From positions 1-36,155 of the IMG/VR virus record IMGVR_UViG_3300031951_000588: DNA of 36,155 bases; one strand, given 5' to 3'. The notes under the pieces are model-generated. The model was given only the letters and a program-made list of their open reading frames with translations. It was not told the DNA's origin and searched no databases. The DNA is from a virus. Positions 1-36,155 of the stretch are shown here, in pieces (the first letter of the stretch is position 1; the number at the start of each line of letters is the position of its first letter). The position numbers and the translations under genes are program-made.

Positions 1-138
1 AACAATATTTTTGTCTTTTAAATCTTTTACAAGATACCAACCTATAGAAAATGATTCAAATAAAAAGGCTTCAAAATGAAATAAATTTTTATATCTTTTA
101 CTTAAAACAAAAGAGTTTTTATTATTACTAACTGGTAA
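1..138. repeat. left copy of 138-bp terminal direct repeat (circular closure)
   Basis: Bases 1-138 recur at 36018-36155 with a single difference (A at 127, G at 36144). The first 126 bases are identical. A gene reads continuously from 222 down to 1 and then from 36017 down to 35967, so the two ends are one locus. The repeat therefore most likely shows that the contig is circular, or circularly permuted, rather than a biological attachment site. Confidence 0.95.
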
Positions 139-222
139 ATTATTTTCAACACAAATATGTTTTAATATATCCGCTTGTTCTTGGCTTTCTACTTTTACAC
201 AAGTATTAAATATCGTTTTCAT
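1..222 (-). CDS. hypothetical protein, 5' part of a gene spanning the contig junction (residues 1-74 of 90)
   Basis: The ATG at 222-220 opens a frame beginning MKTIFNTCVKVESQEQ that runs off the left edge at position 1. Joined to the right end (36017 downward) it continues to a TAG at 35967-35969, giving 90 residues. The start overlaps the stop of the upstream 76-aa gene as ATGA, which supports this start. The protein is small, rich in aromatic residues, with no membrane segment or motif I recognise. It is followed across the junction by the 67-aa gene at 35776-35979, whose start overlaps its end. The function is unknown. Confidence 0.8.
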   Translation of the reverse strand, partial: MKTIFNTCVKVESQEQADILKHICVENNLPVSNNKNSFVLSKRYKNLFHFEAFLFESFSIGWYLVKDLKDKNIV

Positions 223-449
223 TCTTTCACAAATTTAAAGTTATCGTTTATTTTTTTAGTTTGGTTTTTAGGTGCTACTAATATCATAGTTTTGCCGTCT
301 TGGCTCATCCAACGCCAACCGTTTTTTATCCTTTGCACTTCGATTTCGTGAAGTTTAGGAAGTGACTTTTGCGCCTTTGTTTTAATTTGGTGTTCTATCT
401 CCCAAATAGTGAGGCTTTCCTCTTTTGGTTTTTCTTTTAAGTTTCTCAT
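219..449 (-). CDS. hypothetical protein, 76 aa
   Basis: A lysine-rich small protein beginning MRNLKEKPKEESLTIWEIE. The N-terminal third looks helical; the middle (QRIKNGWRWMSQDGKTMILV) looks like a short beta element. I do not recognise the family. Its ATG overlaps the stop of the HTH protein gene by 4 nt (446-449), and its own stop overlaps the ATG of the junction-spanning gene by 4 nt. It is thus inside a tightly coupled early operon with the HTH, SSB and ERF genes. Confidence 0.7.
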   Translation of the reverse strand: MRNLKEKPKEESLTIWEIEHQIKTKAQKSLPKLHEIEVQRIKNGWRWMSQDGKTMILVAPKNQTKKINDNFKFVKE

Positions 450-724
450 AATTGATGTAATTCTAAAAAGTTTAATTTGCTTTGGTAAATTTCAGTAGTT
501 CGTGTAACGTATATAATCGTTGGCAGTTCCTCTTTACGCCTTAAAGTGTAATCTGTTATCGTTTGTGCTTGTTTATACGTTAAAAGATATTGATACTTAC
601 CTTTGTAGCATATCGGTCTGTAATCGTATTTTAAACAGAGATTTAATAGCGTTCTAATTGGCACGTTAAAGATTTGGTTTATTTCTTTAAGCGTGTACAT
701 TTTTTCGTCTCTTGATAGTTTCAT
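446..724 (-). CDS. small helix-turn-helix DNA-binding protein, 92 aa
   Basis: Starting at residue 9, the segment MYTLKEINQIFNVPIRTL reads like a MerR/excisionase-type winged HTH: a leading beta-strand with 'tlkE(i)', then 'F-N-V-P-x-R-T-L' as the turn and recognition helix, and a wing around YKGKYQYLLT. Short proteins of this type act as excisionases, operator-binding regulators or replication accessory factors. It lies downstream of the SSB gene, past a terminator at 737-765, and overlaps the next gene by 4 nt. No integrase was found, so a regulatory role is more likely than excision. It is one of few visible candidates for a phage transcription regulator. Confidence 0.6.
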   Translation of the reverse strand: MKLSRDEKMYTLKEINQIFNVPIRTLLNLCLKYDYRPICYKGKYQYLLTYKQAQTITDYTLRRKEELPTIIYVTRTTEIYQSKLNFLELHQL

Positions 725-736
725 AATTTACGGTGT

Positions 737-765
737 AAAAAAGAGCCACCGATTAAGATGGCTCT
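737..765 (-). terminator. rho-independent terminator after the SSB-like gene
   Basis: On the minus strand AGAGCCATC (765-757) pairs with GGTGGCTCT (750-742). This is nine pairs including one U-G, with a six-base loop, followed by a run of six T (742-737, starting with the last stem base). It sits 20 nt after the stop of the SSB-like gene. Confidence 0.85.
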
Positions 766-784
766 CGGTTAGTGTGTTGATTGT

Positions 785-1141
785 TTAGAATGGCAACGGG
801 TTATTTGGGTCTTCCGTTCCTAAGTTTTCGTTTTCGCTAAATATCGGTTCGCTTTGTGTTTCCACTTTGCTAATTTTCCAAGCTGATAATGTTGTGTAAT
901 ATTTACCTTGATACTCGTTGCAATTAACGTTAAACTCAACCGTTACGTTGTCATTAACTTTGTTGTATTTGTTAAAGTTTTGCACTTTCTCTTCTCCGAA
1001 TACTTCAAAGCAATAAGTATTATTATACTGTGCATCGCTTGTTACTACAAATGATTGCTTTTGCCATTCTGTACCTGACTTAGTTTGACCGCTTTCTAAC
1101 GGTAATACTTTTGTGATTTTCCCTGAAATTTGTAAACTCAT
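785..1141 (-). CDS. ssb: single-stranded DNA-binding OB-fold protein (DUF3127-like)
   Basis: 118 residues beginning MSLQISGKITKVLPLESGQ. The pattern GKI..VLP..SGQTKSG..WQKQSFVV..(D)xQYxxTYCFEVFGEEKV matches the Bacteroidota OB-fold family known as DUF3127, which has an SSB-like arrangement of strands. The tail is acidic and ends DPNNPLPF, like the conserved acidic tip of SSB proteins that recruits partner proteins. It lies directly downstream of an ERF annealing protein and a 149-aa gene, a standard recombination/replication cassette. The likely role is to coat single-stranded phage DNA during replication and annealing. SSB function is inferred from fold pattern, tail and context. Confidence 0.85.
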   Translation of the reverse strand: MSLQISGKITKVLPLESGQTKSGTEWQKQSFVVTSDAQYNNTYCFEVFGEEKVQNFNKYNKVNDNVTVEFNVNCNEYQGKYYTTLSAWKISKVETQSEPIFSENENLGTEDPNNPLPF

Positions 1142-1146
1142 TTTAT

Positions 1147-1596
1147 TTAAAATTTAATTGTTAAACTTGATTTTGTGTAACTTGTGCTAACTTTTGGCAC
1201 TTCGCCATATTCTGTAAAAATAGGCTCTTCCGACTTTAAAGCGGTTTTTAATATCTCTTCTCGGTCTTTAAGTTGTTTGTTTAAATTAGACCAAACTTCA
1301 TCCTCTTTGAAGTTGTACATAGTTCTACCGTTTACGGGTGTAAATTCAACGCCTAAAACGGTTACTTTTTCATCGCTTACACTTTCCTTAATTTCTGTAA
1401 TTGCGTTTGAAATAACCTCGTTTAAACGTACTAAATTAGCTAAGGCTTCGTGCTTTGATACTTCGCCACCGTCGATAATTTGTTTGGCTAAATTTACGCC
1501 AGTTTGTTGCGCTTCTTTTTTTGTGAAAGTTGCATCGTATAAAGTAACGATATCCTGCTCACGTAATTGCAAAAATTGTTCTGATGATTGTCCCAT
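1147..1596 (-). CDS. hypothetical protein in the ERF-SSB cassette, 149 aa
   Basis: Largely helical protein beginning MGQSSEQFLQLREQDIV, with a helical stretch around residues 40-75 (alternating charged and aliphatic residues) and a beta-rich C-terminus ending in KSSLTIKF. I do not recognise a catalytic motif. The ATG at 1596 shares a base with the ERF stop codon, and its own stop is 5 nt before the SSB start, so the three are probably translated together. Genes of this size between ERF/RecT and SSB in Bacteroidota phages are usually uncharacterised recombination accessory proteins; that link is only contextual. Confidence 0.7.
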   Translation of the reverse strand: MGQSSEQFLQLREQDIVTLYDATFTKKEAQQTGVNLAKQIIDGGEVSKHEALANLVRLNEVISNAITEIKESVSDEKVTVLGVEFTPVNGRTMYNFKEDEVWSNLNKQLKDREEILKTALKSEEPIFTEYGEVPKVSTSYTKSSLTIKF

Positions 1597-2120
1597 TATT
1601 TCAAAGTGTTTTTAAGGTTAGTTGCAAAATCTTTAATTGCAAATTGTTCTGTTGGTGTCAATGATAAAAATACATTCTTTAACTCTTCTTGTGTTTTACA
1701 AGCCGATAAGCGTGTTTCTAAACGTTTAACATCAATTTCAGCTTTTTGAGTTTGTTCTCCACAAGCGTCTAAGTCTTTATCTGTAATCAATCCTAACGCA
1801 CTCGATAAAGCATAACGACGAATGTAAGTTATTGCACTACCCAATACTTGAAAGTCATTCATTCCTTTGAGCGTTACACCGCTCGGAATAGTAGTTGTAG
1901 TGTCTAATTGTTGACCGCTTTCAATATGAAATACAATAGTTTTAATATTGTTATCTCCTACTAATTGCGTAAATCCTAAACCGTGTTTTTTAAGTAACGG
2001 ATTGATAGTGGTAAAAATAGCGGTTAAATCTGCATAAGAATAGCCGTAACCTTGCGTACCTTTATGTATAACTGGTACTTCTTGTTGGAACTCAGCCAAC
2101 GCTTTAAATAATTCTTTCAT
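1596..2120 (-). CDS. erf: ERF-family single-strand annealing recombinase
   Basis: 174 residues. The N-terminal half carries the ERF signature: FQQEVPVIHKGTQGYGYSYADL, then INPLLKKHGLGFTQ, then the conserved SAITYIRRYALSSALGL at about residues 97-113, followed by DLDACGE. ERF proteins anneal complementary single strands and circularise or recombine phage DNA (P22 Erf is the prototype). A short helical C-terminal region (about 125-174) may contact SSB. It is coupled to the 149-aa and SSB-like genes downstream. The ATG at 2120 is 54 nt after the stop of the preceding secreted-protein gene. Confidence 0.92.
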   Translation of the reverse strand: MKELFKALAEFQQEVPVIHKGTQGYGYSYADLTAIFTTINPLLKKHGLGFTQLVGDNNIKTIVFHIESGQQLDTTTTIPSGVTLKGMNDFQVLGSAITYIRRYALSSALGLITDKDLDACGEQTQKAEIDVKRLETRLSACKTQEELKNVFLSLTPTEQFAIKDFATNLKNTLK

Positions 2121-2142
2121 TTGTTTTTGGTTTAAATTTAAC

Positions 2143-2174
2143 GCAATATAAACATATTTGTTTAGTTATGCAAA
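2143..2174 (-). promoter_or_regulatory. possible weak promoter before erf
   Basis: On the minus strand TTTG (2174-2171), 20 nt, then TATATTGC (2150-2143), a partial match to the Bacteroidota TTG-N19-TAnnTTTG pattern, lying in the 54-nt gap before erf. The -7 box deviates, so this could be chance in AT-rich DNA. Confidence 0.3.
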
Positions 2175-2495
2175 TTATTTGCGGACAAAAGTTGAATAAC
2201 TTTGCGATATTACACCGTTTACGGTTCTTGTAATTGTAAAAGTTGCTGACTTAAAACCACGTTCAACTGGAATAGATACCATATAAGCACGACTTCCTGA
2301 TAACGTTGCGGAATAAACTACTTGACCATTTCGAGTGATTAAATAGTTAGAAAGTTCGTTTGGGTAACTGTCGTTAATGTACCAACCTAAGTTGACTACA
2401 TTTGTGTTTTGTTGACCGTAATAAACCCCGTTGAAGTTATAAACTTGCGGTTGTTGTTGTAAGCTGAATAACAGCGTTAAAATTAGTGTTTTCAT
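2175..2495 (-). CDS. putative secreted/periplasmic small protein, 106 aa
   Basis: The N-terminus MKTLILTLLFSLQQQPQ is a short basic-hydrophobic segment like a signal peptide, though it lacks a cysteine lipobox. The remainder is beta-rich (VVNLGWYIND, NYLITRNGQVVYSATLSG, SATFTITRTVNG), resembling an Ig-like or fibronectin-like sandwich of about 90 residues. No phage structural role is evident and it lies outside the tail operon, so it may act in the cell envelope of the infected host, for example in exclusion of other phages. Its start overlaps the stop of the 44-aa gene by 4 nt, which fixes the ATG. Function unknown. Confidence 0.65.
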   Translation of the reverse strand: MKTLILTLLFSLQQQPQVYNFNGVYYGQQNTNVVNLGWYINDSYPNELSNYLITRNGQVVYSATLSGSRAYMVSIPVERGFKSATFTITRTVNGVISQSYSTFVRK

Positions 2496-2626
2496 TTGAA
2501 TTGATAGTTATAGGTTTTTAAATTAGGATTTCTAAATCTTTGAAATGCTCTTGTCATTGCATTGTCATTAGCGTAATGAATGGATTTTATTTTTAACATC
2601 CATTCGGCAAAGTTTTGTGTTCTCAT
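2492..2626 (-). CDS. small hypothetical protein, 44 aa
   Basis: ATG at 2626-2624 and TGA at 2494-2492. The product begins MRTQNFAEWMLKIKSIHYA and is basic (several K/R, ending YNYQFK). Both ends overlap neighbours as ATGA (with the 64-aa gene upstream and the 106-aa gene downstream), strong evidence for a translated gene despite its length. No family recognised. Confidence 0.65.
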   Translation of the reverse strand: MRTQNFAEWMLKIKSIHYANDNAMTRAFQRFRNPNLKTYNYQFK

Positions 2627-2817
2627 AAGTTTTTAGTTAAATGGTTTAATAATTGTTTTTCCCTTTCGGTTAGCTCAACAATAGGCTCGTTAAAAATACT
2701 ATCGTGTACGTTTACACCTTGTTTATACTTTGTTTGTTCTTTTATGTTTTGCAAAAGTTTACCTTTAATCGCTTTGTTGTTTGCGATAAATAGTTGTAAT
2801 GTGTTAATGCCTTTCAT
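2623..2817 (-). CDS. small hypothetical protein, 64 aa
   Basis: Begins MKGINTLQLFIANNKAIKG. A helical, charged protein with a C-terminal segment LTEREKQLLNHLTKNL that resembles a short DNA- or protein-binding helix pair. It overlaps both neighbours by 4 nt (ATGA). It is part of the run of small genes at 3.4-2.2 kb expressed from the composite promoter at 3.47-3.53 kb. Function unknown. Confidence 0.65.
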   Translation of the reverse strand: MKGINTLQLFIANNKAIKGKLLQNIKEQTKYKQGVNVHDSIFNEPIVELTEREKQLLNHLTKNL

Positions 2818-2993
2818 AGTGATTCGATTAGTTTGGTTAATTTAGATTGTTTTTTGCTCAGCTTTAATTGTTGTTCAGTTGTTAAACCGCCAATAAATCC
2901 GAATATTTGACTAAGTTCTTTTAATGTTTCTATTTGTCGGTTTAACTTTTTAATCTTATCTATTTTGTCCGATGGTATTACGTGAGAATTCAT
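2814..2993 (-). CDS. small helical protein, 59 aa
   Basis: ATG at 2993-2991, TGA at 2816-2814. The product begins MNSHVIPSDKIDKIKKLN and is mostly a long amphipathic helix, with a glycine break (FGFIGGL) near residue 34 and a lysine-rich C-terminus. The stop overlaps the next ATG by 4 nt. The first 38 nt overlap the 3' end of the 76-aa gene in another frame. No family recognised; possibly a coiled-coil accessory protein. Confidence 0.6.
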   Translation of the reverse strand: MNSHVIPSDKIDKIKKLNRQIETLKELSQIFGFIGGLTTEQQLKLSKKQSKLTKLIESL

Positions 2994-3186
2994 TTTCTTT
3001 TAGTTTTTTATTTAATAATTTAATTTTATTTTCTAAGTCGTTGATGTATATTTCTACTACTTCGGGTATTTCGTTTTCGCTGGCGTAAATATCGTAAAGC
3101 TCTTCGCTTGTGTATTCCTTTACTGTTTCGGTTACGTTTGCGGGGCTACCTGATTGATAGCCCCAAGTTTCTTTGTCTATGCTCAT
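2956..3186 (-). CDS. hypothetical protein, 76 aa
   Basis: Acidic protein beginning MSIDKETWGYQSGSPANV, with a central acidic stretch (EELYDIYASENEIPEVVE) and a C-terminal basic coiled-coil helix (LENKIKLLNKKLKE). The gene starts 7 nt after the preceding stop and overlaps the next gene by 38 nt. Acidic small proteins of this kind are common early phage products that bind host enzymes, but nothing here is specific. Confidence 0.6.
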   Translation of the reverse strand: MSIDKETWGYQSGSPANVTETVKEYTSEELYDIYASENEIPEVVEIYINDLENKIKLLNKKLKENEFSRNTIGQNR

Positions 3187-3193
3187 AATTTAA

Positions 3194-3430
3194 CTAATTA
3201 ATACCTTTTTCATCTAAAAGGTTATTAAACATATTTTCAATTAACAAATCTCCTTCTTTTGTTGTAGTGCCGTTTAAGTTATACAATCTTCTGTATAATT
3301 TTTGCATACTGTCTTTGTATAATTCTAAAGCATTTTGCATATCATTAGAATTTTTAATTTCTAATTTTGCAACTTTAATAAAATTAAAGAAGTCATTTAA
3401 TTGTTCTGTACTTACGTTTAAAGTTGTCAT
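3194..3430 (-). CDS. small hypothetical protein, 78 aa, first gene of its operon
   Basis: I place the start at the ATG at 3430-3428 (MTTLNVSTEQLNDFFNFIK). The frame stays open upstream to a TTG near 3511, but that extension would run through the promoter element at 3461-3530, so it is rejected. The product is helical, with a central amphipathic helix (ELYKDSMQKLYRRLYNL). It heads the small-gene operon leading to erf and ssb. No recognised family. Confidence 0.65.
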   Translation of the reverse strand: MTTLNVSTEQLNDFFNFIKVAKLEIKNSNDMQNALELYKDSMQKLYRRLYNLNGTTTKEGDLLIENMFNNLLDEKGIN

Positions 3431-3460
3431 AATTTTAAAGTTTTTGTTATTATTATGATG

Positions 3461-3530
3461 TAAAAGTAAAACGATTCTATTTCTTAAAAAAATAAAATCG
3501 TTTAAATGCAAAAATAATCGATGAAATGCA
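3461..3530 (-). promoter_or_regulatory. composite promoter, copy A (tandem RCAYTTAATCGATT + TAnnTTTr box)
   Basis: On the minus strand GCATTTCATCGATT is followed 20 bp later by GCATTTAAACGATT (their CGATT ends at 3516-3520 and 3496-3500), then a T-rich stretch, then TACTTTTA (3469-3462). The box begins 27 bp from the proximal CGATT end; it is 28 bp in copies B, C and D. Predicted transcription starts about 7 nt after the box and drives the gene starting at 3430. A -33 TTG at the usual place is lacking, which suggests an activator. Confidence 0.7.
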
Positions 3531-3585
3531 GTTTAGTTTGATAATGTGCTATAAAATAGCGACTATAAACGAGTTACAGGCAATA

Positions 3586-4479
3586 CTACGACCACTCCGC
3601 AAAAGATAGAATGTGTGCAATAATATCAACTGTCCACCCATCTCCTATACAATCATACGCTTCATCGTAAGACAATATTTTTGTGTAGCCAATAGGTAGT
3701 GTTTGTAATTTTTCAATTTCAGTTTGTGAAAGGTAGCGATATACACCATCTTTCAATAAATAGTTTTCATTCCATTTCTTATGCCCATTAGCAGTTAAAC
3801 AACCACTTTTAGGATATGGATTTACCCTTGTATATCCATTAGCAATAGATTTTTTACCGCTTTCAGAAGTTAACCACTTTACTCTACATTCATCAGCTAA
3901 TTGCCCAGAGTAGTTAAATACATCAGTAGTTGTAATTCCTTTGTCTGTTGGTTGTTTAACTCCAGGAATGTTCGTCCAATAATATCTTGGTCTATTTTGA
4001 GCAGAAACTAATTTACTATTTATTGAAATAGGTTTAACTCCTAATGTTTCTGTGATTATCTCTGTGGCTTCTTTGTTACCGTGTGTATTTTCAAGCAAAA
4101 AATACTTTGGTTTTACTTCTTCAAGTAATCTAACATACTCCCAAAATAATTTACTTTCAGAGTGTTCAAGTCCTTCTTGGTTTTTATTCAATCTTGAAAT
4201 TCCTTTACAAGGAGAGCCACCTATCAATAAATCAATTTTTTGTAAATCGCTACCTTTCACATTCAAAACACTGCCTAATTGTATAGTGTTGGGGTAGTTG
4301 CTTTGTGTACATTTTATTGCGTGTGGTTTAATCTCACTGGCAAAATATTGTCTTACTTCATAACCAGCACGTTCTAATGCAATTTGTCCGCAGGAAATAC
4401 CATCGAATAGAGAAAGTACTGCCTGTAACACGGGTTTTGCGTCATTGGGGGTTTGGTGTTTCAAATTAACTTCTATCAT
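3586..4479 (-). CDS. DNA (cytosine-5) methyltransferase
   Basis: 297 residues with the C5-methyltransferase motifs in order: motif I SLFDGISCG (about 23-31), motif IV GGSPCKG with catalytic Cys91, motif VI LLENTHGN (Glu130; the usual ENV is ENT here), motif VIII QNRPR (161-165), and motif X IGDGWTVDIIAHIL near the C-terminus (Asp where Asn is usual). It transfers a methyl group from S-adenosylmethionine to cytosine in a short DNA target. No restriction endonuclease is next to it, so it is probably an orphan phage enzyme protecting phage DNA from host restriction. It follows the spanin gene after 70 nt in the operon driven by promoter C. Confidence 0.93.
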   Translation of the reverse strand: MIEVNLKHQTPNDAKPVLQAVLSLFDGISCGQIALERAGYEVRQYFASEIKPHAIKCTQSNYPNTIQLGSVLNVKGSDLQKIDLLIGGSPCKGISRLNKNQEGLEHSESKLFWEYVRLLEEVKPKYFLLENTHGNKEATEIITETLGVKPISINSKLVSAQNRPRYYWTNIPGVKQPTDKGITTTDVFNYSGQLADECRVKWLTSESGKKSIANGYTRVNPYPKSGCLTANGHKKWNENYLLKDGVYRYLSQTEIEKLQTLPIGYTKILSYDEAYDCIGDGWTVDIIAHILSFAEWS

Positions 4480-4549
4480 ATAATCAAATTTTGTTTTTCA
4501 AATGAGCTTTAGTGCTGGAAATCCCCAACGAACGCAAAGCCCGAAAACG

Positions 4550-5044
4550 TTATATGCTATCAAACCTATTTCTATTTTTATACGCTACATAAGTCAAAAA
4601 AAGGAGTAATAAAATAAAGAAACTAAATCCTAAGTAATGCCAAAAATTAAATCCTTTTCGCTCAGTTTCTTTTGTAGCTACTTCAATAGTTTGCTTTGCG
4701 CTCGTTTTTACCGTTTTTAAGCCGTTTTCAGCTACTTTTATTTCAGTATCGACGCTTTTATTAACTTGCGTTTGTTTGCGCTTAATTTTAGCGTTAAAAT
4801 ACGTTTGCTTGTTTCCATTGCTATCAATTACCTCAATAGCTTTTGTAGTGTCTATTGGCGTTATTTCAAGTTCGTCGGTAAAAGTATTAACTGTTTCGTT
4901 TGTTTTGGTTTCAGAAACTTTTGAGGTAGTGTCTTTTAAAGTTGTTGTTACTTCTGTTTTTACTTCGGTTTCTGATTTGTTTACCTTTCGTGCGCCACAG
5001 CTAACCAATGTTAGCGCCGATAGTAGTATAATTGTTTTTTTCAT
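4550..5044 (-). CDS. putative unimolecular spanin (lipobox at N-terminus, transmembrane helix at C-terminus)
   Basis: 164 residues. The N-terminus MKKTIILLSALTLVSCG is a lipoprotein signal with lipobox L-V-S-C, so Cys16 would be lipidated for the outer membrane. A long Thr/Lys/Glu-rich periplasmic linker follows (about 20-130), then one strong transmembrane helix (YLGFSFFILLLLFLTYVAY, about 136-155) and a short basic cytoplasmic tail. This is the topology of unimolecular spanins such as phage T1 gp11, which tether inner and outer membranes and fuse them at lysis. It is about 2.7 kb from the endolysin gene, an unusual separation. The function is inferred from topology alone. Confidence 0.72.
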   Translation of the reverse strand: MKKTIILLSALTLVSCGARKVNKSETEVKTEVTTTLKDTTSKVSETKTNETVNTFTDELEITPIDTTKAIEVIDSNGNKQTYFNAKIKRKQTQVNKSVDTEIKVAENGLKTVKTSAKQTIEVATKETERKGFNFWHYLGFSFFILLLLFLTYVAYKNRNRFDSI

Positions 5045-5045
5045 A

Positions 5046-5267
5046 TTACATATTTATAAAGTTACTAATTTCGTTTTTGTCGCCTTGCGTTTCTACACCG
5101 TAAGACTGTTTAAATGCTATTACCTCTTCGAGTAAGTTTATAGCGTCGGTCTTGTACTCCGCTTTTAACGTTGGTTTGCGACATCTTTGTATCTCGTCTT
5201 TAATTGACATCAACTTACTGTAATAGCTTTCGCAAATTGTGTTTATTTCGTACTGTTTAAATTCCAT
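5046..5267 (-). CDS. small hypothetical protein, 73 aa
   Basis: Begins MEFKQYEINTICESYYSK. Helical and charged, with no membrane segment. It is the first gene downstream of composite promoter C and lies one base upstream of the spanin gene, so the two are likely co-translated. I do not recognise the family. Confidence 0.65.
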   Translation of the reverse strand: MEFKQYEINTICESYYSKLMSIKDEIQRCRKPTLKAEYKTDAINLLEEVIAFKQSYGVETQGDKNEISNFINM

Positions 5268-5293
5268 ATTTTATTAGTTTTTAAATTATTTGT

Positions 5294-5363
5294 CAAATCT
5301 ACTTTATTGTTTTGAGATAATAAAAAAAAATCGATTAAAGTGCTAATTTAATAGATTAAGTGT
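5294..5363 (-). promoter_or_regulatory. composite promoter, copy C (tandem element + TAGATTTG)
   Basis: On the minus strand ACACTTAATCTATT (5363-5350) and GCACTTTAATCGATT (5343-5329) form the tandem pair. After 27 nt comes TAGATTTG (5301-5294), a full TAnnTTTG box. The box-to-element spacing equals that of copies B and D. It lies in the 111-bp gap between the MazG-like gene and the 73-aa gene, which begins 27 nt after the box. Confidence 0.75.
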
Positions 5364-5378
5364 ATTGTAACTTTTATG

Positions 5379-5672
5379 TTACGTTAATTTTTTTATTTTT
5401 TCTTTGATAACCTCTAAGTATAAAGCTAAGTCCATAGCCTCTTCTTGAGCGTGATTTATCCAATCTAAAACGTTTAAATCTTTGCGCTCTAAATTAGTTC
5501 CATATTTGATAAACCCTATTTGGGAACGTTCGGCAATTTTACTTATAACCGATTGAACATATTTATCGTTAGGTTCTTTATAACCATCTTTTAATCTCAT
5601 ATAATTTTTTGCCCGTTCCTTTGCTGTGCGCTCGTTAAATTCGCTGTTAAATATTTCTTCGTCTAAGTACAT
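5379..5672 (-). CDS. MazG-like nucleotide pyrophosphohydrolase-related protein, 97 aa
   Basis: The pattern SQIGFIKYGTNLERKDL..DWINHAQEEAMDLALYLE (about residues 50-85) fits the small phage proteins related to MazG/dATP-dGTP diphosphohydrolases (the DUF5664-type group). The EExxD element in the third helix would bind the metal ion. Such enzymes hydrolyse NTPs or dNTPs to monophosphates, to adjust pools or remove alarmones. Only part of the four-helix metal site is visible, so catalysis is not certain. It follows the metallophosphoesterase stop closely: its ATG at 5672 is separated from 5674 by one base. Confidence 0.65.
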   Translation of the reverse strand: MYLDEEIFNSEFNERTAKERAKNYMRLKDGYKEPNDKYVQSVISKIAERSQIGFIKYGTNLERKDLNVLDWINHAQEEAMDLALYLEVIKEKIKKLT

Positions 5673-5673
5673 A

Positions 5674-6837
5674 TTAAAAAATATAGTTGTTAATTGTTTT
5701 TTGATTTTGGTAGTAATTAAATAAAGTAAAACTGCTTTTCGTGTTTTTAAAGTTTGTTTTTACCCAATCAGATGGCGGACTAAATGCGCCAAAATTTTGA
5801 TATTCAAAAGCCGTTGAACTTGTTAAATCAAATATTAATTGATGACTGTCTCCTTTGCTAAATTCTATTTCGTAATTATGCAATTTGTACTCATCAATAT
5901 AGTTTTTAATCTTTTCTATTTGTTGCGCATCAATTTGCGCTTTAAATCCAAATTTAAGGCTTTTGTCGTCTTTGCCGTGTGTAAGTATAAAACAACGATT
6001 TTCAACGATGTAATGGTCTATAAATTTACGTTGATTAATTACGGTAACATTATCTGGATATTTTAGCTCTATGTAAGTTTTAAAAGCTGAATTAACAATA
6101 TAGCCAAAACTTCCAGCGTGATTGTCATTACAAATATTAACTACTTTTATTTCTGAATAGTATTTTACTAATTCATCAATCATTTGTATTTTAAACTTTA
6201 ACCCAATATCAAAGGCTTTTTGATTATCCATATTCTGAGGTAAAGCGTGTCCGCCTCTCGTGGTAAAACCATCAAACCCATCCATAAAATCACCTAAGTC
6301 GTTTAATAATAAAGTTTTTGACCTTTGACTTTTTACTATTTCATTTACAAAAGTCTCTAATCTTTTAAATATTTCTGTTTCATTCCAAGCACCATCATAA
6401 AGAGAATAACCGTCTTTATTTACATCCATACCAATATGAACATCAGTATAAACCGCTCTATCAAATAAACAACCATTTGCAACGTAAGGCAAAGAGTTAT
6501 TTGAGTAATATACTTTTAAAGGAGTTACTTTATCTTTAAATATAGACAAAAAATCTATATCGTCTATTGCCTTTTGTTCAGGAGTTTTAAAAAGAGGGTT
6601 TGTAACTCTTACGCTTTCGTTTTTAGTCTTTAACCACAGCATCGGAGTGTTTTCGGGTTGTATTCCTACGTTTTGACACGCTTCTAAAATACCTAAATTT
6701 TGTTGCGCTCTTAATTGATAAAGTTGATTTTGTTTGTCGGGAGTTAAACGGTAGTTTCTGTTTTCGTTTAATTCTAATCCTAATAATAAGGCTATTTCAT
6801 CTTTAATATGAAATCTTTTGTTTCCATCTTTTGCCAT
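5674..6837 (-). CDS. calcineurin-like metallophosphoesterase
   Basis: 387 residues. The metallophosphoesterase metal ligands appear in order: Asp132-x-His134 (TDVHIG), Gly182-Asp183-(x2)-Asp186 (GDFMDG), Asn239-His240 (NDNH), His287 (LTHGKD) and GDSHQ at about 329-333 in place of the usual GHxH. The family hydrolyses phosphodiester bonds using two metals; SbcD/Mre11 nucleases are members. The first 90 residues (IKDEIALLLGLELNENRNY..) are helical and may bind DNA. A DNA-processing role is likely, possibly nuclease; the substrate cannot be read. Its own promoter is just upstream at 6859-6888, beyond the small-RNA region. Confidence 0.85.
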   Translation of the reverse strand: MAKDGNKRFHIKDEIALLLGLELNENRNYRLTPDKQNQLYQLRAQQNLGILEACQNVGIQPENTPMLWLKTKNESVRVTNPLFKTPEQKAIDDIDFLSIFKDKVTPLKVYYSNNSLPYVANGCLFDRAVYTDVHIGMDVNKDGYSLYDGAWNETEIFKRLETFVNEIVKSQRSKTLLLNDLGDFMDGFDGFTTRGGHALPQNMDNQKAFDIGLKFKIQMIDELVKYYSEIKVVNICNDNHAGSFGYIVNSAFKTYIELKYPDNVTVINQRKFIDHYIVENRCFILTHGKDDKSLKFGFKAQIDAQQIEKIKNYIDEYKLHNYEIEFSKGDSHQLIFDLTSSTAFEYQNFGAFSPPSDWVKTNFKNTKSSFTLFNYYQNQKTINNYIF

Positions 6838-6858
6838 AATTTAAAGTTTTGGTTTATA

Positions 6859-6888
6859 CGAAATTACAAAAAGATTTGATATAAACAA
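6859..6888 (-). promoter_or_regulatory. promoter for the metallophosphoesterase gene
   Basis: On the minus strand TTG (6888-6886), 19 nt, TAATTTCG (6866-6859). This is the Bacteroidota promoter pattern with one mismatch in the -7 box. The predicted start, about 6852, lies some 15 nt before the ATG at 6837. The -33 part overlaps the T-tract of the terminator just upstream. Confidence 0.55.
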
Positions 6889-6913
6889 CAAAAGCACCCA
6901 AAATTTTGAGCGC
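6886..6913 (-). terminator. terminator-like hairpin ending the second small RNA
   Basis: On the minus strand GCGCTCAA (6913-6906) pairs with TTGGGTGC (6901-6894), with two G-U pairs and an AATT loop. The stem can extend through AAAG/TTTT, and the T-rich run TTTTGTTGTTT follows. It lies between promoter 6961-6991 and the promoter of the metallophosphoesterase gene. Confidence 0.6.
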
Positions 6914-6954
6914 CTTTGCCGATTAACCTAAAACCAAAAACTATGAAAAACCAT
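6886..6954 (-). ncRNA. candidate small RNA 2 (about 70 nt)
   Basis: A strong promoter (6961-6991) is followed within about 70 nt by a terminator-like hairpin, and the interval has no usable reading frame: the only ATG gives eight codons. This predicts a short free transcript or a leader attenuator for the metallophosphoesterase gene. The RNA start and end are inferred from the promoter and hairpin positions. Confidence 0.45.
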
Positions 6955-6960
6955 TCTTTT

Positions 6961-6991
6961 CAAAGTTAATAATTTATTTTGAACTACCAAA
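6961..6991 (-). promoter_or_regulatory. strong host-type promoter (TTTG-N19-TAACTTTG)
   Basis: On the minus strand TTTG (6991-6988), exactly 19 nt, TAACTTTG (6968-6961), a perfect fit to the Bacteroidota primary-sigma pattern. Its 23-bp core (6961-6983) is repeated with two mismatches at 7464-7486, so two promoters of this region are copies of one another. Confidence 0.8.
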
Positions 6992-7172
6992 TTTATTTTA
7001 TTATTTATTTTTAGATATAGCGGTGCTTTTATGCTACATTAACCAATTACTCTAAATAATTAAATTAATAAAGCATTTATAAAAGACCCTTAAACAATTA
7101 TCAAGCTAATATCTACACTTCCGAGCTACGACCATTTCTTATTTATTCAGCTTTCGCTTTGGCTTTTTCGTT

Positions 7173-7247
7173 CGGTAATTAAAATAACTCTTTCGAGAAT
7201 GTAGCACCCGTTAACAAGCTAAGTTAGAGCGGGATTTTTTATTACCG
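7173..7247. other. 75-nt inverted-repeat structure with 7-bp closing stem
   Basis: CGGTAAT (7173-7179) and ATTACCG (7241-7247) form a closing stem around two inner hairpins: CTC/GAG (about 7188-7197) and CCCG..TAAC / GTTA..CGGG (about 7207-7233). The overall size resembles a tRNA cloverleaf, but no T-loop TTCRA sits in the right arm and no anticodon arm is credible. It is either part of an RNA transcribed from 7295-7323 or a DNA-level structure. Confidence 0.4.
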
Positions 7248-7294
7248 TTAGATATAACTTTTTGCATTACTGCACCGCCTACTATTCAATCACT

Positions 7295-7323
7295 TAAATA
7301 TACGGTTCTTATTTTACAGTCAA
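7295..7323 (-). promoter_or_regulatory. possible promoter upstream of the 75-nt structure
   Basis: On the minus strand TTG (7323-7321), 18 nt, TATATTTA (7302-7295), one mismatch from TAnnTTTG. It would start an RNA near 7288 that reads through the 7173-7247 structure. No T-tract terminator was found soon after. Confidence 0.35.
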
Positions 7324-7351
7324 GAGGTAAAACTTGTTTGGATAGGTCTAT

Positions 7352-7385
7352 AAAAGAAAAATCCCTCAATCAAGCGGGTGGAGGG
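7352..7385 (-). terminator. terminator ending small RNA 1
   Basis: On the minus strand CCCTC (7385-7381) pairs with GAGGG (7367-7363) around a 13-nt loop and is followed by ATTTTTCTTTT. The stem is short but GC-rich in an AT-rich setting. Confidence 0.6.
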
Positions 7386-7457
7386 CTTAATTAAGGGTTA
7401 TCTTTTTTCTTTCAATCTTGAGAATCAGATAATCAAATCCGATTCCACCCAGATTGA
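7355..7457 (-). ncRNA. candidate structured small RNA 1 (about 100 nt)
   Basis: A perfect promoter (7464-7493) predicts a start near 7457 and a terminator ends transcription near 7355. There is no open reading frame of note between them. The RNA's 5' end can pair with its 3' part: GGGTGGA (7450-7444) with TCCACCC (7382-7376), and AATCAA/TTGATT beside it. That pairing overlaps the 5' arm of the terminator hairpin, so the two folds compete. This looks like either a stable closed-ended small RNA or an attenuator switch. Its target is unknown. Confidence 0.55.
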
Positions 7458-7463
7458 TTAAAA

Positions 7464-7493
7464 CAAAGATAATTATTTATTTTGAATATGCAA
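7464..7493 (-). promoter_or_regulatory. strong host-type promoter (TTG-N19-TATCTTTG)
   Basis: On the minus strand TTG (7493-7491), 19 nt, TATCTTTG (7471-7464), a perfect match to the Bacteroidota pattern. Its core is nearly identical to the promoter at 6961-6991 (21 of 23 positions). It lies 38 bp from the tandem repeats at 7531-7612. Confidence 0.8.
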
Positions 7494-7530
7494 CTATTTT
7501 TTTTAATTAAAAAATATGAAAAATAATTAT

Positions 7531-7612
7531 TATACCCTATATGTTATAAAAATCGATTATTCTTAACATATTATACCCTATCGGTTAAAAAAATGCGATT
7601 ATTTATACAGAT
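7531..7612. repeat. two tandem 41-bp repeats, candidate operator
   Basis: TATACCCTAT starts at 7531 and again at 7572. Each copy continues with GTTA, an A-run and a (G)CGATTATT block. Between the two, ATATGTTA (7539-7546) and TAACATAT (7564-7571) are an exact 8-bp inverted repeat 17 bp apart. The repeat lies just upstream of promoter 7464-7493, and its period is about four helical turns. It is a good candidate for a regulator-binding site; an origin iteron is the alternative. Confidence 0.6.
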
Positions 7613-7707
7613 GTAAACGTTTGTTATTTTATACAAAAAATACATTTTTGCGTGTAATAACCATCACAAATATTGATTTTCGGCTTTTGTGTTTGTTTTA
7701 AATGGCA
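7613..7707. other. rest of the gene-free region 6838-7707 next to the endolysin stop
   Basis: AT-rich DNA downstream of the endolysin stop. It has one weak inverted repeat (GTTATT near 7660 with AATAAC near 7624) but no clear terminator with a T-tract and no reading frame above about 16 codons on either strand. The remaining parts of the 870-bp gap are listed separately as promoters, RNAs and repeats. Confidence 0.5.
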
Positions 7708-8169
7708 TTACTTAAAATACAATTCCGCTTCTTTTGTGCGTCTTCTCGTTAAACCGTTTAAAACTTTACCCGCTTGTTTATTCCATTTTAGAAATTCATT
7801 CTTAATTGTTTGGTCGCTTGGATTGGCATTTACTTTTTTAAGTAGTGTACTTATTTTAAAAGCACCTAAGCCAATATTATAAGCAATCGACACCAAAGCA
7901 TTAAACTGATTTTGTGTTACGTTAGAAGTTACTAAACTATCAACTTTCAAGGCGAAGTTGTCCGCTACGTGCTTTAAATATTCGGTAGCTTGTGCTTTGG
8001 TTATAGCTTTGTCAGTTATTTTTACTTTTGTGCCGTTTGGATAAAAAGTGTTTCCGTAGCCAATTGTTACTATTCCCTTTGATTTTTCCTCTGCCGTAGC
8101 GTAATAAGGCACTAAAGACAATCCCTCAAACTCAGCTATTAAATCAAGTCCTTTTTTGTCTAATTTCAT
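7708..8169 (-). CDS. endolysin, GH24 (T4-type) lysozyme
   Basis: 153 residues. EFEGLSLVPYY carries the catalytic Glu15, and VTIGYGNTFYPNG (from Val34) carries the conserved Thr35 and the TIGYG strand; the later INQ/NALVSIAYNIG-like helix (QNQFNALVSIAYNIG) is also typical. It cleaves the MurNAc-GlcNAc bond of peptidoglycan. The aspartate usually found about nine residues after the Glu is not present here (YYATAEE), as in some phage members with an altered triad. No signal peptide is present, so export depends on a holin. It overlaps the 137-aa membrane protein gene by 4 nt. Confidence 0.92.
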   Translation of the reverse strand: MKLDKKGLDLIAEFEGLSLVPYYATAEEKSKGIVTIGYGNTFYPNGTKVKITDKAITKAQATEYLKHVADNFALKVDSLVTSNVTQNQFNALVSIAYNIGLGAFKISTLLKKVNANPSDQTIKNEFLKWNKQAGKVLNGLTRRRTKEAELYFK

Positions 8170-8579
8170 TTACTTATTTTTTTATGTTTGTCAAAGTCGG
8201 CTTTCAACTTTTCGTAAAGTCCTTTTAATTCGTCATAGTCACGCTCTAAAACCGCATACTTAGCTGTCAATTCTCGATGTAACTTCTCCCAATTCTGAGA
8301 CCGTTCTACTTCCTTTGCATAATCGAGTTGTATTTTATTAAATTGTGTTTGCAATTCTCTGTTATGGTCTTTTACTAAGTTTAAATCCGTCATTACCTCA
8401 GCCATTCGGTCTTTATAGTCTGTTAAAAATTGGTCATAAACCGATTGCATTGTAGCTACTGCATCGCCATTAGCCTTTTTTATCTCTACTTTTTTGGCTT
8501 GTTTTCCGCCAAATATCCACGCCAAAGGTGCTGAAAGAAAACCTAAAATAGCAACCCAATTTTCTATAAAAAAATTCAT
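8166..8579 (-). CDS. membrane-anchored coiled-coil lysis protein, 137 aa
   Basis: One N-terminal transmembrane helix (WVAILGFLSAPLAWIFGG, about 8-25) is followed by a basic patch (KQAKKVEIKKA) and a long, highly charged coiled coil to the C-terminus (about 40-137). It sits directly before the endolysin gene with a 4-nt overlap, so a lysis role is likely: a holin-like protein, an antiholin, or an inner-membrane spanin component. The basic residues right after the helix favour an N-out topology with a cytoplasmic coiled coil, closer to a holin/regulator than to a spanin. Not assignable further. Confidence 0.65.
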   Translation of the reverse strand: MNFFIENWVAILGFLSAPLAWIFGGKQAKKVEIKKANGDAVATMQSVYDQFLTDYKDRMAEVMTDLNLVKDHNRELQTQFNKIQLDYAKEVERSQNWEKLHRELTAKYAVLERDYDELKGLYEKLKADFDKHKKISK

Positions 8580-8580
8580 C

Positions 8581-8844
8581 CTAATATATTAAAAACGTTC
8601 CTAAAAATCCACCAATAACAAAGCCTATGGCAGTTCGTAACACATCGTCAAAGCCTATTTTAACCGTTTGCTTTGTGGCGAATTGATATAACTCCCAAAA
8701 GAAACCTATAATAACGCCTAAAAATACAGATAATAACGGCACTCCTACACATTTTGCAGTCGGCAAATAAGTGTGAAACTTGCATAAATAAGCGATTGTA
8801 AACATTATAACCGCCCCGATTAAGTAATGTAAAAAATTTCTCAT
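8581..8844 (-). CDS. small membrane protein with three transmembrane helices, holin candidate
   Basis: 87 residues with three hydrophobic segments: about 5-20 (LIGAVIMFTIAYL), about 34-50 (VPLLSVFLGVIIGFFWELY) and about 70-87 (AIGFVIGGFLGTFLIY). The size and three-helix layout fit class I holins, and the gene lies between the tail fibre and endolysin genes. The WELYQ motif after helix two also occurs in VanZ-like small membrane proteins, so a non-holin role is possible. Its start overlaps the fibre gene stop by one base. Confidence 0.65.
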   Translation of the reverse strand: MRNFLHYLIGAVIMFTIAYLCKFHTYLPTAKCVGVPLLSVFLGVIIGFFWELYQFATKQTVKIGFDDVLRTAIGFVIGGFLGTFLIY

Positions 8845-10289
8845 TACGCTACTGGATAATCGATTGTCATTCTAAAAGTACGATAACCCGCTGAAGCACC
8901 CGAAATGAAAAACTCCCAATCTGTATTCCCTGAGTTTCTTCTCATTCCGGAAAACATATCTGAAGCACTTGCACCCGATTGCGTTAAACCTATCGCCATC
9001 GTTCCTGAGCCAACGTATAAAATAGTACTTGCACCCGTGAATCCCGTTGGAGTTATAGGGTCAGGTAAATCGCTCGGCATAGGTATATTTATTTGTGTTA
9101 CTGCCGCACCCGCTAACGAGTAGTCAATAGTAAATGTAACCCTAACGAAATTCCCAATTTGTTGCCAATTGTAAGTTTTGTTTTCCGTTCCGCTTGGTGC
9201 GGTTGTAGCTGTAAACGTAGGCGTATCGGTATAAGCTAATTGTCCCGATTGTCTAAAGGTAAACTCCGTTTCGTTAGCCGTTGAAGCGGTGTTATTTGCT
9301 TTGATAGAATAAGCGGAAGTTGACTTAACAGCCTTTGCGTCTAATTGCGTTTGAATAACACTCGTTACGCCGTTTAAATATTCAAACTCGGTATTGCTTA
9401 CGTTACCGCTTCCGATTTTAACCGCATCAACTCCCGAAGCTATTTTAGCGTCTGTTACAGCACCGTTATCAATAGTCCATACTGTACCGCCCGAACTTAC
9501 TGTAATATCACCTTTATCACCGTCGGAAACGCCCGTAATATCTGAAAGGTACGCTACCGTTCCGCTTTCGTCTTTGAATGTTACCACTCTGTTAGCTGTA
9601 GGGTCTGTGAATTGTAAATCTGTTTGAAAACCGTTTTTTTGTCTTGAAATTTTAGTTTTATTTATACCAATAGATTCAGTAGCCCCAGAGTTTTTAGAAC
9701 CAAAACCTAAACAATCTAATACTGAAGCGTCTCCAGTTGTATTGTCGGTAATAACAATATTTTGGTTTGTCATTTGATTAGTGTACAATCCTATGCCTTC
9801 TTCTAAAGTTATACTCAAATCCGTAGCTGTTCCCCCTTCTGTAAGTACTTGTTCTAAGTTGGGAGTAGCACCGCCAGCATTATCAAAAATATTTTGCAAA
9901 GCCTCGTTTAATGGCTTTTCTGTACTATCTACTGGGTCTGTTACATCTATATTATCGCCATCAATTACAACAATACCCGTTAAACTGTTTACACTTACGA
10001 CACCACTAATCTCACCGTCTCTAAAGAATGCTGGATAAGATAAACTTTCTAACAACTCCGATAATTCTACAATACTACTTTGTATTGGATAAGTTGTTGA
10101 AGTTGTTTCATCAATTACCGTAATATCAGCAAAATTGTATTTATTTCTTTTAGCTTGACCTACTTCAACTATTTGGAAAAAGTCTCCATCAATAGAAAAT
10201 GTAAATTTACCTATTATAAATTGCAATTCATCACTCGGTAAATGTAACCAAGTTTTATCTGATTTTTTTACTATTTGTAATGTAGCCAT
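8844..10289 (-). CDS. tail fibre / receptor-binding protein, 481 aa
   Basis: An N-terminal module (1-90, VKKSDKTWLHLPSDELQF) typical of Bacteroidota phage fibre proteins is followed by repeats of fibre type. These include VSVNSLTGIVVIDGDNI, GDKGDITVSSGGTVWTI and NGAVTDAKIASG, then NTEFEYLNGVTSVIQTQLD, a pattern common in trimeric fibre shafts. The C-terminal 140 residues are beta-rich and aromatic (KTYNWQQIGNFVRVTFTI) and end in a probable receptor-binding or glycan-binding head. It lies between other tail tip genes and the lysis genes. Assignment as a fibre is strong; the receptor is unknown. Confidence 0.82.
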   Translation of the reverse strand: MATLQIVKKSDKTWLHLPSDELQFIIGKFTFSIDGDFFQIVEVGQAKRNKYNFADITVIDETTSTTYPIQSSIVELSELLESLSYPAFFRDGEISGVVSVNSLTGIVVIDGDNIDVTDPVDSTEKPLNEALQNIFDNAGGATPNLEQVLTEGGTATDLSITLEEGIGLYTNQMTNQNIVITDNTTGDASVLDCLGFGSKNSGATESIGINKTKISRQKNGFQTDLQFTDPTANRVVTFKDESGTVAYLSDITGVSDGDKGDITVSSGGTVWTIDNGAVTDAKIASGVDAVKIGSGNVSNTEFEYLNGVTSVIQTQLDAKAVKSTSAYSIKANNTASTANETEFTFRQSGQLAYTDTPTFTATTAPSGTENKTYNWQQIGNFVRVTFTIDYSLAGAAVTQINIPMPSDLPDPITPTGFTGASTILYVGSGTMAIGLTQSGASASDMFSGMRRNSGNTDWEFFISGASAGYRTFRMTIDYPVA

Positions 10290-11107
10290 TATTTAACTAT
10301 TTTAACTGAATAATCACCACTTGCCGTATCCACAGAGCCACCCGAATGATTGTGTAATATAAACGAAACCGTATCACTCGCTGAAACTATTGGAAAACCA
10401 ACTACTAAACCGTCATCCAATATGGTTGTAGGATATGTTAATTGAACAAAGTCGCCAACTTCCGCACCGCTTACCGTTATATCCACTTGGTAACTGTCGT
10501 TACTGCTTATGCTTGGTACATCGATTGTTTCCGTTACATCAATTACAATTTGTTCAGGCTCACTAAATACACTTGGGATACCAAAACCAAAACTATCGAT
10601 TTCTAATTTTGGCGCATCAAAGTAATTTTTATAACTTCCAGCTATATCGTTTGTCCCAAACTGAAAAGCAAAGTCTATAACATCTCCAGCTATTAAATTT
10701 GGTATTACTTGGTAATATGTTCTATAAACATTGTTATTGGTTGCTGTAGCTGTAAATGTATAATCAGTCGCAACCGAATTAACGTATATTTTAACTGTTA
10801 CTTGTTCCGTTCCTAAAGTTGGGAAACTACATTTGTGTTTAATGGAAAAAATATAATTTCCATCGCTCGGTATTGTTGTTTCCATTTGACTACCGCCACT
10901 ATTTACTAAAGCACCCACAGAAATAGTAGGCACAATTCTAAGACATCTATTTCCTTCTAATTGCTCTTGGTTTAAGTTTGTAGCTGTTGCTGTTCCGCTT
11001 ACCACATTCCAACTGAAAGCATCGTTAAACATTGCAAACTGTGGTAATAAATTAATATTTGGTGAATTAATTAATTGATTTTCTTCTATATATACTAAAC
11101 TTGCCAT
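10289..11107 (-). CDS. tail tip protein with carbohydrate-binding-like domain, 272 aa
   Basis: Beta-rich throughout. Residues about 25-170 (NDAFSWNVVSGTATATN ... LRIVPTISVGALV ... TVKIYVNSVATDYTF) resemble a carbohydrate-binding-module-like jelly roll found in phage tail proteins. A second beta domain (about 190-272, ISSNDSYQVDITVSGAEVGDFV) ends in HNHSGGSVDTASGDYSVKI. It starts 1 nt after the preceding stop and its own stop overlaps the fibre ATG. The likely role is surface attachment on the virion; no catalytic motif is seen. Confidence 0.65.
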   Translation of the reverse strand: MASLVYIEENQLINSPNINLLPQFAMFNDAFSWNVVSGTATATNLNQEQLEGNRCLRIVPTISVGALVNSGGSQMETTIPSDGNYIFSIKHKCSFPTLGTEQVTVKIYVNSVATDYTFTATATNNNVYRTYYQVIPNLIAGDVIDFAFQFGTNDIAGSYKNYFDAPKLEIDSFGFGIPSVFSEPEQIVIDVTETIDVPSISSNDSYQVDITVSGAEVGDFVQLTYPTTILDDGLVVGFPIVSASDTVSFILHNHSGGSVDTASGDYSVKIVK

Positions 11108-11108
11108 A

Positions 11109-11558
11109 TTAATCTTGTGCTATAAAAAGTTGATATTCAAAAGTGTAAACCCCACTTGGTGGCATACTCGATGTAAGCGATAAAACGTTATTGTTTATAA
11201 ATAAATTTATTTCAGCAGTTCCGCTAATTGCTTTAAAAGTAAAATCATTAACACCTGATTTTGGTTTAAAAGCTGTGTCTTTCCAAGAAAATATATTTTG
11301 TGCGCCAATAGAGAGCGATGTTAAATTAGTAATTCTTCCTTGTATAAATACTTGGTTGCCACTTTTATGCATAGTTATTGAATAACCCAAATTAGAGCCA
11401 GATTTTGTCGTATAAGTTTCTGATAATTGACTATCTGTAAATACACTTGGATAAAGTTCATCTACTACAGATGAATAAGCACTCCTAACTTTTGCTTGAG
11501 TTATAACAGCGGTTATAAAACCGTTTATTGTTGCTAATAGTCCGCTTTTTGTTGCCAT
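11109..11558 (-). CDS. tail tip protein, 149 aa
   Basis: A short N-terminal helical region (MATKSGLLATINGFITAVITQAK-like, 1-35) is followed by a beta-rich domain (YSITMHKSGNQVFIQGRI...TFEYQLFIA). Similar short N-terminal helices followed by beta domains are found in phage fibre-attached adhesins. It is flanked by tail tip genes at 3-nt and 1-nt spacing, so a structural role is likely. Family not identified with certainty. Confidence 0.6.
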   Translation of the reverse strand: MATKSGLLATINGFITAVITQAKVRSAYSSVVDELYPSVFTDSQLSETYTTKSGSNLGYSITMHKSGNQVFIQGRITNLTSLSIGAQNIFSWKDTAFKPKSGVNDFTFKAISGTAEINLFINNNVLSLTSSMPPSGVYTFEYQLFIAQD

Positions 11559-11561
11559 TTA

Positions 11562-12734
11562 TTAATTTGTTAAAAATTCTGTATTGTCAAAATCAGTTGC
11601 ACTAAATTCTCCGTCTAAAACTTCAAATGCCCAATCTGTAGTATTTGTTATTTCTATTGTATTGCCTAAATTATCAGTAAACATTCCGCTATCTATATTT
11701 ATGTAATAACTTCCGTTTTCAGTTATAATTCCTTCTATATTTATATATAAAACGTTATCAATAACAGTCAAAGCACCGTTATCATTTGCATAAGTTTCAA
11801 ATAAAACATTATCTTTATATAAATATACGTTTCCATTGTTTAAATTTACGTTTCTATTAAAAGTACCTATTATTTCAATAGGCAAACCACTTAAAGTATA
11901 ATTCCCTAAAGGAGATTTTTCTAATAATTCTAAAGGCTCAAATATTTGTGTAGTTGGCGTAAATTGTTCGTTATAGTTAATTGCTATTTTAAAATCCAGA
12001 CTAAACCAATTTGTATCGCCAACTCTATCACCTGAATTACTTACGACTTTATCGGTCATTCTTACTCCGTTAACATAAATAACCGAATTAGTCAATAGTT
12101 TGTTTAGCCTTTGATAGGTAAAGCTATCAATTTTATCAAATACAAATTTGTGATAATCTGTTTGAATTAATCTCGATGTAACTTTGTTTCCGTCAATTTG
12201 CGTATATTCCTCTGAACTACTTTCAGCATCAGGCAAATCAAAAAAACAAGCCAATCTAATAGACTGATAGCAGTCTGCAATATTATAAGCAGTTCCATAA
12301 AAGTCCTTATAACTACGATAATCAAACCTTGTGGTATAATTTGAACGATAAGAAGTTATGCAAATAGGATTTGAATACCAAAATGCATTTGATACCGTAT
12401 GCACAAATTTAAGCAATACTGTTTTTTTATAAAAATCAACTCCTAAATTTAGTAATTCAAATTTTATTTGAGGTAAACCTTGATTGTCCGTAAATTGCTC
12501 AATAGCTACGTTTGAAGTAATGTTGGCTAATTGATTGCCTTCACAATCAGTTACCAAAACTTGGTAATTTCCATCGAAAGCTATACCATCGGGAGTATTG
12601 CTTATTTGTAGATAGACTTCATTCGGCAATAGTTGTATGATATCAGAAACAAATATAGTTGAAACGGGACTATCTCCCAAAGTGAGTGCCTTCTGTAAGG
12701 TCGTACTAAGCCGAATGAATGAATAATCTACCAT
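11562..12734 (-). CDS. tail/baseplate protein with C-terminal bacterial Ig-like domain, 390 aa
   Basis: Residues 1-260 are a mixed domain (VDYSFIRLSTTLQKALTLG..) of unknown family that looks structural. Residues about 265-375 match the SbsA/Big_5 Ig-like pattern: KSPLGNYTLSGLPIEIIGTFNR, then GNVYLYKDN, then FTDNLGNTIE. Ig-like domains on phage tails give weak glycan binding. The gene has its own -7 box at 12767-12774 and a conserved hairpin 10 nt before the ATG, also seen before the portal gene. This suggests that translation or RNA stability is set here. Confidence 0.7.
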   Translation of the reverse strand: MVDYSFIRLSTTLQKALTLGDSPVSTIFVSDIIQLLPNEVYLQISNTPDGIAFDGNYQVLVTDCEGNQLANITSNVAIEQFTDNQGLPQIKFELLNLGVDFYKKTVLLKFVHTVSNAFWYSNPICITSYRSNYTTRFDYRSYKDFYGTAYNIADCYQSIRLACFFDLPDAESSSEEYTQIDGNKVTSRLIQTDYHKFVFDKIDSFTYQRLNKLLTNSVIYVNGVRMTDKVVSNSGDRVGDTNWFSLDFKIAINYNEQFTPTTQIFEPLELLEKSPLGNYTLSGLPIEIIGTFNRNVNLNNGNVYLYKDNVLFETYANDNGALTVIDNVLYINIEGIITENGSYYINIDSGMFTDNLGNTIEITNTTDWAFEVLDGEFSATDFDNTEFLTN

Positions 12735-12744
12735 ATTTTAAACT

Positions 12745-12758
12745 ACGTTTCACAACGT
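12745..12758 (-). promoter_or_regulatory. 5'-UTR hairpin with GTGA tetraloop (copy 2)
   Basis: On the minus strand ACGTT-GTGA-AACGT forms a 5-bp stem with a GNRA-type loop, ending 10 nt before the ATG at 12734. The flanks AAT-A and -AGTT resemble those of the portal leader. Compared with that copy (ACGCT-GTGA-AGCGT), C-G has become T-A in the stem, a compensatory change that keeps the pairing. Confidence 0.6.
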
Positions 12759-12766
12759 TATTTCTA

Positions 12767-12774
12767 CAAAAATA
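12767..12774 (-). promoter_or_regulatory. -7 box TATTTTTG of a probable promoter
   Basis: TAnnTTTG on the minus strand in the 65-bp gap between the 908-aa and 390-aa genes, 9 nt before the hairpin. No TTG is found at the usual -33 distance, so the promoter is only half supported. Confidence 0.45.
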
Positions 12775-12799
12775 ACAATTAATTTTAAATTTTGTTTGT

Positions 12800-15526
12800 T
12801 TATTCAATTAAATTTTGTATTGCATCTGAAAAATCTATCTCATCTGTATAAGTTACACCGTTTACGCTTACTTTTGTGTAGTGTATTGGGTTGTTTAATG
12901 CAATATCTTGAACATCGTAAAATACAACAAACCCACTATTTAATTCAAAGTTTGACAAACCGCTTTTTTCTGAATAACCTACCTCGTTAATATAAATTAC
13001 TCCGTCTGTTTCTGTAATTGTCATAAAATCACTCTCGAATTTTTCCTCAAGTTTCATATTAAGTTTAGAAGTTGACCATTCGTAATCTAACATTTGAGGA
13101 TAGCCTTTAACTACTTTGCCACTATTAAGCATAACACGAGTAAATCCTTTGTCGGTTACTATCTTATCAACTAAATCAACTGCATTTTCATAATCACAAT
13201 ATACTGTAATATCGTGTATAATTGGATTAAGCACTTTTTGGCTACTTATTTCTGTAGTGCTTATTTGTTCGCTGTCAATAACGTTTTCACTTTCGCCTAT
13301 AAACCTTGTTACTAAGTTGCCGTTTGGCTCAAAAGAAGTGTTTTTAATAAATTTTTCTTGAACGTATTTAGTAGCCGTTGCAAAATACGGATACCATCTC
13401 TGCATTATTCTCTTAACCGAATATAAAAGATTACTGTAGTTTGTAGGGTTTTCAACTCCTTCAATAACTGAAAATCCCTCGTTCGTTCTATTGGTATAAA
13501 CTACATTTGTTAAAAAATACGATACCTCAATAAATGCTTCACCGCTAAAAGTGGCTGAAACTGTCATTGGGAATAATTCTAATATACTACTTGTTATATT
13601 CCAAACTTGCCACGTTCCTACATTTTCACCACTATCAATAAAAAATTGCGCACCAACTCCAAAGCCTAATAAATCCCAACTAAAATTTCCTAAAGTGCCG
13701 TCTGTATTGTTGTTTAAAATTTGTAAATGACCATTTTCTAAAATATTCATTAATAAAACAGCACCAAACCCACCCTTTGCACTCGGTGATAATCCCACAA
13801 CATCAATTAAAAATAGTTTACTATCATTCTGTAGAGATGTGGTGCTTTCTGAATTTGTAGCCGTTCTACGTGCTTCCTCTATCAAAAATGCACTTCTAAT
13901 ATGGTCTAACTCTATTTTAAGATTGGCATCGGCTTTAGTATTTGGATATTTCCATTGTGTTGTTCCGTGAACATCATCAATGGTATTTTCGCCATTTGTT
14001 TCACGGTTTTTTGATGAGTTTTTAAAACCAATATCAGCCGTGTTAAGAAAGTATCTTTTATTAAAAGTCGTTGTGCTTTCGTGGTCTGGCAATTCAATAA
14101 ACGCACCTATTTCGTTATTGGCGTAATAGTCGTAACTTGGTAATATTTCAACTTCGTTTGTGTTAATTTGGTAGTCTTGGAATGTTTCAGGCAAAATATC
14201 CATTAAGTCTTTAAACTTGTTATTAAAGGCTTTGTCTGTTATTTGCCCAATTAAATATCCGTTAAAAGCGAATGTATCGTAATAAACGCCACCTACATCG
14301 TATAAAGGTGCAATAGTTTCTAAACCGCTACAACTTTTAATGTTATGTTTAATTAAATCGATTAGCCTAACGCCTTTTATAACGCTATCAATACCTTGAG
14401 ATATAGCAGTTATATTTACTGTCATTCTACTAAATACTACTTGAGCGTTATAAGTCGCCAATCCACTACTACCACTACCCAAAGCTGTACCAGTTGCTTT
14501 TACATAAATATAAAGTCTTTTACCTATGTTTATAATGGGAATATCTAAACTAAATGTTTCTGGAAAATATACTGCACTTTGTTCTGTATTACCGTAACTT
14601 TTAGAATAAAGCACATATTCATCGTCTATATTGTCTACATCATTACCAACTTGCACTACAAATTCTATTAACGCACTTCCAGTAATTGTAGTTCCAAAAC
14701 CTTCTATTTTATTTAATAATGAATAAGCCTCTACGTTTGTTAGTCTTATTGATACGTTTGTTAAGGTGCTTGTAGCGTATAAATATGAAAACGCTTCAAA
14801 ATTGGGTTGTCCGCTAACATCTAAACCAACTACATTAGAAATAAATGATAAAGTATTTCCTATTGCATATTTTAAAGTAGTATTTGACGGATTAACTCCT
14901 CTTCTTATTTCAGAAGTAATGCCTGAAAAAGAACTATAAAGACCTAAAAAACCACCGCTATAAGTATTACCGTTTTCTTTCCATTCACTAACTTGAGTTA
15001 TCGGTTTAGCTTTTAAAAGTATGTTGGTAGTTTGGCACGGTTCTATTTCGTTTCCGTCTAAATCCTCATTATTAAAAGCATCAACAAAAGTATCTGCATT
15101 TCTTTTTAGCTTTTCCCTTGCCGTATCTTGAATGATTTTAAACTTAATACTATCATTCCCTATAACAGCCGTAAAATAGTCAAAAATACCTTGCGTAAAA
15201 GTTAAACCGTCTTTCTCTAAAATATACTCAACGCTACTTTCCCAACCGTATAACTCAAACAACTGTATAAGATAATCCCAACCTTGAGAAGCGTGGTTTA
15301 TTTGCGTTCCGTCTGGCAAAGTTTGTGAAGCATTTAAACGTTCAAATTGTTCACGAGTAAATTCTAATTCTATTTCCTCGTTTGATTTGAAAACATCACG
15401 CCCAAATCTTTTACTGTCTTGTTCAACTTTAAAACTACTACCGTCAAAACCAAACGGCTCGGAAATCTGAATAGTTCCGATTTGCGGTAAGTCAATAAAG
15501 TTTAAATAATGCTTAAAATTATACAT
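12800..15526 (-). CDS. tail tip hub / tail-associated structural protein, 908 aa
   Basis: It begins MYNFKHYLNFIDLPQIGTIQ and follows the tape-measure gene with an 8-nt overlap, the usual place of distal-tail and hub proteins. The first 150 residues (IQISEPFGFDGSSFKVEQDS, then GWDYLIQLFELYGWESSVEYIL) resemble the N-terminal part of Bacteroidota phage tail tip proteins. The rest is a long succession of beta-rich segments without a peptidase or glycosidase motif that I can see. It probably forms the tail tip ring and joins the tail tube to the adhesins. Confidence 0.72.
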   Translation of the reverse strand: MYNFKHYLNFIDLPQIGTIQISEPFGFDGSSFKVEQDSKRFGRDVFKSNEEIELEFTREQFERLNASQTLPDGTQINHASQGWDYLIQLFELYGWESSVEYILEKDGLTFTQGIFDYFTAVIGNDSIKFKIIQDTAREKLKRNADTFVDAFNNEDLDGNEIEPCQTTNILLKAKPITQVSEWKENGNTYSGGFLGLYSSFSGITSEIRRGVNPSNTTLKYAIGNTLSFISNVVGLDVSGQPNFEAFSYLYATSTLTNVSIRLTNVEAYSLLNKIEGFGTTITGSALIEFVVQVGNDVDNIDDEYVLYSKSYGNTEQSAVYFPETFSLDIPIINIGKRLYIYVKATGTALGSGSSGLATYNAQVVFSRMTVNITAISQGIDSVIKGVRLIDLIKHNIKSCSGLETIAPLYDVGGVYYDTFAFNGYLIGQITDKAFNNKFKDLMDILPETFQDYQINTNEVEILPSYDYYANNEIGAFIELPDHESTTTFNKRYFLNTADIGFKNSSKNRETNGENTIDDVHGTTQWKYPNTKADANLKIELDHIRSAFLIEEARRTATNSESTTSLQNDSKLFLIDVVGLSPSAKGGFGAVLLMNILENGHLQILNNNTDGTLGNFSWDLLGFGVGAQFFIDSGENVGTWQVWNITSSILELFPMTVSATFSGEAFIEVSYFLTNVVYTNRTNEGFSVIEGVENPTNYSNLLYSVKRIMQRWYPYFATATKYVQEKFIKNTSFEPNGNLVTRFIGESENVIDSEQISTTEISSQKVLNPIIHDITVYCDYENAVDLVDKIVTDKGFTRVMLNSGKVVKGYPQMLDYEWSTSKLNMKLEEKFESDFMTITETDGVIYINEVGYSEKSGLSNFELNSGFVVFYDVQDIALNNPIHYTKVSVNGVTYTDEIDFSDAIQNLIE

Positions 15527-18212
15527 CGAATTTACCTATTTTTAATCGGGTGTTTAACATTTGTTGTCTTATGCCGTTTTTAACTTTAAATATCTTTTCG
15601 CCTCGAATATCACGGCTAACCAACAAAGTATCTTTATTCTCTATTGCTTTGGCTATTTTGTCAAGTTTGGCGTTTGTAAGGTTGTTGTCAACACTAATAT
15701 CTATTTTCGGCATTGATATACCGTTTGATGTTAATATTTCATTCAGTCCGTTATCAAACATTAAAGACGATTGTTCTGCCGTGTAAACTTTATCTCCTTT
15801 TGATAAGTAAGTAAGTTGCGCTCCTTTATTGCTACCCGTTGTTTTTATTTTACCGTGTTTATCGGTAATAATTTCCGCTCCTTTTTCTTGAGTATATGCC
15901 CAACCCTCTGGAGCGTTGTCAGTTCCTTTATAAAATTGTGGTATTTGTTGCGATGCTATCATAGTTGTTTGAATAGCACCTAAAACACCGATTAAAACAG
16001 CTAAAGGAATGTTTGCTGTAGCCAAAGCACTTGTAACCCCTTGCGCTGTATTTACAATTGAGTTAAATATAGCTAATTTCTTTTGGCTTTCTGCTTGTCT
16101 ACGCTGTATTTGCCGTCTACGTTCCTCGTATTGGCGTTCTATTTCCTCTCTTGCACTTGCGCTTTCACCCGCAAATAGCAAAGCAATGTCTCTTTCTTGT
16201 TCTAAACGTGCAAATTGTTGGTCAAATTGTGATTGTTGTTGTTGATTAATAAACTCAAAAGTTTGTTTAGCTACATCTCCGATATATTTCATTCCTACAG
16301 CAAACTTCTCATTAAAAGTGTTTGCTTTATCCCACATAGATTTAAAAGTACCGTCAAACATTGGTATAAGACTATCTAAACCAAAAGATGATAAAGCGCT
16401 GTTTGCGGTTGTTTGAAATAGTTGTTTAAGACTATCGTCTAATTCTTTAACTTCTTTAGTCCCTTTACGCCAATCTTCAAAAGTTTTTGCTGGGTCATCA
16501 CCAAATAATTTTAAAGCCAATCCTTCGCGGTCAAATTCCGATATTTCTCCTCTTAAAGCCCTTAAACCATCTTCTAAAATAGCTAATTGTGCATTATAAG
16601 ATTTATACTCTTCTGTAGTGTCTGCTGTTTTACTTCTTATTTCTTTTAATCGTGATATTTCTTTTTCAAACCACGCTTCCGTATTTTTTAATAATTCAGC
16701 TTCTTTTTCTCTCTCATTATTTTTATCTTCTTTCGCTTTTTTACCTTTTTTATCGGCTTCTGTTTCATCATTAACTGAATCTATGTATTTTGCATTTGCG
16801 TTATATTGTTCTATTCCAAACTTAATACTTTCTTCAATAGTTTTATTTTTAGCTTGGTATTGTTCTTTTAACGTGCCTTCTAAATAAAACAATCTTTCTA
16901 ATTGTAAATTTAAATTTTCATATCTTTCTCTTTGTTCTTCGTCTTTTGTAAAAGGGTCTATTTTGGCTATTTTAGCACCTAATTCAAGCCTTTTTGTTTC
17001 AATAGCGTTTAATTGGTCTGCTAACCATTTTTGATTTTTTAGCTTATCATTAATTGATTGTTGTATTAATTCTTGAGAAGCCAAAGCGATACCTCTTTTT
17101 ACTAAAGCATCATTAAGTTTCAATTCAGCTTCGGCAGTATCTCCAGCTAATATTTTTTCCTTACTTAAACTGCCTAAATAATCAGGATATCTTTTTTGTA
17201 ATTCATTAACTGCTTTTATTCTTTCGGCATAAGATAAAGAAACGTTTTTAGCGGTTTCTAATAATACTTTTGCGTTTGATATTTCTGCGCTTTGATGTCT
17301 CGCTATGCTTTCTCTCGCTTGGTCTTCCGCTTTGTTTTTATCTTCAAGTGCTTTTTTTTCGGCTTCAATAGCTTTTGTTCTTGCTCCACTCCCAGTAATC
17401 CACTCTCCTATTTCTTTACCAAATACGGTTAGTAAAGTTATACCAACCCCTAATAATGTTTGCCAACTAAAAAAAGCACCCGCTAATTGTTTTAAAACGC
17501 TTGTGGTTGGCTTCCCTTGCGCTTGTAGTTCTTTATTTTGAGCGACTGCATTACTTAATGCATCGGTAAAGATTGGAATGTTATTTGATAATGCCATAAA
17601 ACCAGTCTGAACTGAATAAGTAAAAGCTGGCATTTCACGGGTTAACTGATTTATTGAGTTGCTTAACGGATTGAAACCACTTGCATAATTACCAACGTTA
17701 CGCTGATATTTACCCATTGTAGCATCAACGGCTTTTAAAGTCTTATCGTATTGCTGAATTTTTCCTTGTAAAAACGTATATCTTTGCTCTTCTTTTTGTG
17801 TTAAAGTAAGATTTAATTCCTTTTTAGTCGCTAAGTTTTTATACTCATTGGATAAGGCGTTTAATTTAGCTTGTACTTTATTATAAACGTTTTGTGATGC
17901 ATTTAGTTTAGCTTGTTCTTTTGCTAAATTAGCTTCAAACTTATCAAATGCTTTTTCTCTGGCTTGTTCAAGTTTTATTTCTGCTAACCTTGTGCGCTCA
18001 AGTTCTTTTTGTACTTTTTGCAGTTGTTTCTCTTGGTCTGCATATCTTTTAGCTAAATCTTTAATAGCACCATCTGAACCGCTTGGCGTATTAATCGACT
18101 GCATTTTTTGACCTACTTTTTCAACATTTGAAACCATTTTAACGAGTTCCAAATTAGCCGTTTGCAAGTCTTTTAAGGCACTCTCTGAAAGTAATTCTAT
18201 AAATTCCGCCAT
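15519..18212 (-). CDS. tail tape measure protein, 897 aa
   Basis: It is one of the two largest genes and follows the presumed chaperone gene directly. Residues 1-175 are coiled coil (EKQLQKVQKELERTRLAEIK, ...). Hydrophobic segments follow at about 240-270 (AGAFFSWQTLLGVGITLLTV) and in IFNSIVNTAQGVTSALATAN..LAVLIGVLGAIQ (about 725-765), with more coiled coil between (FARLEQERDI, REEIERQYEERRRQIQRRQ). The C-terminal domain contains KGTDNAPEGWAYTQEKGAEII, typical of Bacteroidota tape measure proteins. It sets tail length; at about 0.15 nm per residue the tail would be near 135 nm (inference). Its ATG overlaps the previous TAA. Confidence 0.93.
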   Translation of the reverse strand: MAEFIELLSESALKDLQTANLELVKMVSNVEKVGQKMQSINTPSGSDGAIKDLAKRYADQEKQLQKVQKELERTRLAEIKLEQAREKAFDKFEANLAKEQAKLNASQNVYNKVQAKLNALSNEYKNLATKKELNLTLTQKEEQRYTFLQGKIQQYDKTLKAVDATMGKYQRNVGNYASGFNPLSNSINQLTREMPAFTYSVQTGFMALSNNIPIFTDALSNAVAQNKELQAQGKPTTSVLKQLAGAFFSWQTLLGVGITLLTVFGKEIGEWITGSGARTKAIEAEKKALEDKNKAEDQARESIARHQSAEISNAKVLLETAKNVSLSYAERIKAVNELQKRYPDYLGSLSKEKILAGDTAEAELKLNDALVKRGIALASQELIQQSINDKLKNQKWLADQLNAIETKRLELGAKIAKIDPFTKDEEQRERYENLNLQLERLFYLEGTLKEQYQAKNKTIEESIKFGIEQYNANAKYIDSVNDETEADKKGKKAKEDKNNEREKEAELLKNTEAWFEKEISRLKEIRSKTADTTEEYKSYNAQLAILEDGLRALRGEISEFDREGLALKLFGDDPAKTFEDWRKGTKEVKELDDSLKQLFQTTANSALSSFGLDSLIPMFDGTFKSMWDKANTFNEKFAVGMKYIGDVAKQTFEFINQQQQSQFDQQFARLEQERDIALLFAGESASAREEIERQYEERRRQIQRRQAESQKKLAIFNSIVNTAQGVTSALATANIPLAVLIGVLGAIQTTMIASQQIPQFYKGTDNAPEGWAYTQEKGAEIITDKHGKIKTTGSNKGAQLTYLSKGDKVYTAEQSSLMFDNGLNEILTSNGISMPKIDISVDNNLTNAKLDKIAKAIENKDTLLVSRDIRGEKIFKVKNGIRQQMLNTRLKIGKFDV

Positions 18213-18808
18213 TATTTCTTATTCTTTTGTTGTTCAACTAATTTTATTGCTGACTTTTCACAAGCCATATAAACCGCTAAAGTCATTTCCTCTTTTACTA
18301 AGGCGTTCCCTTGTAATACATTACCCAACCCCACAACCGCTTCAAAGTAATTAAAGTCTTTGCTTTGTGATTTCTTAATCATTTTGTTAAATTCAATCTC
18401 TGCTATTGCTAAATCGTTTTCAATCAATCCTACTTCTAAAGTTAAAACTCTTTTAACCTCTTCGGCAAAGTCCGCTTCTAAATCAATTACAATACCATAA
18501 CCATCTTTTAAGGCTTTTATAAAGTCCTCCCGCATTTGCTTAGTGGTTTGGTTGTAATAGTAGAAATGTACCGCTTGTTTCAGCGTTGCAATTTTGTATT
18601 TATAAAACGAAATATCCTTTGTAAGGCGTAAATATTCTTTTGCCTCGTAATTGTCCGAACCAATAAAGAAATTGTCATAAATAGCCATAAAAACAGCTTC
18701 TAAACCTTTTTCACTTGGTTTAGGCTTTAGTAATTGGTAGTTTTTCGTTTTTAGTATTTCAAAAAACGTTTTTGCTGGAATGTTATCTAATGAATTATAC
18801 TTTGGCAT
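18212..18808 (-). CDS. putative tail assembly chaperone, 198 aa
   Basis: A helical protein beginning MPKYNSLDNIPAKTFFEILK, immediately upstream of the tape measure gene, the position of tail assembly chaperones. No second frame overlaps its end and the tape measure ATG directly overlaps its TAA, so the usual programmed frameshift (G/GT type) is not evident. The sequence does not show a motif I can name. The assignment is positional, with moderate confidence. Confidence 0.6.
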   Translation of the reverse strand: MPKYNSLDNIPAKTFFEILKTKNYQLLKPKPSEKGLEAVFMAIYDNFFIGSDNYEAKEYLRLTKDISFYKYKIATLKQAVHFYYYNQTTKQMREDFIKALKDGYGIVIDLEADFAEEVKRVLTLEVGLIENDLAIAEIEFNKMIKKSQSKDFNYFEAVVGLGNVLQGNALVKEEMTLAVYMACEKSAIKLVEQQKNKK

Positions 18809-18819
18809 TTCTTTAATTT

Positions 18820-18853
18820 AAAAAGGCAGTACCAAAATTAATTGATACTGCCC
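18820..18853 (-). terminator. rho-independent terminator or attenuator
   Basis: On the minus strand GGCAGTATC (18852-18844) pairs with GGTACTGCC (18833-18825), nine pairs including one U-G, with a 10-nt loop and a run of T after it. It follows the 150-aa gene and precedes the chaperone and tape measure genes, so it would limit tail-tip expression relative to head genes. Confidence 0.8.
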
Positions 18854-18868
18854 ATCCTTGTCGTTTTA

Positions 18869-18876
18869 CAAATATA
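18869..18876 (-). promoter_or_regulatory. isolated TATATTTG box before the terminator
   Basis: A perfect TAnnTTTG on the minus strand, about 16 nt upstream of the terminator hairpin, with no TTG at the -33 distance. If used, it would yield a very short transcript or an attenuated one. It may be chance. Confidence 0.25.
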
Positions 18877-18894
18877 GTAATTATTTTAATTCAA

Positions 18895-19347
18895 TTACTT
18901 TTTGTTTAAAATTTTTTGTATATCCTGACTTAAAACTAATCGATAAATGTTATTTTGTCTTTCGTTAAACCAATCTTGGTTTATTCCCATTATTTCGATA
19001 CCATATTTACCTTTTAACATTTCTGTTTTACTATCTCGGCTATCAAATAAAAATCCACTTGCGTAAGGTTTAACAAATAAACCACCCGCAAATTGTCGAG
19101 TCAGTAACAAATCGACATAACCGTTTGCTCTTGGGTTTATTTGGTCTTTGAAAATAGCATATTCCGCATCACGGTAAACGCCTATTTTACTACCATCTGG
19201 TCTAATCCCTTGCTCAAACTCATTTATTTTTTCCTCTTTTAGCGTTCTTTGGTCGCTCAACACTATCTGCTGTACTTGGTTCTGCAACCACGATTTCTGT
19301 GCCACTATCTGCAACCTCGATAGCATTTGCTTTGCTGATACTCTCAT
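18895..19347 (-). CDS. head-tail / tail completion protein, 150 aa
   Basis: The central part (EFEQGIRPDGSKIGVYRDAEYAIFKDQINP...GYVDLLLTRQFAGGLFV, about residues 45-95) resembles a small structural protein common in Bacteroidota siphophages between the tube and tape measure genes. The first 43 codons overlap the 3' end of the 106-aa gene in another frame. That part has codons (TCG, AGG, CAG, GTG) unlike the rest of the phage, showing it is overprinted on the older frame. A later in-frame ATG would lose the conserved core, so I keep the 19347 start. Confidence 0.65.
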   Translation of the reverse strand: MRVSAKQMLSRLQIVAQKSWLQNQVQQIVLSDQRTLKEEKINEFEQGIRPDGSKIGVYRDAEYAIFKDQINPRANGYVDLLLTRQFAGGLFVKPYASGFLFDSRDSKTEMLKGKYGIEIMGINQDWFNERQNNIYRLVLSQDIQKILNKK

Positions 19348-19540
19348 TTTTCTTGTGATTATTACCGCATCCTATACAACAACCGTCAACTTCTTTGTGA
19401 GGATTGTCTAAAAACTCGTTAATTAAAACATCATTTTGTTGGTTTGTGTATTTCTTAATCCAAACTACTTTTTCTTCTCTTGTAAGGTCTAAAAACGCTT
19501 TAAAATCGTCTTTGCCTAATAATTTATTAAATATTTGCAT
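19220..19540 (-). CDS. hypothetical protein with CxxC motif, 106 aa
   Basis: It begins MQIFNKLLGKDDFKAFLDL. A helical N-terminal region is followed by VDGCCIGCGNNHKK, a cysteine-rich knuckle that may bind zinc, then a low-complexity Ala/Glu/Lys tail. Its codons are typical of the phage even in the stretch shared with the 150-aa gene, so this frame is the older one there. It lies after a strong terminator downstream of the tail tube gene. Function unknown. Confidence 0.65.
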   Translation of the reverse strand: MQIFNKLLGKDDFKAFLDLTREEKVVWIKKYTNQQNDVLINEFLDNPHKEVDGCCIGCGNNHKKNESISKANAIEVADSGTEIVVAEPSTADSVERPKNAKRGKNK

Positions 19541-19564
19541 AATATTATTTTTATCAAAATTAAT

Positions 19565-19593
19565 AAAAAAAGCGGTAACTTTTACATTACCGC
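19565..19593 (-). terminator. strong rho-independent terminator after the tail tube gene
   Basis: On the minus strand GCGGTAA (19593-19587) pairs with TTACCGC (19578-19572) around an 8-nt loop, followed by seven T. It sits about 20 nt after the tail tube stop. A terminator at this point raises the molar excess of capsid and tube proteins over downstream tail proteins. Confidence 0.92.
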
Positions 19594-19614
19594 CTTAAAA
19601 TTAATTTCTTACGA

Positions 19615-20547
19615 TTATGCTACTGTTGTAGCTTCGTTTGAAGTTCCTTTGTAGAATTTAGTGCCTACTTTAGCACAAGCTACAGACTCAACACTATCGT
19701 ATAATTGAACTACTACTTTATCACCCGCTCCAAGTGTTGCAGTTGGCTCAAAGCTGTATTCTTTTGTTACGCTATCTTGAGTTAAAGATAAAGCCGTGAT
19801 AGTATCGACTACTCCATCAATAGTACATCTTAGATTTGCAATAGCCAAACCATTCAAAGAATAAGCCTCATTCATTGCAAATTTAGCAAAGAAATATACT
19901 TTACCCTCTGAAGCATCAGCACGAGCGGTTAAAGTTATATCTGTAATAGGCAACAAATCTGTATTTGGATTGAAGTCTAAAACATCAGGAGTTAAAATAG
20001 CTACTTGACTATTGTATTGGTCTGCATTGATTAACTGCATTGTTACAGTTACACTTGCTTGTGTTGAACCATCGGTAAACATATAAGTACCGCTATTCAA
20101 CATCCCTAAATCGAAACCGCTAAATACTGTACCGTTTGTTGCACCAGCTACAGCACCGTTTTCAAACGCTAATAAGATGTCAAATGCTTGGTAAGAGTTC
20201 CAAGTGTACAAAGCACTTGCATATTTCCAACCGCCTTTCCAGAATTTGAAAGCAAATTGAGGCAGTCCGTTACGAACTACTGACATAATTCCTCCTTGCG
20301 CTTCCTCTGTAGTTGGCTCTGGCGTGTTGTTAGTAAACTCTACTGCACCCATTACTGGTACAAAGTTACCTAATTGGATTTGCTCATCACAGTAAGCCTT
20401 ATCGAAAGTATCGGTAGCTAAATCGATATTCCAACCTTTTGGCACAATGATAAAACCTCTTGGAATTCCTACCTCAACAATACAGTCAGGAAGTCCTAAG
20501 TTTTGGCGAGATGTTGCACAATCTCTTTGATTTATTAATACACTCAT
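19615..20547 (-). CDS. major tail tube protein, 310 aa
   Basis: It begins MSVLINQRDCATSRQNLGLP and is beta-rich with the polar, Gly/Ala/Thr-rich composition of a virion structural protein. The C-terminal part (about 210-290: DITLTARADASEGKVYFFAKFA, ...) resembles an Ig-like appended domain. The position between head completion genes and the tape measure gene, and the strong terminator that follows, both fit the most abundant tail protein. No enzymatic motif is visible. The identity is inferred from order and composition. Confidence 0.78.
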   Translation of the reverse strand: MSVLINQRDCATSRQNLGLPDCIVEVGIPRGFIIVPKGWNIDLATDTFDKAYCDEQIQLGNFVPVMGAVEFTNNTPEPTTEEAQGGIMSVVRNGLPQFAFKFWKGGWKYASALYTWNSYQAFDILLAFENGAVAGATNGTVFSGFDLGMLNSGTYMFTDGSTQASVTVTMQLINADQYNSQVAILTPDVLDFNPNTDLLPITDITLTARADASEGKVYFFAKFAMNEAYSLNGLAIANLRCTIDGVVDTITALSLTQDSVTKEYSFEPTATLGAGDKVVVQLYDSVESVACAKVGTKFYKGTSNEATTVA

Positions 20548-20562
20548 TTGTATATACTTTTT

Positions 20563-21075
20563 TTAATTATTAAATTTTATTTCTGACAAACAACTACTAA
20601 AGTTGTTAAATGTTATTTCTGCTTTTATTATAATAGCGTTACAAATGTAAACTAACGTTTTATCTACTTCTCGCATTGAATATTTAGTTATTCTTTGCGT
20701 TTTTAAGCTGTCAATTTTGTAATTTGATATTCCACTATTTTGTAAAGCAATTAATAGATTATCGGCAATAGGCTGTAGTATAAGACTAAAATCATATTGG
20801 TATTGATAAGGATTAAACTCGCTCGGTGCTTGTGTTTCGTTTAAAATCACTATTCGAGCGTTTCGTGTTACCGTTCCGCCATAAGCGTTGTGGCTATCCT
20901 CTCCGTCTTCTAACCATATTAAAGGAAAACTTCTCTTTTGATTAAGAGTTAAATAGTCGGCTAAAACATTAGCTGTACCCCAGTTATAATTTACAGAAAA
21001 CTCATTGTCTTTTGCATCTGTAATAGGTGGTAAAACCTCTATTAATCGCCCTAATTGTTCCTCAAATACTATCAT
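20563..21075 (-). CDS. putative tail terminator / head-tail joining protein, 170 aa
   Basis: It begins MIVFEEQLGRLIEVLPPITD, with a mixed alpha/beta pattern (NYNWGTANVLADYLTLNQ, SFPLIWLEDGED, DFSLILQPIADNLLIALQNS). Its place directly before the tail tube gene, and a length close to that of tail terminators, suggest that it caps the tail at the head-tail joint. Its ATG overlaps the connector stop by 4 nt. Assignment is positional. Confidence 0.6.
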   Translation of the reverse strand: MIVFEEQLGRLIEVLPPITDAKDNEFSVNYNWGTANVLADYLTLNQKRSFPLIWLEDGEDSHNAYGGTVTRNARIVILNETQAPSEFNPYQYQYDFSLILQPIADNLLIALQNSGISNYKIDSLKTQRITKYSMREVDKTLVYICNAIIIKAEITFNNFSSCLSEIKFNN

Positions 21076-21719
21076 ATACCGAAGCTGTTTTGTCCTTCGT
21101 ATGTTCTAAACTTAGCTATATCAAAGTTTTCAAAGTCGGCTTGTTTATCAAATAAATATTGATGTAAACTAACTTCTATTTCCTCGTTACAACCAAAGTA
21201 ATCTATAAACTCTATACCGTCAATATCGTAAATATTTGGGTATTGCATATACCCGCCTTGATAACCACTTAAAAACGCTTGTGATGCGTTAGCTATCTTG
21301 TATAGTGGTGCTACGTTTATAGATTTTTCAGAACTACCTTGAACCGTTCCTACTCCCGCCAATCTTGTGTTAGTTTCAGTAAGGAATACTTCGTAAACTT
21401 TGAATGCGATTAAACTAAATTCATAATCTAAGCCATTCCAAATATTACCATCGTATTCCTCACCTTGTACTAACTTTTCATAAGGAGCGTATATCGGATT
21501 TGTAAACTCATCCTCTATAGCTAATTGAAGCGTGTTGTAAGTTGATAAACCTAAAGCATTAACCAAAATAGACTTTTCAACTCTTGTAATCAAATCCGTT
21601 AAATACGTTGTTTCATTTGGCGTTTGCATCGAAGCGTTAGCAACGGGTGCAGAAACACTCAAAGGAATGTTTAAAACGTTTGAATTTTGAAAGTATGTTA
21701 AGTCTATTATATTTGGCAT
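21072..21719 (-). CDS. head-tail connector (adaptor) protein, 215 aa
   Basis: An all-helical pattern (YLTDLITRVEKSILVNALGL, EFSLIAFKVYEVFLTETN) followed by a C-terminal part ending in EFIDYFGCNEEIEVSLHQYL. Helical proteins of this length right after the capsid gene are adaptors that bind under the portal (gp6/gp15 type, including the DUF6712-like group in Bacteroidota). Its ATG overlaps the TAA of the 52-aa gene. The adaptor role is likely but rests on gene order and secondary structure. Confidence 0.65.
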   Translation of the reverse strand: MPNIIDLTYFQNSNVLNIPLSVSAPVANASMQTPNETTYLTDLITRVEKSILVNALGLSTYNTLQLAIEDEFTNPIYAPYEKLVQGEEYDGNIWNGLDYEFSLIAFKVYEVFLTETNTRLAGVGTVQGSSEKSINVAPLYKIANASQAFLSGYQGGYMQYPNIYDIDGIEFIDYFGCNEEIEVSLHQYLFDKQADFENFDIAKFRTYEGQNSFGI

Positions 21720-21877
21720 TACTCTTCTGTTTTATCTTCTTTTTTTACCTTTGCTTTTTTCTCTGTATACAACTTAGCAACCCCTTTTTTAATTAAAGCA
21801 GAACCGTGAGAAGCGTCTAAGTTTGCCACGCTACCTTTTTTGGAGTTGCCAAAGTCGGTTGTAAATTCTACTTTCAT
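21719..21877 (-). CDS. small head-region protein, 52 aa
   Basis: ATG at 21877-21875, TAA at 21721-21719. The product begins MKVEFTTDFGNSKKGSVANL; the first 40 residues contain a short beta/HeH-like element (SHGSALIKKGVAKLY) and the end is highly charged (KKAKVKKEDKTEE). Both ends are translationally coupled (TAATG overlaps with the capsid gene upstream and the connector gene downstream). Small genes in this spot are often capsid decoration or connector accessory proteins, but I cannot assign it. Confidence 0.7.
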   Translation of the reverse strand: MKVEFTTDFGNSKKGSVANLDASHGSALIKKGVAKLYTEKKAKVKKEDKTEE

Positions 21878-23094
21878 TATGCTGGTACTGCGATATCTGC
21901 TAAGGCTTGGTCAATATCATCAACTAAGATGAAAGCACCAGTTTCGTTAGATGAAACGTAAAGTGCAATCGGTTGCTCAGCTAAGATAGTTCTCAAGTTT
22001 TTAGTAAAGTCGTTTCCGTCTAAGTTGATAGAAACTTGGATGTCTTGGTTATAACAGTAGTTAGCTTTTGTAAAGTCTCCTACCAACAACTCATCATCTG
22101 TAAACTCGTTTGAAGCCACAACTCTAACACCAGCCACTACTCTATTATCTAAAGTCGAGAACGGTGGTAAAACATAGTGTCCGTCAGATGCTTTTTTCAA
22201 ATCCATATCAGCTAATCTCTTGTGGGATAAGATAACATAGTTTGGTACAAAATCATCAGCATTTTCAGAAATCAAACCAACTACTACACGAATAAGGTCG
22301 TTTAAGTTTGGCTCAATTACGCTATCAGCATAAGCACCAGCAGAAAACGCAGTAGCCCATTCTTTAATACCTTTTATTTCAGGTGCTGTGCCATTACCAG
22401 CTAATAATTGAGATTGTTTTTTTAATTCCAATTTTCTCAACAAACGAGTTCTTACAGCATCAACAATGTAAGAAGGCTGTCTTAACATTTTTGTAGATAC
22501 TTTGATAAAGTGCGTAACGTTTTGAAGTGCGATTGTGCGCTCTACATAATCAACATCTGATTGCGATTTTGTACCGCCTTCAGCAGTCATTCCAGCATCA
22601 CCCTCTCCAGCTACCTCGTCAATATAGGTAATAGTGTCTAAATCAACACGCATTCCGTTCATAATTCCTTCAGCAAACAATCTGTTTTCAGGTGTTGCGT
22701 AAAGTTCTCCAGTTGATTGTGTCATAGCAACTACAGCACCGCCCCCAGCATTGGTTACGTTGGTAGTTAATACTGGTCCAACTGCTTTCAAAGTGATGTT
22801 TGCAATGTTTCCTTGAGTTTTTTGCGCTTTGATAACATCAGCTTTTTCAACCAATAACTGCTCTAATTCAGAGAAAGGATTTTCTTTTGTTGCGTTTCCT
22901 TTTGTTTTCATTTCAGTAAATTCAAGACCTAACTCGTCTAATTTAGATACTAAACCGTCGATAGCTGATTTTTCAACTCCATTGGCTTTTAAATCTTCTA
23001 ATTGTGTTTTCAAAGCATCATAGTCAGCTTTTGAAACTGTTTCATTTTTAAAGGCATCAATTTTAACCCCTAATTCTTTAATTACTTCTTCCAT
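21877..23094 (-). CDS. major capsid protein, HK97 fold
   Basis: 405 residues. About 1-100 is a charged coiled coil (VIKELGVKIDAFKNETVS...), the delta-domain scaffold that the prohead protease removes. The rest shows the HK97-type pattern: GELYATPENRLFAEGIMNGM (about 130-149), then YIDEVAGEGDAGMTAEGGTK, HFIKVSTKMLRQPSYIVDAV (P-domain spine helix start), then NYVILSHKRLADMDLKKASDG and AGVRVVASNEF (A-domain). It polymerises into the icosahedral shell. It is encoded straight after the protease, as expected. Confidence 0.95.
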   Translation of the reverse strand: MEEVIKELGVKIDAFKNETVSKADYDALKTQLEDLKANGVEKSAIDGLVSKLDELGLEFTEMKTKGNATKENPFSELEQLLVEKADVIKAQKTQGNIANITLKAVGPVLTTNVTNAGGGAVVAMTQSTGELYATPENRLFAEGIMNGMRVDLDTITYIDEVAGEGDAGMTAEGGTKSQSDVDYVERTIALQNVTHFIKVSTKMLRQPSYIVDAVRTRLLRKLELKKQSQLLAGNGTAPEIKGIKEWATAFSAGAYADSVIEPNLNDLIRVVVGLISENADDFVPNYVILSHKRLADMDLKKASDGHYVLPPFSTLDNRVVAGVRVVASNEFTDDELLVGDFTKANYCYNQDIQVSINLDGNDFTKNLRTILAEQPIALYVSSNETGAFILVDDIDQALADIAVPA

Positions 23095-23097
23095 TTT

Positions 23098-23925
23098 TTA
23101 ATTAAATTTTTTTAATAATTCTTTTACTTGTTCGATGTTTAGAGTGTCAATTAACGGCTCTTCTTTGTCTGTTGGAGTGTTTTTAACGGCTTCAACTGAT
23201 ATTGTTGGAGTTGCAAAGTTTGACCCTTTAACAACTGCGCTTCCCTCAATGATTTTGGCTTCGGTAATAGCCCAAAAATAACCTTGTTCATCAGCTACTT
23301 CTTTGTTTACGATTTCTGAATAGTATTTATCCCAAACAGCTTTTTCTTCTTCGTCATATTTGCTGTCTGAATTAATAGCCAATTCAAGTTTAACGTATCG
23401 CATACCTACCGAATGCTCTTTAACGTAACCTTTTGAATATTGCTCAAACATAAACGGATTACGCTCTTTTGATATTTCAGCATTGAAGGTTAAGGCTTCG
23501 GTATCACCTTTATAATTATAGCCTAAATCAGACCATTTAATTGTATTTACAGATACATTTACATTGTCTGTTATAATGTGGTCAAAAGTCATTTTATGCT
23601 CTTGTAAAAGCAATATATTTTTTTGCTCTTTAGCTGATTTATTCCAAATTCCTTTGATATGTACATCACCGTGAGAGTCTAAAATACCAGTTGTATTGAT
23701 TACTAACTTTGCATTAATCTTATTGATATCTGATAAATTAGTAGTTTCTGCCTTTATGGTTTCACCTTTACAATTATCAACCGAAACATAATGCAACATT
23801 GCATCGGCTTCTTTAGTAATCATTTTCTTTTGAGCGATTAAAGTAGATTTATTATCTTTTAATGCCTTAAAAAGTTCTTCTTTAGTCTCAAACTCTTTAT
23901 TTGGAAATTCTTTAACTACTATCAT
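23098..23925 (-). CDS. prohead maturation protease (U35/S78-like)
   Basis: 275 residues. The catalytic pattern of HK97-type prohead proteases is visible: His in LLQEHKMTFD (about residue 113) and Ser in VKEHSVGMRY (about residue 171), between strands NVNVSVNTIKWSDLGYNY and KLELAINSD. It cleaves the scaffold domain of the capsid protein during head maturation. The C-terminal 40 residues (ISVEAVKNTPTDKEEPLID...) are probably a scaffold-like tail. Its ATG overlaps the stop of a 38-codon gene by 4 nt, and the capsid gene starts 3 nt after its stop. Confidence 0.9.
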   Translation of the reverse strand: MIVVKEFPNKEFETKEELFKALKDNKSTLIAQKKMITKEADAMLHYVSVDNCKGETIKAETTNLSDINKINAKLVINTTGILDSHGDVHIKGIWNKSAKEQKNILLLQEHKMTFDHIITDNVNVSVNTIKWSDLGYNYKGDTEALTFNAEISKERNPFMFEQYSKGYVKEHSVGMRYVKLELAINSDSKYDEEEKAVWDKYYSEIVNKEVADEQGYFWAITEAKIIEGSAVVKGSNFATPTISVEAVKNTPTDKEEPLIDTLNIEQVKELLKKFN

Positions 23926-24038
23926 TTTTCTATTACTTTACCCTCTTTCAAGGCTTTATTCTTTTCTTTTACTAAGCGTTCCTTTTCTTCTTTGCTTATT
24001 TGCTTATTTATCTCGGGTAAACTTAATTTCGTACTCAT
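23922..24038 (-). CDS. small charged protein between portal and protease, 38 aa
   Basis: ATG at 24038-24036, TGA at 23924-23922. The product begins MSTKLSLPEINKQISKEEKE and is a single lysine/glutamate-rich helix. It overlaps the portal stop and the protease start, each by 4 nt (ATGA), which is strong evidence of translation. It could be a scaffolding-like peptide or simply a translational linker. Confidence 0.7.
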   Translation of the reverse strand: MSTKLSLPEINKQISKEEKERLVKEKNKALKEGKVIEK

Positions 24039-25246
24039 AACCCTAATTTTATTTTAAAGTCGTCGCTCATTTTCTTTGCTTCGGCTTCCGTTAGTGTTTT
24101 ATTTTCTAAACCAATCTTAATAGTCTCTTGCATCTTTTTAAATGAATCAATCTTTTCATTCATTACTGGTTGCATAATATTCAAATGGTCGTAAGAAGCT
24201 ACTAACTTCTCACCACGCTCAAACAATCCCCATTGTTGACTAAACGAGTTCATTGTGTTGTTTGCAGTAGTCATAATAGAATTTTGCAAATATCTTAACT
24301 CGCCTTTCTCTTGATTTTCAAATGTACTTCCGCCAGTTCCAAAGAAGTTTAAAACATCTTTATTCATATCGTAAGCCAACAAACACTTAAGGGCATCTTG
24401 GCTAAACTGTTCGTCTAAATATAAACGTTTAAAGTCGCTTACTAAGTGCTTAACATCAACGTTAGCGTTGGTTAAGATTAAAGATTTAGAACCTATTTTA
24501 CCTTCTATTGACTTTCTATCACCGTCTTTTATTTGTGCCTCGTTACCGTTTGATTGATTAAGCCCGATATACTTTTGAGACATTTGTAAGTTTACATTCT
24601 TAGACTTAAGGTTTTGCTCAATGTTTTCCAATACCTTAGATATTCCCTTAACACGGCTTAGCGAACTAATAAACCCATTTGGCTTTAGTCCGTTTGATAA
24701 GTCATAAAAAGGAATTAAGTCTTTAATTGAAATCTTATAAGTTTGATTGTCTAACTTATACTCAATTTGTCTATCCCCAAATGCTTTTTTGTCTTTGTCG
24801 GTTACAATGAAGTTTTTAACCTTGTGTTGGTCTTTAAAATCAATTTCACTTGGAATAAGATTATAAAGTGCTTTCGGTATATCGTTGCTAAATGCCTTTA
24901 TTTGATAAGTATAATCTACTCCCACAGCCGACATAAACCACATTTGCTGAAATAGAAAATCCTCGCCCGATTGAAAATAATTAGGCGATTTAAGTAATTT
25001 AACGTAAGGTGAATTTTCTATAATTTGCCCTTTTTGGTCGTAGTGTTGTATATCCATTTGAGAATATATCTTTGACCGCAAAGCGATAATAGTCATTAAC
25101 ACTGGATTTGTTAATGATAAGTGTATGTAGTTTTCTGAATTTACAAAGTCATCGCCGTTAAAAAACTGATAACTAAATTGACCCGCTCTATTGCGCTCTA
25201 CTCTGAATATTTCTCTACCAAATAAGGAAAATGATTTCTCTACCAT
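24035..25246 (-). CDS. portal protein (HK97 type)
   Basis: 403 residues beginning MVEKSFSLFGREIFRVERN. The pattern FVNSENYIHLSLTNPVLMTIIALRSKI, then YVKLLKSPNYFQSGEDFLFQQMWFM, then YDLSNGLKPNGFISSLSRVKGI and ENIEQNLKSKN fits portal proteins of the HK97/PF04860 type (wing and stem helices). Twelve copies form the DNA entry ring and bind terminase. Its own promoter is at 25284-25312 with a conserved hairpin 9 nt before the ATG, so head genes start a transcription unit here, distinct from terminase. Confidence 0.92.
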   Translation of the reverse strand: MVEKSFSLFGREIFRVERNRAGQFSYQFFNGDDFVNSENYIHLSLTNPVLMTIIALRSKIYSQMDIQHYDQKGQIIENSPYVKLLKSPNYFQSGEDFLFQQMWFMSAVGVDYTYQIKAFSNDIPKALYNLIPSEIDFKDQHKVKNFIVTDKDKKAFGDRQIEYKLDNQTYKISIKDLIPFYDLSNGLKPNGFISSLSRVKGISKVLENIEQNLKSKNVNLQMSQKYIGLNQSNGNEAQIKDGDRKSIEGKIGSKSLILTNANVDVKHLVSDFKRLYLDEQFSQDALKCLLAYDMNKDVLNFFGTGGSTFENQEKGELRYLQNSIMTTANNTMNSFSQQWGLFERGEKLVASYDHLNIMQPVMNEKIDSFKKMQETIKIGLENKTLTEAEAKKMSDDFKIKLGL

Positions 25247-25255
25247 TTAATAACC

Positions 25256-25269
25256 ACGCTTCACAGCGT
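25256..25269 (-). promoter_or_regulatory. 5'-UTR hairpin with GTGA tetraloop (copy 1)
   Basis: On the minus strand ACGCT-GTGA-AGCGT forms a 5-bp stem with a GNRA-type loop. AATA..TATT flanks can extend it past a 3-nt bulge. It ends 9 nt before the portal ATG at 25246. The same arrangement precedes the 390-aa tail gene (12745-12758), with a compensatory base-pair change. Confidence 0.65.
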
Positions 25270-25283
25270 TATTGTGTTTGCTA

Positions 25284-25312
25284 CAAATATACAAAAATAT
25301 TTAATATGCAAA
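25284..25312 (-). promoter_or_regulatory. promoter for the head operon (TTTG-N17-TATATTTG)
   Basis: On the minus strand TTTG (25312-25309), 17 nt, TATATTTG (25291-25284). The -7 box is perfect; the spacing is two short of the usual 19. It lies in the 90-bp gap between the terminase and portal genes and predicts a leader of about 30 nt that carries the GTGA hairpin. Confidence 0.6.
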
Positions 25313-25336
25313 CTTTTTTGTAATTATTTTTTAATA

Positions 25337-26530
25337 TTAACTCAAATATCTTGTTTTACTATACCATTTAATCACATACTTTGAAGCGTCGATTAAATCT
25401 TCTCTCGTTTCTTCTGGTATATCTAACTGTATGCCTTGATAAACTTTCCAACTGTAGTTCTCATAGTTTTCTTCTAAGTTGTAGCTTGAGTGGGTATAGT
25501 AGATTTTAGACTTCTGCATTGTTTCAATGGCTGATACAACCGAACCCTGTCCCTTTTGCGCAAAGATAACGTTAAACCCGCTATTCTTTAATTTTCTGCC
25601 CTCTGATTGGTTTAATTCATTCCCGCTATCGCAAATAATTTCAATGTGCTTAGGAATGCCTAAACGGGTTAACTCATCCGATAAAGTGCCTTCTATTTCG
25701 TTTAGTGGCTTGTACAAACGTTCTTTTAAGAAGTAACTACCGTCGCCATCCGTTTTCATTTCAACTAATGCTGTCGGTGCTGACATCCCGAAATCTAAAC
25801 CGTAATAGCTTGGATAAGGCAACATTTTAAACTCATCATCTTCAATGATTTTCCACCCTTTGAAAATACGGTTAGGCTTTTCGGCTTTTAGTCCTAATCC
25901 GTAAACATTCCACATATAAGCGTTTGCAGTTCCTTGTCTTTCGTTTTCTTCTGTTGGTTCGTAAGATAAAATCTTTTTCTTTTGTTCTAACGGACAAAAC
26001 GGATTATCTTTAAAAGTCGAGTGTATAAGTATGCTATTGTTTTGTTTAATTAAATCGTCACTCCATAGCTTCCCAGTTGGGTTGTAGTCCATAAACACAG
26101 CAGTAGTACAGCGCATATCTAATTGGTCGAATACTGACTTAGGTATTTTATAAACCTCGTTAAACCATAAGTAGTCCGAATGATAACCGTGTACTTTTAA
26201 ATCATCGTCAGTACCCTCGATACAAATAGTCGAACCATTTGGAAACGTTAAAACGCTTTCGGTCTTGTTGTAGCTTACATTTTGCCACCCGTCTAAAGTT
26301 GGGTAGTATTTGAGCATATCTTGTAAAACCGTATCTTTAGTGTCTTTTTTTGTATTACGGAAAACAGCTAATTTAGTTCTTGGTTTGCTCCACGCCAATA
26401 TCCAAAATATCTGTAAAATGCTAAAAGTCTTACTCGAACGAGAAGAACCTGAGTTGATAATGTATTTGTACTTTCCGCTATTTAAAGCATCCCAATTATT
26501 CTGAAATACTTGCGTCGCCTTTAGCTTCAT
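25337..26530 (-). CDS. terL: large terminase subunit (TerL)
   Basis: 397 residues. The ATPase has a Walker A-like SGSSRSSKT (about 27-35) and a Walker B-like DYLWFNEVYKIP (about 130) with the catalytic Glu in NEV. The RNase-H-like nuclease shows YYGLDFGMS (about 243, first Asp) and IICDSGN (about 300). It pumps DNA into the head and cuts concatemers. The pattern is of the PBSX/Terminase_6 type. It overlaps TerS by 35 nt in a different frame; a shorter start would lose the conserved N-terminal helix, so I keep the first ATG. Confidence 0.95.
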   Translation of the reverse strand: MKLKATQVFQNNWDALNSGKYKYIINSGSSRSSKTFSILQIFWILAWSKPRTKLAVFRNTKKDTKDTVLQDMLKYYPTLDGWQNVSYNKTESVLTFPNGSTICIEGTDDDLKVHGYHSDYLWFNEVYKIPKSVFDQLDMRCTTAVFMDYNPTGKLWSDDLIKQNNSILIHSTFKDNPFCPLEQKKKILSYEPTEENERQGTANAYMWNVYGLGLKAEKPNRIFKGWKIIEDDEFKMLPYPSYYGLDFGMSAPTALVEMKTDGDGSYFLKERLYKPLNEIEGTLSDELTRLGIPKHIEIICDSGNELNQSEGRKLKNSGFNVIFAQKGQGSVVSAIETMQKSKIYYTHSSYNLEENYENYSWKVYQGIQLDIPEETREDLIDASKYVIKWYSKTRYLS

Positions 26531-26927
26531 CTACTTTGACTATTTCAATTTGAATAGCTTGTGGTTGGTTTATCTTTTCGCCTTGTGTTGTTAAGTCTAC
26601 TTTATCTCCAAACATTTTAGGGTAATATTTAGACGCTTTCCATTTTAAAGTTTGAATAAGTACGTTTGCACTTGCTGGGTCAAGTTCTTTTGATTTAAGC
26701 ATATCGTAAATACTTTCTAACTCTTCTTCAACGCTATCTGCTTTATCTTGTATAGACTTTATATATAGGTCAAATAATTCAGAATGTTCACGCTTCCAAT
26801 TACACCAAGTTTGAAAAGTAGGGTATTCGGCTTTTGATTTTAATACCGTTTTAATATTAAAACCATTTGCTACCTCAGAACAAATTTCTTTGCACATTTC
26901 AAAATCATATTCACTCGGTCTTGCCAT
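26496..26927 (-). CDS. terS: small terminase subunit (TerS)
   Basis: 143 residues. The N-terminus is a DNA-binding HTH (YDFEMCKEICSEVANGFN..KTVLKSKAEYPTFQTWCNWKRE, about 6-50), followed by helices for oligomerisation (DKADSVEEELESIYDM, ...) and a C-terminal tail (GEKINQPQAIQIEIVKVDE) that binds the large subunit. It recognises phage DNA and starts packaging. It overlaps TerL downstream and its ATG overlaps the lipoprotein gene stop by one base. Confidence 0.88.
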   Translation of the reverse strand: MARPSEYDFEMCKEICSEVANGFNIKTVLKSKAEYPTFQTWCNWKREHSELFDLYIKSIQDKADSVEEELESIYDMLKSKELDPASANVLIQTLKWKASKYYPKMFGDKVDLTTQGEKINQPQAIQIEIVKVDEAKGDASISE

Positions 26928-27136
26928 TACTCATCTAAACATTTAATAAACGTACTATTTTGTATTGTTTGTAAAGGTTGTCTTGTTTGACAATCAATTA
27001 AAACGTTTGTGTAGTAGTTATAACATCCTACTGGTGCATTATCTAAATACAATGCTTTTTCACAGTTGCAACTTTCTTGTTCTGGTGTTTCGCAACTATA
27101 AATTAATATCAGCAATAAAATTAGTATTTTTTTCAT
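26927..27136 (-). CDS. small lipoprotein, 69 aa
   Basis: MKKILILLLILIYSCETPE is a lipoprotein signal with Cys15 in the lipobox (I-Y-S-C). The mature part has six more cysteines (CNCEKA, PVGCYNYY, IDCQ, FIKCLDE region), so it is probably disulfide-bonded and periplasmic. The gene lies just upstream of terS, outside any lysis group. Small phage lipoproteins in such places can block receptors after infection (T5 Llp is the known example). That role here is a guess from topology. Confidence 0.7.
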   Translation of the reverse strand: MKKILILLLILIYSCETPEQESCNCEKALYLDNAPVGCYNYYTNVLIDCQTRQPLQTIQNSTFIKCLDE

Positions 27137-27137
27137 T

Positions 27138-27362
27138 TTAATTCGGAAACATTAATCTTTTTAACTGCAAACATTCTTTTAAACGTTCGTAAACTTTGCT
27201 ATCGTAAACACAAGGATATTCAGTCCCGCCTATTACGATTTGCATTACTTCTTCGCTACTTAGATACATTCCGTTAACTGACCACTCATCAAAGTGGAAT
27301 GGTACTTCTGATAGTTCGTCTTCTTCTATACCTAAGAATATTTTTAATAGTACTGTTTGCAT
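27138..27362 (-). CDS. hypothetical protein, 74 aa
   Basis: I place the start at the ATG at 27362 (MQTVLLKIFLGIEEDEL); the frame is open to a TTG at 27380 but the ATG is more plausible. A short acidic protein with FHFDEWSVNGMYLSSEEVMQI and an IGGTEYPCVYDSKVYERLKE end. I do not recognise it. It lies 1 nt upstream of the lipoprotein gene. Confidence 0.65.
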   Translation of the reverse strand: MQTVLLKIFLGIEEDELSEVPFHFDEWSVNGMYLSSEEVMQIVIGGTEYPCVYDSKVYERLKECLQLKRLMFPN

Positions 27363-27380
27363 AAAAACAAAGTTAAACAA

Positions 27381-27767
27381 TTACTTTGAACTTTGCAAAT
27401 TTATTTTAACCAACTCACAACTTGGATTCTTCACAAACCATTCAAGGAAATCATCATCAATAGCTTGTACATTATCTTTGATTAAGTCTTGGTCTGTTGT
27501 TAGGATGATTTTTTTCCATTGGTCATTTCTTTGATGTGTTCCACGATGTTTTTCAAATTGTCCACATAAAACAGATTCTATATCTGTTATGATACACCAA
27601 TCTCCTTGTTTAATTTCTTCATCAGAAGTGATGTAGATGTTTTGGTTAGTATAAGAATCATTTTTACTTGCAGTTGCACTTTGTACTAATCCTAATACAA
27701 AATTTCCATTGTTTCCAATTCTTAACCTACTTGGTTTGTCTGTTTGGATTACGTGTAAATTTTTCAT
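27381..27767 (-). CDS. conserved hypothetical phage protein, 128 aa
   Basis: MKNLHVIQTDKPSRLRIGNN, then NIYITSDEEIKQGDWCI, then KKIILTTDQDLIKDNVQAID and FLEWFVKNPSCELVKI. This is a pattern I recognise from a family of conserved proteins found in many Bacteroidota phages and mobile elements, with no assigned function. The predicted fold is alpha/beta with a Trp/Cys-rich core. It overlaps the 121-aa gene stop-start (ATGA) and is followed at short spacing by the 74-aa gene. Confidence 0.75.
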   Translation of the reverse strand: MKNLHVIQTDKPSRLRIGNNGNFVLGLVQSATASKNDSYTNQNIYITSDEEIKQGDWCIITDIESVLCGQFEKHRGTHQRNDQWKKIILTTDQDLIKDNVQAIDDDFLEWFVKNPSCELVKINLQSSK

Positions 27768-28129
27768 AAGTTATCTTTTATATAGTTATCTATTGCGGTG
27801 TGTATTGATTGTTTGTCGATTTTATTAACATATTCTGGAATAAATTCGATTCCATCCGCCATAAACTCTTTAGCGTTGTTTAAATGCCATTGGGTAACGT
27901 AGTTGGAGTATTCATTCATTAATTTTGATACTACTTCTCTATTTTGAAATAGCCAATCATTTGAAGAATTATTGTGGTAATTTATCAATAACTCCTCCGC
28001 ACTCATTAACGGCTCTTTTTTATTTTCCATTTCTTTGGCTTGTAAATAATTCAATTCATAGACTTGTTTGTCATAATGATTCAAACTATTATAAAATATA
28101 TCTAATGCACTTTGTTTTTTATTGCTCAT
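27764..28129 (-). CDS. hypothetical helical protein, 121 aa
   Basis: It begins MSNKKQSALDIFYNSLNHYD. Highly charged helices (YELNYLQAKEMENKKEPLMS, MNEYSNYVTQWHLNNAKEF) and a C-terminal IHTAIDNYIKDNL. It resembles accessory proteins that sit beside the preceding conserved family in Bacteroidota phages. No catalytic motif. It overlaps the 128-aa gene by 4 nt. Confidence 0.65.
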   Translation of the reverse strand: MSNKKQSALDIFYNSLNHYDKQVYELNYLQAKEMENKKEPLMSAEELLINYHNNSSNDWLFQNREVVSKLMNEYSNYVTQWHLNNAKEFMADGIEFIPEYVNKIDKQSIHTAIDNYIKDNL

Positions 28130-28131
28130 TT

Positions 28132-28224
28132 TTATTTGTTTTTTAGTTCGTTTAAAATCTCATCTAACTTAAAGCATATCACCCACAACGGGACTACTAT
28201 TAAAAATGTTTGTACAAATTCCAT
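28132..28224 (-). CDS. tiny membrane protein, 30 aa
   Basis: ATG at 28224-28222, TAA at 28134-28132. One hydrophobic helix (FVQTFLIVVPLWVICFK, about 3-19) with a charged C-terminal tail (LDEILNELKNK). It lies 2 nt upstream of the 121-aa gene. Single-helix peptides like this can be inhibitors of membrane processes or lysis regulators; its reality rests on spacing and composition. Confidence 0.5.
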   Translation of the reverse strand: MEFVQTFLIVVPLWVICFKLDEILNELKNK

Positions 28225-28241
28225 ATTATTTTTATTTTGTT

Positions 28242-28334
28242 TTAGTCGTTAAATAATTCCTCTTGTTTAATATCAAATATGGTAATCAATTCCTTTGCTG
28301 TGGTTATAGCTTCAAAGTCTTTTAATTTTTTCAT
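28242..28334 (-). CDS. tiny hypothetical protein, 30 aa
   Basis: ATG at 28334-28332, TAA at 28244-28242. The product begins MKKLKDFEAITTAKELITIF; it is a single amphipathic helix with an acidic end. It is in line with its neighbours (17 nt to the next ATG and 12 nt after the previous stop). Function unknown. Confidence 0.45.
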   Translation of the reverse strand: MKKLKDFEAITTAKELITIFDIKQEELFND

Positions 28335-28346
28335 AATGTTTGTGTT

Positions 28347-28595
28347 TTATTTAATTCCGTATTTTTTATTATAAAATTCTTCAGGATTTGTTTCAGTGTA
28401 TAAACTTACGCTCATAGAATTTAATAAAGTCTCTTGTTTACCTATATAAAACGCATCTTATATTTGTTGTTTTTCAAGTTCTAAAAACGGGTGACATTTA
28501 TTTATAAATTCTCTACCCTCTACCGTATGAATGTTAAATAAATTTGGATATTCCGTTTCTAATTTGCTAAATAATTCTTGTAATGCTGTTTTCAT
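28347..28595 (-). pseudogene. small conserved phage gene interrupted by an in-frame TAA at codon 46
   Basis: The frame opens at the ATG at 28595 (MKTALQELFSKLETEYP) and reaches a TAA at 28460-28458. It then continues in the same frame for 36 more codons to TAA at 28349-28347. The part around the stop, FLELEKQQI*DAFYIGKQE, and the end TNPEEFYNKKYG match the core and C-terminal motif of a known family of small Bacteroidota phage proteins (EKQQI-x-A...G...EEYYN). The TAA falls in the middle of the conserved helix. It is thus a nonsense-mutated gene, a readthrough gene, or a sequence error. Confidence 0.6.
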
Positions 28596-28598
28596 TTT

Positions 28599-28619
28599 AA
28601 AAGTGCGTTACAGTCGCAC
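28599..28619 (-). terminator. hairpin with short T-run, probable terminator
   Basis: On the minus strand GTGCG (28619-28615) pairs with CGCAC (28607-28603) around a 7-nt loop, followed by TTTT. It lies between the 79-aa gene and the interrupted gene. The T-run is short, so partial termination is likely. Confidence 0.5.
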
Positions 28620-28630
28620 CCCTGATTTAA

Positions 28631-28870
28631 TTAACCTACTAATCTTGATGCCTTAATGCAAGGAGCCATACTATAATTTTCAGTAACTACATATTCCTCG
28701 TTATTGTAAACTTTTACTTTTTTAGAAATGGAGTCGGATGGGTTTCCAAATCTTTCAAACTTAACTGTTTTTTCAGTTCTTTTAACACAGATATATTTAA
28801 CTGATAAATCAGCATCAGTAATAAATCTCATTTCGTAAATGTTTCCGATTTCAAATTTTGTAGTTGTCAT
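28631..28870 (-). CDS. small hypothetical protein, 79 aa
   Basis: It begins MTTTKFEIGNIYEMRFITDA and is beta-rich (LSVKYICVKRTEKTVKFERFG, KKVKVYNNEEYVVTENY), likely a small OB- or SH3-like barrel. It is the first gene after composite promoter B and is followed by a hairpin, suggesting high expression. No family is recognised; a nucleic-acid-binding role would fit the fold pattern but is not shown. Confidence 0.65.
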   Translation of the reverse strand: MTTTKFEIGNIYEMRFITDADLSVKYICVKRTEKTVKFERFGNPSDSISKKVKVYNNEEYVVTENYSMAPCIKASRLVG

Positions 28871-28896
28871 AATATTTCTGTTTTAATTTGTTGATG

Positions 28897-28966
28897 TAAA
28901 ACTACTTTAATAGTTTTGATTTAGAAAATAAAATCGATGAAATACATATAAATCCGATTAAGTGTA
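28897..28966 (-). promoter_or_regulatory. composite promoter, copy B (tandem element + TAGTTTTA)
   Basis: On the minus strand ACACTTAATCGGATT (28965-28951) and GTATTTCATCGATT (28945-28932) have their CG steps 20 bp apart. After 27 nt comes TAGTTTTA (28904-28897), and the ATG is at 28870. The distal element overlaps the last codons of ninG. Confidence 0.72.
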
Positions 28967-29566
28967 AATACCTAACCTTTCATTATATTTTTTTCTTAAC
29001 TCAAGCCTTACTTTTGGCGGGTATTGCAAATCCAAAACCTTTAACTCTTTTACTATTTGCCCTGCAATAGTAATTTTTTCTTTTAATTCGTCTTGGCTTA
29101 ATTTAAGAACTTTATAGACACTTTTAAGATTTAAAACATAGTCTTTATAACATTTACCGTAAACCTCGCTTAAACCGTTAATATAATTAATTTGGTCACC
29201 ACTTAGATACTGATTAGCATAAACACTTTGAGCGTGTATATTGTCTAAGTGAAATCTTAATGCGGGATTACTGCCGACTGAATAAAGGTGACCTGCGTCA
29301 AATTTATCGTTTAATGGTTTTAAAGTTGAAATGCATTGACTACCTTTATCAATTAACCGAACTATTGTATTTATTTCTTTTTGGAGTTCTTTTAAATAGT
29401 CTGAATTGCTTTTCAATCCCTCTCTAGTCATTTTATCCTTTGCTCTTTGCTGTTTGGCTTTTACTTCTTTTGCGTGGCTTATAGCGCATTTATATCCACA
29501 AACAGACTGCAACGCCTGAATAGGCGTAAATACCTCTTTACAAACTTTGCATTTTTTAGGCTTCAT
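28958..29566 (-). CDS. ninG: NinG (Rap)-like recombination protein
   Basis: 202 residues. MKPKKCKVCKEVFTPIQALQSVCGYKCAI is the N-terminal zinc knuckle (CxxC ... C-x3-C). LKPLNDKFDAGHLYSVGSNPALRFHLDNIHAQSVYANQYLSG (about 98-140) is the NinG core. In lambda NinG/Rap is a junction-specific endonuclease that promotes recombination. It acts on branched DNA during phage recombination, alongside the ERF and SSB proteins encoded elsewhere. Its start overlaps the stop of the 115-aa gene. Confidence 0.92.
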   Translation of the reverse strand: MKPKKCKVCKEVFTPIQALQSVCGYKCAISHAKEVKAKQQRAKDKMTREGLKSNSDYLKELQKEINTIVRLIDKGSQCISTLKPLNDKFDAGHLYSVGSNPALRFHLDNIHAQSVYANQYLSGDQINYINGLSEVYGKCYKDYVLNLKSVYKVLKLSQDELKEKITIAGQIVKELKVLDLQYPPKVRLELRKKYNERLGIYT

Positions 29567-29913
29567 TAATTGGCGTGATTGCGTTCGTGTTTTATAAAAC
29601 TGATATTCGTTCTAATTACATCTGCTAATTTATAACCGCTATCCATTATTCGCCTAAGCATATACAACTCGGGAACTCTATTTTCGGCAAAGTTTATCGC
29701 TCTATTTACAGGCATTCCTTTATCGGTTGTAAGTTCGTAAACTACTTTTTCAAACTCTAACTTATAATGCGCTCGATGTGTTTCTAAGTATGCTAATGTA
29801 GTAATTATTTTCTTTAAAAGAAAGTTTAAGTTTTCGCCATCGTTGTGGCTTGTGTCATCATAAGCAACTATGTAAGTTGTTAAGTCTGATAAAGTTTGTT
29901 CTAATTCTTTCAT
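29566..29913 (-). CDS. hypothetical helical protein upstream of ninG, 115 aa
   Basis: It begins MKELEQTLSDLTTYIVAYDD. An all-helical pattern (NLNFLLKKIITTLAYLETHR, VNRAINFAENRVPELYMLRR) of a kind found beside RepA/NinG genes in Bacteroidota phages. No catalytic motif. It lies between the RepA-like ATPase (30-nt gap) and ninG (overlap), so a replication or recombination accessory role is likely, though unproven. Confidence 0.65.
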   Translation of the reverse strand: MKELEQTLSDLTTYIVAYDDTSHNDGENLNFLLKKIITTLAYLETHRAHYKLEFEKVVYELTTDKGMPVNRAINFAENRVPELYMLRRIMDSGYKLADVIRTNISFIKHERNHAN

Positions 29914-29943
29914 TTTCTATTTTGTTTTATAAATAATACTTAC

Positions 29944-30810
29944 TTAACCGAATGGTAATGTATTTTTTTTAGTTGGTAATTCAGGATTGTTAATTTCGTA
30001 AGGTAACCAATTTTGTTTATTAACATCAAAGTAAATTGTTTCAAAAGGTATATTTCTGCTGTATTCACATTTTGCGCTTGTTATTCCGTTTTCACTTTCT
30101 ATAAATACAACCGTTTCGGCTTTCTTTAAAACGCTACTTCCAACGTGACCAACGGGTTTTGATGTTCCGAAATTCTTATGCAAAATTCCAGTACAATGAA
30201 ATTTACCAACAGCAGTCCACTCAAGTAGCTTTTCAGTCAATCCCGTTGCTTGTTCTAAACTGTTAAAATCAGTAACTAAATCAACGTATCCGTCAATACT
30301 CATTAAGCCTATTTGGTTTTTAAATTCGCTTTCATAAATTAACCAATCGACAAACTCAAAACGCTCCTTAGGATTGTATTGTCGTAATGAAAATGTTTTA
30401 TAATAGTCATACTTTGCGCCTACCATTTCCAAAACTCTCCTTTGAACTCTTTGCGTGTGAAATTTACTTTGCTCAGTATCAAGTGATATTATAAACTTAT
30501 CTTTACTTTCGTGACCTTTAAAACTCGGGCAATAAAGGTTACTACTTCCGCCAATATATCCAGCCTCAACCATTGACTTAAAAAAAGTTTTTCGGGATTT
30601 TGAAGCACCAACAATACAACTAAAATCACCATAACTTCCAAACGGTATTGGGTATACTGTATCTTTGTAAGGTGTAACCCCTAAACTAATTGCTATTGGT
30701 TGCGGTTTTATTTCTTCCGCTGGGTCAATATAACTTTCAATTAATAACTTTTGAAAGTCTATTTTATCAGTTTCATTTTTAACCTCTTCAATTTTTATAG
30801 GTTCAAACAT
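29944..30810 (-). CDS. RepA/DnaB-like P-loop ATPase (replicative helicase or loader)
   Basis: 288 residues. Walker A GASKSRKT at about 68-75 (the AAA_25/RepA type), then KFIISLDTEQSKFHTQRVQRR (about 108-128; the 'DTEQ' acidic element), Walker B-like IGLMSIDGYVDLV (about 170), and a Lys/Asn-rich sensor (LHKNFGTSKPVGHVGSSVL). Such proteins form hexamers that unwind or load at the phage origin. It is encoded after the initiator-like protein and the 164-aa gene, and overlaps the latter by 8 nt. Confidence 0.82.
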   Translation of the reverse strand: MFEPIKIEEVKNETDKIDFQKLLIESYIDPAEEIKPQPIAISLGVTPYKDTVYPIPFGSYGDFSCIVGASKSRKTFFKSMVEAGYIGGSSNLYCPSFKGHESKDKFIISLDTEQSKFHTQRVQRRVLEMVGAKYDYYKTFSLRQYNPKERFEFVDWLIYESEFKNQIGLMSIDGYVDLVTDFNSLEQATGLTEKLLEWTAVGKFHCTGILHKNFGTSKPVGHVGSSVLKKAETVVFIESENGITSAKCEYSRNIPFETIYFDVNKQNWLPYEINNPELPTKKNTLPFG

Positions 30811-31297
30811 TTTTAAATTTATTTAAGGTTAAAGTAATTAGCCAATTTAGTTGTAGTTCGTTTTCGTCAGATTCTAAAATCCCTTTAGCGTACATTTCCC
30901 AATCTTTGTGCCTTGTCAGTTCTTTGTTTTTTTGTTCTTCTATTGGGTCGTATAGTAGAGGGTGTTTTTCACTTAGTCCGTTTTCGTGTAAAAAGTTGTT
31001 TAAGGCTATTGCATTAAAACTCATTCTAAAGTTTTCGTATAAATCAATTAAAGGCTGTTTTAAAACATCATTTATTTTAGCTTGGCTCATATCTACATCG
31101 CCTTTATAAAATATTACTTCATTAAAAAGCAAATAAACGTATAATTTAGCGAACATTTCATTTTCATTTATCTCTTTTTTTATACTGTTGTTTAAGTAAT
31201 CTAAAATTTTATTTAATGCTTCGGCATCGGTTGCGTTAGGTTTATTCTGTTTCGAAACCGTAAATGATAATCTTTGTATTGCTTCTTTTAGTTTCAT
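30803..31297 (-). CDS. hypothetical replication-region protein, 164 aa
   Basis: It begins MKLKEAIQRLSFTVSKQNKP, with helices throughout (DAEALNKILDYLNNSIKKE, KLYVYLLFNEVIFYKGDVD) and no motif I recognise. It overlaps the initiator-like gene by 4 nt and the ATPase gene by 8 nt. In other phages, a small protein between initiator and helicase often acts as a loader, so this is a possible helicase-loader candidate. Confidence 0.65.
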   Translation of the reverse strand: MKLKEAIQRLSFTVSKQNKPNATDAEALNKILDYLNNSIKKEINENEMFAKLYVYLLFNEVIFYKGDVDMSQAKINDVLKQPLIDLYENFRMSFNAIALNNFLHENGLSEKHPLLYDPIEEQKNKELTRHKDWEMYAKGILESDENELQLNWLITLTLNKFKNV

Positions 31298-32040
31298 AGT
31301 CGGTCTGTTTTTTGTGGTTTAAATTTAGCATCATTTTTTTTCCAAGTATCTAAACGCCTTTCAATATTAAACGATGTTTGTTTTTCGGCTCTAAACTTTT
31401 TATCTTTTTCACCGTGTTCAGTCCAATATCCGTAAAAGTCGTTTAACATATCTTTACCATAAATAGATAAATAAGGCTTTAGTGAGTCAGCAAACTTTTG
31501 TTTTCGCTCTTCTATACTATTATTATTTATATTTTTATTTTCATTTATATATAGCTTAAGCATTTGCTCAAGCATTTGCTCAAGCACTTGCTTATCCTTA
31601 TGTTTGTCTATTTCAGACAATTCAAGTGTGTATAAATGTTTTTTTAATAAATCAACGTATTCATCATCAAAGCCTTTTATTGTTTTAGCCATCTTAATAA
31701 CTACCCCAATATTTCCAGACTTTTGTCTTTTGTCTTTAAACTGCTCACGGCTTGATAAAATACTTTTAGCGTAACCATTTTCCAATCTTTGGTTGTCGTT
31801 TAACTCAAACTTATGCTTAAGCACTTGCTCAAACATTTGCTTAAATCTTTCAAACTCCGAAAATTTTACACCTGCCAAAACGGCTAATTTTTCTAAATCA
31901 TTAGGCAAATCTTTTTTGTCGTATTGGTGCAAAATAAGGTTTAAATACCACCCTCTTACATCGCTATCCATTTCAGCGGTAGCTGATAGCCAAGTATCAA
32001 TATAAAATAAACAAGCTGGGTCTTTTTTATTTTCTGCCAT
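31294..32040 (-). CDS. replication initiator-like protein (DUF1376-like N-terminus), 248 aa
   Basis: The N-terminus MAENKKDPACLFYIDTWLSATAEMDSDVRGWYLNLILHQYDKKDL resembles the DUF1376/YdaU-type winged-helix domain of phage replication proteins (about 8-95). Residues 67-78 (KQMFEQVLKHKF) and 150-161 (KQVLEQMLEQML) are encoded by repeated 12-bp units. The C-terminal part (LNDFYGYWTEHGEKDKKFRAEKQTSFNI) is typical of phage initiators. It probably binds the origin, which may lie in its own gene. It precedes the putative loader and helicase genes. Confidence 0.72.
   Translation of the reverse strand: MAENKKDPACLFYIDTWLSATAEMDSDVRGWYLNLILHQYDKKDLPNDLEKLAVLAGVKFSEFERFKQMFEQVLKHKFELNDNQRLENGYAKSILSSREQFKDKRQKSGNIGVVIKMAKTIKGFDDEYVDLLKKHLYTLELSEIDKHKDKQVLEQMLEQMLKLYINENKNINNNSIEERKQKFADSLKPYLSIYGKDMLNDFYGYWTEHGEKDKKFRAEKQTSFNIERRLDTWKKNDAKFKPQKTDRL
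31558..31593. repeat. three tandem 12-bp repeats in the initiator-like gene, cluster 1
   Basis: Units AAGCATTTGCTC, AAGCATTTGCTC and AAGCACTTGCTT (plus strand). Each holds the imperfect palindrome AGCA-TT-TGCT. They encode KQVLEQMLEQML, using GAG and CTT codons that are otherwise unusual in this AT-rich genome, so the DNA sequence itself may be constrained. They are iteron-like. Confidence 0.6.
31807..31842. repeat. related 12-bp repeats in the initiator-like gene, cluster 2
   Basis: Units AAACTTATGCTT, AAGCACTTGCTC and AAACATTTGCTT on the plus strand, one exactly and the others partly like cluster 1, 213 bp away. They encode KQMFEQVLKHKF. Two iteron-like clusters in one initiator gene resemble the origin inside lambda gene O. 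Confidence 0.5.
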
Positions 32041-32042
32041 AA

Positions 32043-32246
32043 CTAATCTAAATAAGAAATTTGTAATTTTAATTCCTTAACAAGTTTAACGGCTGTTGGT
32101 TTATCTAAACAAATAAAACTTGGATAATTGTTATCCATTTCAATACATAAATAAATCTCTCCATTTGTGTTTGCATAAGCTACAAGTTCGTGTTCTTCTG
32201 TTTTGCTTTGTGCAGTACCTTTAAATACTAATTTTATGTTTGCCAT
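32043..32246 (-). CDS. small hypothetical protein, 67 aa
   Basis: It begins MANIKLVFKGTAQSKTEEHE and is beta-rich (LVAYANTNGEIYLCIEM, SFICLDKPTAVKLVKEL), likely an OB- or ubiquitin-like small fold. It is the first gene after the strong promoter at 32386-32416 and its leader, and lies 2 nt upstream of the initiator-like gene. Function unknown. Confidence 0.65.
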   Translation of the reverse strand: MANIKLVFKGTAQSKTEEHELVAYANTNGEIYLCIEMDNNYPSFICLDKPTAVKLVKELKLQISYLD

Positions 32247-32385
32247 AATATAACGGTTTTAAGATTACCGACAACTATTAATTTAAACACAAAACCCACC
32301 ATTTTACTAAGGGCTTCGACTTCCTTTTCAAATAATGGGCTGTGTAATATTTTTACAGTTACTATAATGTCGAAGCGTAACATTC
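32247..32385 (-). promoter_or_regulatory. 130-nt leader of the replication operon with an 8-bp inverted repeat
   Basis: GCTTCGAC (32313-32320) and GTCGAAGC (32369-32376) are perfect complements 48 nt apart within the predicted leader, so the start of the RNA could fold back. The only frame of note would encode a 22-residue peptide ending inside the 67-aa gene, with little support. There is no T-tract, so this is more likely a stability or translation-control element than a terminator. Confidence 0.45.
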
Positions 32386-32416
32386 CAAAGTTACAAAATA
32401 ATATCTACTTTGCAAA
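32386..32416 (-). promoter_or_regulatory. strong host-type promoter of the replication operon
   Basis: On the minus strand TTTG (32416-32413), 19 nt, TAACTTTG (32393-32386). It matches the Bacteroidota promoter pattern without mismatch. It overlaps the last codons of the 38-aa gene and serves the 67-aa, initiator, loader, helicase and ninG genes. Confidence 0.82.
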
Positions 32417-32521
32417 CTTTTTTGCGATTATTTTACGATAAATTTTGTTGACGGATTCTCGGTTTTGCCCTCTCTTTTCGTAAAATGTAAGTATGCGTTT
32501 TATTCTTTGTAAGTCGCTCAT
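32405..32521 (-). CDS. small basic protein, 38 aa
   Basis: ATG at 32521-32519, TAG at 32407-32405. The product begins MSDLQRIKRILTFYEKRGQN and is strongly basic, a single helix with KKFAK at the end. Its ATG overlaps the stop of the nuclease gene (ATGA), which supports translation. Its last codons overlap the -33 region of the next promoter. It may bind nucleic acid, but this is guesswork. Confidence 0.6.
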   Translation of the reverse strand: MSDLQRIKRILTFYEKRGQNRESVNKIYRKIIAKKFAK

Positions 32522-33255
32522 AGTTCTATTTTATTAAAGTCAATATTAAAGTTTTTAAATATATCAACACATTCTATTAATTCGTATTTATCTTTTGTTA
32601 TATGTACTAAAAACAAACCTTTTACATCTTTATCAAACATTTGTTTATATATGCTTAGCTGTAAAGAATAATGATAAAAAGTACTATCTGGAACGTCTTT
32701 AAATATTCCGTTTAAATTTTTACCGTATGAATTAACTTCAATCTTTTCGTTTGTTTTAAAATCTAAAATGTAATAATTGTCTTTTTTGTCTTTACAAATT
32801 AAATCAACTTGACCCGCTAAAAAATCATTGTGTACAATATATTCGGTATAAATCGGTATTAGTCTTTCGCTTAAAAAAAAGTCTTTAATAAACTGTATTG
32901 ATACTTTTGATTTTGGTAAAAATTCCGCTAAACATTCAATTTCTAAATCAACAAAATCAATATTAATTTCTTCTCCTATTATTGAAAAATTACCATCAAT
33001 ATATTCCTCAAATATTTTGTGAATAGCCGTTCCAATTTCGCAAGATTTTTTAGCCTTATCGCTCCATTCTTTTAATACTTCCTCTTGTGTTTTGTTATCT
33101 CGTAAAGCTATTTTTTTTGACCAATAATCGCTGTCAAATTTATTTTTAAACTTTGATATAAAAGAAGTAACCGAAGTTAGTTGTTTGCCGTTTTTAAAAT
33201 AAGTGTGGTTAACACTATCGAAAACCACACTTTTATCTAAACTACTCTTTTTCAT
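32518..33255 (-). CDS. PD-(D/E)XK nuclease, Cas4/RecB-like, 245 aa
   Basis: I place the start at the ATG at 33255 (MKKSSLDKSVVFDSVNH) rather than the TTG at 33285. The motifs are DYWSKKIALRDNKTQEEVLKEW and EIGTAIHKIFEEY (helix with His, about 70-95), then YTEYIVHNDFLAGQVDLI (GxVD: catalytic Asp) and NYYILDFKTN (DFK: catalytic Asp and Lys), about residues 150-185. Enzymes of this family cut or trim DNA ends in recombination and defence. No clear iron-sulfur cysteine cluster is visible, unlike classic Cas4. The start overlaps the ibrB-like gene. Confidence 0.85.
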   Translation of the reverse strand: MKKSSLDKSVVFDSVNHTYFKNGKQLTSVTSFISKFKNKFDSDYWSKKIALRDNKTQEEVLKEWSDKAKKSCEIGTAIHKIFEEYIDGNFSIIGEEINIDFVDLEIECLAEFLPKSKVSIQFIKDFFLSERLIPIYTEYIVHNDFLAGQVDLICKDKKDNYYILDFKTNEKIEVNSYGKNLNGIFKDVPDSTFYHYSLQLSIYKQMFDKDVKGLFLVHITKDKYELIECVDIFKNFNIDFNKIEL

Positions 33256-33766
33256 CCCAAGCCTTTGAAAATTCCTTATCAGCAAACAAAGAAGCTAAAC
33301 CAGTAATCTGTTTTAACCTTAGTAGCTCATCTTTATCCATTCCAATATGTTTTAATATCCAAGCATCACTCATACCAGCATTTAGTAAATCAGAAACTAT
33401 ACTACTCATTAATTCAACGCTGTGGCTACCCCTTGCTCTATTGTGTCTAATAGTCGAAGCCATTCTATTTGATATATCTTTTTCTATAACCACACAAGGC
33501 AAATATCCCTCCTCTCTTTCAAATATCCTTTGAGATGTTTTAAGTGTTGTATATCTATGATATCCGTCTACAATTTCGTATAAATCCTCATCAGGTAAAT
33601 AATAACAAACTACTGGCATAGTATATCCGTCTTCCCAAATTGAAGTTTCAAGTAATTTCATTTCTGGCGGTGCTACGGCATTTGGATTGTATGCATTTGC
33701 TCTGATTTTGTCTATATGTATTCTTAATACATTGTAAACTGGGCTTTTAAATTTTTGATTTTCCAT
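33242..33766 (-). CDS. ibrB: IbrB-like ParB/Srx-fold nuclease-like protein, 174 aa
   Basis: The ParB-like core shows RIHIDKIRANAYNPNAVAPPEM (about 10-35), IWEDGYTMPVVCYYLP, EIVDGYHRYTTLK (the GxHR motif, about residues 66-78) and MASTIRHNRARGSHSVE (about 105-121), followed by a C-terminal HTH-like helix bundle (LNAGMSDAWILKHIGMDKDELL). IbrB-type proteins occur next to IbrA in phages and islands; the pair was named as a regulator of eib genes in E. coli. ParB-fold proteins of this type use CTP or ATP, or cut DNA. The role here is unproven but is probably joint with IbrA. Confidence 0.85.
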   Translation of the reverse strand: MENQKFKSPVYNVLRIHIDKIRANAYNPNAVAPPEMKLLETSIWEDGYTMPVVCYYLPDEDLYEIVDGYHRYTTLKTSQRIFEREEGYLPCVVIEKDISNRMASTIRHNRARGSHSVELMSSIVSDLLNAGMSDAWILKHIGMDKDELLRLKQITGLASLFADKEFSKAWDEKE

Positions 33767-33768
33767 AA

Positions 33769-35073
33769 TTATTTATTTAAGTTTTTATATTTTTCCATTC
33801 CTTTTTGTTTCAATATGTTTTTATCCTGACTTCTTGAACAACTCATATAAGTAAGTCCAAAATCATTTTTCATTATAGTTATACAGACAGCTTTCCAATT
33901 TGGGCAATGTCTAAAAGGAGTTGAATTTTCAATATCAATTTCATCTGGCCAATCCCCTTTTATTTTTATTATTTCATAAATATCCTCTTTTTTACAAAGC
34001 TTACTTATTTCTCCAGTTCTTTCTATTTCTACCCCGTGATTTTGAATAGCCTTTATTACTCTTGGATTTCTACCGTATCCTTTTTCTTTCCAGCTTTTCA
34101 TATATCTATCTAAATGATACTCAAACTTTTTTTTTACATTATTTGGTAAAGTTGTAATTAAAAATTCAGCATATTGTTTCCATGTAAAATGATTTGGCTT
34201 TGTTATATTTCTCCATCCCATAGCAACAGTTCCACCATAAATACCGCCAAAATTACAACCATTTACACGCCCTACCATTTTACCCCAATTGTTAGGGTCT
34301 ATTACCTTATACAGCTTTAAATTTTCTTGACCGCTTAAGTGAAAAGGACTTGCAACTCTCATTTGGTCTATTGTTAACCCAGCCAAATAATACAAATCAT
34401 AAATTTTATTGTAATCCCAATTATATTTATTATTAGCAATCCATATATCTTCGGTTTTCCAATCATAAATAGGATAAAAATTAATTGTATTTTTATCTAC
34501 AATTTTAGAATATCTTAAACCTTTATGCATATGTTTTCTATGTTGAGAAGTAAAAATACCTCTACGGGTTAAGCTTTCATCAGCACGAATACCAATCAAA
34601 ACAGCGGTTTTACCGTATTTTTCCCCAAACCATTTACTAAAATGTATCCTTGCGTCAAAACCCTTTGTGCCTTTAATAAACTTATAAGGGCAATTGTCCT
34701 CGTTAATAACATAGTCATAGTTAGGCATATCTCTAACCCAAATATCTTTTTTATCTTTATCCCAAGGTATCCATCTTGGTTCGTACATTGAAACAGAACA
34801 AGCCGCAGATATAGGTAAACATAGCCAATATTTACGCTCAATTTCTAAATACTTAAACATTCTATCCGCGTATTCATCAGTATATTTATAACCTGCTTCA
34901 TAGTCTTCATAATACATAGCTAATTTATGAAGTAAATTATTTTTTTTAGCATAGTCATAAGCTTGATTAAGCATAACTCCACTATCTTTACCGCAAGAAA
35001 AAGCTACTAAAACATTATCAAAGTCATTAAAAATAACTTCCAATCTTTTTTCTGTTGCTTCGTAAACATTCAT
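33769..35073 (-). CDS. ibrA: IbrA-like PP-loop (PAPS-reductase-like, DUF3440) protein, 434 aa
   Basis: The PP-loop SCGKDSG at about 26-32 is the ATP pyrophosphatase motif. Further family marks are ADESLTRRGIFTSQHRKHM (about 175-195), YPIYDWKTEDIW (about 207-218) and the C-terminal DUF3440 region with FRHCPNWKAVCITIM. Relatives activate sulfate or thiolate substrates, and DndC of DNA phosphorothioation belongs to the same superfamily. It is followed by an IbrB-like gene 2 nt away. A DNA or RNA modification, or regulatory, role is possible; the ligand is unknown. Confidence 0.88.
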   Translation of the reverse strand: MNVYEATEKRLEVIFNDFDNVLVAFSCGKDSGVMLNQAYDYAKKNNLLHKLAMYYEDYEAGYKYTDEYADRMFKYLEIERKYWLCLPISAACSVSMYEPRWIPWDKDKKDIWVRDMPNYDYVINEDNCPYKFIKGTKGFDARIHFSKWFGEKYGKTAVLIGIRADESLTRRGIFTSQHRKHMHKGLRYSKIVDKNTINFYPIYDWKTEDIWIANNKYNWDYNKIYDLYYLAGLTIDQMRVASPFHLSGQENLKLYKVIDPNNWGKMVGRVNGCNFGGIYGGTVAMGWRNITKPNHFTWKQYAEFLITTLPNNVKKKFEYHLDRYMKSWKEKGYGRNPRVIKAIQNHGVEIERTGEISKLCKKEDIYEIIKIKGDWPDEIDIENSTPFRHCPNWKAVCITIMKNDFGLTYMSCSRSQDKNILKQKGMEKYKNLNK

Positions 35074-35339
35074 ATTTTTAGTTTTAATTGGTTACTTTCT
35101 TTTATTACTCCCCTTTGTATTAATTCGGCTCTTTTTATATCGCTATATGCTTTACAAAAAGGTCTGTTAAATCCTAAGCTTTCAAGGTTGATATCATTTT
35201 TTAAAATTGCTTTTACTATTTGTCTATAACTTGGAACTTTATTTAATATTTCAAGTCTAATAGGGGCTTCATCTGGTATTCCATTTTTATAGCATTTATT
35301 TTCCCAATCATAAATGTAATTTTTGATTTTTGTTTTCAT
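35070..35339 (-). CDS. small IbrA-associated protein, 89 aa
   Basis: It begins MKTKIKNYIYDWENKCYKNG. The pattern YDWENKCYKNGIPDEAPIRLEILNKVPSYRQIVKAILKNDINLESLGF (about 9-60) looks like a small helical protein that accompanies IbrA genes in islands and phages. Its stop overlaps the ibrA-like start by 4 nt, which strongly suggests a joint function, for example as a cofactor or recognition subunit. Direct function unknown. Confidence 0.7.
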   Translation of the reverse strand: MKTKIKNYIYDWENKCYKNGIPDEAPIRLEILNKVPSYRQIVKAILKNDINLESLGFNRPFCKAYSDIKRAELIQRGVIKESNQLKLKI

Positions 35340-35694
35340 AGTTTAGTTCAAAATTATTTATTATTTTATCAGCTATTAAGTTAGCATCATATCTTTGCTT
35401 ATCGGTCATCTTTGCCCAAGCTTGTCTTGTTTGTAATTCTGTAGATTTATATAAATAAGAACAAGCCGATTGACCCAGCCAAGCTTGTCTATTACTGTTT
35501 TTATTTGTTAAGTTTACTTTTGTTGATATTTTCCAATTCTCAACAACCCTTATACAAGTGCTTAAAAATAAATTTTGATTAGTCAATAAAGAATAAGATA
35601 AATTTATTTTATCTGTGCAATCTGAATTTTCAGTTGAATACATACCGTTTAAATAGTCTTCCCAATAAATAAATTCTTTATAAAATCTTTTCAT
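35308..35694 (-). CDS. hypothetical protein, 128 aa, first gene of the IbrA operon
   Basis: It begins MKRFYKEFIYWEDYLNGMYS. An alpha-helical protein; the middle (SNRQAWLGQSACSYLYKSTELQTRQAWAKMTDKQRYDANLIAD) resembles a small DNA-binding-like helical domain and is the most conserved-looking part. Its 3' end overlaps the 89-aa gene by 32 nt. It is driven by composite promoter D. Its placement suggests a role in the same system, but I know of no characterised relative. Confidence 0.65.
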   Translation of the reverse strand: MKRFYKEFIYWEDYLNGMYSTENSDCTDKINLSYSLLTNQNLFLSTCIRVVENWKISTKVNLTNKNSNRQAWLGQSACSYLYKSTELQTRQAWAKMTDKQRYDANLIADKIINNFELNYENKNQKLHL

Positions 35695-35707
35695 TTATTT
35701 TAAAGTT

Positions 35708-35776
35708 TAAATCTAAAAAAAAGGCTTTACATAAAAAAATAAAACCGATTAAAAGCATAAAAAATCGTTTAAGTGT
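35708..35776 (-). promoter_or_regulatory. composite promoter, copy D (tandem element + TAGATTTA)
   Basis: On the minus strand ACACTTAAACGATT (35776-35763) and GCTTTTAATCGGTT (35756-35743) are 20 bp apart. After 27 nt comes TAGATTTA (35715-35708). The ATG of the 128-aa gene is at 35694. The distal element overlaps the stop codon of the 67-aa gene. Confidence 0.72.
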
Positions 35777-35979
35777 CACTCCTTAATTTTAGTCGTTCCT
35801 ATTTCTTTTAAAATATCTACTTTAACTATTTCGTAGTCTTTAAAGCGTTTTAAGAAGCTTTCGCCTACTATTGCATTATCTTTATCAACTTTTATCACAA
35901 AGTTGCTTAAATCGACTAAAACTGTCTTATTTTTGACTTTGTGAGATAGTTGTATGTTTGCTGTTACTATTCGGTACAT
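35776..35979 (-). CDS. small hypothetical protein, 67 aa
   Basis: I place the start at the ATG at 35979-35977 (MYRIVTANIQLSHKVKNKTV), because it overlaps the stop of the junction-spanning gene (35967-35969). The longer reading from 36057 would overlap that gene extensively in another frame. A beta-rich, basic protein (TVLVDLSNFVIKVDKDNAIV, YEIVKVDILKEIG), likely a small OB/SH3-like fold. It is the last gene before promoter D. Function unknown. Confidence 0.6.
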   Translation of the reverse strand: MYRIVTANIQLSHKVKNKTVLVDLSNFVIKVDKDNAIVGESFLKRFKDYEIVKVDILKEIGTTKIKE

Positions 35980-36155
35980 TGGTGATGTTTTAATAGTTCT
36001 AACCATTCGGATTCTAAAACAATATTTTTGTCTTTTAAATCTTTTACAAGATACCAACCTATAGAAAATGATTCAAATAAAAAGGCTTCAAAATGAAATA
36101 AATTTTTATATCTTTTACTTAAAACAAAAGAGTTTTTATTATTGCTAACTGGTAA
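35967..36155 (-). CDS. 3' part of the junction-spanning gene (residues 29-90)
   Basis: This continues the frame of the gene that starts at 222 on the left end. Here it enters at the right edge (codon 29) and ends at TAG 35967-35969 after VLESEWLELLKHHQCTE. The only difference from the left copy, A/G at the third base of codon 32, is synonymous (AGT/AGC Ser). This shows that the two ends come from the same gene in closely related molecules. Confidence 0.8.
   Translation of the reverse strand, partial: LPVSNNKNSFVLSKRYKNLFHFEAFLFESFSIGWYLVKDLKDKNIVLESEWLELLKHHQCTE
36018..36155. repeat. right copy of 138-bp terminal direct repeat
   Basis: It matches 1-138 at 137 of 138 positions. The unit genome is therefore about 36,017 bp. 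The mismatch at 36144 (G; A at 127) is silent in the gene. Confidence 0.95.

Follow-up and report, generated by a model that had tools for sequence, protein, structure and literature searches.

The window analysed here, a virus record, spans 36,155 bases, and its genes lie on the minus strand. In its terminase it shares 75% identity with Flavobacterium phages belonging to the genus Muminvirus, which are lytic siphoviruses infecting Flavobacterium strains LMO6/LMO9 (PMC7077304), and its first early gene shows likeness to a Cellulophaga phage gene. The virus is best explained as a siphovirus akin to the Flavobacterium muminviruses, and its host is probably Flavobacterium. Read along the minus strand, the structural and tail genes are followed by a lysozyme gene (7708-8169), a gap at 6838-7707 and an early operon, in which the gene for an exonuclease-like protein (5674-6837) comes first and which also encodes a methylase, an Erf annealing protein and SSB. 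No counterpart of gene 5674-6837 was found among 396 Bacteroidota genomes. Elsewhere in the window, at 33769-35073 on the minus strand, a PAPS reductase-like gene adjoins a ParB-like gene (PHROGs); roles in DNA modification or host takeover are possible for these genes.

The gap is, exactly as an earlier note on this DNA had stated, a gene-free island of 870 bp; it is the largest gap in the window, the next being 328 bp. Its longest reading frames comprise 24 codons (ATG start) and 27 codons (TTG or GTG start), and hence the upper limit of about 18 codons given in that note was slightly low, but no plausible gene is present. A search for tRNA/tmRNA gave nothing, Rfam produced zero matches at the gathering threshold, and blastn of the island against cultured phages and plasmids returned short, weak matches only; the corresponding islands of two other phages (L463 and L461, see below) gave nothing usable by blastn either. 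A generic scan for sigma-70 promoters and terminators yielded counts not above those of shuffles, so it is conservation and the Bacteroidota promoter type that give the signals their significance. When the Bacteroidota-type pattern TTTG-N18-21-TAnnTTTG was used, nine perfect promoters were found in the window, compared with 2.6 expected from shuffles.

Three of the promoters proposed by the earlier note within the gap, all on the minus strand, are retained in our analysis. The one at 6961..6991, which precedes a predicted RNA that we call RNA1, is a perfect match to the Bacteroidota consensus (TTTG-N19-TAACTTTG). The one at about 7464..7494, preceding RNA2, had also been called perfect (at 7464-7493) but is near-perfect (TTG-N19-TATCTTTG); TATCTTTG is kept in a related phage, L292, and TATATTTG occupies the same place in L452, L461, L463 and L477. 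The promoter of early gene 5674-6837, at 6859..6888 (TAATTTCG), is near-perfect as claimed, with one mismatch in the -7 box, and TAnnTTTG stands at the matching position in five relatives (L005, L006, L009, L058 and L079). The weak promoter proposed at 7295-7323 was not confirmed; the site overlaps a conserved GNRA hairpin, the L452 and L463 sequences are not promoter-like there, and it more likely belongs to the structure of a third RNA, RNA3. Both terminator hairpins are real (6921-6886, 16 pairs, and 7397-7363, 13 pairs). The idea of an early RNA region that yields two or more small RNAs, sized at about 70 and 100 nt, gained support from covariation and from homologues in other phages, and the boundaries given were close to ours, but the count is three: a conserved structured RNA at 7345-7003 was absent from the list. 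Of two further perfect TTTG-N19-20-TAACTTTG sites on the minus strand of the window, at 27368-27399 and 32386-32416, one falls between genes and the other where a gene begins; both are likely early promoters.

RNA2 (about 7352..7462, minus strand), of approximately 105 nt, has a fold z of -5.84 (0/200 dinucleotide shuffles). Its terminator hairpin (7363..7397) is made of 13 pairs followed by a U run, and its loop includes CCACCC (7381-7376). The 5' segment AAUCAA-UCU-GGGUGG (7445..7459) is pairable with 7381-7376 and with 7373-7368. RNA2 is 87% identical in L292, and the L452 lineage (L452, L461, L463 and L477) shows the same anatomy. Between the 5' segment and the terminator loop, the paired bases are GGGUGG:CCACCC (window), GCGUGG:CCACGC (L292), GGGUGC:GCACCC (L461) and GGCUGC:GCAGCC (L463), and the inner pair of the terminator is, in the same order, C-G, U-A, A-U and A-U. 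Across these sequences (n = 4), 13/13 pairs of the terminator plus loop pairing are kept (100% of cells), four of them by double changes, and no shuffle attains the covariation score. An extended form, in which AAUCAA-N3-GGGUGG pairs with CCACCC-N2-UUGAUU, also keeps 12/12 pairs in the four sequences at constant spacing; this long-range helix includes four compensatory pairs, and 0/500 shuffles scored as high.

Because the extended form takes up the 3' arm of the terminator, the two forms of RNA2 are mutually exclusive; of these, the terminator form has the greater stability, by 13.6, 9.8, 5.4 and 2.9 kcal/mol. Since the 5' segment can pair with the terminator loop or, more fully, with the 3' arm, a switch is likely, and we propose that RNA2 is probably a terminator switch. 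Alternatively, the 5' pairing might form a loop-loop pseudoknot. The comparisons for RNA2 and RNA3 draw on few independent sequences from two lineages, with four distinct RNA2 sequences. A search with the exact RNA2 pattern found none. Two known kinds of RNA were considered for RNA2 and rejected. For 6S RNA (6S-Flavo, RF01685) there was no covariance-model match even at E<=10. For a CRISPR-repeat mimic (a solitary repeat acting as an RNA anti-CRISPR), CRISPR-DR45 scored 19.7 bits against a cut-off of 37, and neither L292 nor the L452 lineage retains the CRISPR-type ATTGAAAG 3' handle.

Directly downstream lies RNA3 (about 7003..7345, minus strand), of approximately 340 nt, with several GNRA-type loops and a probable pseudoknot. 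In its 5' hairpin, which has a GUGA loop (7283..7305), 97.5% of cells are paired and two pairs are compensatory; it is this hairpin that the weak promoter of the earlier note overlaps. The consensus structure from alignment A5 contains 60 pairs with 95% of cells paired, versus 30-43% in slid controls. In this alignment the stem CUC-GAAA-GAG is changed to CC-GAAA-GG, and the crossing (pseudoknot) arm CGGUAAU:AUUACCG to CGGUUGUA:UACAACUG; one GNRA stem is a base pair longer in L292. The covariation is modest because there are two lineages only and much of the core is invariant. Taken whole, RNA3 folds no better than shuffled sequence. No Rfam family, including GOLLD, ROOL and OLE, matched the RNA3 of the window, L292 or L463 above threshold. 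Drum RNA (RF02958) was rejected at 14.1 bits (E=2.8, cut-off 43 bits) with part of RNA3 covered, and a pattern for the 3' domain was found in L292 only, apart from two GC-rich coding matches. No conserved promoter of its own was seen for RNA3, which may be made by read-through from the RNA2 promoter. The predicted RNA2 and RNA3 are unclassified, neither matching any Rfam family.

L292, a relative found via its tail protein, has a peptidase M15 lysin unlike that of the window, yet it carries the whole island. Its RNA3 stretch is 96.6% identical to that of the window over 351 columns, and identity at 7399-7000 is 94-100%, versus 52-86% in the adjacent gene. That RNA3 is better conserved than the adjacent gene points to an important function for it in phages. 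The RNA3 stretch is 75-78% identical in L452, L461, L463, L477 and L469. There too the cassette has lysis genes (peptidase M15) on one side and early genes (NinG, Mom) on the other, and RNA3 follows a promoter and a counterpart of RNA2. The RNA2-RNA3 pair is present in two phage lineages with differing genes and lysins. It is absent from the Muminvirus genomes, and a search for it in 198 Bacteroidota genomes gave just three matches of about 30 nt.

RNA1 (6882..6954, minus strand), of approximately 73 nt, consists of an unpaired 5' part, UUUUUCAUAGU...AGGUUAAU, and a terminator hairpin (6886..6921) of 16 pairs with a loop of 4 and a U-rich tail; its fold z is -5.1 relative to dinucleotide shuffles (0/200). 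A diverged homologue in L292 has an altered terminator sequence but retains the hairpin. The covariance model of FopS (RF04319) matches RNA1 end to end at 27.4 bits (E=0.084 over all families, at a permissive threshold), the alignment begins where the RNA1 promoter predicts the start, and the 30-nt 5' block aligned by cmscan holds the conserved R1 seed region of FopS. The E-values of RF04319 look calibrated, as 11 genomes with weak matches only were found at E<=0.05 compared with about 15 expected (n=297). FopS RNAs of Bacteroides use their 5' seed to pair with susC mRNA start regions and are bound by the RRM protein RbpB, and one Bacteroides phage copy is on record (PMC11697453). FopS of B. 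thetaiotaomicron and RNA1 are alike in their size (about 70 nt), in the consensus sigma-ABfr promoter, which in RNA1 too lies directly upstream, in an unpaired 5' part with UUUUUCAU.GU...AGGUUAA, in having the terminator as the sole hairpin and in a seed complementary to AUGAAAA start regions. RNA1 differs in its score, which is below the gathering cut-off of 56 bits, in being present as a single copy in the window where FopS has many paralogous copies per genome, in a U-richer linker, and in being borne by a phage with a Flavobacterium-type host. GibS of B. thetaiotaomicron is reported to have the R1 seed in common with FopS and to be bound by RbpB, but it has a second seed, R2, and another promoter (PMC11697453). 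Because of the low score and the lack of paralogy, we do not file RNA1 as a member of FopS; our verdict is that it is FopS-like in its predicted action but outside RF04319.

The antisense action suggested by the earlier note fits RNA1, the seed of which is a FopS-type anti-start-codon sequence. The 5' part of RNA1 scored -15.95 with 29 susC start regions (-12.9 for shuffles, sd 0.85) and -14.7 with 41 other gene starts (-12.5 for shuffles, sd 0.7), i.e., about 3-3.6 sd above shuffled RNA1. This complementarity supports anti-start-codon action in general, with putative targets among start regions at large. A preference for susC was not supported (p=0.11). Phage gene 2623-2817 ranked first among 56 start regions (-26.1 kcal/mol, p=0.04), but as a candidate target it is too weak. 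An RRM_1 protein is present in 3 of the 6 Bacteroidota genomes having FopS-like RNAs. Nothing in our analysis speaks for the other roles that had been offered for the region, the sponging of host factors and the control of late transcription. RNA1 is absent from the L452 lineage, and therefore it need not act together with RNA2 and RNA3.

Similar RNAs were found in other phages. Among 114 related-phage loci, 17 of 46 sites with a promoter and the seed TTTCAT have a terminator (the window and one duplicate among them), versus 3 of 29 with the reversed seed. A scan of the collection with the pattern TATATTTG-N0-8-TTTTCATA-N10-30-GGTTA returned 75 viral stretches, about 40 of which show promoter, seed, GGTTA and diverse terminators. 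These comprise at least 15 distinct sequences, and RNA1-like RNAs occur in no fewer than 15 phage lineages besides that of the window. A sequence model, R1, was built from 22 other RNAs with the window left out; RNAalifold gave zero pairs in the MAFFT alignment A1, and for this reason the model is sequence-only. It finds RNA1 at 25.2 bits (E=6.2e-7) as the sole strong match in the window, above the best non-FopS match (23.6 bits) in 198 Bacteroidota genomes, in a test that is partly circular because the seed used to collect part of the set came from FopS and the window. The Muminvirus genomes gave no R1 match, and the strict seed had no match among genome contigs. FopS-like anti-start-codon RNAs with diverse terminators were seen at viral loci L302-L374, L282-L288 and L333, the last (a 349-kb contig) being nearest to the window in its seed (UUUUUCAUAGUUUUUAGGUUUUUAGGUUAG). 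Phage-type FopS-like RNAs (UUUUCAUAAUUU...GGUUA plus terminator) also occur in the Bacteroidota chromosomes L376, L382, L383, L394, L397, L406 and L408.

We consider it likely that the gap is a cassette of non-coding RNAs placed where the late genes (structural and lysis) give way to the early operon. Comparison among phages shows the sequences, structures, promoters and terminators of these predicted RNAs to be under selection. In our proposed scheme, the host polymerase would transcribe RNA1 from its consensus promoter, and the unpaired 5' part would pair with TTAACC...ACUAUGAAAA-type regions at which translation starts, so that RNA1 would act in trans to repress translation, probably with a host RRM protein. 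The 5' segment of RNA2 would alternate between its two partners in the probable switch, and RNA3 would be a new compact structured RNA, probably produced by read-through. A further-reaching interpretation, which we put forward tentatively and with more doubt than confidence, is that RNA2 and RNA3 make up a two-part RNA system, new and belonging to phages of Bacteroidota, and that RNA1 is a member of a widespread class of phage RNAs usurping the FopS-type translational control of the host. The self-pairing terminator switch would then decide if the pseudoknotted RNA of approximately 340 nt is made, and RNA3 would itself be active in catalysis, as a scaffold or in binding factors.

One could envision several alternatives. 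The gap might be an ordinary control region, made up of early promoters, repeats that bind a regulator and a terminator serving the late operon, with no functional RNAs. The site is indeed the late/early junction, and it holds two 26-nt direct repeats (7528..7594; TATTATACCCTAT..GTTA), a conserved DNA element that may comprise regulator, origin or packaging sites. Similar repeats (GATAGGGTATAATATG-like) occur in the same gap of L004, L006, L079 and L268, all of which are without RNA2 and RNA3, and the early promoter is likewise kept in relatives lacking the pair. We think that this explanation is unlikely, as it does not account for 340 nt at 94-100% identity, for the compensatory changes in RNA2 or for the RNA2-RNA3 pair in a second lineage. 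It is similarly unlikely that RNA1 is a leader or attenuator of early gene 5674-6837 and not a trans-acting RNA. RNA1 shares the strand of that gene and lies 49 nt ahead of the start codon, and the RNA1 hairpin could stop transcription; against this, the gene has its own promoter, which overlaps the RNA1 terminator, and RNA1-like RNAs are sited elsewhere in other phages, e.g., after lysis genes in L277 and L282-L288.

Another explanation is that the conserved core functions as DNA, as a replication origin or a packaging or recombination site. The very high identity, the repeats close by and the muminvirus records, which begin and end at the corresponding site behind the lysis gene, would all be in keeping with such an element. 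We regard it as improbable given the paired changes that preserve base pairing, the GNRA loops, and promoters and terminators that all lie on one strand. The likeness of RNA1 to FopS might also be due to chance, the complement of RNA1 resembling a common start region. Weak RF04319 or seed matches antisense of gene starts were in fact seen in Bacteroidota genomes L257, L259, L260 and L264-L267, several of them beside a terminator, and give rise to false FopS calls. When at most three mismatches to the window seed were allowed, four genome matches appeared; all were antisense of gene starts and were rejected likewise. The seed alone, therefore, proves little, and promoter, seed and terminator are needed together. 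At RNA1 the antisense frame is just 8 codons long, the promoter and terminator are at the correct spacing, the full promoter, seed and terminator pattern occurs once in the window and in 0/300 shuffled windows, and a homologue exists in L292, all of which makes a chance likeness a poor prospect. A degraded protein gene, the possibility that the earlier note had set against its own reading, is scarcely credible: no supporting point was found, and it is excluded by frames of at most 27 codons, by L292 and relatives without a protein-coding homologue here and by an island kept as non-coding sequence in other phages.

Among known systems, terminator-based attenuators are the general kind to which the putative RNA2 switch may be likened, in that its 5' segment pairs with its own terminator arm, although in RNA2 the terminator form is the more stable. 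Some ornate RNAs of the GOLLD, ROOL and OLE types are carried by phages. These large, structured RNAs (PMC12286853) are the nearest kind for RNA3, which differs from them in being shorter, in having no Rfam match and in being paired with RNA2.

The control of nutrient uptake by FopS has been described in Bacteroides. That FopS-like RNAs occur in many phages, and also in some Bacteroidota genomes from outside Bacteroides, suggests that RNAs pairing with start codons form a class spanning the phylum, carried by phages too, and this gives testable targets in Flavobacterium. To our knowledge, small RNAs encoded by Flavobacterium phages have hardly been studied. A perfect FopS 5' region was also observed near the genome end of Bacteroides phage BX-TP2 (PQ571285.1 44811-44851), where it may represent a phage FopS or an attachment site.
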